Source of the DNA: Aurantimonadaceae bacterium
GTDB lineage: Bacteria > Pseudomonadota > Alphaproteobacteria > Rhizobiales > Rhizobiaceae
Length of the DNA: 64,000 bases
Reading direction: 5' to 3'
Assembly (NCBI GenBank): GCA_947474855.1
Contig: CANJKV010000007.1
Coordinates: forward strand, 1 to 64,000
Shown here in pieces: positions 1-64,000 of the stretch. The notes below the pieces were generated by a model. It was given only the letters and a program-made list of their open reading frames with translations, made no database searches and was not told the origin of the DNA. Position 1 is the stretch's first letter, and every line of letters begins with the position of its first letter. The position numbers and the translations under genes are program-made.

Positions 1-962
1 AGCTTCGGGTCGATGTCGAGGTCGAGCATGCCGCCCTCGCCGCCCGAGACGATCTCCTCGCGGTTGAAGCCGTAGAAGCGCATCAGCCAGTCGGCCTGGT
101 AGAGCCGGTGCTCGCGCATCATCGGCGGCTTGACGAGCGGCAGGCGGCTCGAGGAATCCGGGATCGGCGAGAAGGCGGAGTAGTAGACGCGGCGGAGCTG
201 GTAGTTGCCGTAGAGGTTTTCCGAGCGGCCGAGGATCTGGTCGTCGTCGGCGCCGTCCGCGCCGATGATCATCTGCGTCGACTGCCCGGCGGGTGCGAAG
301 CGGCGCGGCTTGGCGCGGCCCTTCCCGGCATCCGCGGCTTCGCCCTTGGCGTCGTCGATCTTCATGCGCAGGCGACCCATGGCCTGGCGGATGTCGCGCG
401 GCTTCTTCTCGGGGGCGAGGCTTTCCAGCGTCACGTCGGTCGGCAGCTCGATGTTGATCGACAGGCGGTCGGCGTAGAGCCCGGCCTCCTCGATGAGGGC
501 CGGCGAGGCCTCGGGGATGGTCTTCAGGTGGATGTAGCCGTGGAAGTTCTCGCGCGTCCGCAGGAGCTTGGCCACCCGCACCATCTCCTCCATCGTGTAG
601 TCGGAGGAGCGGATGATGCCCGAGGACAGGAACAGGCCCTCGATGTAGTTGCGCCGATAGAAGCTCATGGTGAGCTGCACCACCTCCTCCGCCGTGAAGC
701 GGGCGCGCGCGACGTTCGAGGACGAGCGGTTCACGCAGTAAAGGCAGTCGTAGATGCAGAAGTTGGTCAGAAGCAGCTTCAGGAGCGAGATGCAGCGCCC
801 GTCCGGCGCATAGGCGTGGCAGATGCCCGAGCCTTCGGTCGAGCCGATGCCTTTCGCCTTCACAGCGTTGCGCTTCTCCGAGCCGCTGGAGGCGCAGGAC
901 GCGTCGTACTTCGCCGCGTCGGACAGGATGGCGAGCTTGTCGATGAGCGTCGTCTTGGCCAT
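1..962 (-). CDS. putative DNA modification/repair radical SAM protein (rSAM_link_UDG type), C-terminus cut by window edge
   Basis: Manual reverse-strand translation from ATG at 962: MAKTTLIDKLAILSDAAKYDASCASSGSEKRNAVKAKGIGSTEGSGICHAYAPDGRCISLLKLLLTNFCIYDCLYCVNRSSSNVARARFTAEEVV...; Cys motif CIYDCLYC. Open to the window start, hence absent from the ORF track. Confidence 0.85.
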   Translation of the reverse strand, partial: MAKTTLIDKLAILSDAAKYDASCASSGSEKRNAVKAKGIGSTEGSGICHAYAPDGRCISLLKLLLTNFCIYDCLYCVNRSSSNVARARFTAEEVVQLTMSFYRRNYIEGLFLSSGIIRSSDYTMEEMVRVAKLLRTRENFHGYIHLKTIPEASPALIEEAGLYADRLSINIELPTDVTLESLAPEKKPRDIRQAMGRLRMKIDDAKGEAADAGKGRAKPRRFAPAGQSTQMIIGADGADDDQILGRSENLYGNYQLRRVYYSAFSPIPDSSSRLPLVKPPMMREHRLYQADWLMRFYGFNREEIVSGGEGGMLDLDIDPK

Positions 963-1074
963 GGCAAGGATATAATGTTCGCTCTTCGTTCAAGCCACAC
1001 GGATGAGGCGATCACCGGTGGACAAGTGCCGGAACGCGCGAGGTTTTCCTGCGACAAATGCGCCGGGAGGTTGG

Positions 1075-1719
1075 TCAGAGGTCGGCGCCCTCCGGCAGTC
1101 TTCCACCGACGAGCTGAAACTTGGGGCGAACCGTCGGATGGAGAGTGTCGTACAAGTCCACGAGGCTCAGCGAGGCGCCGATCTCCGGCAATTCGATGAT
1201 ATCCGACAAGTCGTCATATCGCTCAACACGCCACTCTCCCTCTGGATCGCGGCGGTAGAGCTTCAACGAGACGATATCGGGCTCGACGAGGGCGATGACG
1301 CGGATGTCGGCGTGAGCCCGGTATTCGTCGAGCTTGTCCGTCGCGTCGATCGTCGTGGTGCCTGGCGAACTCACCTCCACGACCAACACAGGCCGGACAG
1401 CCGCTAGTGCGGCAGGGTCTGGAGGTCCGCAATCCACGACGACGTCCGGATAGCGGATGCCGCCGAGGCTCGTGCGGACGGCGACGTCGCTCGCCGTGGT
1501 TCGGCACCCGCCGCGCTTGGCCTGCGGCGCCAGGGCAACGAGGATGTTGCTCGCGACGACCGCGTGATTCTGCCGTGTCCCGGCCATCATGCGCACGATC
1601 CGGCCGTCGACCAGTTCGAAGCGCTCCGACTGGGTCACGACCCAGCGCAGGAAATCGTCGGCGGAAACGCGCTCGTGCTCGGGAACGGCCATGAAGAATC
1701 CGCCTGCCTCTTCGTACAC
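1075..1719 (-). CDS. Uma2 family endonuclease (DUF820/PD-(D/E)XK-like)
   Basis: ORF 214 aa; ERFELVDGRIVRMMAGT...PDVVVDCG...PVLVVEVSSPGTTTIDATDKLDEY motifs typical of Uma2. Confidence 0.85.
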   Translation of the reverse strand: MYEEAGGFFMAVPEHERVSADDFLRWVVTQSERFELVDGRIVRMMAGTRQNHAVVASNILVALAPQAKRGGCRTTASDVAVRTSLGGIRYPDVVVDCGPPDPAALAAVRPVLVVEVSSPGTTTIDATDKLDEYRAHADIRVIALVEPDIVSLKLYRRDPEGEWRVERYDDLSDIIELPEIGASLSLVDLYDTLHPTVRPKFQLVGGRLPEGADL

Positions 1720-1763
1720 GCCCGCAGGATAGGCGCCCCATCACCAGGACGCCACCCGCCCCC

Positions 1764-2171
1764 TCAAATCCCCGTCTGGGTTTCCCCCGCGTCGATGGCG
1801 CCCTCCTTGACCGGTACCAGCGCTTCGATCTGGGCAACGAGCTTGGCGAAGTCGACGGGCTTGGCGTGGTAGTCGTCGCAGCCGGCGGCGATGGTCTTCT
1901 CGCGGTCGCCGGACATGGCGTGGGCGGTGAGCGCGATGATCGGCATCCGCGGAATGGACGAGTCGGCGCGGATGGTGCGCGCGGCGGTCCAGCCGTCGAG
2001 CACGGGCAGGTTCATGTCGAGGAGGATGATGTCGGGCTGGGCGACCTTGGCCTTCTCGACGCCGTCCTGCCCGTCATGGGCGAGGATCACCTCGAAGCCG
2101 CGCCGCTTCAGGCGGCGGGACAGGAAATCCCAGATCTCCTCATGATCCTCGACGAGCAGGATCCGGGTCAT
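1764..2171 (-). CDS. single-domain response regulator (DivK-like)
   Basis: [13 protein letters not shown]...[15 protein letters not shown]...IIALTAHAM...[14 protein letters not shown] at 2171 inside the longer ORF 1764..2648; ATGA overlap with the upstream kinase. Confidence 0.88.
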
Positions 2172-5100
2172 GGCTTGGTCTCCACTCTGGCGTCCGCGGT
2201 ATCGCGCGGCGCTGCGACGTCCGTCGGCGGCAGGTCGCCGACGGTCACTTTCCTTATCTGGCGCGCGAGGCTCCTCAGGTCGACCTCGCCCTTGGCGAGC
2301 ACCCGGTCGGCGTCCTGGCTGAGATGGGTGCGCTCGTCGGCGGTCAGGTCCTTCGACGTCAACACGAGTACCGGCACGTCGTTCCAAGCCGGCTCGTCGC
2401 GCATCACCTTGAGGAAGGCGAAGCCGTCCATCACCGGCATCACGAGGTCGAGGAGGATGAGGTCGGGCACGAGCTCGCGCATGCGCTCCAGGGCCTGCGC
2501 GCCGTCCTGCGCGGTTACGACCTTCAGGTTCTCGCGCTCCATCAGCCGGCGCGTGCGCTCCAGCGCGTCCGGATCGTCGTCGACGGCGAGGACATAGCCG
2601 TCGGGGTTCGAGCGATAGCGGTCGAGCGCCTTTTTCAGCCGGTTCCACTCGACCGGCTTGACGAGGTAGTCCGACGCGCCGAGCGCGTAGCCGAGGCCCT
2701 GCTCGTTGAGGTTGGTCAGCATCACGACGGGAATGTCGGAGAGCGTCGGATCGGCCTTGAGGCGCGACAGCACCGACCAGCCGTCGAGGCGGGGCATGGT
2801 GACGTCGAGAAGGATCGCGTCGGGCTTGAGCTGGACGGCGAGCTCGAGGCCCGCCGCCCCGTCGGCGGCCGAGCGCACGATGAAGCCTTCCTTAACGAGG
2901 AAGCGCCCGACGAGGTCGCGCATGTGCGGGTCGTCGTCGATGACGAGCACGAGACCGGAAGAGGCCTTGCGCTCCTCGCGCCCGATCGGCGCCTCGTCGC
3001 TCGGCACGTCGGGTGCAGCCGCCTCAGGGAGGACCGCCGGCAGGCGGATGATGAAGGTCGAGCCCTCCCCTTCCCGGCTGGAAACCTCGATCGAGCCCCC
3101 GAGCATCTCGGAAAAGGCGCGGGTGATGGCGAGGCCGAGGCCGGTGCCGCCGAACTTTCTCGTCGTCGAGGCGTCGGCCTGAGTGAAGCGCTGGAACAGC
3201 TTGCCGACCTGCTCCTCGCTCATGCCGATGCCGGTGTCGGAGACCGAGAAGGTCACGACGTCCGGCCCTCCAGACGCGCCCGCCTCGCGCACCGCCCGCA
3301 GCGTGATCGTCCCGTTCTCGGTGAACTTCGAGGCGTTCGACAGGAGGTTGATCAGGCACTGGCGCAGCTTGACCTGGTCGGTGTGCATGGTGCCGAGGCT
3401 CTCGTCCGCCTCGAGGACGAGGCGGTTGTTCTTCTTGGCGATCAGCGAGTCGACGGTCGAGATGACCTCGGTCACGGTGGCGAGGGCGTCGAAGCTCTCG
3501 GCGTAGACGTCCATGCGCTCGGCCTCGATCTTGGACAGGTCGAGGACGTCGTTGATCAGGGACAGGAGGTGGCGGGCATTGCCTTTGATCTTGGACAGGT
3601 CGGCGGTCAGCGCCGTTTCGCCCATCTCCTCCAGCTCCTCCTCCATCATCTCGGAATAGCCGATGACGGCGGTGAGCGGGGTTCTCAGCTCGTGGCTCAT
3701 ATTGGCGATGAACTGGCTCTTGGCCCGGTTCGCCGTTTCGGCCGCGTCCTTGGCGTCAGCCAGCTCGCGCTCGGCTTCGCGCTGGAGCGTGACGTCGGTG
3801 TTGGTGCCGAACCAGCGCACGACGCGGCCCCGCTCGTCGCGGACGGGAACCGCCTGGCTCAGGAACCAGCGATATTCGCCGTCGGCGCGCCGCAGCGGGA
3901 AGGTGTCCTCCCATTCCTCTTCGCCGGACAGCGCCAGCTGGAACTTCGTGACGACCCGTTCGAGGTGGTCGGGATGATGGACCTTGTGCCAGCCGTAGCC
4001 GCGCATTTCGTCCAGCGTCGTGCCGGTGAACTCAAACCAGCGCTTGTTGTACCAGAAGATCTCCCCCTTCGGCGTCGCCGTCCAGGCGAGCTGGGGGATG
4101 TTGTCGGCCAGGACCTTGAACTGGAGGTTGGCCTCGCCGAGCTTGGCCTCGATGGTCTTGGTCTCGGTGATGTCGGCGTGGGTCCCGATCCATTCGGAGA
4201 TCGAGCCGTCGTCGGCGAGAATCGGCACGGCGCGCACCAGCATGTGCCGCCAAGCGCCGTCGTGCCGGCGCAGCCGGTGCTCGGTGGCGTAAGGCGTCTG
4301 CTCGTGGACGGCCTTGTTCCAGGTCGCGGCGCTGGCTTGCCTGTCGTCGGGATGCACGGCCTCGACCCAGCCGGCGCCGCGATACTCGTCGAAGCTCTGG
4401 CCGGTGAAGCGCTCCCAGGCCGGCTGCGGCTCCTCGAAGCTGCCGTTCTCGGCCGTCGACCAGACGATCGCGGCGACCGCGTCGATCAGCGAGCGGAAGC
4501 GCTTCTCGGAGCGCGAGAGGCGGCGCTGGGCGTGGTGGCGGCCGGTGGAGTCCATCACCGCGATGCCGCAGGCGCGCTCGCGGGCCGAAGCGTTCGAGAT
4601 GCCCGCCGCGTTGAGGGGGTAGAAGCTGGCCAGAAGCAGGCGCTCCTTCTCGGCCTCCACGCCGCCGAGCACGAACTCGACGTTGAGCTGCGTGGCGCCG
4701 GTGTCGAGCACCTGCCGCACGAGGCGCTCGGCACGCTCGCGCTGGCCGGGGAAGAGCCGCTCCAGCGTGTCGCCCTCGACGAGCGGCACGCGGTCCGCGG
4801 TCATCTCGGCCAAACTCTCGTTGATGCGGCGCAGGCGCAGGTCCTCGCCCACGAAGCCGAGCCCGACGGGCGAATAGCGCAGGACGTTGGCGAGCGCGTC
4901 GGCGGTGCGCTTGTTCTGCCGCTGGCGCCAAAGCGCGGTCGCCGCGAGAAGCAGCGCCGCCACGGCCGCGACGAAGAAGGCGGTGTTGGCGAGCGTCTCG
5001 ATGGATCCCGCCCGCCGCGCCAGGAGGGCGCTTCGATCGAAGGAGGCGGCGCGCAGGTCGTCCGCCGCCGCGCGCACGGACTCCATGATCTCAAGCCCGC

Positions 5101-5524
5101 GGCCGCTTCGCACCAGCGCGGCCGCCGGCTCGAAGCCCTCCACGCGGCGCGCCTCGACCACCTGGCCGGCGAAGTCGACCTGCGCGGCGACCTCCTCCCG
5201 GATGCGCGCGAGATCCGTTTCCGGCCGCCCCATCTGCGCGAGCGTCTTGCCCAGCGTGTCGAGAGCGGGCGTCACCGCCTTCACCGCCCCGTCATAGGGA
5301 CGCAGGAAGGCCTCGTCGCCGGTCAGCGTGAACCCGCGCTGCGAGGTTTCGACGGTGGTGACCTGGAGAAGCAGGGCGGCGAGCTGGTCGCGCAGGGCGA
5401 TCTCACCGAGCACCGCCTCGCGCCGCTCTCCGTTCTGCCAGGAGGCCCAGCCGTAGGCGACAACGGCACCGAGAAGCGCCAGGCTGCAAAGCACCATTAC
5501 GATGCGCTGGGGATGACGGCCCAT
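2168..5524 (-). CDS. hybrid sensor histidine kinase: CHASE3-like, PAS domains, HisKA/HATPase, two C-terminal receiver domains
   Basis: [19 protein letters not shown]... N-terminal TM and CHASE3-like region ([13 protein letters not shown]), PAS blocks, H-box [10 protein letters not shown]-box GGTGLGLAI, two REC domains (LVIDDD..., LAVDDD...). Start placed at 5524 rather than 6904. Confidence 0.88.
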
Positions 5525-5719
5525 GGGACTCCGGCGACGACTGGCGGGGGACGGCGGCCGGTTCCGGCCGCTTCGCGATGAGACAAACAAGTCTAGGGCG
5601 CCGGCGGCGATTTCGCAGATGGCGGCTGCCACGGCGAAGCCGGTGCTTGCGTCCCGCGCCGCGATCCCGGACGATGGGACACCCGGCCCTCCTGGTGCCT
5701 TGCGAACGAGACCCCTGCC

Positions 5720-6778
5720 ATGGCGGACATCATTCCCGTCTTCGACGGGCACAACGACGTGCTCCTGCGCCTGTGGATCGAGGGCGAAGGGGCGATCGAC
5801 CGCTTCCTGTCCGGCACCCGCGCCGGTCACATCGACCTGCCGCGGGCGCGTGCCGGGGGCCTTGCCGGCGGGCTCTTCGCGATCTTCCCGCCCTCGCCGC
5901 ACGATCCGAGCCTCATCGACCGGATGCCGAAGGGCGGCTACGCCATTCCGCTTCCAACCCCGCTCGACCAAGCCGAAGGCGTCGCCGCGACGATCGGCAT
6001 GGCCTCCATCCTGTTCCGCCTGGAAGCGGCCTCGAAGGGTGCGCTCGCCGTCTGCCGCTCGGTCGCCGAGATCCGCGCGGCGATCGCCCGCGGCGCGCTG
6101 GCGGCCGTTCTCCACGTCGAGGGGGCCGAGGCGATCGGACCGGACCTCGCCATGCTCGACGTCCTCCACGCGGCGGGCCTGCGCTCGCTGGGCCCGGTCT
6201 GGAGCCGCAACAACGTCTTCGGCGATGGCGTGCCGATGCGCTTTCCCGCGACCGCCGATCACGGCGGCGGCCTGAGCGAAGCCGGTCGGGCGCTGGTGAA
6301 GCGCTGCAACGAACTGCGAATCGTCGTCGATGTCAGCCACATGACGGAGAAGGGTTTTCACGACGTCGCGGCGCTCTCGAGCGCGCCGCTCGTCGCCACC
6401 CACTCCAACGTCCACGCCCTTTGCCAGCACAGCCGAAACCTGTCCCACGCGCAGTTCGAGGCGATCCGGGCGAGCGGGGGCGTCGTCGGCCTGAACTTCG
6501 CCACGGCCTTCCTGCGCGAGGACGGCTCCATGGATCCGCACACGGCGCTCGACGTCCTCGTGCGCCACCTCGCGGCCATGGTGGAGCGCCTCGGCGAGGA
6601 CGGCGTCGCGCTCGGTTCGGACTTCGACGGCGCAACCATTCCCCAGGCGGTCGGCGATGCCGCCGGCCTGCCGCGGCTGGTCGGCGCCATGCGCGCGGCC
6701 GGCTTCGGCGAGACCCTGATCGCCAAGATCGCGCGCGAGAACTGGCTCTCGGTCCTCCGGCGCACCTGGGGCGCTTGA
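5720..6778 (+). CDS. membrane dipeptidase (peptidase family M19)
   Basis: ORF 352 aa: [45 protein letters not shown]. Confidence 0.88.
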
Positions 6779-6915
6779 ACGCCCAAGGCGCGGGCAAACC
6801 AAGGCCTTGCATAGGGAAACGGCGCTGGATAGCCTTCGCGTGATTGCGGCGCAGGGGCGATTCACCAGGGTCGTCCCACCCCTGCGGCCGGACCCGACGA
6901 ACAAAGGCTCTTCCC

Positions 6916-8550
6916 ATGTCGACCTTCGCCCGCCGCACCGGAACCGCCTCCCGCCTCGCGCTCGGGACCGCGCTCGCCGCCCTGGCGCTCCTCGGGGCCG
7001 CGCCCGCCGTGCTCGCCGAAACGCCGGCCGACACGCTGGTGATCGCCAACGGCATCGACGACCTGATCTCGCTCGACCCGGCCCAGGCCTTCGAGTTCTC
7101 TGGCCTCGACCAGATCAACAACATCTACGAGACGCTGGTCGAGATCGACCCGGCGACGCTCCAGCCGGTGCCGGGCCTCGCCGAGAGCTGGACCGTGTCC
7201 GAGGACGGGCAGACCTTCACCTTCAAGATCCGCCAGGGGCGGGTCTTCGCCTCCGGCAATCCGGTAACGGCCAAGGACGCGGCCTTCTCGATCCAGCGCG
7301 CCGTCCGGCTGAACCAGTCCCCGGCCTTCATCCTCACCCAGTTCGGCCTGACGCCGGAAAACGTCGAGCAGACGGTGACGGCGCCGGACGACCAGACGCT
7401 CGTCCTGAAGCTCGACCGCCCCTACGCCCCGACCTTCGTCACCAACGCGCTCACCGCCGAGGTCGGCTCGGTGGTCGACATGCAGACGGTGATGGAGCAC
7501 GTCGAGGGCGAGGACTTCGGCAATGCCTGGCTTTCGGTGAACTCGGCCGGCTCCGGCCCCTACATGCTGCGCGCCTGGAAGCCCAACGAGAGCGTCATCC
7601 TCGAGGCGAATCCGAACTTCGACCGCCCGGTGCCGCTGAAGCGCGTCTTCGTGCGCCATGTCGTCGAGCCCGCGACGCAGCGCCTGCTTCTGGAGAACGG
7701 CGACGTTGACATCGCCCGCAACATCGCGCCCACCGACATCGACGCCATCGAGGCGGGGCCGAACACGCACATGCAGACCGAGCTGCGCGGCCAGATCTAC
7801 TATCTCTCCGGCAACCAGAAGAACGAGATCCTGGCGAAACCCCAGGTGATGGAGGCCATCAAGTACCTCATCGACTACGAGGGCATGGCGAACACCATCG
7901 TCAAGGGCACCAACCAGGTCCACCAGTCCTTCCTGCCCCAGGGCTTCCTCGGCGCCATCACCGACAAGCCCTATGCGCAGAACGTCGAGAAGGCCAAGCA
8001 GCTCCTGGCGGAAGCGGGCTACCCGCAAGGGTTCGCGATCGAGATCCTGATCCGCAACGAGCAGGAGCGCATCGACATCGCCCAGGCCCTCCAGGGCGCG
8101 CTGGCGCAGGGCGGCATCCAGGCCTCGATCCGCCAGACCACCGGCGCCGAGGCGCTGTCGATCTTCCGCGCCCGCAACCACCAGCTGACGCTCCAGACCT
8201 GGGGGCCGGACTATCCCGACCCCAACACCAACGCCTCGGTCTTCGCGGCCAACGCCGACAACACCGACGAGGGCCAGCTCACCGGCAACCTCGCCTGGCG
8301 CAACGCCTATCCCGCGACCGAGACCACGCCGATGGTCGCCGAGGCCGTCGTCGAGAAGGACGAGGCCAAGCGCCGCGCGCTCTACGAGGAGATGCAGCGC
8401 ATCTCGCAGAAGTCCTCGCCCTTCGCCATCATGTTCCAGCGCTCCGAGCCGGCCGGCATCCGCGACGGCGTCGAGGGCTTCAAGGCCGGCGGCGCGGTGT
8501 CCTCGGCCTTCTACTGGACCGTCACCAAGGGCGGCGCGGCGGCGCAGTAA
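6916..8550 (+). CDS. ABC transporter substrate-binding protein (SBP family 5, Dpp/Opp type)
   Basis: Signal peptide then [25 protein letters not shown]...; ATG at 6916 inside ORF 6844..8550. Confidence 0.9.
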
Positions 8551-8562
8551 GCCTCAAGCGCC

Positions 8563-9654
8563 ATGACCGTTCCCGGTCCCTCCCCCGCCGAGATCGCGCC
8601 GCCCGGCGCGCCCGGCGGGGGGCTCGCATTCCCCCGCATCCTCCGGCGGTCGGCGACGACGTTCGGCACGCTCCTCGTCACGCTCTTCGGCCTCCTGCTC
8701 GCGACCTTCCTGATCGCCCGCGTCGTTCCGATCGACCCGGTGCTCGCGATCGTCGGCGACCGGGCGACGCAGGCGCAGTACGAGGCGGCACGCGTGGCGC
8801 TGGGCCTCGGCCGGCCGCTCTGGGAGCAGTTCATCGCTTACGCCGGCGACGTGCTCACGGGCGACTTCGGCCGCTCCACCCTCACCTCCCGGCCCGTCCT
8901 CCAAGACGTCGCCGGCGCCTTTCCCGCGACGCTGGAGCTGGCGACGCTCGCGACCCTCCTCGGCGTCCTCGTCGGCATTCCGGCCGGCGTCGTCGGCGCG
9001 ACGCACCAGGGGCGATGGCCGGACCAGTTGATCCGCGTCGTCGGGTTGCTGGGCTATTCCGTGCCGGTCTTCTGGCTGGGCCTCGTCGCGCTCCTCGTCT
9101 TCTACGGCCAGCTCGGCTGGACCGCGGGGCCCGGCCGCCTCGACACCGCCTTCGAGCTTTCCTACGAGTTCGACGTCACGCCTTATACCGGCTCGATCCT
9201 CCTCGACAGCGCCCTGTCGGGCGCCTGGGACGTGTTCGGCAACGCGCTCTCGCACCTCGTCCTGCCGGCCTGCGTGCTCGGCTACTTCTCGCTCGCCTAC
9301 ATCGCCCGGATGACGCGCTCCTTCATGCTGGAGCAACTCGGCCAGGAATACGTCACCGCCGCGCGGGTGAAGGGCGTCTCGGAGGCCCGCGTCGTCTGGG
9401 TCCACGCGCTCGGCAACGCCGCCGTGCCCTTGATCACCGTCGTCGCGCTCTCCTACGCGACGCTCTTGGAGGGATCGGTGCTGACCGAGACGATCTTCGC
9501 CTGGCCGGGCATCGGCCTCTACGTCACCAACGCCCTCTTCGCCGGCGACTTCAACGCCGTCCTCGGCGGCACCTTCGTGGTCGGCGTCGCCTTCATCCTC
9601 CTGAACTTCCTCTCCGACCTCCTCTACCGCATCGTCGATCCGAGGGCGCGATGA
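8563..9654 (+). CDS. ABC transporter permease (DppB-like)
   Basis: ORF 363 aa; multi-TM BPD_transp_1 permease with LEGSVLTETIFAWPGIG motif. Confidence 0.9.
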   Translation: MTVPGPSPAEIAPPGAPGGGLAFPRILRRSATTFGTLLVTLFGLLLATFLIARVVPIDPVLAIVGDRATQAQYEAARVALGLGRPLWEQFIAYAGDVLTGDFGRSTLTSRPVLQDVAGAFPATLELATLATLLGVLVGIPAGVVGATHQGRWPDQLIRVVGLLGYSVPVFWLGLVALLVFYGQLGWTAGPGRLDTAFELSYEFDVTPYTGSILLDSALSGAWDVFGNALSHLVLPACVLGYFSLAYIARMTRSFMLEQLGQEYVTAARVKGVSEARVVWVHALGNAAVPLITVVALSYATLLEGSVLTETIFAWPGIGLYVTNALFAGDFNAVLGGTFVVGVAFILLNFLSDLLYRIVDPRAR

Positions 9655-10577
9655 CGAGCCTCGCGCCCGAGAAGACCGACCTTCGCGCCTGGCTGAACAG
9701 CGACACGCCGCGCTCGCGCGGTCACGCCCGCGCCATCGCGCTCTGGGGGGCGCTGTCCGACCTCGCCCGCAATCCGCTGACGGTCTTCGGCGCGCTCCTG
9801 ATCCTCGCGCTCCTCCTCACCGCCGCCTTCGCGCCGCTGATCGCGACGCACGCGCCGGACGCGCAGAACCTCGCCGGCCGCCTCCAGCCGCCCGGCTGGA
9901 ACGGCCACCTCCTCGGCACCGACGAGCTCGGCCGCGACATCTTCTCGCGCATCGTCCACGGCTCGCGCGTGACGCTCTCGGTGGTCGCCATCGTCGCGCT
10001 CACCGCCCCGCTCTTCGGCCTCCTGATCGGCACCGTGGCGGGCACGCTCGGCGGCTGGACCGACCGCGTCCTCATGCGCTTCACCGACATCGTCCTCGCC
10101 TTCCCGCGGCTCGTCCTCGCGCTCGCCTTCGTCGCCGCGCGCGGGCCGTCGATCGAGAACGCCGTGATCGCCATCGCGCTCACCGCCTGGCCGCCCTACG
10201 CCCGCGTCGCGCGGGCCGAGGCGCTCACCGTGCGCCGCTCCGACTACATCGCCGCCGCGCGGCTAGGCGGCGCCTCGACGCCGCGCATCATCCTCTTCCA
10301 CGTCGTGCCGATGTGCCTGTCCTCGGTGATCGTGCGCGTCACGCTCGACATGGCCGGCATCATCCTCACCGCCGCCGGCCTCGGCTTCCTCGGCCTCGGC
10401 GCGCAGCCGCCGCTCGCCGAATGGGGCGCGATGATCTCCTCGGGCCGCCAGTTCCTCCTGACCAACCCCTGGGTCGCGACGATCCCCGGCATCGCCATCC
10501 TCCTCGTCAGCCTCGGCTTCAACCTCCTCGGCGACGGGTTGCGCGACGTCCTCGACCCGCGGTCGGCCAGGCGATGA
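9651..10577 (+). CDS. ABC transporter permease (DppC-like)
   Basis: MTSLAPEKTDLRAWL...; LLGTDELGRDIFSRIVHGSR; ATGA overlap with previous gene. Confidence 0.9.
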   Translation: MTSLAPEKTDLRAWLNSDTPRSRGHARAIALWGALSDLARNPLTVFGALLILALLLTAAFAPLIATHAPDAQNLAGRLQPPGWNGHLLGTDELGRDIFSRIVHGSRVTLSVVAIVALTAPLFGLLIGTVAGTLGGWTDRVLMRFTDIVLAFPRLVLALAFVAARGPSIENAVIAIALTAWPPYARVARAEALTVRRSDYIAAARLGGASTPRIILFHVVPMCLSSVIVRVTLDMAGIILTAAGLGFLGLGAQPPLAEWGAMISSGRQFLLTNPWVATIPGIAILLVSLGFNLLGDGLRDVLDPRSARR

Positions 10578-11425
10578 GCGCGAACGCTCCGCTCCTCGCC
10601 GTCGAGGACCTCCGCGTCACCTTCGACACGCGCCGCGGCCCCGTCGAGGCCGTGCGCGGCATCTCCTTCCAGGTCGGACGCGAGCGCGTCGGCATCGTCG
10701 GCGAGTCGGGCTCGGGCAAGTCCATGACAGGCCGCGCCGTCCTCGGCCTCGTGCGCGCGCCCGGCCGCGCGCAGGCCCGCTCCATCCGCTTCGGCGACGC
10801 CGAGCTGACGCAGCTCTCCGAGCGGGAGATGCGGGCCTATCGCGGCGCGCGCATCGCCATGGTGATGCAGGACCCGAAATACTCGCTGAACCCCGTGATG
10901 ACGGTCGGCCGCCAGATCGCAGAATCCCTACGCGTGCACGGCCGGCGATCGGCCAGGGAGATCCGCGCCCGCTCGATCAGCATGCTGGAGGAGGTCGCGA
11001 TCCGCGATCCCGAGCGCGTCCTCGCCAGCCACCCGCACGAGCTGTCCGGTGGCATGGGCCAGCGCGTGATGATCGCGATGATGCTGGTGCCCGAGCCCGA
11101 GCTCCTGATCGCCGACGAGCCGACCTCGGCGCTCGACGTGACCGTCCAGCTCGATGTTCTGCGCATCCTCGACGGCCTGGTGCGCGACCGCGGCATGGGC
11201 CTCCTCTTCATCAGCCACGACCTGCGCCTCGTCTCGACCTTCTGCGACCGCGTGCTCGTCATGTATCGCGGCCGGATCGTCGAGGAGATCGCGGCAAAGG
11301 ACCTCGGCCAGGCCCGCCACCCCTATACGCGCGGCCTTCTCGCCTGCCTGCCGCGCATCGGCGGGGGCGACGCCCCTCTCGCGACGCTGTCGCGCGAGCC
11401 CGCCTGGGAGGCGCCGCTGCCATGA
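10574..11425 (+). CDS. ABC transporter ATP-binding protein (DppD-like)
   Basis: GESGSGKS Walker A, LSGGMGQR signature, LLIADEPTSALD Walker B; ATG at 10574. Confidence 0.9.
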   Translation: MSANAPLLAVEDLRVTFDTRRGPVEAVRGISFQVGRERVGIVGESGSGKSMTGRAVLGLVRAPGRAQARSIRFGDAELTQLSEREMRAYRGARIAMVMQDPKYSLNPVMTVGRQIAESLRVHGRRSAREIRARSISMLEEVAIRDPERVLASHPHELSGGMGQRVMIAMMLVPEPELLIADEPTSALDVTVQLDVLRILDGLVRDRGMGLLFISHDLRLVSTFCDRVLVMYRGRIVEEIAAKDLGQARHPYTRGLLACLPRIGGGDAPLATLSREPAWEAPLP

Positions 11426-12213
11426 GCGCGCCCCGCATCGAGGTCCGCGACCTCACGGTCGTCTTCGAGGGCCGCGGCCGGCGCGTCGCAGCCGTCGACG
11501 GCGTGTCCTTCACCGTCGCCCCCCGCCAGTCCTTCGGCCTCGTCGGCGAATCGGGCTCCGGCAAGTCGACGATCCTGCGCGCCATCTGCGGCCTCGCGCC
11601 CGTCGCGGACGGCACGATCAGCCTCGACGGCGAGGCGCCGCCCGCCGCCCGCCGCGCGTTCGCGCGCCGCGTCCAGATGGTGTTCCAGGACCCCTACGGC
11701 TCGCTCCATCCCCGCCACACCGTCGACCGCGTCCTATCCGAGCCGCTGGAGATCCACGGCTTCAAGGACCGCGACGCGCGCATCGCATCGGTCCTCGCCG
11801 ATGTCGGCCTCGGCCCGGAATTCCGCTTCCGCCTGCCGCACCAGCTCTCCGGCGGCCAGCGCCAGCGCGTCGCCATCGCCCGCGCCCTCGTCACCGAGCC
11901 GGACATCCTCCTTCTCGACGAGCCGACGAGCGCCCTCGACGCCTCGATCCAGGCCGAGATCCTGAACCTCCTCAACCGTCTGCGCCGCGAGAAGGGCCTG
12001 ACCTTCCTGATGGTCAGCCACGACCTCGCCGTGATCGACCACATGTGCGACCGCCTCCTGGTCATGCGGAACGGGCGGATGGTGGAGGAACTGTCGCGGA
12101 CGAGCCTCGACAGCCGCGCGGTGTCCGCCGACTACACCCGAGCCCTCCTCGTGGCGAGCGAAGGTTTCCGCCGCGGCCAGCCGGCGCCGGAGGCCGTGCC
12201 GATCAGCCGGTGA
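11422..12213 (+). CDS. ABC transporter ATP-binding protein (DppF-like)
   Basis: GESGSGKS, LSGGQRQR, LLLDEPTSALD; ATGA overlap with previous gene. Confidence 0.9.
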   Translation: MSAPRIEVRDLTVVFEGRGRRVAAVDGVSFTVAPRQSFGLVGESGSGKSTILRAICGLAPVADGTISLDGEAPPAARRAFARRVQMVFQDPYGSLHPRHTVDRVLSEPLEIHGFKDRDARIASVLADVGLGPEFRFRLPHQLSGGQRQRVAIARALVTEPDILLLDEPTSALDASIQAEILNLLNRLRREKGLTFLMVSHDLAVIDHMCDRLLVMRNGRMVEELSRTSLDSRAVSADYTRALLVASEGFRRGQPAPEAVPISR

Positions 12214-12985
12214 TCAGCCCCGTCACGCCGCGCCGGATGAGATCCAGCGAGACGAGGACGAGCAGCGCCGTCAGGGCCTGCCGGAAACGCGCCTCGTTCG
12301 TGCGCCTGAGCCAGGCGGTGCCCGCGAGCGTGCCGAGGAAGCCGACGGCGACCATGCCCGCGATCAGGCCGGCATAGGGCGCGAGCGCGACGCCGAGCGA
12401 CAGGAAGGCGAGCCCCTTCAGGGCGTGCTGGACGGCCGTTATCGCGGCGAGCGTGCCGACGAGCGTCATCCTGTCCGCGAAGGTCTTCGAGAGGACCGCG
12501 GCGTTGAGCGGCCCAGTGGCGCCGAAGAACATCGTGAGAAAGGTCGTGCCGAAGCCCGCGACGGCGAAGCCGACCGGCCCGATGGCGGCGAGGCGCGGCA
12601 GGCGCAGGAGGGTAATTGCGAGAACGAAGAGGCCGAGCGCCGTCAGAAGCACCGGCTCGGGAAGCGTCACCACGAAGCGGGCGCCGAGAAGCGCGCCGAT
12701 CGCGCCGCCGGCGAGAAAGGGCGGCACCACGCGCCAGGAAACCGCCCGGCGCTGCACGACGACGCGTCCCACGTTCGAGCCGAGCTGGACGAGGCCGTGC
12801 ACCGGTATCAGCGCCGCCACCGGCAGGACGAAAGAGAGCGCCGCGAGAAGCGCGAGCCCGCCGCCGAGCCCGAAGGCGGCGGTGAGCGCCGAGGTCGCGA
12901 AGCTGGCGAGCAGCATCAGGAGCCCGGTTCCGGGCTCCATGCCCAGGGGCAGGAGCGAAAGGCCGGCGAAGCTCTCCGGGCTCAC
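12203..12985 (-). CDS. TSUP family (TauE/SafE-like) membrane transporter
   Basis: Multi-TM protein GTGLLMLLASFATSALTAAFGLGGGLALLAAL...; candidate GTG at 12985 overlaps the upstream stop (GTGA); alternative ATG at 12940. Confidence 0.82.
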   Translation of the reverse strand: MSPESFAGLSLLPLGMEPGTGLLMLLASFATSALTAAFGLGGGLALLAALSFVLPVAALIPVHGLVQLGSNVGRVVVQRRAVSWRVVPPFLAGGAIGALLGARFVVTLPEPVLLTALGLFVLAITLLRLPRLAAIGPVGFAVAGFGTTFLTMFFGATGPLNAAVLSKTFADRMTLVGTLAAITAVQHALKGLAFLSLGVALAPYAGLIAGMVAVGFLGTLAGTAWLRRTNEARFRQALTALLVLVSLDLIRRGVTGLITG

Positions 12986-13995
12986 ACGCCCGTCGGCCCG
13001 CGCACGCTTTCCTGGGGCGTTTCCTGCGTCAGCGGCCCGCCGCGGGTGAACTGGCCCATCGGGCGGAAGCGCACGAGATAGGTCGGCAGGATCGCGTCGA
13101 TCGTATGGGGGCGAATATCGAAGGCCTCGAAGGTACGCCCCTCGCGCACCGCCTCGTCGGACACGACGTTGTCGACCTGAAGCTGCACCACCTGGTCCGG
13201 CGTCAGCGGCGCGCCCGGCAGGTGCTGCGCGAAGCCCGCGAGCCGGTCGGCGAGACCGAAGGGGATCGAGACGAAGGAGCGCTTGCGGTCGACGACGCGC
13301 AGCATCTCCTCCATCATCTCGCGGAAGGTCAGCACCTCCGGCCCGCCGAGCTCGTAGATCCGCCCGCCCGGCACCTCGCCGTCGACCGCCTTTGCGACGG
13401 CCTCGGCGACGTCGCCGACGAACACCGGCTGGAAGCGCGTCGCCCCGCCGCCGAGGAGCGGCAGCACCGGCGAGACGCGCGCCATGTTGGCGAAGCGGTT
13501 GAAGAACTGGTCCTCGGCGCCGAAGACGATCGAGGGGCGCAGGATGCGCGCGCCCGGCACGGCCGACAGCACGGCTGCCTCGCCCTCCGCCTTGGTGCGG
13601 GCATAGTCGCTGCGCGAGCCCGTGTCGGCGCCGATCGCCGACATCTGCGTCACGCCGATGCCGGCCCGCGCCGCCGCTTCCGCCACGACCCGCGGCCCTT
13701 CGGCCTGGAGGGCGTCGAAGCTCTGCTGCCCGCTCTCGGACAGGATGCCGACGAGGTTGACGACGTGGTGGGCACCGTCCATCGCCCGTTCCACCGACCA
13801 GGGAAACCGCAGGTTCGCCTGGACCGGCATGATCTGGCCGAGATTGCCGTTGGGCTGAAGGTGGTAGGCGAGGTGCGGCCGGCGCGAGGCGACGCGGATG
13901 CGATGACCGCGCTTGGCGAGCGCCCGCACGACGTAGCGGCCGATGAACCCGCTGCCGCCGAACACCGTCACCGTTTCTTTCGTGTCGATCGCCAT
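12982..13995 (-). CDS. complex I NDUFA9-like NAD(P)-binding (atypical SDR) protein
   Basis: MAIDTKETVTVFGGSGFIGRYVVRALAKRGHRIRVASRRPHLAYHLQPNGNLGQIMPVQANLR; start at 13995. Confidence 0.85.
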   Translation of the reverse strand: MAIDTKETVTVFGGSGFIGRYVVRALAKRGHRIRVASRRPHLAYHLQPNGNLGQIMPVQANLRFPWSVERAMDGAHHVVNLVGILSESGQQSFDALQAEGPRVVAEAAARAGIGVTQMSAIGADTGSRSDYARTKAEGEAAVLSAVPGARILRPSIVFGAEDQFFNRFANMARVSPVLPLLGGGATRFQPVFVGDVAEAVAKAVDGEVPGGRIYELGGPEVLTFREMMEEMLRVVDRKRSFVSIPFGLADRLAGFAQHLPGAPLTPDQVVQLQVDNVVSDEAVREGRTFEAFDIRPHTIDAILPTYLVRFRPMGQFTRGGPLTQETPQESVRGPTGV

Positions 13996-14285
13996 CGATC
14001 CGTCGCTCCGCTCTTCTGGCCCCGAAGGCCTCTGAACTGCCCGTGAAACGCCGCTGTCCGCGAACAGGTTCTTGGTCGCCAAACCGCGCCGCCGTCGCCG
14101 CCGTTCCCGAGCCGCGGGCGCCCGCACCGAAGCGGCCCGTTCCGTCCGCCTGTAGCCTGTTCGCGCGCCCGCGGGAAGCCGCCGCGAGGCGCCGCTCGCC
14201 GTTCCGCGGAGGTCGCCGGATTTTCGCTCCGTCCGCCAATGAGCGCGTTGACTTCCGCCGCGCCCCCGCATAATGGTCCGCCCGT

Positions 14286-14370
14286 GCCCAGGTGGCGGAA
14301 TTGGTAGACGCGCACGGTTCAGGTCCGTGTGCCGCGAGGCGTGAAGGTTCGAGTCCTTTCCTGGGCACCA
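14286..14370 (+). tRNA. tRNA-Leu (anticodon CAG), CCA encoded
   Basis: gcccagg...cctgggc acceptor stem, ggttcgagtcc T-arm, anticodon stem-loop cacgg-ttCAGgt-ccgtg, long variable arm, terminal acca. Confidence 0.95.
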
Positions 14371-14457
14371 ATCCTCTCCCAAGCTGTTGAGCTGGTGAGG
14401 TTTTCCGCAAAAACAGAGACTTAGTGCTGCCCGAGTGATACACACGGGTGATACACA

Positions 14458-15993
14458 ATGGTCCTCTGCATGGCGCGTCCCTTCAAGCATCCGAAAACCG
14501 GCATGTACTGGCTGCGGCGCCGGGTGCCGGCCGATCTCATCGCGCTCGTCGGCAAGCGAGAAGAGCTGCTGAGCCTTAAGACCAAGGACGCTAGCGAGGC
14601 GAAACGCCTGCACGCGGCAGCGCTTGCCGAGCTCGAGGCACGCTGGGACCAGCTGCGCGCGGGCACCGTCAAGCTGAGCGAACGCGAAGCGCTGGAGATC
14701 GCGCGCGACCTCTTCGACCGCTGGATCGAGCTCCATCGGGACGAGCCGAGCCAACAGACCCGTTGGCGAACGAACCTGTTCGGGATGCTCTGGCGTTCGC
14801 CGACCGCCGAAGAGCTCAGCTTACCCCTGAGCGCGGTCGACATGGATGGCGTCAAGCGAAGGCAGATGGAAGCGCTCGCCTTCGAGGGCGCCGACGCGCT
14901 GCTGCAGCGGCGCGGGCTCGTCACCGATGGCGAGAGCCGATCCAAACTGGCGCGGGCGGTGGCTGCCATCCTTCAACGGGCAAGCCTCGCCCTCGAGGCG
15001 CAGGCGCGAGGCGACCTGGGCGTGACGTTCGCCTCGGACGAAGGTTCGCTTCCGACCGCGGCCCCTGCACCAAGCGAGCGCAGAAAGGCGTTGACGTTCG
15101 ACGACGCTTTGAAGCTCTGGACGCTGGAGCGCCGGCCCCGCGATAAGACGCAATACGAGTGGCGGCGCGTCATGAACGAGTTTGCCGCCTTTGTCGGCCA
15201 TCGCCAGGCCGACCGCCTGACGCCAGACGATTTCATCCGCTGGAAGCAGGCCCTTCTTGAGGCTGGCCGCTCGACGAAGACGATTCGCGATGCCAAGCTC
15301 GCTCCGATGCGGGCGATCCTACAGGTCGCGGTTGAGAACCGCCGGCTGAGCGACAATCCGGCCGAGAAGGTGACGGTCACGGTGAAGAAGGTGGCGGCCG
15401 AGGCGCGGCGCGACTTCACCGAGGAGGAAGCCGTGACCGTGCTGAAGGCTGCGGCTTTGGAGAAGAAGCCGGTGCTGCGTTGGGTGCCCTGGCTCTGCGC
15501 CTATTCCGGTGCCCGCGTTTCTGAGGTGTGCCAGCTGCGTCGCGAGGACGTGTACCAGCAGGAAGGCATCTGGGTGATGCGGTTCTCGGCTGAAGCCGGA
15601 GACCTCAAGACCGCCAACTCGGAGCGCATAGTTCCCCTGCACGCCGCCCTGATCGCCTCCGGCTTCCTGACCTTCGCGGACAAAACGAAGACGGGACCGC
15701 TGTTTGCCGACGTAAAGCCTGACGTTTTCGGCCGCCGGGGCGGCAACGGCTTGAAGGTCATCGGACGCTGGGTCCGTGACTTGGGATTGACCGATCCTCG
15801 CTTGGCACCGAACCACTCCTGGCGCCACCGCTTCAAGACCATGGGCCGTCGTTACGATCTGCGCCTAGACATCGTGGACGCGATGGTCGGGCACGCGCCG
15901 AACAAGGTGGGCGACCGCTACGGGGCCCATCCGGTCACCGCCATGCTGCGCGAGATGGAAAAGATACCCAGCCTCGTCCTCGAACCGAGCTGA
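14458..15993 (+). CDS. tyrosine recombinase/site-specific integrase (DUF6538-type N-terminus)
   Basis: MARPFKHPKTGMYWLRRRVPADLIALVGKREELLSLKTKDASEAKRLH...; catalytic region YSGARVSEVCQLRREDV...HSWRHRFKTMGR...MVGHAPNKVGDRYG. Start may be 14470. Lies about 100 bp from the tRNA-Leu 3' end. Confidence 0.92.
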   Translation: MVLCMARPFKHPKTGMYWLRRRVPADLIALVGKREELLSLKTKDASEAKRLHAAALAELEARWDQLRAGTVKLSEREALEIARDLFDRWIELHRDEPSQQTRWRTNLFGMLWRSPTAEELSLPLSAVDMDGVKRRQMEALAFEGADALLQRRGLVTDGESRSKLARAVAAILQRASLALEAQARGDLGVTFASDEGSLPTAAPAPSERRKALTFDDALKLWTLERRPRDKTQYEWRRVMNEFAAFVGHRQADRLTPDDFIRWKQALLEAGRSTKTIRDAKLAPMRAILQVAVENRRLSDNPAEKVTVTVKKVAAEARRDFTEEEAVTVLKAAALEKKPVLRWVPWLCAYSGARVSEVCQLRREDVYQQEGIWVMRFSAEAGDLKTANSERIVPLHAALIASGFLTFADKTKTGPLFADVKPDVFGRRGGNGLKVIGRWVRDLGLTDPRLAPNHSWRHRFKTMGRRYDLRLDIVDAMVGHAPNKVGDRYGAHPVTAMLREMEKIPSLVLEPS

Positions 15994-16041
15994 GGCCCTT
16001 CGACGCTGGCGGGAGCAGCGCAGCGGCAGCCATTGCCCCTG

Positions 16042-16463
16042 CTACACCTCTCGGGGATCGAGCAAGGCGTCGGCAGCGGCCTCGATCTCGTCACGCCATG
16101 CGAGGAGGTGAAGCCAGCGCTCCGGGATGGCGGAGGCGCCGTACATCGCACCGGCGATCTGTCCGGTTACGGCGCCGACCGTGTCGGCGTCCTCGCCGAG
16201 GTTGACGGCAAGGATCACCGCCTCCTCGAAGCTCGCTGTGCGGGCCGTCGCCCAAAGCGCGGCTTCCAGCGTGTGGACAACGTAGCCCGAGGAGCCGATG
16301 GCGTCCCGCTGCTTGGCTCGCCAGCGGCCGGCCGCGATGGCGGCGATCCGGGGATCGCCTGTCCAGGGCCGAGCGCCAAGCGGATCGCCCTCGCCGAGGA
16401 TCGATCCGCGCAGGATCCTGGCGAAGAGCATGCAGGCCTCGACCGCCTGGGGCGCGCCGTGCG
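16042..16463 (-). pseudogene. C-terminal fragment of an ADP-ribosylglycohydrolase (DraG-like) family protein
   Basis: Reverse-strand THGAPQAVEACMLFARILRGS...PRIAAIAAGRWRAKQRDAIGSSGYVVHTLEAALWATARTASFEEAVILAVNLGEDADTVGAVTGQIAGAMYGASAIPERWL. The part of the ORF upstream of ~16463 is only antisense of the next feature. Confidence 0.7.
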
Positions 16464-16870
16464 TCGTGCGGCTCGGCGTCGACGTGGCCAGCGTCGAGGC
16501 AGGTATCGTGGGCGCCGACGCCGCGCGAGAGATCGCAGCGCGCCATCCCAGCATCGATCCCGCCTCGATCAAGGGCAAAGCGTTCGACATGCTGTTCCGT
16601 GAACTATGCGCCACGCAGGCCCTCGCGACGAGCGAGGGTCGCCAAGTGCTGACGCCGTTCGCGTTCGTGTCTGCCCTCGCCGGAGCCCTGCTGGCGGTGG
16701 AGCTCGTCAGGAAGGATTCGAACCTGCCCGACACGGGCGGCTGGCATGTCGATCCGTGGCGTGGCCCGGTCGGCCGCCTCAGGCGCCCGATGCCGCGAAA
16801 CCCCGACTGCGAGTTCTGCTCCAAGCCGCACTTCCGTGCCGTCATCGACGAGTACTGGCCAAGGAGCTGA
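16464..16870 (+). pseudogene. C-terminal fragment of a ThiF/E1-like adenylyltransferase family protein
   Basis: Translation in ORF 16298..16870: LTPFAFVSALAGALLAVELVR ... HVDPWRGPVGRLRRPMPRNPDCEFCSKPHFRAVIDEYWPRS; the SALAGALLAVELVR helix and a terminal CxxC resemble C-termini of E1-like proteins. N-terminal adenylation domain absent. Confidence 0.5.
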
Positions 16871-17313
16871 GTTCCGCACATACTGTGCATCAGACCCCAT
16901 TATCGGGAAGCGCGGATCGTTCGCGACGCCGCTCTCCTGGGCACCCCGCTCAATACATGTAGCCTGCGAGTGTACCCGTCCTTCGCCCTACGCCGCGGTA
17001 GCTATCGCATTCTCGGCGCAGCAGCCGCGCGCCGCTCATCTGCGCTCGAAAGCATGGCCTGACCGCGCCGCAAGGGAGCGCAAAGGGCCGATAGCGGAAC
17101 GTCGGCTTTTGAGCACTGTGGGCCGAGAACCAGCCGATCGGCAGCCAGGTGCGACGTGGCGTACATAGCTTGAGTGACTGAGTACGGGGAGAGGTGAGGC
17201 CGAACGCGCATATTGGAGAAACGGGCAAGAGACGGCGACAAACCGGCAACTCGCCGTAGCGCGACGCTTCCATAAACGGGTCATCGCAACAAGCGATCTG
17301 AAGGAGATCGACG

Positions 17314-18069
17314 ATGACCACCCTTTCCCTCGTGACCGGCGGCAGCCGCGGCCTCGGCCGCAACACCGCGCTCAGCATCGCGCGCCATGGTGGCGACGTG
17401 ATCCTCACCTTTCGCAACGGCGCGGAACAGGCCCGATCCGTCGTCAGCGAGATCGAGGCGCTCGGCCGCAAGGCCGTCGCCCTGCAGCTCGACGTCAGCG
17501 ACGTGTCCTCGTTCGGCAGCTTCGCGGATGCCGTCCGCGCAGCCCTGTCCTCCACTTGGGGGCGCAACCGGATCGATCACCTCGTCAACAACGCCGGCCA
17601 CGGCGAGATGGCGAGCTTCGCCGAGACGACCGAGGCGCAGTTCGACGCCCTCTTCGACACGCACGTGAAGGGCGTGTTCTTTCTTACCCAGGCGCTGCTG
17701 CCGCTCCTCGCCGACGGTGGGCGGATCGTGAACTTCTCGAGCGGCCTCACTCGCGTGTCCGTGCCCGGCTTCTCAGCCTATTCGGCCGCCAAGGGCGCGG
17801 TGGAGGTTCTGACGCTCTACATGGCCAGGGAGCTCGGCAGCCGCGGCATCACCGTCAACACCGTGGCGCCGGGCGCGATCGAGACCGACTTCCTGGGTGG
17901 TGCGGTGCGCGACATGCCCGACCTCAACCGGCAGTTCGCCGGCATGACCGTGCTCGGCCGCGTCGGGGTGCCCGACGATATCGGGCCGATGGTGGCGAGC
18001 CTTCTCGGCCCCGACAACCGCTGGATCACCGCCCAGCGCATCGAGGTCTCGGGCGGTCAGACGATTTAG
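17314..18069 (+). CDS. SDR family NAD(P)-dependent oxidoreductase
   Basis: LVTGGSRGLGRNTAL, NNAGHGEM, YSAAKGAVE; aaggag RBS upstream. Confidence 0.92.
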   Translation: MTTLSLVTGGSRGLGRNTALSIARHGGDVILTFRNGAEQARSVVSEIEALGRKAVALQLDVSDVSSFGSFADAVRAALSSTWGRNRIDHLVNNAGHGEMASFAETTEAQFDALFDTHVKGVFFLTQALLPLLADGGRIVNFSSGLTRVSVPGFSAYSAAKGAVEVLTLYMARELGSRGITVNTVAPGAIETDFLGGAVRDMPDLNRQFAGMTVLGRVGVPDDIGPMVASLLGPDNRWITAQRIEVSGGQTI

Positions 18070-18165
18070 GCCGCCGGGCGGCTCCGATGCACGGTTCGAG
18101 GCGTCGCCGTACTCCGGCGGCGCCTTTGCGTGTTCATGCATGACCAAGACCACACAGGATGTCCC

Positions 18166-18606
18166 ATGCCCAAGATCTTCATCCACGCGCCGCAGGGCAC
18201 GTTTGATCCTGCCGCTCGTCAGGCCGTCGCTTCTGCGCTGACAAACCTTGCGCTCGAATGCGAGCGCCTCCCCAAGTCACCACTCGTGACGAGTTCGGTC
18301 TGGACCTACTTCGATGACTATCCTGCCGAGGCGGTCTTCATGGGCAATGCGCCCGCTTCGCTCAAGCCGGTCTCGGTTCAGGTCTATGCCCTGGAAGGTG
18401 GTCTGGAGGCCGCCGACAGGCGACGGCTCATCGAAGATGCAACGACGATCCTCGCCCCTCACTGCCAAGTGGAAGGCAGCCCGGTGCCAGTCTTTATCGT
18501 CATCCACGAGGTGCGGGAAAGCCATTGGGGGTTCTGCGGGCGGAACGGCGACCTCGCCGCGATGCGGGCCTCGCCGCTCGATGCTCCCGCCCTGTGGGAT
18601 GCCTGA
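18166..18606 (+). CDS. tautomerase family (4-oxalocrotonate tautomerase-like) protein
   Basis: MPKIFIHAPQGTFDPAARQAVASALTNLALECE...; 146 aa, start at 18166 within ORF 18130..18606. Confidence 0.6.
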   Translation: MPKIFIHAPQGTFDPAARQAVASALTNLALECERLPKSPLVTSSVWTYFDDYPAEAVFMGNAPASLKPVSVQVYALEGGLEAADRRRLIEDATTILAPHCQVEGSPVPVFIVIHEVRESHWGFCGRNGDLAAMRASPLDAPALWDA

Positions 18607-18873
18607 GGCCCCCTCTGTACCCTATTGGCCGACCCGCTCGACGAATGAGAAGGCTCCCGGCCGCGGCCATGGCAGGAAGCCTTTTGCAATCCGGCGCGCG
18701 GGAAGCGAGATGACCATCAGGACAAGACCGTCGACCGGGCCTGGGCGGCTAGGGCTGGGCAGTGGAGGACGTAGCGCCCAGCCTGAGACGACCGCGTTGC
18801 TGGAAGCTGCGGCGTTCTTGCCCGTTTCTCCGAACCGGCTTGCGAGGCTTCAGGCCGGACGTAAGATGGCGGG

Positions 18874-19767
18874 ATGACCCAGACTCTGCTCGCCGCCGTC
18901 CGCCGCTACGCCGACGCCCATGCCGATCCCGCCGGCATCGCCAGGACGCCGGTGCCCGGGCTCTGCATGATCCGCGCGACCCGTCCCAGCGAGCTGCAAT
19001 ACGCGATCAACCGGCCGCTCGTGGCGCTCGTGGTGCAGGGCAGCAAGCGGGTGACGATGGGCAGCCAGACCTTCGACTTCGGCGCGGGCGAGTCGCTCTT
19101 GATCGCTGCCGACGTTCCGACCGTCAGCCAGATCACGCGCGCCGATGTGGGCCTGCCCTACTACTCGGTGGTGCTCGAGCTCGACCCCGCCGTGATCGAG
19201 CCACTCGCGATGGAGATGCGGGAGGTGCAGGCTTCTATGGGTGGGCCGATCCGGGTCGACCCGACGGAAGACGAGGTCGCCGACGCCGCGTTGCGGCTCC
19301 TGCGGGTGCTTGATCGTCCGGCTGCCCTGCCCGTCTTACAGGAGCAGCTCGTGCGCGAACTGCACTTCTGGCTGCTGGCTGGGCGGCACGGCCCGGCGAT
19401 CCGAAACCTCGGCGTCGCCGACAGCCACGCGCAGCGGATCGGCCGGGCCGTCGCCCTGATCCGCGAGGCTTACGCGCAACCGCTCGGCGTCGAGCGCCTC
19501 GCTGAAGCTGCGGGAATGAGCCTGTCCTCCTTCCACCAGCACTTCCGAGCCATCACGTCGCTGTCGCCGCTCCAGTTCCAGAAGCAGCTTCGCCTGATCG
19601 AGGCGCGGCGCCTGATGCTGTCGGAAAGGCAGACGGTCAGCAACGCCGCCTATGCCGTCGGCTACGAGAGCGTGCCCCAGTTCACGCGCGACTACGGGCG
19701 GCTGTTCGGCGCGCCGCCAGTGCGCGACGTCAAGCAAGCAAAGGAGCGCATGCTACAGGCGGCTTGA
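18874..19767 (+). CDS. AraC family transcriptional regulator (AraC_N type)
   Basis: N-terminal cupin-like region (ALVVQGSKRVTMGSQTFDFGAGESLLIAADVPTVSQI) plus C-terminal HTH (LAEAAGMSLSSFHQHFRAITSLSPLQFQKQLRLIEARRLM). Confidence 0.92.
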   Translation: MTQTLLAAVRRYADAHADPAGIARTPVPGLCMIRATRPSELQYAINRPLVALVVQGSKRVTMGSQTFDFGAGESLLIAADVPTVSQITRADVGLPYYSVVLELDPAVIEPLAMEMREVQASMGGPIRVDPTEDEVADAALRLLRVLDRPAALPVLQEQLVRELHFWLLAGRHGPAIRNLGVADSHAQRIGRAVALIREAYAQPLGVERLAEAAGMSLSSFHQHFRAITSLSPLQFQKQLRLIEARRLMLSERQTVSNAAYAVGYESVPQFTRDYGRLFGAPPVRDVKQAKERMLQAA

Positions 19768-20011
19768 TCGCCACCCTCATCCCCTCACGCCTGATTGGCA
19801 CTCGGGGGCCGAAAGCTGTCGGTCCGCTTTCAGGGTATCGAGCGGAAAAGCTGCCCATCTGCTATAAAGCATTCAGAACGGAACCTCTTCCGATCCGCAA
19901 TGGCCCATTCTTACAAGTGTCGTTGTGCGCTCGTACGTCCGTCTGGCCAAAACAGATCACCCGCCCATGCTCCATGTAACGGTCCCCGCTTCGACCGCTC
20001 ACGCCGTTGGT

Positions 20012-20860
20012 TCAGGTGACGTCAGCGAAAAAAGCCGGCATACGCCATGTCGGCCAGGCGTCCAGAGCCGTCATGATCTCGGCCTGCTGGGCGGACGTCT
20101 GCCAGGCCGCCAGCCCCGTCGAGACGAGGACCGAGTCGAGGCCCGCCCGCCGCGCGCCGAGGATGTCGTGCTCGATGCTGTCGCCGACGCAGACGACGCG
20201 TGCCCGGTCCGGCTCGCCGCACAGGCGCAGCGCCTCTGCGTAGATCTCGGGAAAGGGCTTGCCGAGGCGCATCACGCTGCCCCCCAGGCCCTCGTAGAGG
20301 TCGGCGATGGCGCCGGCGCTTGGCACGCTGCGGCCCTGCCAGAGCTTGTGCTGGTCCGGATTGAGGCAGAGGCAGGGAACGGCGCGCGCCGCGGCCGGCC
20401 GCAGCAGATCGGCATAGGCGTCCATTGAGACGCGCTCGGCCTCGCTGCCGGAGATCACCACGAGGTCGGCCTCGGCGCCCGACGCCGCCTCCGCCATGCC
20501 GAGGCTCGCGCCGAACGGCGGCGCGCCGGCGCCGGCGATCGTCAGGCATCGCCCGCCGGCCCTGGCCGGCGGGCCGGGCCGCCGGAGCACGGCGAGGCCG
20601 ACGTCGCCGGAGGTGACGAAGTGGTCGAAGAGCTCGCGCGGCAGGCCGAGCGCGGCGATGCGCGTCGCGTTGTAGGCGCCCTCGCGCCCGGAATTGGACA
20701 GGATGGCGACGGTCTTCCCGGCCGCCTTCAGCGCCCGGAGTGCGTCCGCCGCGCCCGCGTAGAGCCCTTCGTCGTCGCGAAGGACGCCGAACTGGTCGAG
20801 AAGGAAGACGTCGTAGCGCGCCATTAGGCCGGAAAGGCCGATCAACGGTGCGTCGCTCAT
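20012..20860 (-). CDS. HAD-type hydrolase (TIGR01459-like, NagD/class IIA)
   Basis: YDVFLLDQFGVLRDDEGLY, AILSNSGREG, RVVCVGDSIEHDILGARRAGLDSVLV; start ATG at 20860. Confidence 0.87.
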   Translation of the reverse strand: MSDAPLIGLSGLMARYDVFLLDQFGVLRDDEGLYAGAADALRALKAAGKTVAILSNSGREGAYNATRIAALGLPRELFDHFVTSGDVGLAVLRRPGPPARAGGRCLTIAGAGAPPFGASLGMAEAASGAEADLVVISGSEAERVSMDAYADLLRPAAARAVPCLCLNPDQHKLWQGRSVPSAGAIADLYEGLGGSVMRLGKPFPEIYAEALRLCGEPDRARVVCVGDSIEHDILGARRAGLDSVLVSTGLAAWQTSAQQAEIMTALDAWPTWRMPAFFADVT

Positions 20861-22125
20861 TCCGGCGCCTCCAGGCGGGACAGGACCAGGGCGGCGGTGC
20901 CGACGGCAGCCTCGACGGAACGCGCCGGCAGGAAGGGCACGCCGAGCGAGCGCTCGCGCATCCGCGTCCAGGCCGGGTTGCGCGCGCCGCCGCCGACGGT
21001 GCGCAGCGACACCGGAGACGGGGCCCCGAGCTCGGCGAGGCGGCGATAGGCGAGCGCCTCGATGCCGGCGAGGCCCTCGAGGACCGCCTGGAAGAAGACG
21101 GCATCGTCGGCGGGGCGCGGCTCCAGGCGCGGAGCGAAGTCCGGGTCGGACAGGGGGAAGCGCTCGCCGGCCTTCAGCAGGGGATAGTAGTCGAGGCCGG
21201 TCGGGCGGTCGGGGTCGAGCCGGGCGGTCAGCGCGTCGAGGCGCTCGTCGCCGAACAGCGCGCGGATCACCGCGCCGCCGGAATTCGAGGCGCCGCCCGC
21301 CAGCCAGGCGTCGCCGACGCGGTGGCTGTAGATGCCGTAGGCTGGGGCGTCGACGGGGCGGTCCGAGGCGAGCTTGACGACGAGCGTCGAGCCGAGCGCC
21401 GTCACCGCCTCGCCCGGCCGCGCCGCGCCGGTCGCCAGGAACGACGCGCAGCCATCCGTCGTGCCGGCATGGAGCCGGCACGCGGCGGGCAGGCCGAGCG
21501 CGCGCGCCGGCGCGCCGGCGAGACCGAGCGGCGCGCCGGCGCGAACGACCCGCGGCAGCCGGGCGCGGTCGAGCCCCGCTGCCTCGATCCAGTCCGGCCA
21601 AGCTTCCGCGGCGAGGTCGTAGCCGGTCTTGAGGGCGTTGTTCTCGTCCGTCACCGGCGCCGCGCCGGACAGGCGCATCAGGATCCAGTCGGCCTGATGG
21701 ACGACCCGCGCGGCACCCGGCGCACGCGACAGGTGGACGGCACGGGCGAGGCCCGAACTCGCTCCCCGCGCCGGGCTCGAGGTCGGCGCCGCGGCGTCGA
21801 CGGCCGCCACCACCGTCGCGTCGGGACAGGGGTCGTTGTACATCAGGACGCCGCCGACCGGCGCGCCGGCATCGTCCACCACGAGCACCGTGCCGGAGGT
21901 GCCGTCGACGGCGAGGCCCCGCACCCCGGCGAGCGGACAGGCGGCCGCGAGGTCCGCGAGGCAGGCGGAGACGCCGCGCCACCAGGCCGCGGGGCTCCGC
22001 GTTCCGGCGGCATCTGCGAAAGGCGCGGCGGCGAAGCCGACGAGGTCGCCCGCGGTGTCGAGCGCGGCAGCCCGTACCCCGCTCGTGCCGAGGTCGAGCC
22101 CGACCGCGACCGCAGCCCCGCTCAT
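20857..22125 (-). CDS. FGGY family carbohydrate kinase
   Basis: VAVGLDLGTSGVRAAALD, LAVDGTSGTVLVVD, TTDGCASFL; ATG 22125; ATGA overlaps on both sides. Confidence 0.87.
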   Translation of the reverse strand: MSGAAVAVGLDLGTSGVRAAALDTAGDLVGFAAAPFADAAGTRSPAAWWRGVSACLADLAAACPLAGVRGLAVDGTSGTVLVVDDAGAPVGGVLMYNDPCPDATVVAAVDAAAPTSSPARGASSGLARAVHLSRAPGAARVVHQADWILMRLSGAAPVTDENNALKTGYDLAAEAWPDWIEAAGLDRARLPRVVRAGAPLGLAGAPARALGLPAACRLHAGTTDGCASFLATGAARPGEAVTALGSTLVVKLASDRPVDAPAYGIYSHRVGDAWLAGGASNSGGAVIRALFGDERLDALTARLDPDRPTGLDYYPLLKAGERFPLSDPDFAPRLEPRPADDAVFFQAVLEGLAGIEALAYRRLAELGAPSPVSLRTVGGGARNPAWTRMRERSLGVPFLPARSVEAAVGTAALVLSRLEAPE

Positions 22126-23210
22126 CGCGCCGCGGCCTGCGGGGCGGCGCGGTCCAGCGTCTGGCGGTACTGCTCGGCCTCCCAGTTCAGGAGGGCGTGG
22201 AGGTCGGCGGGCCCGAGCGGCACGAGCGGCGCTTCGGCGGGGACGCGCCGTGCCACCTCGGCGAGGCAGCGCACCATGGCCGCGCCGCCGGGGGTGAGGG
22301 TGCGGGACTGAAGCACGCCGCGACCGGGCACGAGAACGAGGCGCGGCGGCTCGGCCTCGGCCGCAAGGCGGTCGAGGCCGGCGCGGTCCTCGGCCACTCC
22401 CACCCGCTCGCCGAGAAAGATGACGTGGTCGGGATAGAAAGCGCCGGCGGTGGCGAAGCGCAGGGCCGCGGGCACGAGCGCCGGGGCGTGGGCCGCATCC
22501 TCCTCGGCCGGCTGCCAAGGCGAGCCTGCCGCGAGCGCCTCCAGGGCCGCGCGGTCCGGCGCGGGCGCCGGCGCGGGCGGAACGGCGAGCGCCGCCGTCA
22601 CCGCCTCGATGCGCGCGGCCACCTCCTCGACGCTCTCGCCGCAGACGACGAGGCCGTGGTTGAACAGGACCAGGACGTCCGGCCGCTCGCCCATGCGCTC
22701 GTCGATGGCCCGCGCGAGCGGCGTTCCCGGCCGGCGATAGGGCACGCTCGTCCAGGCGAGGCCGGGAAGAGCGTCCAGGCGCTCGGCGATCAGCGCCTCG
22801 CGGTCGGCGCGCACGGCGAGCGCGATCGTGTCGACGCAATGGAAGTGAGCGACGACCCGCTGCGGCAGGACGGCGTGGAAGCTCGTCTCGATCGAGGGGC
22901 GCAGTCCCGCCGCGTTGCCTTCGGCGAGCACGAAATCCACCGCCGTCTCGGCCCGCGGATCGTTCTCGCGCAGAGCACGGGCGAGCGGCTCGAGGCGCAC
23001 CGGAACGGTGATCGGGCGCGCCTCCGCCTCCGCGAGCCAGGTGCCGGAGGCCTTCACCCACATCACCCCATCCTGCTTGATCGAGGTGTTGCCGCCGGCA
23101 CCCTGCGTCCGGCGGATGTCGCGGCCGAGACGGGCGGAGAGAGCCAGGAAGGCGGCGAAATCCTCGGGCGGCGGCACGGCGTCCGGCAAGGGCATGTCAC
23201 GGTCCTCCAT
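22122..23210 (-). CDS. class II aldolase/adducin family protein
   Basis: TQGAGGNTSIKQDGVMWVKASGTWL, HFHCVDTIAL, LFNHGLVV. Confidence 0.85.
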   Translation of the reverse strand: MEDRDMPLPDAVPPPEDFAAFLALSARLGRDIRRTQGAGGNTSIKQDGVMWVKASGTWLAEAEARPITVPVRLEPLARALRENDPRAETAVDFVLAEGNAAGLRPSIETSFHAVLPQRVVAHFHCVDTIALAVRADREALIAERLDALPGLAWTSVPYRRPGTPLARAIDERMGERPDVLVLFNHGLVVCGESVEEVAARIEAVTAALAVPPAPAPAPDRAALEALAAGSPWQPAEEDAAHAPALVPAALRFATAGAFYPDHVIFLGERVGVAEDRAGLDRLAAEAEPPRLVLVPGRGVLQSRTLTPGGAAMVRCLAEVARRVPAEAPLVPLGPADLHALLNWEAEQYRQTLDRAAPQAAAR

Positions 23211-23371
23211 GGATCTCGCTCGGACCTCGTGAATGAGTGATATCGAGCAAACAACTAGGCGAAATGATCATCATGCGTCAATGCTGCAGTTGCGAAGGGG
23301 CGCATACTTGCAAATCAGCTCGACAGATGATTATTCTCGCTCATCGACGCGCAAGAGGCAGGGAGGCAATC

Positions 23372-24166
23372 TTGAGCGATCACGAGCGCCATCGCCTGAT
23401 CACCGAGTTCCTGCGCGAGCAGCCCTTCGCCTCGGTGCGCGACCTTCAGCTCCATCTCGGCGTTTCCGCCGCGACCGTGCGGCGCGACATCGACAAGCTC
23501 CACAGCTTCGGGGTGGCGCGGAAGGTCTATGGCGGCATTTCCGCCGCCGAGACGCCCGGCGCCGGCCGGCTTTCCGCACGCCCCTACGACGAGAACCGCG
23601 ACATGGCGGTGGAGGCCAAGCGCGCCATCGCCGCCTTCGCCGAGACCCTGGTGCGCGACGGCGATTCGATCATCGTCCATGCCGGCACGACCTGCTTCGA
23701 GCTCGGCATCCGGGTCGCCCGGCGGCCGGTCAGCCTCTTCACCAACTCCATGCCGCTCGCCGCCGCGCTCGGAGCGGGCGGCACCTGCCACCTGACGGTC
23801 GCCGGCGGCATCCTCTACCGCGAGCCCGGCATCATCCACGATCCGACGGCCGGCGCGCCCGACGTCTTCGCCTCGCGCTTCTTTCTCGGCGCACAGGGGA
23901 TCGGGCCGGAGGGCGTGCTCGAATCGCATCCGCTCCTCGTCAAGGTGATCGGCGAACTCTCCTCCTGCGCCGACGAGATCGTGCTCCTCGCCGACAGCCG
24001 CAAGTTCGCGATCCAGCCCCGCAACGTCGCCCTGCCCTTGTCGCGCGTCTCGACGCTTGTCACCGACGAGAACCTCGCGGACGCCGACGCGCAGATGATG
24101 GAAGCCGCGGGCATCTCCGTCGTCACCGTTCCCGCCGGTTCCGCCAGCGCGGGAGAGGCGGCATGA
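23372..24166 (+). CDS. DeoR/GlpR family transcriptional regulator
   Basis: RHRLITEFLREQPFASVRDLQLHLGVSAATVRRDIDKLHSFGVARKVYGGI; proposed TTG start 23372 preceded by gggagg RBS; the ORF-track start at 23237 lies in the divergent promoter region. Confidence 0.88.
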   Translation: MSDHERHRLITEFLREQPFASVRDLQLHLGVSAATVRRDIDKLHSFGVARKVYGGISAAETPGAGRLSARPYDENRDMAVEAKRAIAAFAETLVRDGDSIIVHAGTTCFELGIRVARRPVSLFTNSMPLAAALGAGGTCHLTVAGGILYREPGIIHDPTAGAPDVFASRFFLGAQGIGPEGVLESHPLLVKVIGELSSCADEIVLLADSRKFAIQPRNVALPLSRVSTLVTDENLADADAQMMEAAGISVVTVPAGSASAGEAA

Positions 24167-25545
24167 GCGCGGCGCGGGATCCGGTCGCCGTCGTCGACCT
24201 CGGCAAGACGAACTCCAAGCTCTTCGTGGTCTCGGCCGAAGGCGCGATCCTGTCGGAGGCGCGCACCCGGCCGGTCTGGCGCATGGCCGACGGCTTCTCC
24301 GTCCTCGACGACGCCCACCTCCACGGCTGGATCCTCGAAAGCCTCGGCGAGGCGGCGGAAGCTCACGGCGCGCGCCGGGTCATCGTGTCCGGCCACGGCT
24401 GCACCTTCGCGCTCACCGACGGCGACGACCTTGCTCATCCCGTCCTCGACTACGAGCAGGAGCCCCCGGCGGACATCGCCGCCGAGATCGACGCGCTGGC
24501 CCCGCCCTTCGCCGAGACCTTCTCGCCGGCCCTCCCGCTCGGCTTCAACTACGGCCGGCACATGCTCTGGCTGGAGGCCGCGCGCCCGCAAGCCTTCGCG
24601 CGGGCCGACGCGATCCTGTCCTATCCGCAGTTCTGGTCCTGGCGCCTGTCGGGCGAGAAGGTCTCCGAGGTGTCCTATCTCGGCTGCCACTCGCATCTCT
24701 GGGCGCCGCTCGAACACGACTATTCGAGCCTCGTCGATACCAAGGGCTGGCGCGCCAAGATGCCGCCGCTGGTTCCCGCCGGCCAGGAGATCGGCGCGCT
24801 GGAGATCGGCCTCCCCTCCGGCGTCTCGGCGCGGATCGCCGTCCACAACGGCGTCCACGACAGCAACGCCTCGCTCGCCTTCCACCGCGCGCAGCGCGAA
24901 GGGAGCTTCACCCTCGTTTCCACCGGCACCTGGGCCATCGTCTTCAACCCGGACTGCCCGCTGGAGCGCCTCGACGAGCGGCGCGACATGCTCGCCAACG
25001 TCGCCGTCGACGGGCAGCCGGTGCCGACCATCCGCTTCATGGGCGGGCGCGAGTTCGATCTCGCCTCCGGCGGCTGGCAGGGGCCGATCGGCCTCGACGC
25101 GGTGGCGTCGGTTCTTTCGTCGGGCGCGATGGCGCTGCCGTCCTTCGCGCCCGGCGGGCCGATGCCGGGCCATGCCGGGCGCTTCGACGGTCCCCCGGTC
25201 GAGGGGGAGGTCCGCGCGGCCGCGGCGCTCCTCTACGTCGCGCTGATGACGGACCTCTCGCTCGACCTCATCGGGTCCGCGAACCCGATCGTGGTCGACG
25301 GGGGCCTCGCCCGCTCCGACCTGTTCCCGGCGCTCCTCGCCGCTCTCCGCCCCGGCCAGCCGGTGCTCGCCAGCGCCAACGCGGAAGGCAGCGCGCTCGG
25401 CGCCGCCCGCCTCGTCTTCGACGCGATCGGCGTGCCCGCCACCCGCGATCCCGGCCGCCGCGTCGCGCCGGCCGGGCTGCCGGGCCTTGCCGATTACCGT
25501 GCCCGCTGGCGGGCGCTCGCTGACGCGATGGGAGACCCGCGATGA
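24163..25545 (+). CDS. FGGY family carbohydrate kinase (rhamnulokinase/fuculokinase-like)
   Basis: [19 protein letters not shown]..., [17 protein letters not shown] at 24163, ATGA overlap. Confidence 0.87.
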
Positions 25546-27131
25546 CCGCCGCCCCCGCGCCCGTTTCACCCGCCGCCCCGCGCCTCCTGGAGATGCGCGG
25601 CATCACTAAGACCTTCGGCGCGGCGCGGGCGCTGTCGGGCGTATCCTTCGACGTCGCCGCCGGCGAGGTCCACGCCCTCATGGGCGAGAACGGCGCCGGC
25701 AAGTCGACGCTGATGAAGATCCTGTCCGGCGCCTACCGCGCCGATCCCGGCGGCGAGATCCTCATCGACGGGCGCCCCGCGCCGATGGGCGATCCGATCG
25801 CCTCGCGCGCCGCCGGCATCGCGGTGATCTACCAGGAGCTGTCGCTCAGCCCGAACCTGTCCGTCGCCCAGAACATGTTTCTCGGCGCCGAGCCGCGCCG
25901 CTTCGGCCTCGTCGACCGGGCCGGCATGCGGCGCCTCGCCGAGCCGATCCTCAGGCGCCTCGGAATCGGCTTCTCGCCCGACACGCAGGTCGCCTCGCTC
26001 TCGCTCGGCGAGCGGCAGATGGTCGAGATCGCCCGGGCGCTCACCACCCGCGCCCGCATCATCGTCATGGACGAGCCGACGACCTCGCTGACCTCGCGCG
26101 AGACCGAGCGCCTCTTCGACGTCATCGCCGGCCTCAAGGCGGATGGAATCGCCACCGTCTACATCAGCCACCGCATGGAGGAGGTCTATCGCCTCGCCGA
26201 CCGCGTCAGCGTGCTGCGCGACGGCGCCTCGGTCGGAACCCTCGACCGGAGCGAGCTGTCGGCCCAGCGCCTCGTCTCGATGATGGTCGGGCGCGACCTG
26301 TCCTCGTTCTACAAGAAGGAGCACCGGCCGCCTTCGGCGACGCGGCGCGCGGTCCTGTCGGTGCGCGGCCTGTCCGACGGCCGGCGCGTCCACGGCTGCT
26401 CCCTCGACGTCCATGCCGGCGAGGTGCTGGGCATCGCCGGCCTCGTCGGGGCGGGCCGCACGGAGCTCGCCCGCCTGATCTTCGGCGCGGATGCGAGAAC
26501 CGCCGGCACGGTCTCGCTCGACGGCCGGGAGCTCGCGATCCGATCCCCCCGCGACGCGCTCGACGCCGGCATCGCCTACCTCACCGAGGACCGCAAAGGG
26601 CTCGGCCTCTTCCTCGACATGTCGATCTCCGACAACGTCAACATCGGCGTCCTCGGCAAGGACGCCAAGCCCGGCGGCGTCCTCGACTTCGTCAAGGCCA
26701 GGGCCCGGGCCGACAAGGCGATCCACGACCTGTCGGTCCGCACCCGCTCGGCCGCCCTCAACGTCGGCGCGCTGTCGGGCGGCAACCAGCAGAAGGTGCT
26801 GCTCGCACGCCTTCTCGAGGCCGAGCCGAAGGTCGTCATCCTCGACGAGCCGACGCGCGGCGTCGACGTCGGCGCCAAGTCCGAGATCTACCGCATCGTC
26901 GACGCGCTCGCCGCGCGCGGCATCGCGATCCTCGCCATCTCCAGCGACCTGCCGGAGATCATCGGCATCGCCGACCGCGTCCTCGTGATGCGCGAGGGAC
27001 GGATCGCCGGCGAGGTGTCGGCCGCGCCAGGACGGCCCATCGACCAGGAAACCATCATGGCGCTCTCGACGGGCGGCGTGCCCGAGGCCGGCGCGCGGCC
27101 GGAGCTCGGGCCAATCGGAGGAACCCCATGA
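25542..27131 (+). CDS. sugar ABC transporter ATP-binding protein (CUT2, RbsA/MglA-like, two ABC domains)
   Basis: Two ABC modules ([42 protein letters not shown]). Confidence 0.93.
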
Positions 27132-28117
27132 CCGCCACCGACAGCGCCGCCTCCGCCGCGCGCATGGACAAGGCCCGCTTCCGCTCGGCGATGACCGCGC
27201 TCGGCATGCTGCCCGTGCTCGTGATCCTTGCGGTCGGCTTCCACCTCCTGTCCGGCCGGTTCCTGACCGTCAACAACCTGTCGATCGTCACCCAGCAGGC
27301 CTCGATCAACACCGTGCTCGCCGCCGGCATGACCTTCGTCATCCTCACCGGCGGCATCGACCTGTCGGTCGGCTCGATCCTCGCCGTCGCCGCCATGGTC
27401 GGCGTCATCGTCTCGCTCTGGCCCGACTTGGGGCTGCTCGGCATCCCGGCCGCGATCCTCGTCGGCCTCGCCTGCGGCCTCGCCAACGGCGTCGTCATCG
27501 CCTTCCTGAAGCTGCCGCCCTTCATCGTGACGCTGGGCTCGCTCACCGCCGTGCGCGGCCTGGCGCGGCTGCTGGGCGGCGACACCACCGTCTTCAACGC
27601 GGACCTCCCCTTCGCCTTCATCGGCAACGGCACGCTTTTCGGCGTGCCCTGGCTCGCGATCATCGCGCTGGCGACGATCCTCGTCTCCTGGTTCATCCTG
27701 AAGCGGACCGTGCTCGGCACCTGGATCTACGCCGTCGGCGGCAACGTCGAGGCGGCGCGGCTGACCGGCATCAAGGTCTCGCTCGTCCTCCTCTTCGTCT
27801 ACGCCATGTCTGGGCTGCTGGCGGGCCTCGGCGGCGCGATGTCGGCCGCCCGCCTCTACGCCGCCAACGGCCTCCAGCTCGGCCAGGCCTACGAGCTCGA
27901 CGCCATCGCCGCCGTGATCCTCGGGGGCACGAGCTTCGTCGGCGGCGTCGGCTCGATCTGGGGCACGCTGATCGGCGCCCTCATCATCGCGGTCCTGTCC
28001 AACGGCCTGATCCTCGTCGGGGTGTCCGACATCTGGCAGTACATCATCAAGGGCCTCGTCATCATCGTCGCCGTGGCGCTCGACCGCTACCGGCTGGGGG
28101 GCCTCGGCCGCACCTGA
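27128..28117 (+). CDS. sugar ABC transporter permease (RbsC-like)
   Basis: [39 protein letters not shown]. Confidence 0.93.
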
Positions 28118-28221
28118 AGCCCGCCGCATCACCCGCTTTCCGCGCCGCTTGGGCGCCGGAGAAACCCTGACGCGCCGCCAACAACCGGCCGCAGATCCAC
28201 CTGGGAGGAGACCTGAAACCC

Positions 28222-29163
28222 ATGCGCATCCTGAAGACACTCGCCGCTGGCGCCGCCCTTCTGGCCCTGGCCGCCGCCACCCCGGCTTCCGCCAAGGAGC
28301 TCCAGAAGATCGGCATCTCCGTCGGCCTTCTCGGCAACCCCTTCTTCGTCGCCACCATCAAGGGCATCGAGGACCGCGCCAAGGAGATCAACCCGAACGT
28401 CGAGGTGATCTCGGTCTCGGCCGATTACGACCTCAACAAGCAGGTCTCGCAGATCGACAGCTTCGTCGCCGCCGGCGTCGACATCATCATGCTGAACGCG
28501 GTGGACGCGCAGGCCATCGCCCCGGCGGTGAAGAAGGCGCAGGACGCCGGCGTCATCGTCGCGGCCTTCGACGTCTCGGCGCCCGGCGCCGACGTCACCG
28601 TCATGACCAACAACGTCAAGGCCGGCGAGGAGGCCTGCCAGTACCTCGTCGACAATCTCGGCGGAAAGGGCGACGTCGTCATCATCAACGGCCCGGCCTC
28701 CTCCTCGATCATCGACCGTGTCCAGGGCTGCAAGAACGTCCTCTCGCAGCATCCCGACATGAAGATCCTGTCCGACGACCAGAACGCGCAAGGCTCGCGC
28801 GACGGCGGCCTCGCCGTCATGCAGGGGCTCCTGACCCGCTTCGACAAGATCGACGGCGTCTTCGCCATCAACGATCCGACGGCGATCGGCGCCGAGCTCG
28901 CGGCCAAGCAGCTCGGCCGCAACGAGTTCATCATCACCGCCGTCGACGGCGCGCCGGACATCGAGAAGGCTCTGGAGGGCGGCAACTCGCTGATCAAGGC
29001 CTCGGCCTCGCAGGACCCCTACGTCATGGCCGGCCAGTCGCTGCAGATGGCCGTCGAGGTGCTGAACGGCAACAAGCCGGCCGAGGCGACGGTGCTGCTC
29101 GACCCGCAGCTCATCACCTCCGAGAACCTCAAGGACTACAAGGGCTGGACCGCCGCCCGCTGA
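28222..29163 (+). CDS. sugar ABC transporter substrate-binding protein (RbsB-like)
   Basis: Signal peptide, KIGISVGLLGNPFFVATIKGIEDRAKEINPNVEV.., periplasmic-binding fold motifs. Confidence 0.93.
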   Translation: MRILKTLAAGAALLALAAATPASAKELQKIGISVGLLGNPFFVATIKGIEDRAKEINPNVEVISVSADYDLNKQVSQIDSFVAAGVDIIMLNAVDAQAIAPAVKKAQDAGVIVAAFDVSAPGADVTVMTNNVKAGEEACQYLVDNLGGKGDVVIINGPASSSIIDRVQGCKNVLSQHPDMKILSDDQNAQGSRDGGLAVMQGLLTRFDKIDGVFAINDPTAIGAELAAKQLGRNEFIITAVDGAPDIEKALEGGNSLIKASASQDPYVMAGQSLQMAVEVLNGNKPAEATVLLDPQLITSENLKDYKGWTAAR

Positions 29164-29169
29164 CGCCTC

Positions 29170-29197
29170 GGGGAGCCGCCCGGGCGGGCGGCTCCCC
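29170..29197 (+). terminator. GC-rich hairpin between SBP gene and downstream epimerase (attenuator/mRNA stabiliser)
   Basis: Perfect 12-bp stem ggggagccgccc/gggcggctcccc, 4-nt loop, 6 bp after the rbsB-like stop. Confidence 0.6.
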
Positions 29198-29230
29198 TTC
29201 CCGCATCATTCCTCGAAGGCGAGGCCTCCC

Positions 29231-30130
29231 ATGACCAAGATCGGCGTGCACTCCTTCGTCTGGAGCGCCGGCTCCTCGCGCGAGGCGCTCGACGCGGTGC
29301 TGACCCGCAGCCACGAGCTCGGCTTCGACCTCGTCGAATTCTCCTATATCGACCCCAAGCAGGTCGAGGTCTCCTGGCTTGCCGGGCGCCTGCGCGAGCT
29401 GAACCTCGGCGTCGCGATCTCCATGGGCCTGCCCCCGGAGGGCGACGTGTCGAGCGAGGATCCGGCCGTCGTGACGAACGGCGAGGCGATCCTTGACGCG
29501 GCGGTCGCGCTTACCCGCGACCTCGGCGGCACCAAGCTCGCCGGCATCCTGTCCTCATCGCACGGCAAGCAGGAGCGCGCCGTCACCCGGCGCGGCTGGA
29601 ATGCCAGCGTCGCCGCCGTCTCGCGCGCGGCCGAGCGGGCCAAGCAAGCCGGCGTCACGCTGAACCTCGAGATCGTCAACCGCTTCGAGAGCAACATGCT
29701 CAACACGGCGGCGCAGGGCCTCGCCTTCATCGAGGCGACCGGCGCCTCCAACGTGTTCCTCCACCTCGATACGTTCCACATGAACATCGAGGAGGCCGAC
29801 GTCGGCCTCGCCATCCGCCACGCGGCCGGCAAGATCGGCTACGTCCACATCGGCGAGAGCCATCGCGGCTATCTCGGCACGGGCTCGATCGACTTTCCCA
29901 AGATCTTCGACGCGCTGGTCGCGATCGGCTGGGACGACGTCGTGACCTTTGAATCCTTCTCCTCGGCCATCGTCGACCGCGACCTGTCTCTCAAGACCGC
30001 GATCTGGCGCGACCTTTGGAGCGACAACGTGGCGCTGGCGAACCATGCCCGCCGCTTCATCACGATCGGCATGGAGACCGCTCGCATCAAGGCCGACCTC
30101 GTGCGCCAGGCCCATCTCCCCACGACTTAA
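29231..30130 (+). CDS. sugar phosphate isomerase/epimerase (xylose isomerase-like TIM barrel)
   Basis: MTKIGVHSFVWSAGSS...GFDLVEFSYIDP...LNLEIVNRFE...VFLHLDTFHMNIEE...YVHIGESHRGYLG. Confidence 0.88.
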   Translation: MTKIGVHSFVWSAGSSREALDAVLTRSHELGFDLVEFSYIDPKQVEVSWLAGRLRELNLGVAISMGLPPEGDVSSEDPAVVTNGEAILDAAVALTRDLGGTKLAGILSSSHGKQERAVTRRGWNASVAAVSRAAERAKQAGVTLNLEIVNRFESNMLNTAAQGLAFIEATGASNVFLHLDTFHMNIEEADVGLAIRHAAGKIGYVHIGESHRGYLGTGSIDFPKIFDALVAIGWDDVVTFESFSSAIVDRDLSLKTAIWRDLWSDNVALANHARRFITIGMETARIKADLVRQAHLPTT

Positions 30131-30305
30131 AAGCGTGCCGATCAGCGAGCCTCGCCATCCTCACGACTGTCGATGGAGTAGGCGTTGCTCACTCCACACT
30201 TGTAGGGGTGATGCTCGCCGAGCTTCAGAGGCGGCCTGGGTGCCCTCGGCGAAGCGTCAGCTTTTGGAACCAACCAGAATGCCATGTGACGTCCGGAATG
30301 GGCGC

Positions 30306-30650
30306 TTAGCGGAAGTCTCTCGTCTTTAACCGAATCTCGCCCGCGACGTGATCATGGGGATCGAACATCACCTTCGCCGGCGGCATCCGCGGCGTCGTCC
30401 GCGGTTCTTCCGCCTCGTTGACAAGGCCATCCTTGGTCCTGCCCCGCCGCCACACGCTCGCGAACTCCATTGTCAGGTCGCTGAGCAATCGCGCGAGGAG
30501 ATGCACAACCTCGCCTTCGCGCTGGATGCGTCCGCGTACCCCCATCATCCCGACGCCGAGCACGATCTTACGGTACGCTCGAACACTTCGGTCCAGACTA
30601 CCAGGTTGGCGACGCCGGTCTCGTTCTCGATGGTGATGAATGAAGCTTGA
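30306..30650 (-). pseudogene. dnaE2: C-terminal remnant of error-prone DNA polymerase DnaE2, frameshifted
   Basis: Frame 1: SFITIENETGVANLVVWTEVFER; shifts near 30560 to frame 2: VLGVGMMGVRGRIQREGEVVHLLARLLSDL...EIRLKTRDFR* - the characteristic DnaE2 OB-fold and C-terminal KTRDFR ending, split over two frames. Confidence 0.8.
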
Positions 30651-30662
30651 AGCTGATGCCGA

Positions 30663-30789
30663 TCAACAGACTGGCCAAAGCGGGCGCAGCTGACAGCTGC
30701 CGGGCGAGAGGTGCTGACGGCGATCGATGAGCCGAATGAGGCCATGGCGCAGATGGAAGAGGCGCGGAGCCGCGGGCTGCTAGAATAGC
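30663..30789 (+). pseudogene. possible C-terminal tail of a MarR-family regulator
   Basis: + frame reads DWPKRAQLTAAGREVLTAIDEPNEAMAQMEEARSRGLLE*; the wing motif LTAAGREVL is typical of MarR proteins; no N-terminus. Confidence 0.3.
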
Positions 30790-30892
30790 CCTCGGCGCAA
30801 TTGTAGCCAGTTTCGCCGCCGCACCGGATCCTCTGATTTCTCGTCCTCTTCAAAGCGCCGCCAGCCGTAATCATTCCTTCCCAGGCGGCGCC

Positions 30893-30957
30893 GGCTGAGT
30901 CTCCAGTAGCTGCGACTGGTGAGCAGTCATCTCAACATAGCTACTGGAGAGGCTGAG
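30893..30957. mobile_element. 51-bp MITE-like micro-element or IS scar with perfect 12-bp TIRs and 7-bp flanking direct repeat
   Basis: ggctgag (30893-30899) | tctccagtagct (30900-30911) ... agctactggaga (30939-30950) | ggctgag (30951-30957). Confidence 0.45.
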
Positions 30958-31005
30958 CTTATGTGGCGTGACAATGAACCCTGCTGGTTGCGATTGCCTC
31001 ATCCC

Positions 31006-31782
31006 CTACGCGCTGACACGTTCCATCAACCTCTTGATGGCTACTTTGTCCCAGCGGACCAGCGCTTCTTCGTCCGCTCCTCGTAAAAGCAGGGACGAGC
31101 TCACCACCACCCCGTTCGCCGTGCGGAGCGCTTCCGCGACGTTGTCCGCATCGATCCCGCCACCGATTAAAATCGGTCGCTTGACGCCGGCTGCCTGAGC
31201 CGCTGCGACCTTGCTCAGGCTGTCTGAGAAACTCGATCCCGTGAGGACCAGCGCGTCGGCTCCCATATTCTGCGCCCAGAGGGCTGCCGTCTCGTCGGCG
31301 ACGGGGGCAAGCGCCTGGCTGGTGCGGTCGTGGACGTCGGCCAGGATGCGGATGTCAGGCCGGCCGATTGAGGCGCGGAAGTCGGTCGCCTCTACCGAGA
31401 GGGCATTGCGCAGCCCTTCGGCGTTGACCGAAGCGCCGACAAAGACCTTTAACCGCACGAAGTCGGCGTCGGCCGCGTCCGCGATAGCCAGCGGCGAGAT
31501 GGCATCATGGGCCTGCACGATGATGCCGAGTGCAACGTCGGGATAGGTGCGCCGGAAAAGGCGACCGAGCGCCGCCATGCGGGCGACGGTCTGAGCCGTT
31601 GCCGCGCCCGTCTCTCGCGTTTCGTCCTGGATCTTAATCGCCCGGATGCCGCCCTCGACGAAGACGGCGGCATTGGCGAGGAGATAGTCTTCGTACCAAG
31701 CCATAGAGCGGAGGGCACCGCCCCGGAAGGGCGGGAACTGCAGCGCGGCGATGACCGACGGCAGGGAACGAGGGCTCGGCAT
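31006..31782 (-). CDS. BtpA/SgcQ family protein
   Basis: VIAALQFPPFRG...IQDETRETGAAT..IVQAHDAISPLAIADAADADFVRLKVFVGA...ADVHDRTSQ..ADALVLTGSSF...PILIGGGIDADNVAEAL. Confidence 0.85.
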   Translation of the reverse strand: MPSPRSLPSVIAALQFPPFRGGALRSMAWYEDYLLANAAVFVEGGIRAIKIQDETRETGAATAQTVARMAALGRLFRRTYPDVALGIIVQAHDAISPLAIADAADADFVRLKVFVGASVNAEGLRNALSVEATDFRASIGRPDIRILADVHDRTSQALAPVADETAALWAQNMGADALVLTGSSFSDSLSKVAAAQAAGVKRPILIGGGIDADNVAEALRTANGVVVSSSLLLRGADEEALVRWDKVAIKRLMERVSA

Positions 31783-31893
31783 GAGGCTCTCCAGAGCGGC
31801 TTTCGAAAATCAAGGAAGTGCCTGCGTAATGGCGCGCAGATGCGGTATTCTTGCCCGCGAGTCGGGTGAAATCCAGCGGGCGAGCTTTATCAC

Positions 31894-32667
31894 GTGCCTT
31901 CTTTGAAAGCGACAGAAAGACAACGTCACATTATCGATGGGCTGAACGCCCAGGGCCGCGTCGAGGTCTCGGAGCTATGCGAAAGCCTCGGCGTCTCCTC
32001 CGTCACGGTCCGGGCGGATCTGCTGCACCTTGAGAAGGCGCAGGTACTGCGGCGCATCCGGGGCGGCGCCATCGCCGTGCGGCCGAGCCGCTATGAACGC
32101 CCGCTCGACCTTAACGCCTCGCTGCACCACTCCGAAAAGGAGGCCATCGCCTCGGTGGCGGCCGAGATGATCCGGGACGGCGAGACCGTGATTATCGACA
32201 CCGGCTCGACCATGGCGGCCCTTGCCAAGTTCTTCCCCCGGCATCTCACCGACGTCGCGGTGGTGACCAACGCCCTCAACGTCGCGACGGAGCTGTGCCT
32301 CCATCCTGGCGTTACGGTGATCGTCACCGGCGGGACCGTGCGCCCGCAGCTCAACTCGCTGGTTTCGCCCTTCGGAACCCTGCTCCTGTCGGAGATCAAC
32401 GCCGACGTCGCCTTCATGAGCTGCGCGGGCGTGGAGACGGAGAAGGGCTTCACCAACTCGAACTGGCAGGAGGCCGAGATCAAGAAGGCGATGATCAAGG
32501 CCGCCAATCGGGTCATCTTCCTCGCTGACCATTCCAAACTCAGACACGTCGCGACGGCGCGGATCGCCACCCTAAGCGAGGCCGACCTTCTCATCACCGA
32601 CGCCGGCGCCTCGGGCGAGACGATCAAGGAGCTGCGCGCCGCCGGACTCGAAGTCGCAGTCGCTTAG
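31894..32667 (+). CDS. DeoR family transcriptional regulator
   Basis: TERQRHIIDGLNAQGRVEVSELCESLGVSSVTVRADLLHLEKAQVLRRIRGGAI. Confidence 0.92.
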   Translation: MPSLKATERQRHIIDGLNAQGRVEVSELCESLGVSSVTVRADLLHLEKAQVLRRIRGGAIAVRPSRYERPLDLNASLHHSEKEAIASVAAEMIRDGETVIIDTGSTMAALAKFFPRHLTDVAVVTNALNVATELCLHPGVTVIVTGGTVRPQLNSLVSPFGTLLLSEINADVAFMSCAGVETEKGFTNSNWQEAEIKKAMIKAANRVIFLADHSKLRHVATARIATLSEADLLITDAGASGETIKELRAAGLEVAVA

Positions 32668-32683
32668 TTACGTGATGGACCGA

Positions 32684-32724
32684 AAGGAAAATCTTCGAAA
32701 GGCTTTCTTTCGAAGATTTTCCTT
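32684..32724. promoter_or_regulatory. perfect 18-bp inverted repeat; candidate operator (or terminator) between deoR-like gene and SIS-PfkB operon
   Basis: aaggaaaatcttcgaaag-gcttt-ctttcgaagattttcctt; AT-rich island in GC-rich DNA, no poly-T tract following. Confidence 0.6.
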
Positions 32725-32810
32725 GTCTCTGAGCGGCTCGCCGAATGAAAGTGCGGACCTCAAAGTCGGCGCGGCAGCGCGCTCTTTCAGCGACCTGACG
32801 GACATCTTTC

Positions 32811-33920
32811 ATGACAACGCACTCCGCCTTTCCGGCCCGGCCGACCGGAGCCGCCGCCCCGCCCGCGTTTGAGCCGATGCTCGACGACATTCGCCGCCAG
32901 CCCGCGGTTCTGGCGCAGCTTCTTGACCGAGCGCCCGAAATCGCGGCTTTCGCCGCGGCGCACCTCAGCCTGCCCCCGGGTGGGCGCCTCCACGCATTTG
33001 GCAGCGGCGACGGCTGGTTCGCCGCCCGCGCCGCTTTCCACGGCCTCAACGCCCAAGCCGTCAGCGGCCTCGACTTCCTCCTCAACGTCGCACCGAGGCT
33101 GGGCGCCGCGGACAGCGCGATCGCCATCTCAATGTCCGGCAACGTCGACCGCACGCTCGAGGGCGCCCGCGCGGTGATGGCGGCGGGCGCAACGCTCTCC
33201 GTCCTCACCAACGGCGCCGGCGGTAGGCTCGGCGCGCTCGGCGGGCCGCGCTTCTCCCTGGACATCCCCGACATCGCCCCGTTCCTCTGCGGCACGACCA
33301 GCTTCACCGCCACGCTTGCGGCGCTCGGTCTTCTGGCCGGCCGCGACGCAGATCCGTTGCGCGCGGCGCTGCCCGCCCTGCCCGCCTTCATCGAGGAGGC
33401 CGACCGCACGTGCCGCGAGCTCGTCGAGGCTGCAGGGACCGGCGCACCGGGTATCCGCTTCCTCGGTGTTGGGCAAAGCGTCGCCCTGGCCGACTATGGC
33501 GCGGCCAAGTGCGTGGAGGTGACGACAGTCCCTGCCTGGAGCGACGACATCGAGGAGTTTGCCCACCGGCAATACTGGTCGATGGTGCGCAGCGAAATCG
33601 TCGTACTGCTGCCTGTCGACGCAGCGTCGGGCGGCTATGCCGACGCCACGGCCGACGCCCTCGCCCGGCTCGGCACGCCGACGCTGTCAATCGGCCCAGC
33701 CGAGGCGGATGCCGGGAAGTCCGCCCACCGCATCTCGACGCCCGGCGCGCCCTCGCTCGCATGGCTCGGCCAGGCCGTCGCGCTACAGCTCCTCGCCTAC
33801 CGCCTGGGGCTGGCCAACGGCACCGATCCCAACCGCCGCCTGCACCTGAAGAACGACGCCGAGCGCTTCGCCGTTAGCCGGCGGCTGACGCGCCTCAGCC
33901 TCCTCGGCACTGGCGAATAG
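32811..33920 (+). CDS. SIS domain sugar isomerase/deglycase-like protein
   Basis: LHAFGSGDGWFAARAAFHG...AIAISMSGNVDRTLEGARAVMAAGATLSVLTN...EVTTVPAWSDDIEEFAHRQYW. Confidence 0.85.
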   Translation: MTTHSAFPARPTGAAAPPAFEPMLDDIRRQPAVLAQLLDRAPEIAAFAAAHLSLPPGGRLHAFGSGDGWFAARAAFHGLNAQAVSGLDFLLNVAPRLGAADSAIAISMSGNVDRTLEGARAVMAAGATLSVLTNGAGGRLGALGGPRFSLDIPDIAPFLCGTTSFTATLAALGLLAGRDADPLRAALPALPAFIEEADRTCRELVEAAGTGAPGIRFLGVGQSVALADYGAAKCVEVTTVPAWSDDIEEFAHRQYWSMVRSEIVVLLPVDAASGGYADATADALARLGTPTLSIGPAEADAGKSAHRISTPGAPSLAWLGQAVALQLLAYRLGLANGTDPNRRLHLKNDAERFAVSRRLTRLSLLGTGE

Positions 33921-33928
33921 GCCGCCCG

Positions 33929-34768
33929 GTGACGCGGCGGCGCCTAGCGGTCGTCGGCTACGCCTCGATCGACGAAATCAGCGGCCCGGGCAGCACCGGA
34001 CTTGTCGAGGCGATCGGCGGCGGCGCGATCTACGCCGCCCTATCGGCGGCGCGGCTCGGCGTCGACGTCGCCCTCCACGTGTCCTTCGGCGCGGACTTTC
34101 CCGCCGCTTGGATCGAGCGCCTTGCGGCCCGGGGGATCGACCTCTCGGCAACCCGGCACGTCGACAACCTGACGCGGCGCGCGCGCCTCAGCTACGACTC
34201 GGACGAGGAGCGGCAGGCAGGTGCCGACCGGGACGCGGCTTGGCGCCGCGCGACCGAGTCCCTACGGCCGCCGCTTCCGGACGCCGCGGAGCACGATGCC
34301 GTCCTTCTCTGTCCGATGCCGCTCGACCTCGTCGCGCAAGCCGTGACGTTTCTGCGTGGTCGAACCTGCATCGTTGCGGACACGAGCGAGATTTTCGCCG
34401 CGGCAGGCCCCGCTGCCCTCGCCGCCTTCGACGGAGTGGACGTCTTCGCGCCGAGCCTTGAGGAGGCGCATCGCCTTACCGGCGAGGCAGAGGAGGAGAG
34501 GGCCGCGGCGGTGCTCGCAGCCCGATTTCCCCTTGTCGTCCTCAAGCGCGGGCGCCGCGGCCTGCTCCGCCTCGAAGGATCGGCGAAGCTCGCACGTCCT
34601 GTCGACATTGTCGCAGCGATCGACCCGACCGGCGCGGGCGACGCAACCGTCGGCGCACTCGCGACTGCCCTCATCACCGAGTCGGATCCCCTGCGGCAGC
34701 TGGAGGTTGCGGTCGAGGCTGGCCGCCTCGCGGTCAGCGCACAGGGACCAGCGGCGCTCGGCTGGTAA
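33929..34768 (+). CDS. PfkB family carbohydrate kinase
   Basis: GTG start; VEAIGGGAIYAALSAARLGVDVALHVSFG; C-terminal AAIDPTGAGDATVGAL. Confidence 0.88.
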   Translation: MTRRRLAVVGYASIDEISGPGSTGLVEAIGGGAIYAALSAARLGVDVALHVSFGADFPAAWIERLAARGIDLSATRHVDNLTRRARLSYDSDEERQAGADRDAAWRRATESLRPPLPDAAEHDAVLLCPMPLDLVAQAVTFLRGRTCIVADTSEIFAAAGPAALAAFDGVDVFAPSLEEAHRLTGEAEEERAAAVLAARFPLVVLKRGRRGLLRLEGSAKLARPVDIVAAIDPTGAGDATVGALATALITESDPLRQLEVAVEAGRLAVSAQGPAALGW

Positions 34769-35059
34769 GGCCACAAACGAAAAGAGCCTGAACTTTTATC
34801 GAAAGCCGATTTCAATCAACTGAAAGCAAGTTGCGAGCGCTCGCCGCCTACTTTGGAGTCACGCCGAATAGCCGATCCAACACGTTTCCAAGGCAGAAAG
34901 CGCGCGTTAGGCGCATGACCCGCCGAGTTTTTGCGCAGCTCCGATCATCCTAACCTGTCTTTCTTTCTCTTTCTTTTGGCGATCTGGAATAATTTTCGAT
35001 TGCGTCCTGGCTTCGAATGGCTCTAGCCTCGCGGCACAGATTTTGGACAGGGTCAGCCT

Positions 35060-36532
35060 TTGATCAGGAAGTTGACGGCACGATGGGTTCTCGGCTTCGA
35101 CGGACGCGATCACGTCCTCGTCGAAGGCGGCGAGGTCGTCGACGACGGCGACCAGATCGTGTACGCCGGCCCCGCGACCAACTCCCCCGCCGACCTCATC
35201 GAGGATCACGGCCAAGCACTCATCGCGCCAGGCTTCGTCGACCTCAACGCGCTGGCCGATGTCGATACGACGATCCTCGGCTTCGGCAACCCCGCGTCCC
35301 GTGCGGCCAAGGCCGTCAGCCGGTCCTATGCGGAGACGCAGCGCCGCGACGTTTTGACAGCGGAGCAGCAGCTCGCCTCCGCCCGCTTCGCCTTCTCCCA
35401 GCTGCTCCTGTCGGGCACAACCACCGCGCTCCCTGTCACCTCGCTCCTGTTCAGGGAATGGGCCGAAAGCTCCGAGGAGTTCGACTCCGTGGCCGAGCTC
35501 GCCGATGCGCTCGGCATCCGCCTTGTTCTCGGGCCGAGCTACCGCTCGGCGATGAACGTCGTCGAGGCGGACGGTAGCATTGGCCAGGTCGAGCGCCTTC
35601 AGGACGGACAGGCGGGCCTCGAGAACGCCATCCGCTTCGTCGAAGCCTGCACAGGCAAGGGTCCGCTCGTCTCGGGCCTCCTCGTGCCCTCCACCATCGA
35701 GACCTGCTCGGACGACCTCCTTCTGCGCACGGCCGCCGCCGCCCGCGACCTCGGCGTGCCCTTCCGCCTCCATTGTTGTCAGTCGCGCAGCGAGGCCGAA
35801 CTCGTCTGGCGGCGCACTGGCCGCACCTCGATCGGCCATCTCCGGCATCTCGGCCTTCTAGACAATCATGCTCTGCTGCCTCACGCGGTCGATCTCGGCG
35901 GTCCGCAGGCTCGTCCGAATCTCATCGAGGCCGATATCGCCGCGCTCGCTGGTTCCGGCGCAACGGTGGTGCATTGCCCACTCGTGATTGGCCGCGGGGG
36001 TCGGCGCCTCGACTCCTTCGCGCGCCTGCGCGACCAGGGCATCCGCATCGGCCTCGGCACGGACACGGCGCCCCCGGACATGCTGATGAACCTCCAATTC
36101 GGCCTCGCCATGGCTCGGACGATCGACGGCGGCGCAACGGGGCCGGCCGACCTCTTCCGCGCAGCGACGGTCTGGGCCGCCGAGGCGATCGGCCGGCCGG
36201 ACCTCGGCCGCCTCGCCCCGGGTGCCAAGGCTGACATCGTGGTCTGGGACCTCGCCGCGCCTGCCGTGCAGCCGGTCTTCGATCCTGTCGCGGCGCTGTT
36301 CCTGATGCCGCCCGGAGGGCGCGCCAGCGCCGTCTACGTCGGCGGCCGCCCCTCGGTGATCCAGGGCCGCCTCGCGGCGTCGGCCAGCAGCGTGCCGGAT
36401 GTCGCAGAAGTCGAGACCATCAAGGCCGCCCTCCTCGACAGCTTCGCCGAGCGCCACCCGCAGGGGCACTCCTGGCAAACCCTTTTCCCACCCGCCTTCA
36501 CGCCAACAAACTTCGGTTCTCCGTCGGCGTGA
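35060..36532 (+). CDS. amidohydrolase family protein (chlorohydrolase/cytosine-deaminase-like)
   Basis: HGQALIAPGFVDLNALADVDTT, FRLHCCQSRSEAELV, IRIGLGTDTAPPDMLMNLQFG, GAKADIVVWDL. Confidence 0.85.
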   Translation: MIRKLTARWVLGFDGRDHVLVEGGEVVDDGDQIVYAGPATNSPADLIEDHGQALIAPGFVDLNALADVDTTILGFGNPASRAAKAVSRSYAETQRRDVLTAEQQLASARFAFSQLLLSGTTTALPVTSLLFREWAESSEEFDSVAELADALGIRLVLGPSYRSAMNVVEADGSIGQVERLQDGQAGLENAIRFVEACTGKGPLVSGLLVPSTIETCSDDLLLRTAAAARDLGVPFRLHCCQSRSEAELVWRRTGRTSIGHLRHLGLLDNHALLPHAVDLGGPQARPNLIEADIAALAGSGATVVHCPLVIGRGGRRLDSFARLRDQGIRIGLGTDTAPPDMLMNLQFGLAMARTIDGGATGPADLFRAATVWAAEAIGRPDLGRLAPGAKADIVVWDLAAPAVQPVFDPVAALFLMPPGGRASAVYVGGRPSVIQGRLAASASSVPDVAEVETIKAALLDSFAERHPQGHSWQTLFPPAFTPTNFGSPSA

Positions 36533-36557
36533 CGGCCCTACTCAAAGGCGACGAGCG

Positions 36558-38084
36558 ATGACATCAATGCGTGGTGCTTGGACAAGACGCCTCTTCCTGT
36601 TCACCAGCCTAACGGTGGCTGCCGCTCTGGGCGCGCCGGCTGCCGGCCACGCGCAGGGTGCGCCCCCCGTGGTGATCGCCTCGTCCGAAGACGTGATCAG
36701 TCTCGATCCGCATCTTCTCGACTCGAACAATCCGACGGGCTCGGTGATTTGGTCGATCTTTGACAGCTTGGTGCGGCGCGCTCCTGACGGCTCACCTGTG
36801 CCGCGCCTCGCCACCTCCTGGGAGCGGGTGGACGACGTCACCTGGCGCTTCAAGCTGCGCGACGACGTGACCTTCACCAATGGCGAGCCGTTCAACGCCG
36901 AGGCGGTGAAGGTCAACTTCGCGCGCATGGACACCGCGCCGTTCAACACGCTCCAGCAGCTCCACGACCAGACCGGCCTCAAGGAGGTGCGCGTCGTCGA
37001 CGACTACACGATCGACCTCGTCACCGAGGCGCCGACCGTCAATATGCTGTACTGGCTGGCCGAGGCCTTCATCGCCGCGCCGAAGTACATCACCGACACG
37101 CCTCCGGACGAGGCGGCGGTCAAGCCGGTCGGCTCCGGCCCCTACAAGCTCGGCTCCTGGTCCCGCGGCGACCGCCTGACCCTCGTGGCGAACGAGTCCT
37201 ACTGGGGTGAGCAGCCCAGCGCCAAGGAAGTTGTCTTCCGCGCCATTCCCGAGATGTCCTCGCGCATCAACGAGCTGAAGGCGGGCACCGTCGACGTCGT
37301 TGTCGGCATCACCCCCGACGTCGCCGGCGAGGTGACCTCCGACGTCAGCGACGTCGTGATGAACGAGGGCCTGCGCAAGATGCACATGGGCATCTCGCTG
37401 AACGGCGAGCAGCCGGCCCTGAAGGACCCGAAGGTGCGCCAGGCGCTGAACCACGCCGTCGACGTTCCCCTGATGATCGAGCAGCTCCTCGGCGGATCGA
37501 CCTCGCAGCTGACGTCCATCGTCAACCCGCCGAACAACAACCCGGCGCTCAAGCCCTTCGCCTACGATCCCGAGAAGGCCAAGGCGCTGCTGGCGGAAGC
37601 CGGCTTCGCCGACGGCTTCCCGCTGACGATCCAGTATTCGACGCGCTTCGCCGGCGGCAAGGAAGTGTCCGAGGTCGTCGCCTCGTTCCTCGAGCCGCTC
37701 GGCATCACCTCGACGATAGAGGCGGTCGAGCTCGGCCAGTTCCGCAAGGAGCTCTCGGCCGCGAGCCTCAAGGGCATCTACTTCCAGGGCTGGGCCGCGC
37801 TGATCAACCCCTCGGTCGAGCTCGTGATCCTGACCTGCGGCCACGTCGACAACTCCAGCGGCTACTGCAACCCGGACTACGACAAGCTGGTCAAGGAAGC
37901 CTCGCAGACGCTCGACGACGAGAAGCGCAAGGCGCTCGAGTTCCAGGCCCAGGAGATCGTCTGGAACGACGCCCCCTGGCTCTACCTGTGGCGCCTGCCG
38001 AACGTCTTCGGCATCTCCAAGCGCGTCGCCTACGACTTCCGCGCCGACAACTACCTTGAGCCGTACCTCATCACGGTGAAGTAG
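36558..38084 (+). CDS. ABC transporter substrate-binding protein (SBP family 5)
   Basis: RRLFLFTSLTVAAALGAPAAGHAQGAPPVVIASSEDVISLDPHLLDSNNPTG...; ATG 36558. Confidence 0.9.
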   Translation: MTSMRGAWTRRLFLFTSLTVAAALGAPAAGHAQGAPPVVIASSEDVISLDPHLLDSNNPTGSVIWSIFDSLVRRAPDGSPVPRLATSWERVDDVTWRFKLRDDVTFTNGEPFNAEAVKVNFARMDTAPFNTLQQLHDQTGLKEVRVVDDYTIDLVTEAPTVNMLYWLAEAFIAAPKYITDTPPDEAAVKPVGSGPYKLGSWSRGDRLTLVANESYWGEQPSAKEVVFRAIPEMSSRINELKAGTVDVVVGITPDVAGEVTSDVSDVVMNEGLRKMHMGISLNGEQPALKDPKVRQALNHAVDVPLMIEQLLGGSTSQLTSIVNPPNNNPALKPFAYDPEKAKALLAEAGFADGFPLTIQYSTRFAGGKEVSEVVASFLEPLGITSTIEAVELGQFRKELSAASLKGIYFQGWAALINPSVELVILTCGHVDNSSGYCNPDYDKLVKEASQTLDDEKRKALEFQAQEIVWNDAPWLYLWRLPNVFGISKRVAYDFRADNYLEPYLITVK

Positions 38085-38104
38085 CCCGAGACTGCTCCTT
38101 CGCG

Positions 38105-38128
38105 GCCCCCGGCGATTCGGCCGGGGGC
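38105..38128 (+). terminator. GC hairpin downstream of SBP gene (attenuator/stabiliser)
   Basis: gcccccggc-gattcg-gccgggggc 9-bp perfect stem between SBP stop (38084) and permease start (38163). Confidence 0.6.
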
Positions 38129-38162
38129 TGCCCCATTCCAAGTTCAAGCGATCCCCTCCTCC

Positions 38163-39080
38163 ATGTCGCGCTACCTCGCCAAGCGTCTCTTCATGGCCGT
38201 GCTGGTGCTCTTCGGCGTCTCCTTCGCCACATTCATCGTCGGCCACCTGACCGGCGACCCCGTGGCGCTGATGGCGCCGGAGAACGCGCCGCAGGAGGCC
38301 AAGGACGAGCTGCGCCGCCATCTCGGCCTCGACCAGCCGCTGCTCACGCAATATGCGCGCTTCGTCGGGCGGGCGCTGACCGGCGACCTCGGCCACTCGT
38401 TCGTGCAGGGCACCAGCGTCGCGGGCCTCGTGGCCGAGCGCCTGCCGGCCACGCTCCAGCTCGCCTTCGCTGGCTTCGTCCTGTCCCTCCTCATCGCGAT
38501 CCCGCTCGGCATCATCGTCGCGCTGAAGCGCAACACGGTCTGGGACTTCGTCGTCACCGCCCTCGCCATGGTCGGCCAGTCGGCCCCCGGCTTCTGGATC
38601 GGCCTCATGCTGATCGCGGTCTTCGCGGTGGAGCTGCGGCTCCTGCCGGTCTCCGGCTACGGCGGCTTCGCCTATCTCGTCCTGCCCGCCATCACCCTCG
38701 CCCTTCAGTCGGCGGCGCGGCTCACCCGCCTCGTGCGCGCCTCCATGCTCGAGGTGTTGGGCGCCGACTACGTGCGCACCGCCCGCTCCAAGGGCCTGCG
38801 CGAGCGCGCCGTTCTCGTCGTCCATACCCTGCGCAACGCCATGATCCCCGTCGTCACCATGGCCGGTCTGGAGTTCGCCGAGCTCGTTTCGGGTGCCTTT
38901 ATCACCGAAACTATCTTCGCTTGGCCGGGCGTCGGGCGGCTCGCTGTTACCGCCGTCTACCAGCGCGACTTTCCTCTCGTTCAGGGCGTCGTCCTATTCG
39001 CCGCTTTCGCATTCGTGCTGATCAACCTCCTCGTCGACCTCCTTTACGTAGCGATCGACCCGCGGGTGAAGCTCGCATGA
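38163..39080 (+). CDS. ABC transporter permease (DppB-like)
   Basis: BPD_transp_1 permease; ELVSGAFITETIFAWPGVGRL. Confidence 0.92.
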   Translation: MSRYLAKRLFMAVLVLFGVSFATFIVGHLTGDPVALMAPENAPQEAKDELRRHLGLDQPLLTQYARFVGRALTGDLGHSFVQGTSVAGLVAERLPATLQLAFAGFVLSLLIAIPLGIIVALKRNTVWDFVVTALAMVGQSAPGFWIGLMLIAVFAVELRLLPVSGYGGFAYLVLPAITLALQSAARLTRLVRASMLEVLGADYVRTARSKGLRERAVLVVHTLRNAMIPVVTMAGLEFAELVSGAFITETIFAWPGVGRLAVTAVYQRDFPLVQGVVLFAAFAFVLINLLVDLLYVAIDPRVKLA

Positions 39081-39925
39081 TCCGGGCTCAACCGTTCCTT
39101 CGACGTAACGCCCTCGGCCTGATCGGCCTGACGATCCTCTTCGTCGCCGTCGCCTGCGCGCTCGCGGCCCCCTACGTCGCGCCCTACTCGCCGACCTCGA
39201 TCAGCCTCGTGGCGCGCATGAAGCCGCCGGCCTGGATCGAGGGCGGCTCGCTGTCCCATCTTCTGGGCACCGACAATCTCGGCCGCGACATCCTTTCGCG
39301 CGTCGTCCACGGCGCGCGGATCTCGCTGGCGGTGGGCTTCGCGGCCGTGATCCTCGGCGCCCTCATCGGCTCGACGATCGGCATCCTCGCCGGCTACTTC
39401 GGCGGCTGGATCGATTCCGGCCTGTCCTTCCTGATTGACGTCCAGCTTTCCTTTCCCTTCACCCTCCTCGCGATCTTCCTCCTCGCCACCTTCGGCGGCG
39501 GCTTTTGGCCCGTCGTCCTGGTGCTCGCGCTCGCGACCTGGGTCAACTACGCGCGCGTCGTTCGCGGCAAGGTGATGAGCGTGAAGGGGCAGGATTTCGT
39601 CCACGCCGCCCAGACCGTCGGCGTGCCGACCCTCGGCATCCTGCGCCACCACATCCTGCCCAACGCCGTCTCTCCGATCATCGTCGTGGCGAGCTTCTCG
39701 ATGGCTCAGGCGATCCTCACCGAGGCCGCCCTGTCCTTCCTGGGCGTCGGCGTCGACGGCTCCAACCCGTCCTGGGGCACCATGCTGAATGACGGACGCT
39801 CCTATCTCCAGAGCGCCTGGTGGCTGACGGCGATGCCCGGCATCGCCATCGCCCTGACCGTTCTCGGCGGCAACCTGTGCGGCGACTGGCTGCAGGACCG
39901 CTTCGACCCGAGGCTCGCGCGATGA
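39077..39925 (+). CDS. ABC transporter permease (DppC-like)
   Basis: LLGTDNLGRDILSRVVHGARISLAVGF; ATG 39077 overlapping previous stop. Confidence 0.92.
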   Translation: MIRAQPFLRRNALGLIGLTILFVAVACALAAPYVAPYSPTSISLVARMKPPAWIEGGSLSHLLGTDNLGRDILSRVVHGARISLAVGFAAVILGALIGSTIGILAGYFGGWIDSGLSFLIDVQLSFPFTLLAIFLLATFGGGFWPVVLVLALATWVNYARVVRGKVMSVKGQDFVHAAQTVGVPTLGILRHHILPNAVSPIIVVASFSMAQAILTEAALSFLGVGVDGSNPSWGTMLNDGRSYLQSAWWLTAMPGIAIALTVLGGNLCGDWLQDRFDPRLAR

Positions 39926-40905
39926 CCCAGGCCGTCCTCGACATCGAGAACCTGTCGGTCACCTTCCGCCGCGGCGGCGTGCCCGTGCGGGCGGTGCGCG
40001 ACGTGTCGCTGCGCATGGCGCCGGGCGAGGTGGTGGGTCTCGTCGGCGAGAGCGGCTCGGGCAAGTCGGTTGCCATGATGTCGGCGATGCGCCTCCTCGA
40101 CGAGAAGCGCGCAGAGATCGCTGCCAAGCGCCTCGACGTCGACGGCCGCCCCGTCGGCGGTCTCGGCCGGCGCGGGCTCGAGGCCCTGCGCGGCCCGGTC
40201 GTCTCCTACATCTTCCAGGACCCGGCCACCGCCCTTAACCCGCTTCTCACCGTCGGCTGGCAGATCGGCGAGGGCCTGCGTCGGCATCGCGGCCTGTCGC
40301 GCGAGGCCGCGAGGCGGGAGGCCGTGGCGCTCCTCGCCAAGGTCGGCGTGCCCGCGCCCGAGCGGCGCGTCCGGCAGTTCCCGCACCAGCTCTCAGGCGG
40401 CATGCGCCAGCGCGTGATGATTGCCATGGCACTCTCGCTCGCCCCCAAGCTCCTCATCGCCGACGAGCCGACGACAGCCCTCGACGTGACCGTCCAGGCC
40501 GAGATCGTTCGGCTCGTCCAGGGAATTCAAGCCGCCGAGGGCATGGCGATGGTGTGGGTCACGCACGACCTCGCGCTTCTCGCCCGTCTCGCCCGCCGCA
40601 TCGTCGTCATGTATGCCGGACGCATCGTCGAGGACGCGCCAGCCGACCGTCTCTACGCCGCACCAGCCCATCCCTACACGGCCGGGCTCCTCGCCTCGAC
40701 TTCCCGCCTCGACGTCGCGTTCGCCGACCAGAAGCCTATTCCCGGCTCGCCGCCTGACCCCGCCTTGGATCCCGTCTCCTGCGCCTTCGCTCCGCGCTGC
40801 TTCCGCGCAAGCGAGCGGTGCCGCGCGGAGCGGCCAGAACTCCTCGCCCATGGCGGGCGGCGCCGCGTCGCCTGCTTCCATCCTCTCGCGGAGGCTGAGC
40901 CGTGA
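39922..40905 (+). CDS. ABC transporter ATP-binding protein (DppD-like)
   Basis: GESGSGKSVAMM, LSGGMRQRVMIAMAL, DEPTTALD, C-terminal oligopeptide Cys motif CAFAPRCFRASERCRAERPEL. Confidence 0.92.
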   Translation: MTQAVLDIENLSVTFRRGGVPVRAVRDVSLRMAPGEVVGLVGESGSGKSVAMMSAMRLLDEKRAEIAAKRLDVDGRPVGGLGRRGLEALRGPVVSYIFQDPATALNPLLTVGWQIGEGLRRHRGLSREAARREAVALLAKVGVPAPERRVRQFPHQLSGGMRQRVMIAMALSLAPKLLIADEPTTALDVTVQAEIVRLVQGIQAAEGMAMVWVTHDLALLARLARRIVVMYAGRIVEDAPADRLYAAPAHPYTAGLLASTSRLDVAFADQKPIPGSPPDPALDPVSCAFAPRCFRASERCRAERPELLAHGGRRRVACFHPLAEAEP

Positions 40906-41897
40906 CGCCGCCCGTGATCGAGGCGCGCGGCCTCACCGTCTCCTTCACCCTTCCGGGCGGGTTCCTGACGCGCCGGCCGCCACCGACGGTTCAGGCCGTC
41001 AGCGCCGTCGACCTGTCGGTCGCAAAGGGCGAGACGCTTGCGCTCGTCGGCGAGAGCGGCTGCGGCAAGTCCACGCTCGGCCGGGCGCTGATCCGCACGC
41101 AGTCGATTTCGAACGGGCGAGTCCTCTTCAAAGGTCGTGACATCACGGACCTCAAAGGCGAGGCGCTGCGCGCCGCGCGCTCGAGCTTCCAGATGATCTT
41201 TCAGGATCCCTACGCCTCCTTGAACCCGAAGATGCGCGTCTTCGATACGCTGGCCGAGCCGCTTCGGGTCCACGGCGGCGGCTCGCGGGCTGAGATCCGC
41301 GAGCGCGTCGACGAAATTCTAGACGCTGTCGGGCTCGACCGTTCCTTCGGCGCGCGCTATCCGCACGAGTTCTCCGGCGGGCAGCGCCAGCGCGTCGCCA
41401 TCGCCCGGGCGGTGGTCCTGAAGCCGGACTTCATCGTCGCGGACGAGCCGCTCTCCGCGCTCGACGTGTCGCTCCAGCTCCAGGTGCTGAAGCTCTTTGA
41501 CGCTTTGCGGCGGCGCTTCAGCCTCACCTACCTCTTCGTCAGCCACGACCTCGCCCGGGTGTTCGGCTTCGCCGACCGCGTGGCAGTCATGTATCTCGGC
41601 AAGATCGTCGAGATCGGTCCGGCCACCTCACTCGTCGCCCGGCCGGCTCATCCCTACACACAGGCCCTGATCGCCGCCGCCCCCTCGCCCGACCCGGTGC
41701 TCGAGGCGAGCCGCGAGGTGCCGCGCCTGTCCGGCGAGATCCCGAGCCCGCTCGATCCGCCGGGGGGCTGCCGCTTTCATACCCGCTGCCCCTTCGTCAT
41801 GCCGGTCTGCCGCAGCGTTGAGCCCCCGATGCTGCCCGCCGGCCCCGACCATCGGGCTGCTTGCCACCTTCTCGGTTCCGGTACCGGCCCCGCCTGA
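40902..41897 (+). CDS. ABC transporter ATP-binding protein (DppF-like)
   Basis: GESGCGKSTLGRALI, FSGGQRQRVAIARA, ADEPLSALDVS; GTG start overlapping previous stop. Confidence 0.92.
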   Translation: MTPPVIEARGLTVSFTLPGGFLTRRPPPTVQAVSAVDLSVAKGETLALVGESGCGKSTLGRALIRTQSISNGRVLFKGRDITDLKGEALRAARSSFQMIFQDPYASLNPKMRVFDTLAEPLRVHGGGSRAEIRERVDEILDAVGLDRSFGARYPHEFSGGQRQRVAIARAVVLKPDFIVADEPLSALDVSLQLQVLKLFDALRRRFSLTYLFVSHDLARVFGFADRVAVMYLGKIVEIGPATSLVARPAHPYTQALIAAAPSPDPVLEASREVPRLSGEIPSPLDPPGGCRFHTRCPFVMPVCRSVEPPMLPAGPDHRAACHLLGSGTGPA

Positions 41898-41956
41898 CTG
41901 CCGACCAACTGCCGACGCCATCCACCCGCCAATTCCTATCTTCCGGAGCAATCAAC

Positions 41957-43135
41957 GTGTCAGTAATCGCCGCAACAGCCAATGATTTCCCGCCCCATGC
42001 CGCCGAGATCGCGACGGCGATGGAGTCCGCGCTGAACTATCCGGCCCTCGCCGCCGAGGTAGATCGCACTGTCGCGCAGGCGCTTGCCAGTGCGGCGGTG
42101 TCGGGCGCGCGGCGCATCTTCCTGGCCGGCTCCGGCGACAGCTACTTCGCCGCCCTGTCGGCCGCCCCAGCGCTAGCGCGCTGGACGGGGCTGCCCGTTC
42201 AGGCCACCACAGCCATGGACCTCGCCCGATACCAGATTCCGGTGATGGGCGAAGGCGACCTCGTCGTCAGCATCTCGAACTCCGGTTCGTCGAGCCGCGC
42301 GCGTGAATGCGTGGCGCTGGCCAAGAGCAAGGGCCTCGCAACCCTGGGCGTCACGGGCACGCTGGAAGGCCAGCTCGCCCGCACCGCCGACGCCGTGATC
42401 CACCGCCCGGTCGGTGAGATCTCCGGGATCCCGGAGCGCTACGGGCGCTGCTACCTGAACTTTGCCGAATACGTCGCTGTCCTTCAGGCGCTCTACGTTT
42501 TCGGGATCGAGTTGGGCAAACGTGGCGGCACCCTCGACGCAGCGGCGGCCGTGCGCCTGCGCGCCGATCTCGAAGCTTCCGTCGCCATGCTCCCGGAGGC
42601 TGCCGCAACCATCGACGCGACCGCGCGAACCGTGGCGCGGTCCGTCCACGGCATCGACACGATCTTCGCCATCGGCGTCGGTCCAAGCCGTGGCACGGCG
42701 GCATATTCTGCCGCCAAGTTCCACGAGCAGATGCCGATCAACGGCGTCCACCAGGACCTCGAGGAGTGGGCGCACCTCGAATACTTCCTGACCTACTTCA
42801 ACTGGCGCGAGCGCTCCGTCGCCCTAGTCATCGCTCCGCCGGGCAACAGCGCCGACCGGGCGCGCGAGATCGTCGAGGGCATGGCGGGCGCGGGCGGGCG
42901 GGCGCTCCTCGTCGCCCCGGCTTCAGCAGCGGTTGAGGGCACATTCGCCCATTTCGAAATGCCGGAGATGCTGGACGACTTCCTGTCGCCGATGGTCTAC
43001 CACCTGCCGGCCCAGCTACTGGTCCTCTACATGGCCCATCTCGCCGGCATCGAGCGCGTGCCTATGCGCCGAACGGACGGCTTCCGGCTGATCGCCGGGA
43101 GTGCCATCCGCGAAGACGTTGCGACCCTGAGTTGA
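41957..43135 (+). CDS. SIS domain protein (second sugar isomerase/deglycase-like)
   Basis: GARRIFLAGSGDSYFAALSAAPALARW...DLVVSISNSGSSSRARECVALAKSKG...NGVHQDLEEWAHLEYF; proposed GTG start 41957 with ggag RBS. Confidence 0.85.
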   Translation: MSVIAATANDFPPHAAEIATAMESALNYPALAAEVDRTVAQALASAAVSGARRIFLAGSGDSYFAALSAAPALARWTGLPVQATTAMDLARYQIPVMGEGDLVVSISNSGSSSRARECVALAKSKGLATLGVTGTLEGQLARTADAVIHRPVGEISGIPERYGRCYLNFAEYVAVLQALYVFGIELGKRGGTLDAAAAVRLRADLEASVAMLPEAAATIDATARTVARSVHGIDTIFAIGVGPSRGTAAYSAAKFHEQMPINGVHQDLEEWAHLEYFLTYFNWRERSVALVIAPPGNSADRAREIVEGMAGAGGRALLVAPASAAVEGTFAHFEMPEMLDDFLSPMVYHLPAQLLVLYMAHLAGIERVPMRRTDGFRLIAGSAIREDVATLS

Positions 43136-44091
43136 CTACGATGGCTCGGCCCGACCTCCTCATCCTCGGCCAAATCACGGTCGACCACGTGGTGCCGGCT
43201 GTGCCGGCACCCTGGGCCGAGCGGGTCGGCGGCAATGCGCTCTATGCGGCGGCAGGGGCCCGGCTCTGGCTGGATCCAGCTCTTATCGGCCTCGTCTTCC
43301 GCAAAGGCCCCGACTTTCCAATCAACGTTCAGCGGGTGCTCGCGGAGGCCGGCATCGTTCACGTCCGGCGGATCGACGTGGACCTGCCGCATCTCACCGA
43401 ATGGATCGTCTACGACGCGGGCGGCTCGCGCCGCTGCCTGCCCAAGAACGAGCCATTGCGCCACATCGGCGCCGAAGGCGAGGCCGGCGATGTCGAGGTC
43501 TATCTTGATTACCTCCTCACCTTCACGCCCGAAGCGCGGGACCTGCCGGAGGACTGGCTGCCGGCGAAAGCCGTCCACCTTGCCCCACAGGCGCGCAGCC
43601 GCCATCCCGACAGCCTGCGCCACCTGGCGGGCCGCGCAGGCTTCGTGTCGGTCGACCCCTCCCCCTTTCTCGCCAAACACTACGACGCCGCCGGGCTGGC
43701 GCGCGTCCTCGCCGGCGCCGACGCGATCCTGCCGAGCGAGCTCGAGGCGGGGCACCTGGCCGGCGAGGACTGGCCGCGCGCCGCGCGCGAGCTGACCCAG
43801 GGCGGCTTCCGCGAGGCGGTGATCAAACGCGGCGGGCGCGAGGTGGTGCTATCGGCGGAGGGCGCCGTCGAGCTTGTGCCCGTCCCTTCCGTTCAGGTCG
43901 TCGACCCGACCGGTGCGGGCGACAGCTTCGGCGGCGCTTACGCTGCCTGCCGTATGCTCGGCCATCCGCCGGCCGAAGCCGCGCGCCGCGCCATTGTGTC
44001 CGCCGGCATGGTTGTCGGCTGCGAAGGGGCGGAGGCGGCGCTTGCCCTCGATCCCGCCGAGGCAGCGCGCCGCCTCGCGGCCTTCTGTTGA
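43132..44091 (+). CDS. PfkB family carbohydrate kinase (second)
   Basis: LLILGQITVDHVVPA...GGNALYAAAGARLW...VVDPTGAGDSFGGAYAA; TTG 43132 or ATG 43141 start. Confidence 0.88.
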   Translation: MTTMARPDLLILGQITVDHVVPAVPAPWAERVGGNALYAAAGARLWLDPALIGLVFRKGPDFPINVQRVLAEAGIVHVRRIDVDLPHLTEWIVYDAGGSRRCLPKNEPLRHIGAEGEAGDVEVYLDYLLTFTPEARDLPEDWLPAKAVHLAPQARSRHPDSLRHLAGRAGFVSVDPSPFLAKHYDAAGLARVLAGADAILPSELEAGHLAGEDWPRAARELTQGGFREAVIKRGGREVVLSAEGAVELVPVPSVQVVDPTGAGDSFGGAYAACRMLGHPPAEAARRAIVSAGMVVGCEGAEAALALDPAEAARRLAAFC

Positions 44092-44098
44092 GAAAGGC

Positions 44099-45316
44099 TC
44101 AGCGATGCGCCGCCTCGAGCCGGTCCCAGGACTCCAGGAGCTGCTCGGCCGCTTCGGCGGGTTCGATGCGCCGCTCGCGCAGGAGCGCGCCGCGTACCAG
44201 CGCGTCGGCACCGCGCGTCCAGGCCAGCATGTGGGGCCGTCGGCTCGGTGGCGAGACGACAGCGCGGCCGCGAGACGCTGCGAGGCGCGCGACCGCGATC
44301 TCCGCCTCGTCCGGCCGGAAATGGCGGGCGATGGTGCGTCGGACCTCCGGGGCCTGGAGAAGCGCGCTCCGCGGTACAGCGAAGAGCCGCTCCTCCAGCC
44401 AACGTCGGTGAACGACCACCCCGCCGAGATGGCCGGCGAGCTGCAAGGCCGCGGCGCGGCGCGCGCCGCCGATCCCGCGGCGCAGGCAGACGAGCGCGTG
44501 GCCGGGCATCAGCGGCGTGCCGACGCGGCCCGGCAGGCGCGCGGACGGCCGGCTTACCGGCAGCCCGGCGATCTCCGCCGCGTCCGCTGCGAGATAGTCG
44601 ACGGTGAAGGTAGCGAGGTGCCGGCCCCTGGCCCAGCGCTCCAGCGCTGGCCAATCACCAGCATCATCGAGGCTCTCGAAAGGTGTCAGTTCCTCGCGCA
44701 CGAGCGCCGCGAAGAAGCCGAGCGCCCCAGCGAGCGCGCTCTCCGCCGCCGGGTCGGCAAGGTCGGTCACGCCCTCACTCGCCAAGTGCGCGAGGAGCGA
44801 CCAGACGAGGCCGGTCTGCGTGGCATGCCAGCGCGGCACGAAGGGGTGCTCGGCCGCGCCATCGCGCCGGGCACGCCGGCAGGCGTCGAGGAGCGCCTCC
44901 CAGCTTTCTGGCTCCGCGCCGTGCCCCGGCCGCAGGAAGAGCGCGAAGGGGCCGCCATTGTAGTAGGTCGTCCCGAGGAGCCGCCCGGCTTCGTCGCGCG
45001 CGCCCTCGACCAGGGCCGCGTCCGTGCCGGCGAGCGCTTCGGCGACCCGCGGCTGCGCCGCGTCGAGCGGCTCGATCAGCCCTTCCGCCGCCCAGAGCGC
45101 AGCCTCAGCGCGCTGAGCGTAGAAGACATCGGGACCCTCCCCGCGCGCCAACTGGGCGCCCACCGTCACCTCGTAGTGGCCGGCCACGCAATCGGCCCGA
45201 ACCTCGATCCCTGTTTCGGCCGAGAAGCGCCGGACGTTGTCGCGGACGATATCGCCGCAAACATCCCAAAACGCGAAGCGGATCGGCCCGCTCAGTCCAG
45301 AAGGAACGTCGTCCAT
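44099..45316 (-). CDS. family 1 extracellular solute-binding-like protein without apparent signal peptide
   Basis: MDDVPSGLSGPIRFAFWDVCGDIVRDNVRRFSAETGIEVRADCVAGHYEVTVGAQLARGEGPDVFYAQRAEAALWAAEGLIEPLD...; start ATG at 45316 (cat at 45314-45316), SD-like aggag upstream. Confidence 0.7.
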   Translation of the reverse strand: MDDVPSGLSGPIRFAFWDVCGDIVRDNVRRFSAETGIEVRADCVAGHYEVTVGAQLARGEGPDVFYAQRAEAALWAAEGLIEPLDAAQPRVAEALAGTDAALVEGARDEAGRLLGTTYYNGGPFALFLRPGHGAEPESWEALLDACRRARRDGAAEHPFVPRWHATQTGLVWSLLAHLASEGVTDLADPAAESALAGALGFFAALVREELTPFESLDDAGDWPALERWARGRHLATFTVDYLAADAAEIAGLPVSRPSARLPGRVGTPLMPGHALVCLRRGIGGARRAAALQLAGHLGGVVVHRRWLEERLFAVPRSALLQAPEVRRTIARHFRPDEAEIAVARLAASRGRAVVSPPSRRPHMLAWTRGADALVRGALLRERRIEPAEAAEQLLESWDRLEAAHR

Positions 45317-46811
45317 GCCTGATCTCCTGGTCCGCAACGGGCGTATCCTCGCTGGCGCCACGAGCGAGGAACTGATCGCCGCCGACATCCGCATCCTGGA
45401 CGGCGTGATCGCTGAGGTCGGGCTCGATCTCGCGCCGGACGGCGCGCAGGAACTCGATGTCGCCGGGCATATCGTGATTCCCGGTCTCGTCAACGCCCAT
45501 CTCCATTCGCCGGGCAACCTGATGCGGGGCACGCTCGACGGCTTGCCGCTCGAAGTCTTCATGCTCTACGAGGTGCCACAGGCGGAAGGCGGCGAGGAGG
45601 ACCCCGCCCGCGTGCGCCTGCGTACCCTGCTCGGCGCGGCCGAGATGCTGAAGCTCGGCATCACCAGCGTTGCCGACGACGCCTTCTTCGTGCCGCTGGC
45701 CTCGACAGCGGCGATCGATGCGATCTGCGGCGCCTATGCCGAGATCGGCATGCGGGCCACGGTCGGCCTAGATCAGCCGATCGTCGTCGAATACGAGAAA
45801 TATCCCTTCCTCGCCGACCTTTTGCCCCCGGCGCTAAAGGCGCGCATGGATGCGCTGCCGCGGGAAACGGCCGAAGGCATGCTCGTCCATTACGATCACC
45901 TGATCCGCCACTGGCACGGCGCGGCCGAGGGGCGGATCGCGGCGGCCGTTTCCTGCTCGGCCCCGCAGCGCGCGACGCCCGACTACCTCGCGGCCCTCTC
46001 CGAACTGTCGAAGAAGCACGACCTCCCCTTCTTCTGCCACATCCTCGAGACCAAGCTGCAGCGCGTGCTCGGCGATGAGAAGTACGGTCGTTCGCTCGTG
46101 CGCTACGCCGACGATCTCGGCATCCTCAACGAGCGCATGCAGGTGATCCACGCGATCTGGGTGGACGAAGAGGACATCGCCATCCTCGGCCGCGCGGGCG
46201 TCACGGTCGCGCACAACCCCGTCTGCAACATGCGCCTCGGCAGCGGCGTCATGCCATTCCGGGCGCTCCGGAGTGCGGGTGTGCCGCTGTGCCTGGGCAC
46301 CGACGAGGCGGTCAGCGACGACAGCCACAATCTCTGGGGCGCGATCAAAGCGGCGGGGACCGTGCACGCCCTCGCTGAGCCCGACTTCGAGCACTGGCCA
46401 AAGGCCGAAGAGATCCTCGCGGCGGTCTGGGAGGGCGGCAACCGTGTCCTGCGACGCCCCGTACCGCTCGGCCGCATCGCCCCCGGCCACGCAGGTGACC
46501 TGGCCATCCTGAACGCCGACGCCCCCGCCTACCGCCCGCTCCACGACGTGCGGCGCCAGCTGGTCCTTTGTGAGAGCGGATCGTCAGTGCGTCACACGGT
46601 GGTTGGAGGCCGCGTCGTGGTGCGCGACGGCGCCCTCCAAACGATTGACGAGGCGGCGATGCTGGCCGAGCTGCGCGCACTCGAGCCGCGCCTGCGTGCC
46701 GAAGCCGCCGAGCTGCGACAGAGCGCAGCAAGCGTCGAGCCCTATTATCGCGAGATGGTGCGCCTCGCCGCCGCCCGCGACGTCGGCTTCACCCGGTGGG
46801 TCGGGCGATGA
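45315..46811 (+). CDS. amidohydrolase family protein (deaminase/chlorohydrolase-like)
   Basis: IVIPGLVNAHLHSPGNLMRGTLDGLPLEVFMLY, LPFFCHILETKLQ, VTVAHNPVCNMRLGSGVMPFRAL, CLGTDEAVSDDSHNLW; ATG 45315 with aagga RBS. Confidence 0.87.
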   Translation: MPDLLVRNGRILAGATSEELIAADIRILDGVIAEVGLDLAPDGAQELDVAGHIVIPGLVNAHLHSPGNLMRGTLDGLPLEVFMLYEVPQAEGGEEDPARVRLRTLLGAAEMLKLGITSVADDAFFVPLASTAAIDAICGAYAEIGMRATVGLDQPIVVEYEKYPFLADLLPPALKARMDALPRETAEGMLVHYDHLIRHWHGAAEGRIAAAVSCSAPQRATPDYLAALSELSKKHDLPFFCHILETKLQRVLGDEKYGRSLVRYADDLGILNERMQVIHAIWVDEEDIAILGRAGVTVAHNPVCNMRLGSGVMPFRALRSAGVPLCLGTDEAVSDDSHNLWGAIKAAGTVHALAEPDFEHWPKAEEILAAVWEGGNRVLRRPVPLGRIAPGHAGDLAILNADAPAYRPLHDVRRQLVLCESGSSVRHTVVGGRVVVRDGALQTIDEAAMLAELRALEPRLRAEAAELRQSAASVEPYYREMVRLAAARDVGFTRWVGR

Positions 46812-47722
46812 GCTGGTCTCCTCCGGTCGACGGGCGCGACTTCGTCGGCTATGGCGAGCATCCGCCCCGGGTCGCCTGGCCGAGCGGCGCGCGCGTCGCG
46901 GTCTCTCTTGTCCTCAACATCGAGGAAGGCGCCGAGCGGGCCCTCTCGTCCGGAGACGAGTGCAACGAGGCGCGCTACGAGGTCGAGGAGGAGCTCGTCG
47001 GAGCGCGCGACTTCTGCATGGAGAGCCATTTCGAATATGGCAGCCGTGCCGGCTACTGGCGCGTCATGCGCGTCCTCGCCGAGTTCGGCGCCATCTCGAC
47101 GCTGAATCTGTGCGCTCGCGCGCTCGTGCGTACACCCTGGCTAGGCCGCCACGCGGTGGAGCATGGCCACGAGATTATGTGCCACGGCTGGCGCTGGGAC
47201 CATCACCACGCGCTCGACGAAGCCGAGGAGCGCGAGACAATTCGCGTTTGCGTTGAGACGATCAAGCGTATCGCCGGGTCGCGTCCGCGCGGCTGGCACG
47301 TCAAGAGCCACCCCTCGCAGAACACGCGCCGCCTCCTGATGGAGGAGGGAGGCTTCCTCTACGATTCCAATGCCTACAACGACGATCTGCCGGTGACGAT
47401 TCGCGGGGGTGCGGCTCCATACGTCGTCCTACCCTACGCCTTCGATACCAATGACATGAACTTCTTCGGCAGCCGTCGCTTCGTCCATGGGTCAGACTTC
47501 GCCCGCTACTGCTGCGATGCCTTCGATTGGCTCGATGAGGAAGGCAGCGTGGTGCCGAAGATGATGACCGTGGGCTTGCACACCCGCATCATCGGCCGCC
47601 CCGGACGCATCGCCGGCCTCCGCGCCTTCCTTGCCCACGTCACCGCCCGTGGAGCCTGGATCGCTCGGCGCGACGCGATCGCCGACGCCTGGCTCGCCGC
47701 CGTCCCCGACCCGCACTCCTGA
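46808..47722 (+). CDS. polysaccharide deacetylase family protein (PuuE/allantoinase-like)
   Basis: VSLVLNIEEGAERALSSGDE...EFGAISTLNLCARAL..EIMCHGWRWDHHHALDEAEERETIR...GWHVKSHPSQNTRRLL; ATG 46808 overlaps previous stop. Confidence 0.88.
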   Translation: MSWSPPVDGRDFVGYGEHPPRVAWPSGARVAVSLVLNIEEGAERALSSGDECNEARYEVEEELVGARDFCMESHFEYGSRAGYWRVMRVLAEFGAISTLNLCARALVRTPWLGRHAVEHGHEIMCHGWRWDHHHALDEAEERETIRVCVETIKRIAGSRPRGWHVKSHPSQNTRRLLMEEGGFLYDSNAYNDDLPVTIRGGAAPYVVLPYAFDTNDMNFFGSRRFVHGSDFARYCCDAFDWLDEEGSVVPKMMTVGLHTRIIGRPGRIAGLRAFLAHVTARGAWIARRDAIADAWLAAVPDPHS

Positions 47723-47741
47723 TTCGATCGGACCTGCCGCG

Positions 47742-48497
47742 ATGCGCATCCACATCATCAATCCCAACACGACAGCGGCCTTTACCGCAGCCGACCGAGC
47801 AGCCGGCGAAGCTGTCGCCGCATCTGGTACGCGCGTCACGGCCAGCGAGCCAGCCGAGGGTACGCCCTCGATCGAGAGCCATTTCGAGGAGGCCGTCGCA
47901 ACGCTCGGCGTTATTGAGGAGATCCGCCGCCATGAGGCGGAAGGAGCCGACGCCTTCGTGATCGCCTGCTTCGGCGACACCGGCCTTGCGAGCGCCCGCG
48001 AGGTGGCGCGGGTGCCGGTCGTCGGCATGACTGAGGCCGCGCTCTTTGCCGCCAGCCTCGTTGCCGACACCTTCTCGATCGTCACCCTGCCCAGGCGCAC
48101 TCGCATCCACGCCCACCGCGTGGTTGCCTCGCTCGGACTCGGCCTTGCCGGCCGCTGCCTGCCCATCCGCGCCGTCGACGTGCCTGTCCTCTACGATGAG
48201 AGCGAGGAAGACGTGGTGACGAAGGCAATCCTAGCGGAAGGGCGCGCCGCGGTCGAAACGGAAGGCGCCGAGGCGATTGTTCTGGGCTGCGCGGGTATCG
48301 GCCATCTTGCCGCGCCGATTTCGGCTGCGCTCGGCGTGCCGGTGATCGACGGAGTCTCGGCCGGCGTCGGCATGGCCGAGATGCTGGTGCGCTGCGGCCT
48401 CAAGACATCGAAGATCGCGAGTTACGCGTCGCCGCCTGCGAAATCCCTATCGCCGCGCTACGCCACGCTTCTCGCCTCCCCCGTCTCCCCCGCCTGA
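47742..48497 (+). CDS. aspartate/glutamate racemase family protein (hydantoin racemase-like)
   Basis: MRIHIINPNTTAAFTAADRAAGE...DAFVIACFGDTGLASAREVARVPVVGMTEAAL...AIVLGCAGIGHLA. Confidence 0.9.
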   Translation: MRIHIINPNTTAAFTAADRAAGEAVAASGTRVTASEPAEGTPSIESHFEEAVATLGVIEEIRRHEAEGADAFVIACFGDTGLASAREVARVPVVGMTEAALFAASLVADTFSIVTLPRRTRIHAHRVVASLGLGLAGRCLPIRAVDVPVLYDESEEDVVTKAILAEGRAAVETEGAEAIVLGCAGIGHLAAPISAALGVPVIDGVSAGVGMAEMLVRCGLKTSKIASYASPPAKSLSPRYATLLASPVSPA

Positions 48498-48511
48498 TCC
48501 GGACCTCCGCC

Positions 48512-49393
48512 ATGCTCCCGAGCCAGACCCGCTATCGCTTCTCCCCCATCACCCGCCGGCCGGACTTCTGCTGGCCGGGCGGCCGGCGCCTCGCCCTCTA
48601 CGTCTCGCTCGGCATCGAGGAATACGTCTTCGGCGAAGGCATGACCGAGGACCTTTTTCCAGGTGCGCCCAAACCCGACGACGTCAACACCTCCTGGCGC
48701 GACTACGGCAATCGGGTAGGCGGCTTCCGACTGATCCAGCGCTTCCGCGACCTCGGAATTCCATCGACGATTCTCCTCAACACCGCAGTCTACGACCATG
48801 CGCCCGACCTCATGGACTTCGCCCGCGAGGCCGGATGCGAGATCGTTGGCCACGGCCTTACCAATTCGGACACGCTCGTCGGGCGTGCGCCGGATGACGA
48901 GGCCGCCTATGTCAAAGCCGTTGCCGACCGTATCGAGTCAAAGGAGGGCTACCGGCCGGGCGGCTGGTCCAGCCCCTGGCTCGCCCACACCGACTCGACG
49001 CTCGACCTTCTGAAGGAGGCCGGCTACCGCTACCTCATGGACCTCCGCCTCGACGATCAGCCCGTTTGGCTTTCGACGCGCGCCGGCCCGCTGCTATCGA
49101 TCCCCTACGCACTGGAGCTGAACGACTCCTCGACCATCATCGGACGGCAGGCGAGCGCGACGGACTTCGAGCGGATGATCATCGACGAGTTCGACGAGAT
49201 GCTAGAGGCTTCAAATACCCAGCCCCTCGTTATGTCGATCGTCGTTCACTCCTTCATCTCCGGCCAGCCCTTCCGCCTGCGCGCCCTCACCCGCGCTCTC
49301 CGACATATTGCGGCGCGGCGCGACGAAGTTTGGATCACTCAGCCCCGTGAGATCGCCGCCTTCATCGAGGCGGATCCGTCACTTGCGGCCTGA
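48512..49393 (+). CDS. polysaccharide deacetylase family protein (second PuuE-like)
   Basis: FCWPGGRRLALYVSLGIEEYVF...WRDYGNRVGGFRLIQRFRDLGIPSTILLNTAVYDHAPDLMDFAREAGCEIVGHGLTNSD. Confidence 0.88.
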   Translation: MLPSQTRYRFSPITRRPDFCWPGGRRLALYVSLGIEEYVFGEGMTEDLFPGAPKPDDVNTSWRDYGNRVGGFRLIQRFRDLGIPSTILLNTAVYDHAPDLMDFAREAGCEIVGHGLTNSDTLVGRAPDDEAAYVKAVADRIESKEGYRPGGWSSPWLAHTDSTLDLLKEAGYRYLMDLRLDDQPVWLSTRAGPLLSIPYALELNDSSTIIGRQASATDFERMIIDEFDEMLEASNTQPLVMSIVVHSFISGQPFRLRALTRALRHIAARRDEVWITQPREIAAFIEADPSLAA

Positions 49394-49518
49394 AGCAGAA
49401 GACAAGTCCAATCCCTAGTACAAGCCCGAACCTACAATTAAAAGTTGTGCCAAGGATTTAGCGTCAGGACCCGTTGAATCCCGCGGTCCGATCTGATGCA
49501 GACTCCCTTCGGGAACTG

Positions 49519-49560
49519 AATACGAGCGACCTGTTTTTGCTGACGGACGAGCAGATGGAG
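49519..49560 (+). mobile_element. remnant of the N-terminus of an IS5-family transposase
   Basis: + frame NTSDLFLLTDEQMER, typical of IS5-type transposase starts (MSDLFWLTDEQM); ATG apparently decayed to ACG; homology lost after 49560. Confidence 0.5.
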
Positions 49561-49741
49561 CGTTGGGCCGAAAGCAGACGGACTGCTTTCCGGCGCAGAC
49601 CCCGGAAAGCTGCCGATCCGCAAAGACCCAAGTTTGTCATTGCGTGTGGCTATGCGTCTTTCCCCATAACGGACATCGAGCAAGCAACCTCATGGTGCGC
49701 GCAATCAAGTCCTTAACTTAAAGGGACGGTCTCAACCGACC

Positions 49742-50662
49742 TCAAACTCCACTCTTCGCGCGCCTGGGAACGGCGACAATGGAGCCGGCGAGGATCAGCG
49801 GGGCGGCTAGAAGGAAGGCCCAATTCGGGATCTCGGCGAAGAACACCACGCCTGCGAGGGCCGCCCACAGGATCGAGAGATATTCGAAGGGCGCGAGCGC
49901 TGCGGCCTCGGCGTGGCGAAACGACAGCGTCATCAGGATGTGGGCAGCGCCGCCGGCGAGCCCCGCGCCCACCAGCAGCGCCGCCTGCGGCGCGTCGGGC
50001 ACGGTCCAGCCCGCGGGCAGCGTCGCGAGGCCGCCGACGGCCGACACGACCGCGAACCAGAAGGCGATGGCGCCCGCCCTTTCGCCAGCCAGCGTCAGGC
50101 GGCGGACCTGGATCAGGGCGCCGGCCGTCAGGAAGGCCGTGGCGAGCCCCAGGACGAGCCCGAGAAGCGCGCCCTCGGCGAAGGTGCCGGAGAGCGCCGG
50201 CAGGCAGAAGGCGGCGCCGCCCGCGAGCCCCAGGGCGACGCCAGCAACCCGCCGCCGGTTCAGCGCCTCGCCCAGCAGCGTCCATCCCAGGAGGGTGAGC
50301 ATCACCGGCGCGAGGTAGGACAGGAGCGTCGCCTCCGCGAGAGGAAGAAGGCGGATCGTGGCGAAGGAGGTGAACATGGCGCAGGCTCCCATCGCCGAGC
50401 GGGCAACGTGGCCGAAGGGACGCCGGGTCGCCAGTCCTCTGGGAAAGTCGCCCGACCAAGCGAGGAAGAGGACGAGCGGCACGAGCGCCACGGCCGAGCG
50501 GAAGAAGACCACCTCGCCCAGCGGCACGCCGTCGCCGAGCGACTTGATGCAGCTCCCCATCGCCGCAAAGGCGAGCGTCGAGCCGATGCGCAGGACGATG
50601 CCGAGGGCTTCGCCGGAAGGCCGATCGCGCGGCACCAGGGGATCCGCCCTCACCGGCTGCAC
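49742..50662 (-). CDS. DMT family (EamA) transporter
   Basis: GIVLRIGSTLAFAAMGSCIKSLGDGVPLGEVVFFRSAVALVPLV...; 10-TM EamA repeat pattern. Start uncertain (GTG 50662 proposed; ORF extends to 50749). Confidence 0.8.
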   Translation of the reverse strand: MQPVRADPLVPRDRPSGEALGIVLRIGSTLAFAAMGSCIKSLGDGVPLGEVVFFRSAVALVPLVLFLAWSGDFPRGLATRRPFGHVARSAMGACAMFTSFATIRLLPLAEATLLSYLAPVMLTLLGWTLLGEALNRRRVAGVALGLAGGAAFCLPALSGTFAEGALLGLVLGLATAFLTAGALIQVRRLTLAGERAGAIAFWFAVVSAVGGLATLPAGWTVPDAPQAALLVGAGLAGGAAHILMTLSFRHAEAAALAPFEYLSILWAALAGVVFFAEIPNWAFLLAAPLILAGSIVAVPRRAKSGV

Positions 50663-50812
50663 GATCGCCTCGGCAGCCTGCGAGGCTTGGGGCTCGTGCC
50701 CGCGCTCGCCTCGCTGCGGGCCTTCCCCACCCTGAGTGTCTCGACCCACTCGGCGATCGGGTCGCCATCGCGATCGACGCTGGCTTCGATCAGGTCGGAC
50801 GGCAGCATGTGC

Positions 50813-51565
50813 TCATGCCGCGGTGTTGTCGACGATGAGATGCGCGCGCCCCCGCGAGCATGTCTCGACGCGAGCCTCGACGCGGTAGATCTCGCGCAGC
50901 ATCGTCGGCGTGATGACACTGGCCGTGGGCCCGCCTGCCCGCATGCGTCCGTCGGCTATGACGATGGTGTGAGCGCAGTAGCGCAGCGCATGGTTGAGGT
51001 CGTGCAGCGCGATCAACACCGCCATGCCTGTTTCTTCGGCGCGCCGCTGCATGAAGTCCAGCACCTCGATCTGTCGATACAGATCGAGCGCCGAGGTCGG
51101 CTCGTCCATCAGAAGCACGCGCGGCCGGCGCACCAGAGCCTGGGCGATCGACACAAGCTGGCGCTGGCCGCCGGAGAGTTCGCCGAGTCCTCGAAACGAC
51201 AGGTCGCCGATCTGAAGCGCGGCGAGGATCGCGTCGATCTCCGCGAGCTCGCCGTCGGCCACGCGCCAGCCGGATCCCTGCTTGGCGGCGAGGAGCACGG
51301 ACTCGTAGACCGTCAGGACCGCGTTCCCACCCGTGTCCTGGGGCATGTAGCGGATGGCGTCCTCCCGTTCCGCCCCCGTCAGGTGAACCGTGCCCGGCCC
51401 CGCGACGAGCCCGGCGATGCGCTTGAAGAGCGTCGACTTGCCGGCCGCGTTGGGGCCGATCACCGCCGTCAGCGAGCCACCGGGCAGCGTGCCCGTCTGA
51501 ACATCGGAGAGGATCGTGTTTCGGCCGTACCGGGCCCCCAGCCCTTCGAGAGCGATGGCTACCAT
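50813..51565 (-). CDS. iron/siderophore-type ABC transporter ATP-binding protein
   Basis: VIGPNAAGKSTLFKRIAGL, LGELSGGQRQLVSIAQAL, LLMDEPTSALDLYRQIEV; start placed at 51565 rather than 51991. Confidence 0.9.
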   Translation of the reverse strand: MVAIALEGLGARYGRNTILSDVQTGTLPGGSLTAVIGPNAAGKSTLFKRIAGLVAGPGTVHLTGAEREDAIRYMPQDTGGNAVLTVYESVLLAAKQGSGWRVADGELAEIDAILAALQIGDLSFRGLGELSGGQRQLVSIAQALVRRPRVLLMDEPTSALDLYRQIEVLDFMQRRAEETGMAVLIALHDLNHALRYCAHTIVIADGRMRAGGPTASVITPTMLREIYRVEARVETCSRGRAHLIVDNTAA

Positions 51566-52626
51566 GCGCGTTTCCGGCTCGTGAAGATCAGCACGAAGAA
51601 GAAGGGTACGCCGACCAGTGCCGTGATGACCCCGATCGGAAGGATCGCGCCCGGCAGCAGCGTCTTCGACACGACCGACGTCACCGACAGAAGCAGTGCC
51701 CCGCAAAGAACCGAGGCCGGCAGGAAGAAGCGCTGATCCTCCCCGACGAGCATGCGCGCGATGTGCGGGCCGACGAGGCCGATAAAGCCGATGGTCCCGA
51801 CGAAGGACACCGGGATCGCGGCCAGGAGGCTGACCGTCATCATGGTCGTGAGGCGCAGGCGTCGCACGTCGACGCCGAAGCTTGCGGCCTTGTCCTCGCC
51901 CAGGCGCAGCGCCGTCAGCGACCAGGCCTGGCGCGCGAAGAGGGGCACGGTGACGACGAGAACCAGCGCCGTGAGCCCGACCTTGCCCCACGTCGCCTTG
52001 GTCAGGCTGCCCATAGTCCAGAACACGACGGCGGCGAGCGCTTGCTCGGAGGCGAGGTATTCCAGCAGCGACAAGAGCGCGTTGAAGGTGAAGACCAGGG
52101 CTATGCCGAGGAGCACGATCGTCTCCACCGTCACGCCGCGCATGGTGGAGGCGAAGTGGATGAACATCGCCGCCGCCATGGCCATCAGGAAGGCGTTGAT
52201 CGGCACCATGTAGGTGATCGCGACGGGCAGGATCGCGGTGCCCATGACGAGGGCCAGTGCAGCGCCGAAGGAGGCCGCGGCCGAGATGCCGAGCGTGAAG
52301 GGACTGGCCAGGGGATTGGCCAGGATCGTCTGCATCTGCGCGCCCGCGACCGACAGCGACGCGCCGACGGTCACGGCCATCAGCGCGATCGGCATGCGGA
52401 TGTCCCAGACCACCACCCGGAGCTGATCGCTGACCGAGGTCGCACCGAACAGGGCGTCGAGGATCTGCCGGATCGTGTAGTTCGCCGGCCCGAGAGCCAT
52501 GTCCACGCAGACGCTGACGAGGAGCGCTGCGAGAAGCGCGGCGAGGAGCGCTATACGGCGAAGGGCGAGAGCGCGATAGCGTCCCCGCCCGTCCATTGTC
52601 GCTACGCTTGTTGCGATTACGGTCAT
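51559..52626 (-). CDS. FecCD-family ABC transporter permease
   Basis: SLSVAGAQMQTILANPLASPFTLGISAAASFGAAL...FVGTIGFIGLVGPHIARMLVG. Confidence 0.92.
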   Translation of the reverse strand: MTVIATSVATMDGRGRYRALALRRIALLAALLAALLVSVCVDMALGPANYTIRQILDALFGATSVSDQLRVVVWDIRMPIALMAVTVGASLSVAGAQMQTILANPLASPFTLGISAAASFGAALALVMGTAILPVAITYMVPINAFLMAMAAAMFIHFASTMRGVTVETIVLLGIALVFTFNALLSLLEYLASEQALAAVVFWTMGSLTKATWGKVGLTALVLVVTVPLFARQAWSLTALRLGEDKAASFGVDVRRLRLTTMMTVSLLAAIPVSFVGTIGFIGLVGPHIARMLVGEDQRFFLPASVLCGALLLSVTSVVSKTLLPGAILPIGVITALVGVPFFFVLIFTSRKRAW

Positions 52627-53756
52627 TCCTTGTCCGTCAGCGAGACGAAGTAGCCGGGCTTATAGTCCAGCGGCAGGAAGCGGGCGTGCAGCTCCTTGAA
52701 CGTCGCCTCCGGGTCGAGGTCGCGGAAGAGCTCGGGATGCAGCCACTTGGCGATCTCCTGGATCGCGACGAACTGGTAGGGGTTGTTGTAGAACTGGTGC
52801 CAGATGGCGTGGAACTCGCCGTTCTTGACGGCCTTGGTCCCGGTGAAGGCGGCGCGCCGGGTCAGCGCCTCCAGCTTCCGCCGTGCCTCGGCCTCATCGG
52901 CGCCGTAGCCGACCCCGACCCAGGCGCCGCCGGGCACGTATGCCTCCCAGCTGCCGCCGGTGACGATCACCTGGTCGGGATCGGAGGCGATAATCTGCTC
53001 CGGGTTCACCGTGCCGAAGGTGCCGGGGATGATGTCCTTGGCCAAGTTCCGGCCGCCGGCGATCTCGACCATCTTGCCGAAGTTCTCGTCGCCGAAGCTC
53101 ATGCAGCAGTCCTCGGAATAGCCGCCGGCGCGCTCCATGAAGACGAGCGGAGCCTCGGGCTTCTCTCTGGCCAGGACATCCGTCACCGCCGCGATGTTGC
53201 GGGCGCGGAAGTCGATGAAGTCCTCGGCGACATCCTCCTTGTCGAACAGCTTGCCGATGAGGCGCATCGAAGGCTCGGTGTTAACCATCGGCTTCTCGCG
53301 GAAGTCGACGTACACGAGCGGGATGCCGACCTTGGCCAGGGTCTCGATGTAGCCCGCCTCTTCGGTCGCCGTCTTGGCGTCGACGTTCATCAGGATCACG
53401 TCGGGCTTGAGCGACACGGCCTGCTCGACGTCGAAGGTGCCGTCCTTCATGCCGCCGAAGGTCGGCAGCTCGGCAATTTCGGGATACTTGGCGAGATAAG
53501 CGGCGTAGGTCTCCGGATCGGCCTTGGGTAGATCGTCGCGCCAGCCGACGATGTGCTCGAAGGGCGCCTCGCGTTCCAGCGCCGCCACGAAGTAGATCTG
53601 GCGCCCCTCGCCCAGGATCACCCGCTGGACGGGCGCCTCGACCTGGACCTCGCGACCGGTCACGTCGGTGACGATCACGGTTTCGGCAAGCGCCGTGCTG
53701 ACCGCGAACGGCAGACAGGCGACGGCAGCAAGCATTGCGCGACGGACGATCCGCAT
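52623..53756 (-). CDS. iron/metallophore-type ABC transporter substrate-binding protein
   Basis: Signal peptide, VIVTDVTGREVQVEAPVQRVILGEGRQIYFVAAL...; ATGA overlap with permease gene. Confidence 0.9.
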   Translation of the reverse strand: MRIVRRAMLAAVACLPFAVSTALAETVIVTDVTGREVQVEAPVQRVILGEGRQIYFVAALEREAPFEHIVGWRDDLPKADPETYAAYLAKYPEIAELPTFGGMKDGTFDVEQAVSLKPDVILMNVDAKTATEEAGYIETLAKVGIPLVYVDFREKPMVNTEPSMRLIGKLFDKEDVAEDFIDFRARNIAAVTDVLAREKPEAPLVFMERAGGYSEDCCMSFGDENFGKMVEIAGGRNLAKDIIPGTFGTVNPEQIIASDPDQVIVTGGSWEAYVPGGAWVGVGYGADEAEARRKLEALTRRAAFTGTKAVKNGEFHAIWHQFYNNPYQFVAIQEIAKWLHPELFRDLDPEATFKELHARFLPLDYKPGYFVSLTDKE

Positions 53757-53805
53757 CCCAACCCCCCTGGTGGACGACGCGGCCTTCTACGAATAGTGGA
53801 ATATC

Positions 53806-54663
53806 GTGGTCAACAATTATGATTTAGACACGTTCAAGACTGGAATGGGCATGGCCAGCGGGGCATCGACGCGAAGCAATTACGGCCTTCGGGACGAGAT
53901 CCAGGCGTTCTGGTCCGACCGCGCCGCAACCTTCGACGAGGTTCCGGGGCATGAGATCTTCTCGGAAGCCGAACGTCGCGCCTGGCATCGGCTTCTGACG
54001 CGTCATCTCGGACCGGCGAGCGGGCGGTCCGTGCTCGATCTCGCCTCGGGAACTGGCGTCGTCTCCCACCTTCTCGACGAGCTCGGGTTTGCCGTGACGG
54101 GTCTCGACTGGTCGGAAGCGATGCTCGCCCGCGCCAAGGCGAAGGCCGCTGCTCGCGGCCGCCGCATCGATTTCCGGCTCGGCGATGCCGAGCGAATCCC
54201 AGAGGCGGACGCAAGCTTCGACGTTCTCGTCTGCCGTCACCTTGTCTGGACGCTAGTCGATCCGGCAGCCTGTTTCAGCGAGTGGCTGCGTGTCGTTCGC
54301 CCCGGAGGCAGCCTCGTGGTCGTGGACGGCGATTTCGTGCGCCTCGGGTTCGGCGAGCGTTTGATTCAGCGCCTCGACGCCATCGCGCGGCGCTGGCGTC
54401 TATCCCGCGAACTGTCACCCTCCCTCACGGCCGAACTGGCCGAACGACACCGGAGCATATTGTCCCGCGTTTACTTTCGCGATGGTGCAAGGGCAGAAGA
54501 CGTCGCGGCCATGCTCGGTCAGGCAGGCTTCGCCGACATTTGGATAGATCGGCGCCTTGGCGACATCCACCGCGCGCAAGCGCGCCACATGCCCTTCGCA
54601 AAAGGTCTTTCAAGGCAGATACAGCACCGCTACGCAATCAGTGCCCTGAAGCCGGCGACCTGA
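53806..54663 (+). CDS. class I SAM-dependent methyltransferase
   Basis: VLDLASGTGVVSHLLDELGFAVTGLDWSEAMLARAKAKAA...PGGSLVVVDGD; GTG 53806 or ATG ~53845 start. Confidence 0.88.
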   Translation: MVNNYDLDTFKTGMGMASGASTRSNYGLRDEIQAFWSDRAATFDEVPGHEIFSEAERRAWHRLLTRHLGPASGRSVLDLASGTGVVSHLLDELGFAVTGLDWSEAMLARAKAKAAARGRRIDFRLGDAERIPEADASFDVLVCRHLVWTLVDPAACFSEWLRVVRPGGSLVVVDGDFVRLGFGERLIQRLDAIARRWRLSRELSPSLTAELAERHRSILSRVYFRDGARAEDVAAMLGQAGFADIWIDRRLGDIHRAQARHMPFAKGLSRQIQHRYAISALKPAT

Positions 54664-54961
54664 CACAGCGAGGTGGATGACGAACGATCCCGCTTCGTTC
54701 GGCAAACGGCAGCTTATCGAGCCCTATTTCGGATAGCAGACGGTCTCCAAACCACCCGCTCCCGCCTCTGGCTGCGCAGGATGCGAACACCCGGAAGCGG
54801 TCGGGCGGGCTCCGACGCGTTGTCGACCATGATGCCGTTGCATCAGCGTCCTCGATGATGAGCCGAGGAAAGCCAAAATTCGGTCGCCTATGTTCAGGGC
54901 GGGGCAAACACTGGATCGAGCGGCGCGTCCGCAACTTCGCATTTCGCGACGGCAGTCGGGA

Positions 54962-54996
54962 CGGTGGGGCGAGATCGATCGCCCCACCGCCCTTTT
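54962..54996. terminator. strong hairpin, possible intrinsic terminator
   Basis: cggtggggcga-gatcga-tcgccccaccg 11-bp perfect stem followed by cccttttc on the + strand, 17 bp beyond the DJ-1 gene stop. Confidence 0.6.
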
Positions 54997-55012
54997 CCCG
55001 GATCGGAACGCC

Positions 55013-55600
55013 TCAGTTGTGCCTGATCTCGGTTCCCAGAACCTTCAGGCACTCGCGCATGAAGGCGGCCAAGGCCGTCCAGCCGCTGGCCGAGACCATG
55101 TTGCCGTCGACGATGGCTTCCGTCGGGCCGAGATCGACGAACTCGCCGCCGGCAAGGGTCACTTCCGGCTCGCAATACTTCAGGGCCGAGACGCGCTTGC
55201 CCCGCACGACGCCGTCGACGGCGATCAGGACCTGCACGCCGTGGCAGATCGTGAAGATCGACTTGCCGGCCTCGTGGAAGTGCCTGACGATCGCCTGAAC
55301 GCGCTTGTCGATGCGGATGTATTCCGGTCCGCGGCCGCCAGCGGAATAAACGGCGTCGTAGTCCTCCGGCCGCACCTCCGAGAAGGTCTTGTTGAGGACG
55401 TAGTCGTGGCCGAGCTTCTCGGTATAGGTCTGGTGCCGCTCGAAGTCGTGCAGCGAGGTCTTAATGATGTCGCCCGCCCGCTTGTCGGGGCAGACGACGT
55501 GGACGGTGTGGCCCACCGCGTGCATGGCCTGCTCGAAGACGAAGATCTCGTATTCTTCGCTGAACTCGCCGACGAGCATCAGGATTTTCTTACCGGGCAT
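55013..55600 (-). CDS. DJ-1/PfpI family protein
   Basis: KKILMLVGEFSEEYEIFVFEQAMHAVGHTVHVVCPDK...DYDAVYSAGGRGPEYIR...KSIFTICHGVQVLI. Confidence 0.9.
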   Translation of the reverse strand: MPGKKILMLVGEFSEEYEIFVFEQAMHAVGHTVHVVCPDKRAGDIIKTSLHDFERHQTYTEKLGHDYVLNKTFSEVRPEDYDAVYSAGGRGPEYIRIDKRVQAIVRHFHEAGKSIFTICHGVQVLIAVDGVVRGKRVSALKYCEPEVTLAGGEFVDLGPTEAIVDGNMVSASGWTALAAFMRECLKVLGTEIRHN

Positions 55601-55670
55601 TTCAGTTCCTCAGTTTGTGAACGGGGGTGCGCGGGCCTCGGCCCGCGCAGCAGGACCGGTGCTGTGGCGG

Positions 55671-56618
55671 TCAAAAGGGCGAGTCGGGGAAGTAGTATTC
55701 CTGCGCGTTGTCCTTCGTGATCAGCGGAGCGTCAAGCTTCACGCTGCCGCGGATCGGTACCTGGCCGCTGAGATTGGCGGCGGTCATGTAAATCGCGGTC
55801 TTGATCATCGAGGGCGGATAAGGCGTCTCGATCGGCGTCATCGCGTCGCCCGCCATGACCTTCTCGATGATCTCCTTCATGCCGTTGCCGCCGAGCGCGT
55901 ACTTGATGTCGGTGCGGCTGGACTGGCCGATCGCCTCGAGGACGCCGAGCAGCATGTCGTCGTCATTGGCCCACACCGCGTCGATCTTGGGGTACTTGGC
56001 CAGGTAGTCCTGCATCAGGCTGAACGCGTCGTCGCGGTTCCAGTTGGCGTACTGGATGTCGAGGATCTTGATGTCGGAACCCTTGAGCCCGTCCTCGAAG
56101 CCCTTGATGCGCTCGTCGTCGATCACCGTCGGGATGCCGCGCAGGACGACGACCTCGCCCTTGCCGCCGAGCTTGTCGACGAGGAACTCGGCCGTGGTCT
56201 GGCCGACGGCGATGTTGTCGCCAGCGACGTAGAGGTCCTGGATCGTCGGATCGGTGAGGCCGCGGTCGACCACGGTGATGAAGGTGCCGTCCTCCTTGAT
56301 GGCCTGGACCGGGGTGGTCAGCTCCTCCGAGCTGTGCGGCAGGATCACCAGCGCATCGAGATTGCCGCCGGCGGCGAGATCCTCGATGGCGCTGACCTGG
56401 GCCGGCGCGGTCGGCGAGGTCTTCACTACGACGTCGATCCCTGGGAACGCCGCCTTCACCTCCTCGGCGGCCTTCTCGGCGTGGTAGACGACGCCGGCCG
56501 TCCAGCCGTGGTCGGCGGCCGGGATCGAGACCGCGATGGTCTTGCGCTCCTGCGCGAGCGCGGATCCGGCCGCGAGCAGCGCCCCGATGGCGACGGCCGT
56601 CATCAATCTGTTTGTCAT
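55671..56618 (-). CDS. sugar ABC transporter substrate-binding protein (RbsB-like)
   Basis: Signal peptide; KTIAVSIPAADHGWTAGVVYHAEKAAEEVK.... Confidence 0.92.
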   Translation of the reverse strand: MTNRLMTAVAIGALLAAGSALAQERKTIAVSIPAADHGWTAGVVYHAEKAAEEVKAAFPGIDVVVKTSPTAPAQVSAIEDLAAGGNLDALVILPHSSEELTTPVQAIKEDGTFITVVDRGLTDPTIQDLYVAGDNIAVGQTTAEFLVDKLGGKGEVVVLRGIPTVIDDERIKGFEDGLKGSDIKILDIQYANWNRDDAFSLMQDYLAKYPKIDAVWANDDDMLLGVLEAIGQSSRTDIKYALGGNGMKEIIEKVMAGDAMTPIETPYPPSMIKTAIYMTAANLSGQVPIRGSVKLDAPLITKDNAQEYYFPDSPF

Positions 56619-56681
56619 GCGTTCTTCCTCCCTTGGATGGATGGTCCGGCCCTCGCCCCTCTCCCGTGGGGCGAGGGGTCG

Positions 56682-57671
56682 TTACTTGGACAGTCGCTGC
56701 ACCAGCATCGCGACGATGATGATCGCCCCTTGCACTGCCGCCACGAGGTATTCGGAAACGAAGTCGGAGAGCACCATCAGGTTGGCGATGAACTCCAGGA
56801 TCACGGCTCCCGCGATCGTGCCCCAGATGTGCCCGCGCCCGCCGCGCAGGGCCGTTCCGCCGATCACGACCGCGGTGATCACCTGGAGCTCCCACAAGAC
56901 GCCCGTGGTCGGCGTCGCCGTACCCAGGCGCGGCACGTAGCAGATGGCCGCGAGGCCGACGCAGATCCCCTGGATAACGAAGGCGAGGGTGCGGATGCGG
57001 GCAACGGACACGCCGGAATAGCGCGCGACCTCCTCGTTGGCCCCGACCGCGATGCAGCGCCGGCCGAACTTGGTCCGGTAGAGGATGAAGGCGCCGGCAC
57101 CCGCGACGGCGAGCGAGACGAGGATCGGCACGGGAATGCCGAGAACGTCGCCGAAGTAGATGGGGCGATAGGCGTCGCGCAGGCTCCGGTCGATCGGGAT
57201 CGTGCCGCCGTCCGACATGTAGGTGATGAGGGCGCGGAAGATGCCCATGGTGCCCAGCGTCACGATGAAGGGCTCGATGCGCCCGATCGTCGTGATGGCG
57301 CCGTTGGCAAGGCCGCACAGGGCGCCGGCCGCGACGACGACGAGCATGCCGAGGGGGATCGCGGAGGTGCCGAGCTCGGGCGCCAACGCGTTCATGAAGA
57401 GGATCATCACGCCGGCGACGAAGGCCGCCATGGAGCCGACGGACAGGTCGAGCCCGCCCGAGGCGATCACGAAGGTCGCGCCGACCGCGATGATCGCGAC
57501 GAAGGCGCTCCGGGTGACGACGTTGGTGAGGTTGTTGATCGCTAGGAAGTCCGGATTGATCAGGAAGCCGACGACCATGAGAGCCGCGAGAGCCAGGAAG
57601 GGTCCGAGATCGACCCAGTTCACGGACAGGCGGCGCTCCGGCCGCACCTGCCCCATCGTCGCGTCGGTCAT
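56682..57671 (-). CDS. sugar ABC transporter permease (RbsC-like)
   Basis: MTDATMGQVRPERRLSVNWVDLGPFLAL...VIASGGLDLSVGSMAAF; start 57671. Confidence 0.92.
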   Translation of the reverse strand: MTDATMGQVRPERRLSVNWVDLGPFLALAALMVVGFLINPDFLAINNLTNVVTRSAFVAIIAVGATFVIASGGLDLSVGSMAAFVAGVMILFMNALAPELGTSAIPLGMLVVVAAGALCGLANGAITTIGRIEPFIVTLGTMGIFRALITYMSDGGTIPIDRSLRDAYRPIYFGDVLGIPVPILVSLAVAGAGAFILYRTKFGRRCIAVGANEEVARYSGVSVARIRTLAFVIQGICVGLAAICYVPRLGTATPTTGVLWELQVITAVVIGGTALRGGRGHIWGTIAGAVILEFIANLMVLSDFVSEYLVAAVQGAIIIVAMLVQRLSK

Positions 57672-59230
57672 GCCTGCGTCTCCCCCCTCGTGCCGGCCTG
57701 GCCGGCCGCACCCGTCGCCAGCATGACGACGGCGTCCTCCGTCATGGCCTCGCCCGCGAGCTCGCCCGCGATCCTCCCGTTCCGGATGACGAGCAGGCGG
57801 TCGCAGATGCCGATGAGTTCCTGCATTTCGGAGGAGATGACGATGCAGGCCTTTCCGGCCCGGGCGAGCTCCTGCACGAAGGCGTAGATCTGGCTCTTGT
57901 TGCCGATGTCGATGCCGCGCGTCGGCTCGTCGATGACGACGACGGACGGGTCCGTCATCATGACCTTGGCGAGAAGCAGCTTCTGCTGGTTGCCGCCCGA
58001 GAGCTGGCCGGCCTTCACGCCGCGGGCGCGCACGCGGATGTCGTAGCGCGCGATCGTCTCGCCGAGCGCGGCCTCCTCGCGCTTGCCATCGAGGACGAGG
58101 CCGGGATTGAAGCGAGAAAGCGCGGAGAGCGTCAGGTTCGGCGCCATGCCCTCGTCGAGAAGCAGCCCCTTGCCCTTGCGATCCTCCGTCAGGTAGCCGA
58201 TGCCGGCCTCGATGGCGTCGATCGGCCGGGCGATGCGGACGGCTCGCCCGTCGACCAGCAAGGCCCCGACGCGCCCGGGCCGCAAGGCCAGGATCCCTTC
58301 GAACAGCTCGGTCCGCCCGGCCCCGATCATGCCGCCGAAGCCGAGGATCTCGCCGCTGCGCACGGTGAAGGACACGTCCTCGATGAAGCCGGGCACGCGG
58401 GCGTTCTCGACCTCGAGACGCGGCTCGCCGATCGCGACGGCACCCTTTGGCGGGTAGAGCGTCGACAATTCGCGCCCGACCATCAGCCGCGCCATGTCGG
58501 CCTGCGTCAGCTCGGCCCCGTCGAAGGAGCCGACCATCCGGCCGTCGCGCAGCACTGTGACGCGATCCGCCAGGGCCTCGACCTCGTCGAGCCGATGCGA
58601 GATGTAGAGGATGGCGGCGCCGGCATCGCGGAGCTGGCGCACGAGCGCGAGAAGCGTTTCCACCTCCTCCGACGTGAGCACAGCCGTCGGCTCGTCGAAG
58701 ATGACGAGCTGATGACTCTCCAAAAGCGCCCGCGCAATCTGCACGAGCTGGCGGTCGGCAAGCGAGAGCGTTCCGACGATCGCATCCGGCGACACCGAGC
58801 TTCCGAGGGATGCCAGCCTTTCGCGCGTGAGACGCCGCATCGACGCGTCGTCGATCATGCCGCGACGCGTCAGCTCGCGACCGAGGAAGAGGTTCTCGGC
58901 CACCGTCAGATCGTCGGCGAGGAGGATCTCCTGGTGGACGAGGACGATGCCGGCTGCTTCCGCCTCCGCCGGGCCGGAAAAGGCCACGGGGCGCCCGCCG
59001 AGAGCCAGGGTGCCGGTTGTCGGCGCGACGTGCCCCGAGAGAATCTTCATGAAGGTCGACTTGCCGGCGCCGTTCTCGCCGATCACCGCGTGGATCTCGC
59101 CGGCGCGGATGTGGAGGTCGATCTCCGACAGGACGGTGTTCGCGCCGTAGGTCTTGCCGATCCCGCGAACAGCCAGAACCGCCGGAGCGGCTAACGGCGC
59201 GACGGGTTCGAGGGCGGCGGCGCGACTCAC
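57668..59230 (-). CDS. sugar ABC transporter ATP-binding protein (RbsA/MglA-like)
   Basis: [53 protein letters not shown]. Confidence 0.92.
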   Translation of the reverse strand: MSRAAALEPVAPLAAPAVLAVRGIGKTYGANTVLSEIDLHIRAGEIHAVIGENGAGKSTFMKILSGHVAPTTGTLALGGRPVAFSGPAEAEAAGIVLVHQEILLADDLTVAENLFLGRELTRRGMIDDASMRRLTRERLASLGSSVSPDAIVGTLSLADRQLVQIARALLESHQLVIFDEPTAVLTSEEVETLLALVRQLRDAGAAILYISHRLDEVEALADRVTVLRDGRMVGSFDGAELTQADMARLMVGRELSTLYPPKGAVAIGEPRLEVENARVPGFIEDVSFTVRSGEILGFGGMIGAGRTELFEGILALRPGRVGALLVDGRAVRIARPIDAIEAGIGYLTEDRKGKGLLLDEGMAPNLTLSALSRFNPGLVLDGKREEAALGETIARYDIRVRARGVKAGQLSGGNQQKLLLAKVMMTDPSVVVIDEPTRGIDIGNKSQIYAFVQELARAGKACIVISSEMQELIGICDRLLVIRNGRIAGELAGEAMTEDAVVMLATGAAGQAGTRGETQA

Positions 59231-59934
59231 GCCAGCGCCTCGAAGGCCGGGAGGAGCCGATCACGCGAGCGCTCGATGTGCTCCGCCATGGCCTGCTCGG
59301 CCGCGAGCGCGTCGCGGGCCGCGAAGGCCTCCAGGATCCGCTCGTGCTCTTCCAAAGCTTCTTCCGTGACACGCGCGTGGAACATCAGCCGGAAGATGTG
59401 GAAGTGCGTGTGGAGGCGGGCCAGCGACTCGCGAATGAGCTCGTTCCCGGCGATCCCGACGATCATGTCGTGGAACTCGGCGTCCTGGCGGGCGAACTGC
59501 GAGTAGCGGACCCGCTCGTCCGCGCCGCCGTTGCGCCGCGCCATCACCCCCGCCGCTTCGGTCAGCGCGTCGAGCGCCTCCGACGTCATCTTCGTCGCGG
59601 CACGCCCGGCCGCATAAGGCTCGAGCCGCAGGCGCAGCTCGTAGAGTTCCTCGAAGCGTCGCTGGGTGATCTGCGGCGCCGCGCTGTAGCCGACGAGATG
59701 GGTCTTGATGACCAGCCCCTCGCCTTCGAGGCGCCCCAGCGCCTCCCGGATCGGCGTCTGGGAGACGCTGAACTCGCGGGCCAGCGTGTCGACGGTGATC
59801 CGGGCGCCCGGGTTGATCTTGAGCGACATGAGCTGAGCGTAGATCGCCTCGTAGACGTCGTTCGCGAGGCTGGAGGGCCGCTGAACGGTGATCGCGCCGG
59901 CAGGATCGGCGGCGAAGGAGGGTGCGTTGCGCAT
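59227..59934 (-). CDS. GntR family (FCD domain) transcriptional regulator
   Basis: SLANDVYEAIYAQLMSLKINPGARITVDTLAREFSVSQTPIREALGRLEGEGLVIK; ATG 59934 with AAGAGG RBS (ORF start 59967). Confidence 0.92.
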   Translation of the reverse strand: MRNAPSFAADPAGAITVQRPSSLANDVYEAIYAQLMSLKINPGARITVDTLAREFSVSQTPIREALGRLEGEGLVIKTHLVGYSAAPQITQRRFEELYELRLRLEPYAAGRAATKMTSEALDALTEAAGVMARRNGGADERVRYSQFARQDAEFHDMIVGIAGNELIRESLARLHTHFHIFRLMFHARVTEEALEEHERILEAFAARDALAAEQAMAEHIERSRDRLLPAFEALA

Positions 59935-59989
59935 GTTTGCCTCTTGACAATCACCAACCGCTAACACGATGGTTCGAGATATTCAATCA

Positions 59990-60005
59990 GATATCCTATA
60001 TGATC
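59990..60005. promoter_or_regulatory. candidate GntR/FCD operator in divergent intergenic region
   Basis: gatatcctatatgatc, AT-rich imperfect dyad between gntR (-) and ldh (+) starts; preceded by gatattcaatcagatatc. Confidence 0.4.
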
Positions 60006-60018
60006 CGACGAGGCACGA

Positions 60019-61026
60019 TTGCTGGTCCCCTTCGACGAAGTCAAGCCTCTCGTCCGCGCCGTTCTTGACGGCTGCGGAACGCCGGCCGCCGCAGCGGGTC
60101 TTCAGGCCGAGATACTTCTGGAAGCCGAGCTGCGCGGCTTGCCCTCCCATGGCCTCCATCGCTTGCCGCGGCTTGTCCGCCGCATTCATCAGGGCCTCGC
60201 CGATCCCGGCGCCACAGGCGAGCAGGTCTGGCAGCGTCCCGGCTTCATGAGTGTCGAAGGTTGCCGGGGCCTCGGCCCCGTGGTCGGCGCGGCCGCGATC
60301 GACGCTCTCGCCCCGGCGGCCCGACACAACGGGATCGCCATCGCCGCCGTCCGCAACAGCAACCATCTCGGGATGCTCGCCTGGTATGCCGAGCGCATCG
60401 CGGCCCTCGGCTTGATCGGGATCGTCCTATCCACCAGCGAGGCCCTCGTTCATCCCTTCGGCGGGCGGCGCGCTATGCTCGGCACCAATCCGATCGCGAT
60501 CGGCGTGCCGATGCCGGCGGCCGAGCCGTTCGTTTTGGATCTCGCGACCAGCACGGTGTCGATGGGCAAGATCCACGACCATGCCTTGAAACGCCGGGCC
60601 ATCCCGGAAGACTGGGCTCTCGACGCCGACGGGGAGCCGACGACCGACCCGAAGGAGGCCATGCGCGGATCGCTGGCACCCTTCGGCGGGGCGAAGGGCT
60701 ACGGCCTCGGCCTGGCCTTCGAACTTCTGGTCGCCAGCCTTGCCGGCTCGGCCTTCGCCCCGGATGTTCGCGGCACGCTGGACGCCGAGCATCCCTGTAA
60801 CAAGGGCGACGTCTTCATCCTCGTCGAGCCCTTGAGCGGATCGGGCCACGCGGTGGCGGACTATCTGGCCGCCCTGCGATCGAGTCCTTCCACGTCGCCC
60901 GCCACGCCGGTCGGCATCCCCGGAGACGGATCGCGCGCGCGCCGCCGGGCAGCCCTGACGCGCGGCATCGAGATCGCCGACGCCGTCTGGGATCAACTCA
61001 CCTCGCTCGCGGGCGCCCCCGCGTGA
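60019..61026 (+). CDS. Ldh family oxidoreductase (malate/L-lactate/ureidoglycolate dehydrogenase-like)
   Basis: GLQAEILLEAELRGLPSHGLHRLPRLVRRI...IAIAAVRNSNHLGMLAWYAERIA...GTNPIAIGVP; TTG start. Confidence 0.88.
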   Translation: MLVPFDEVKPLVRAVLDGCGTPAAAAGLQAEILLEAELRGLPSHGLHRLPRLVRRIHQGLADPGATGEQVWQRPGFMSVEGCRGLGPVVGAAAIDALAPAARHNGIAIAAVRNSNHLGMLAWYAERIAALGLIGIVLSTSEALVHPFGGRRAMLGTNPIAIGVPMPAAEPFVLDLATSTVSMGKIHDHALKRRAIPEDWALDADGEPTTDPKEAMRGSLAPFGGAKGYGLGLAFELLVASLAGSAFAPDVRGTLDAEHPCNKGDVFILVEPLSGSGHAVADYLAALRSSPSTSPATPVGIPGDGSRARRRAALTRGIEIADAVWDQLTSLAGAPA

Positions 61027-61046
61027 TCGCAAAGGACACCCCACCC

Positions 61047-62270
61047 ATGTCGCTCTTCGCTGCCCTCAGGCTCCCGCGAGAGATTCTCTTCGGCAATGGT
61101 CAGCGCGCCGCCCTCGGCGCGGTCGCCGGCCGGCTCGGCTCGCGGGCGCTCGTATGCACCGACGCGCGCTTGAGCGGATCGGCCGATTTCCAGGCGATGA
61201 TCGCGGACCTCGAGGCCCATGGGCTCGCGGTCCGGATCGATGACAGCGTTCTCCCCGACGTGCCGCGGAACTCGGCTTCGGCCTGCGCCGAGGCCGCGCG
61301 CGGCTTCGCGCCCGACGTCGTCATCGGGATCGGGGGTGGAAGCTGCCTCGACATGGCCAAGTGCGCGGCGCTCCTCCTGTCGCACGGCGGGACGCCGGCC
61401 GACTACTACGGCGAGCGCAAGGTGCCCGGTCCCGTCCTGCCGCTCGTCGCGGTTCCGACCACCGCCGGCACCGGATCGGAGGTCACCCCGGTTGCGGTCC
61501 TGTCCGATCCGGACCGTCTCCTCAAGGTCGGCATCTCCAGCCCCCACCTCATCCCGCAGGCCGCGATCTGCGATCCCGAACTGACGGCGAGCTGCCCGCC
61601 GCTTCTGACCGCCATCGCGGGCGCGGACGCCCTGACCCACGCCGTCGAGGCCTTCATGGCCAAGCGCCGCGATCCGACGCCGAGCTTGGCCCAGGAGCAC
61701 GTCTTCGTCGGCAAGAGCGCGCTCACGGACCACTTCGCCCTCCTGGCGATCGAGCTCCTGACGCGGAGCCTCGAGCGCGCCTGCCGGGACGGCAGCGACG
61801 CGGACGCCCGGGCCGACGTGATGATGGGCGCGCTCGCGGCCGGCTGCGCCTTCGGCACGGCCGGAACGGCCGCGGCCCACGCGATCCAGTATCCGATCGG
61901 CGCCCTCACCCACACGGCCCACGGCCTGGGCGTCGCGACGCTTCTTCCCTTCGTCATGACCTTCAATCGCCCCGCCTGCCTGCCGGAACTCGCCCGCATC
62001 GCGGCCGCGATGGGCCTCGAGCCGCAGGGATCGACGCAGGACACCCTGGCCGACCGCGTCATCGACCGGATCGCCGCTCTCCTGTCGGCGATCGGGATCC
62101 CGCCCTCCCTGGACGCCCTCGGGCTCGCCGCCGATCGCCGGGACTGGACGGCCGAGCAGGCGCTCGGGATCGAGCGGCTCATCAAGAACAATCCCCGACC
62201 CATCGATCTCGCTGCCATGCGGCAGCTCGTGACCGCCGCCTTCGACGGCGATCGCCGGGCCGTCAACTAG
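61047..62270 (+). CDS. iron-containing alcohol dehydrogenase
   Basis: VVIGIGGGSCLDMAKCAALLLSHGG...VAVPTTAGTGSEVTPVAVLSD...HAIQYPIGALTHTAHGLGVATLLPFV; ATG 61047. Confidence 0.92.
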   Translation: MSLFAALRLPREILFGNGQRAALGAVAGRLGSRALVCTDARLSGSADFQAMIADLEAHGLAVRIDDSVLPDVPRNSASACAEAARGFAPDVVIGIGGGSCLDMAKCAALLLSHGGTPADYYGERKVPGPVLPLVAVPTTAGTGSEVTPVAVLSDPDRLLKVGISSPHLIPQAAICDPELTASCPPLLTAIAGADALTHAVEAFMAKRRDPTPSLAQEHVFVGKSALTDHFALLAIELLTRSLERACRDGSDADARADVMMGALAAGCAFGTAGTAAAHAIQYPIGALTHTAHGLGVATLLPFVMTFNRPACLPELARIAAAMGLEPQGSTQDTLADRVIDRIAALLSAIGIPPSLDALGLAADRRDWTAEQALGIERLIKNNPRPIDLAAMRQLVTAAFDGDRRAVN

Positions 62271-62293
62271 ACAAAGCATCCAAGGACACGATC

Positions 62294-63775
62294 ATGAACG
62301 TCATCTCACCCCGGCCCGTCGCGGCCCATCCGGCCGACCTCGACTGCGCGCAGTTCGCCAAGGGCCTCTTTATCGGCGGGGAATGGCGGCAAACGGCCGC
62401 CCGCATCGCCGTGGTGGATCCGTCCACCGAGCGCGTGCTCGCCGAGGTCGCCGACGCGAGCGTCGAGGACGCCCTCGCCGCGGTCGAGGCCGCCGAGCGG
62501 GCGGCGCCCGCCTGGCGCGCCAAGCCGCCGCGCGAGCGCTCCGAGATCCTGCGCCGCTGCTTCGAGCTGATGGTGGAACGGGCCGACATGCTCGCCGCGC
62601 TGATCTCGCTCGAGAACGGCAAGGCGCTGAGCGACGCGAAGGGAGAGGTCGCCTACGCGGCCGAGTTCTTCCGCTGGAACGCGGAGGAAGCGGTGCGCAT
62701 CGCCGGCGATCTGGGCACCGCGCCGTCCGGCGCCAACCGCATCCTCGTGGATTACGCGCCGATGGGCATCGCGGTGCTCGTGACGCCGTGGAACTTTCCC
62801 GCCGCCATGGCGACCCGCAAGATCGCACCCGCGCTCGCCGCCGGCTGCACGGTCGTCCTGAAGCCGGCGAGCGAAACGCCGCTGACCGCCTACGCGCTCG
62901 CGGATCTTTACCGGGAGGCGGGCGTGCCCGACGGGGTCGTCAACGTCGTCACGACCTCCGCGCCCGGTCCCGTCACGGCCGCGATGCTGGACGACCCGCG
63001 GGTGCGCAAGCTGTCCTTCACCGGCTCCACCGGCGTCGGCCGCCTCCTTCTGGCGCAGGCCGCCCGAAGCGTCGTCAGTTGCGCCATGGAGCTCGGCGGC
63101 AACGCGCCCTTCATCGTCTTCGACGACGCGGATCTCGAGGCGGCGCTCGACGGCGCGATGGTCGCCAAGATGCGCAATGCCGGCGAGGCCTGCACGGCCG
63201 CCAACCGCTTCTACGTCCAGAGCGGCATCTACGACCGTTTCGCCGCCGGCCTCGTCGCGCGCATGGCGGCCCTTCGGGTCGGCCCCGGCATCGATCCCGC
63301 CACGCAGTGCGGGCCGATGATCACGAGGAAGGCGGTGGAGAAGATCGGGCGCCTGGTCGCCGATGCGACGGATCGCGGCGCGAGCGTCCTTCACGGCGGA
63401 ACGGTGCCGGCAGGCGAGGGCTACTTCTATCCGCCGACCGTTCTCGGCGACGTTTCGGCGGACGCCATGCTGATGCACGAGGAGATCTTCGGGCCCGTGG
63501 CCGCGCTCTGCCGCTTCGAAACGGAGGACGAGGCGATCCGGGTCGCCAACGACACGGAATACGGCTTGGCGAGCTACATCTACACGCGCGATCTCAAGCG
63601 CGGCCTGGGCGTCGCCGCCCGGATCGAGTCCGGCATGATCGCGATCAACCGCGGCCTCGTTTCCGATCCCGCCGCGCCCTTCGGCGGCGTCAAGCAGAGC
63701 GGGCTGGGCCGGGAGGGCGGGCATCACGGCGTCCTCGACTACCTCGAGCCCAAGTATATCGCCGTGTCCTTCTGA
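62294..63775 (+). CDS. NAD(P)-dependent aldehyde dehydrogenase (succinate-semialdehyde dehydrogenase-like)
   Basis: [78 protein letters not shown] 62294. Confidence 0.93.
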
Positions 63776-63780
63776 TCGCC

Positions 63781-64000
63781 ATGGCGGGGGATCCGTTCCG
63801 CACGCGAGACCACGTTTCGAACTTCGACGACCTCGTCCGGGACTATGCGGAGCGGAGCGCGGCGACCCGCGCGCGCCACCGCTGCATCCCGGACGTCGCC
63901 TACGGCCCCGGGCCGGACGAGACGCTGGACCTCTTCCTGCCGCCCGAGCCGGACGGCCCCGCTCCGGTCCACGTCTTCGTCCATGGCGGCTACTGGCGGA
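63781..64000 (+). CDS. alpha/beta hydrolase (kynurenine formamidase/BD-FAE-like), truncated by window end
   Basis: Manual translation MAGDPFRTRDHVSNFDDLVRDYAERSAATRARHRCIPDVAYGPGPDETLDLFLPPEPDGPAPVHVFVHGGYWR; HGGYW oxyanion motif. Confidence 0.75.
   Translation, partial: MAGDPFRTRDHVSNFDDLVRDYAERSAATRARHRCIPDVAYGPGPDETLDLFLPPEPDGPAPVHVFVHGGYWR

Follow-up and report, generated by a model that had tools for sequence, protein, structure and literature searches.

What does the short interval from 16042 to 16870 encode, and how did it come to hold the ends of two genes? It lies in a draft contig (CANJKV010000007.1) of an Aurantimonadaceae bacterium, of which the first 64,000 nucleotides (the window) were analysed. 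Two long overlapping ORFs are listed on opposite strands (16042-16890, minus, 282 aa; 16298-16870, plus, 190 aa), each made of the genuine tail of one gene that continues as antisense of the other. A sequence-only reading had proposed that a deletion brought together here two divergent genes deprived of their N-termini, an ADP-ribosylglycohydrolase and a ThiF/E1-like gene, and that the ORF track hides the event. Both family assignments, both truncations and the masking by antisense extension are upheld below. The interval is most probably a deletion scar inside an integrase island inserted at a tRNA-Leu gene; that the E1 operon resided in this same island and was removed by a single deletion are the two steps of this explanation that we infer.

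The minus strand remnant (16042-16473, 143 aa) was delimited by the Pfam profile PF03747 (ADP_ribosyl_GH) and by alignment with full-length relatives. It matches profile positions 152-287 of 287 (E=1e-28), so that the complete domain of ~287 positions is not present, and the alignment shows that the N-terminal ~155-200 aa are gone. The C-terminal DADT metal-site motif is kept (NLGEDADTVGAVTGQIAGA) while the N-terminal GDALG and TDDTAM motifs, found beyond the junction in relatives, are absent. Relatives from the family and the order, aligned over 273-348 aa, are all full-length (301 aa in G102, a genome of the same genus; 348 aa in G088). A search of the bacterium's own genome gave one PF03747-type match only (profile positions 150-287). 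The closest sequence is the chromosomal copy of G102 (86% amino acid identity, tree support 0.94), which has no integrase adjoining. Among the 24 substitutions specific to the window relative to G102 and G088, 16 are at third codon positions, small numbers from which it follows that most of the divergence preceded truncation, when the gene was under selection; the same small numbers suggest that the truncation is comparatively recent.

The plus strand remnant (16472-16870, 132 aa followed by a stop codon) is the C-terminal end of a ThiF/E1 protein of the type found in multiubiquitin operons. By tblastn, 16472-16867 matches ThiF-family adenylyltransferases of rhizobial plasmids, and the remnant corresponds to positions 325-458 of a 461-position profile built from intact relatives (E=2e-47), which has no second match in the genome. 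The relatives found are all ~450 aa long, and the N-terminal ~317 aa are missing here. A full-length relative carries an E1-N domain (PF14463) and a ThiF nucleotide-binding core (PF00899); the remnant has neither, and the GxGAxGNG nucleotide-binding motif and the first CxxC pair are lost as well. The C-terminal block FKxLCSxxxLxTxEGRQVLAPFAFVSxLAG ... PxCEFC is kept as FRELCATQALATSEGRQVLTPFAFVSALAG ... NPDCEFC. Related E1 genes are rare, being present in 3 of the 299 family genomes sampled, the window's own included. No match came from plasmids for the DNA of the E1 fragment, from viral contigs for the E1 profile, from PADLOC for the two fragments or from NCBIfam for the E1 proteins, and a search of genome contigs with the fragment recovered a single distant relative and nothing else.

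The two remnants meet head to head, as had been claimed, though not at 16463/16464: that boundary was ~8-10 bp off. DNA similarity to the full-length glycohydrolases of G102 (85%) and G088 (72%) ends at 16474-16477, and E1 protein similarity begins at the leucine codon 16472-16474. The ~3 bp shared by the remnants at 16472-16474, CTC, are compatible with both parents, so the join requires only a few bases of microhomology. A false join of two unrelated reads might be suspected in a draft assembly of 415 contigs with an estimated contamination of 4.4%; it is nevertheless extremely improbable, given that the junction is internal to a 66-kb contig, that 3 bp of overlap are not enough to mislead an assembler and that the left side agrees with the order of integrase and glycohydrolase in relatives (see below).

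The missing halves of the glycohydrolase and of the E1 were not found anywhere in the 5.48-Mb assembly. Both reading frames are open, with no frameshift, as would be expected if the short proteins were functional stand-alone genes. We give this possibility almost no weight, since none of the relatives found has either gene in the same short form, a conserved short length being the observation that would have spoken for it, since the ORFs start within the antisense of their neighbour, and since the glycohydrolase has lost GDALG and TDDTAM and the E1 its nucleotide-binding core and first CxxC pair. By what is established for the two families, the missing parts of both proteins are required for activity. 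Judging from its sequence, each of the two remnants is without indispensable parts of its active site and is probably non-functional, and the site is therefore an ordinary island scar, with no evidence for a new system. Long antisense ORFs in GC-rich DNA can conceal such scars from ORF-based annotation.

The island is anchored at a tRNA-Leu (CAG) gene predicted by ARAGORN (14286-14370, plus strand). A left attachment-like core, CCTGGGCACCAATCCTCTC (14360-14378, plus), is composed of the tRNA end and the first bases of the element, and the identical string precedes related integrases in G088, where it is the end of a tRNA-Phe gene, and in G281. An apparently intact tyrosine integrase follows (14458-15993, plus; PF20172, E=1e-17; PF00589, E=2e-5, just under its curated cut-off), sharing 67% of amino acids with the G088 and G281 integrases. 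The glycohydrolase remnant lies 48 bases past the integrase stop codon, on the opposite strand. To the right, the stretch 16871-17213 separates the E1 remnant from a module whose database similarity begins at 17214; this accessory module (17314-19767, plus), coding for an SDR oxidoreductase, a tautomerase-like protein and an AraC-type regulator, belongs to the same variable segment and has no equivalent in the matching flanks of G102. The left flank is syntenic with contig C1 of G102 up to 14407 (92.5%) and synteny resumes from 19987 onward with contig C34 (96.8%); 14408-19986 has no counterpart there except for a weak 80% match over 16902-16989 (~89 bp).

No convincing right attachment site was identified, and there is no attachment repeat at 19987, where synteny with G102 resumes. 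Eleven bases at 16935-16945, TCCTGGGCACC, ~65 bp past the E1 stop codon, are identical to the tRNA-Leu 3′ end; this likeness is at chance level and possibly represents an eroded right attachment site. In G102 the flanks of 14371-19986 fall on two different contigs with facing ends, at distances of 32 kb and 17 kb from those ends, so that the two species differ at tRNA-Leu by at least ~49 kb or by a rearrangement. The ~7 kb tested of the C34 side of G102 were not found as such in the window's genome.

The identification of the glycohydrolase as cargo of this island draws on related genomes. The integrase is present in 3 of the 299 family genomes (E<=1e-100; the window's genome included), each time with a glycohydrolase downstream on the opposite strand. 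Only 6 of these 299 genomes give a strong glycohydrolase match (E<1e-20); with such rarity, presence in three out of three integrase genomes is unlikely to be a chance pairing. G088 has the order and orientation seen in the window, a tRNA-Phe gene, the integrase and an adjoining intact glycohydrolase (minus strand, 348 aa), and in G281 the integrase faces a full-length glycohydrolase 10.8 kb away. This pairing and the common core support, at the level of sequence comparison, both the island and its glycohydrolase cargo. A small module recurs in G088 and G281 (L034:9110-12942 and L033:5602-9244), formed by the glycohydrolase, a gene of ~240-265 aa and a ~365-aa protein whose N-terminal domain is that of a resolvase.

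The glycohydrolase piece could instead be a native chromosomal gene moved from its own locus, because the closest homologue is the G102 chromosomal copy and the window's genome has lost the corresponding locus by deletion (contig C216). This origin is quite improbable. The homology with G102 is restricted to the coding part and ends near the stop codon, with no flanking DNA; its nucleotide identity (85%) is below that of the neighbouring orthologous DNA (88-97%); and the order of integrase and glycohydrolase is that of G088. Note that the event in C216 (L115:7315-8270) is a separate deletion relative to G102 that removes the native glycohydrolase locus and truncates both neighbours: a lipoprotein-like gene retains its 5′ part, to which the 3′ part of another gene is now joined.

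The organization of intact E1 loci gives an estimate of what was lost on the other side. E1 is the last gene, following first a CEHH/E2-like gene and then a JAB gene, in 8 of 8 loci with a closely related E1 (Rhizobium leguminosarum pRLN3 and pRL10, two Bradyrhizobium plasmids, G032, G074, G395 and a Limisphaerales MAG). A UBL or multiubiquitin gene is found ahead of these three, with the exception of L007, whose first gene is annotated as hypothetical and gave no tblastn match. In L006 the Pfam domains are, in order, Multi_ubiq, Metal_CEHH, Prok-JAB and E1-N plus ThiF. The window has no UBL, CEHH/E2-like or JAB gene: tblastn with all four operon proteins matches the E1 tail only. As E1 normally closes a multiubiquitin, CEHH/E2-like, JAB, E1 operon, a whole conjugation operon was probably lost rather than only half a gene. 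If the operon lay here, the loss amounts to at least ~3 kb (~0.5 kb from the glycohydrolase, 1.6 kb for the UBL, E2-like and JAB genes together, 0.95 kb from E1).

The intact operons have recurrent neighbours. A divergent pair of RES-domain toxin and Xre antitoxin genes lies beside four of the eight (L006:8244-9333, L030:12756-13848, L031:11755-12847, L113:6734-7880), a position occupied elsewhere by WYL (CapW-like, L008) or HTH and ImmA/IrrE (CapH/CapP-like, L007 and L038) regulators; the RES-Xre pair may have a similar regulatory role in these operons, or guard them. A PD-(D/E)XK nuclease and UvrD-helicase pair adjoins the RES-Xre and multiubiquitin genes in three loci (L006:1894-7850, L030:14127-19003, L031:13248-19003), a similarly annotated pair is found near the operon in L007, and PADLOC identified the Gabija pair GajA and GajB after the operon of G395 (L113:12729-16537).

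The proposed island thus stands on the tRNA-Leu gene, the integrase and its recurrence with the glycohydrolase. The other part of the earlier claim, a divergent pair within one island, did not find a counterpart: a search for a related island carrying a full-length glycohydrolase together with the ThiF homologue and its multiubiquitin operon gave none in ~700 family and order genomes or in the plasmid loci inspected, and the two were not together in any of 11 further order-level glycohydrolase loci, one E1 locus and nine ubiquitin-like loci. It is for this reason that former co-residence and a single deletion are inferred. An integrase and glycohydrolase element might alternatively have been joined by illegitimate recombination to a separate defence island, the two genes never having formed one divergent pair. 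Besides the lack of a locus with both, the different company kept by each would agree with such a history: the glycohydrolase accompanies the window's integrase, and the multiubiquitin-type operons accompany UvrD/PD-DExK, RES-Xre, CapW-like or CapH/CapP-like genes or Gabija. We regard it as unlikely, as it needs an extra event, and islands routinely gather unrelated cargo, which makes co-residence before the deletion equally natural.

In the favoured explanation, a single deletion in one island, the ancestral order would have been the integrase, the glycohydrolase on the opposite strand, cargo of unknown nature and a multiubiquitin-type operon ending in E1. A deletion with ~3 bp of microhomology at its junction would then have taken the 5′ half of the glycohydrolase and everything between, together with the genes for UBL, E2-like protein and JAB, and also ~317 codons from the start of E1. 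A stronger version, in which the glycohydrolase and the operon once formed a working divergent pair in a mobile island, this scar being its only trace seen so far, would link ADP-ribose removal to ubiquitin-like conjugation in a bacterial conflict system. It is highly improbable, and a functional link between glycohydrolase and E1 is not supported. Decay of islands through internal deletion is common, and the scar itself therefore teaches little; its value is as a record of a conjugation operon of multiubiquitin type, a kind rarely met in this family, that probably passed through the lineage and was then lost.

Compared with known systems, the window shares with the tRNA-anchored islands of G088 and G281 the integrase family, the att-like core and the relative orientation, but differs in that their glycohydrolase is full-length and has an unknown gene and then a resolvase-like one after it, with no E1 remnant. 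Within the ADP-ribosylglycohydrolase (DraG/ARH/Tri1) family, PF03747, it retains the C-terminal half with the GEDADTVGAVTGQIAGA metal-site motif and lacks the N-terminal half that carries the other metal-site motifs. Class 6c of Iyer et al. 2006 (PMC1779556) groups a predicted metal-binding protein, a JAB protein and an E1, and the Multiubiquitin/Metal_CEHH/Prok-JAB/E1-N+ThiF operons, many of them alphaproteobacterial, are class 6c-like. With the C-terminal parts of E1s from such operons (R. leguminosarum and Bradyrhizobium plasmids, G032, G074, Limisphaerales MAG) the E1 remnant shares 37-56% identity; in the window just the last 132 residues of the final gene survive, UBL, E2-like and JAB being gone. 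The type II Bil system (BilABCD) is also related: among solved structures in the PDB, its E1, BilD (8tyz), gives the intact E1 family its best match (profile search, E=4e-36), and the JAB protein of L006 matches BilC. Relative to type II Bil, the multiubiquitin-type operons, of which the window holds a remnant only, are a distinct branch in which a multiubiquitin UBL and a CEHH protein replace the Bil UBL and E2.
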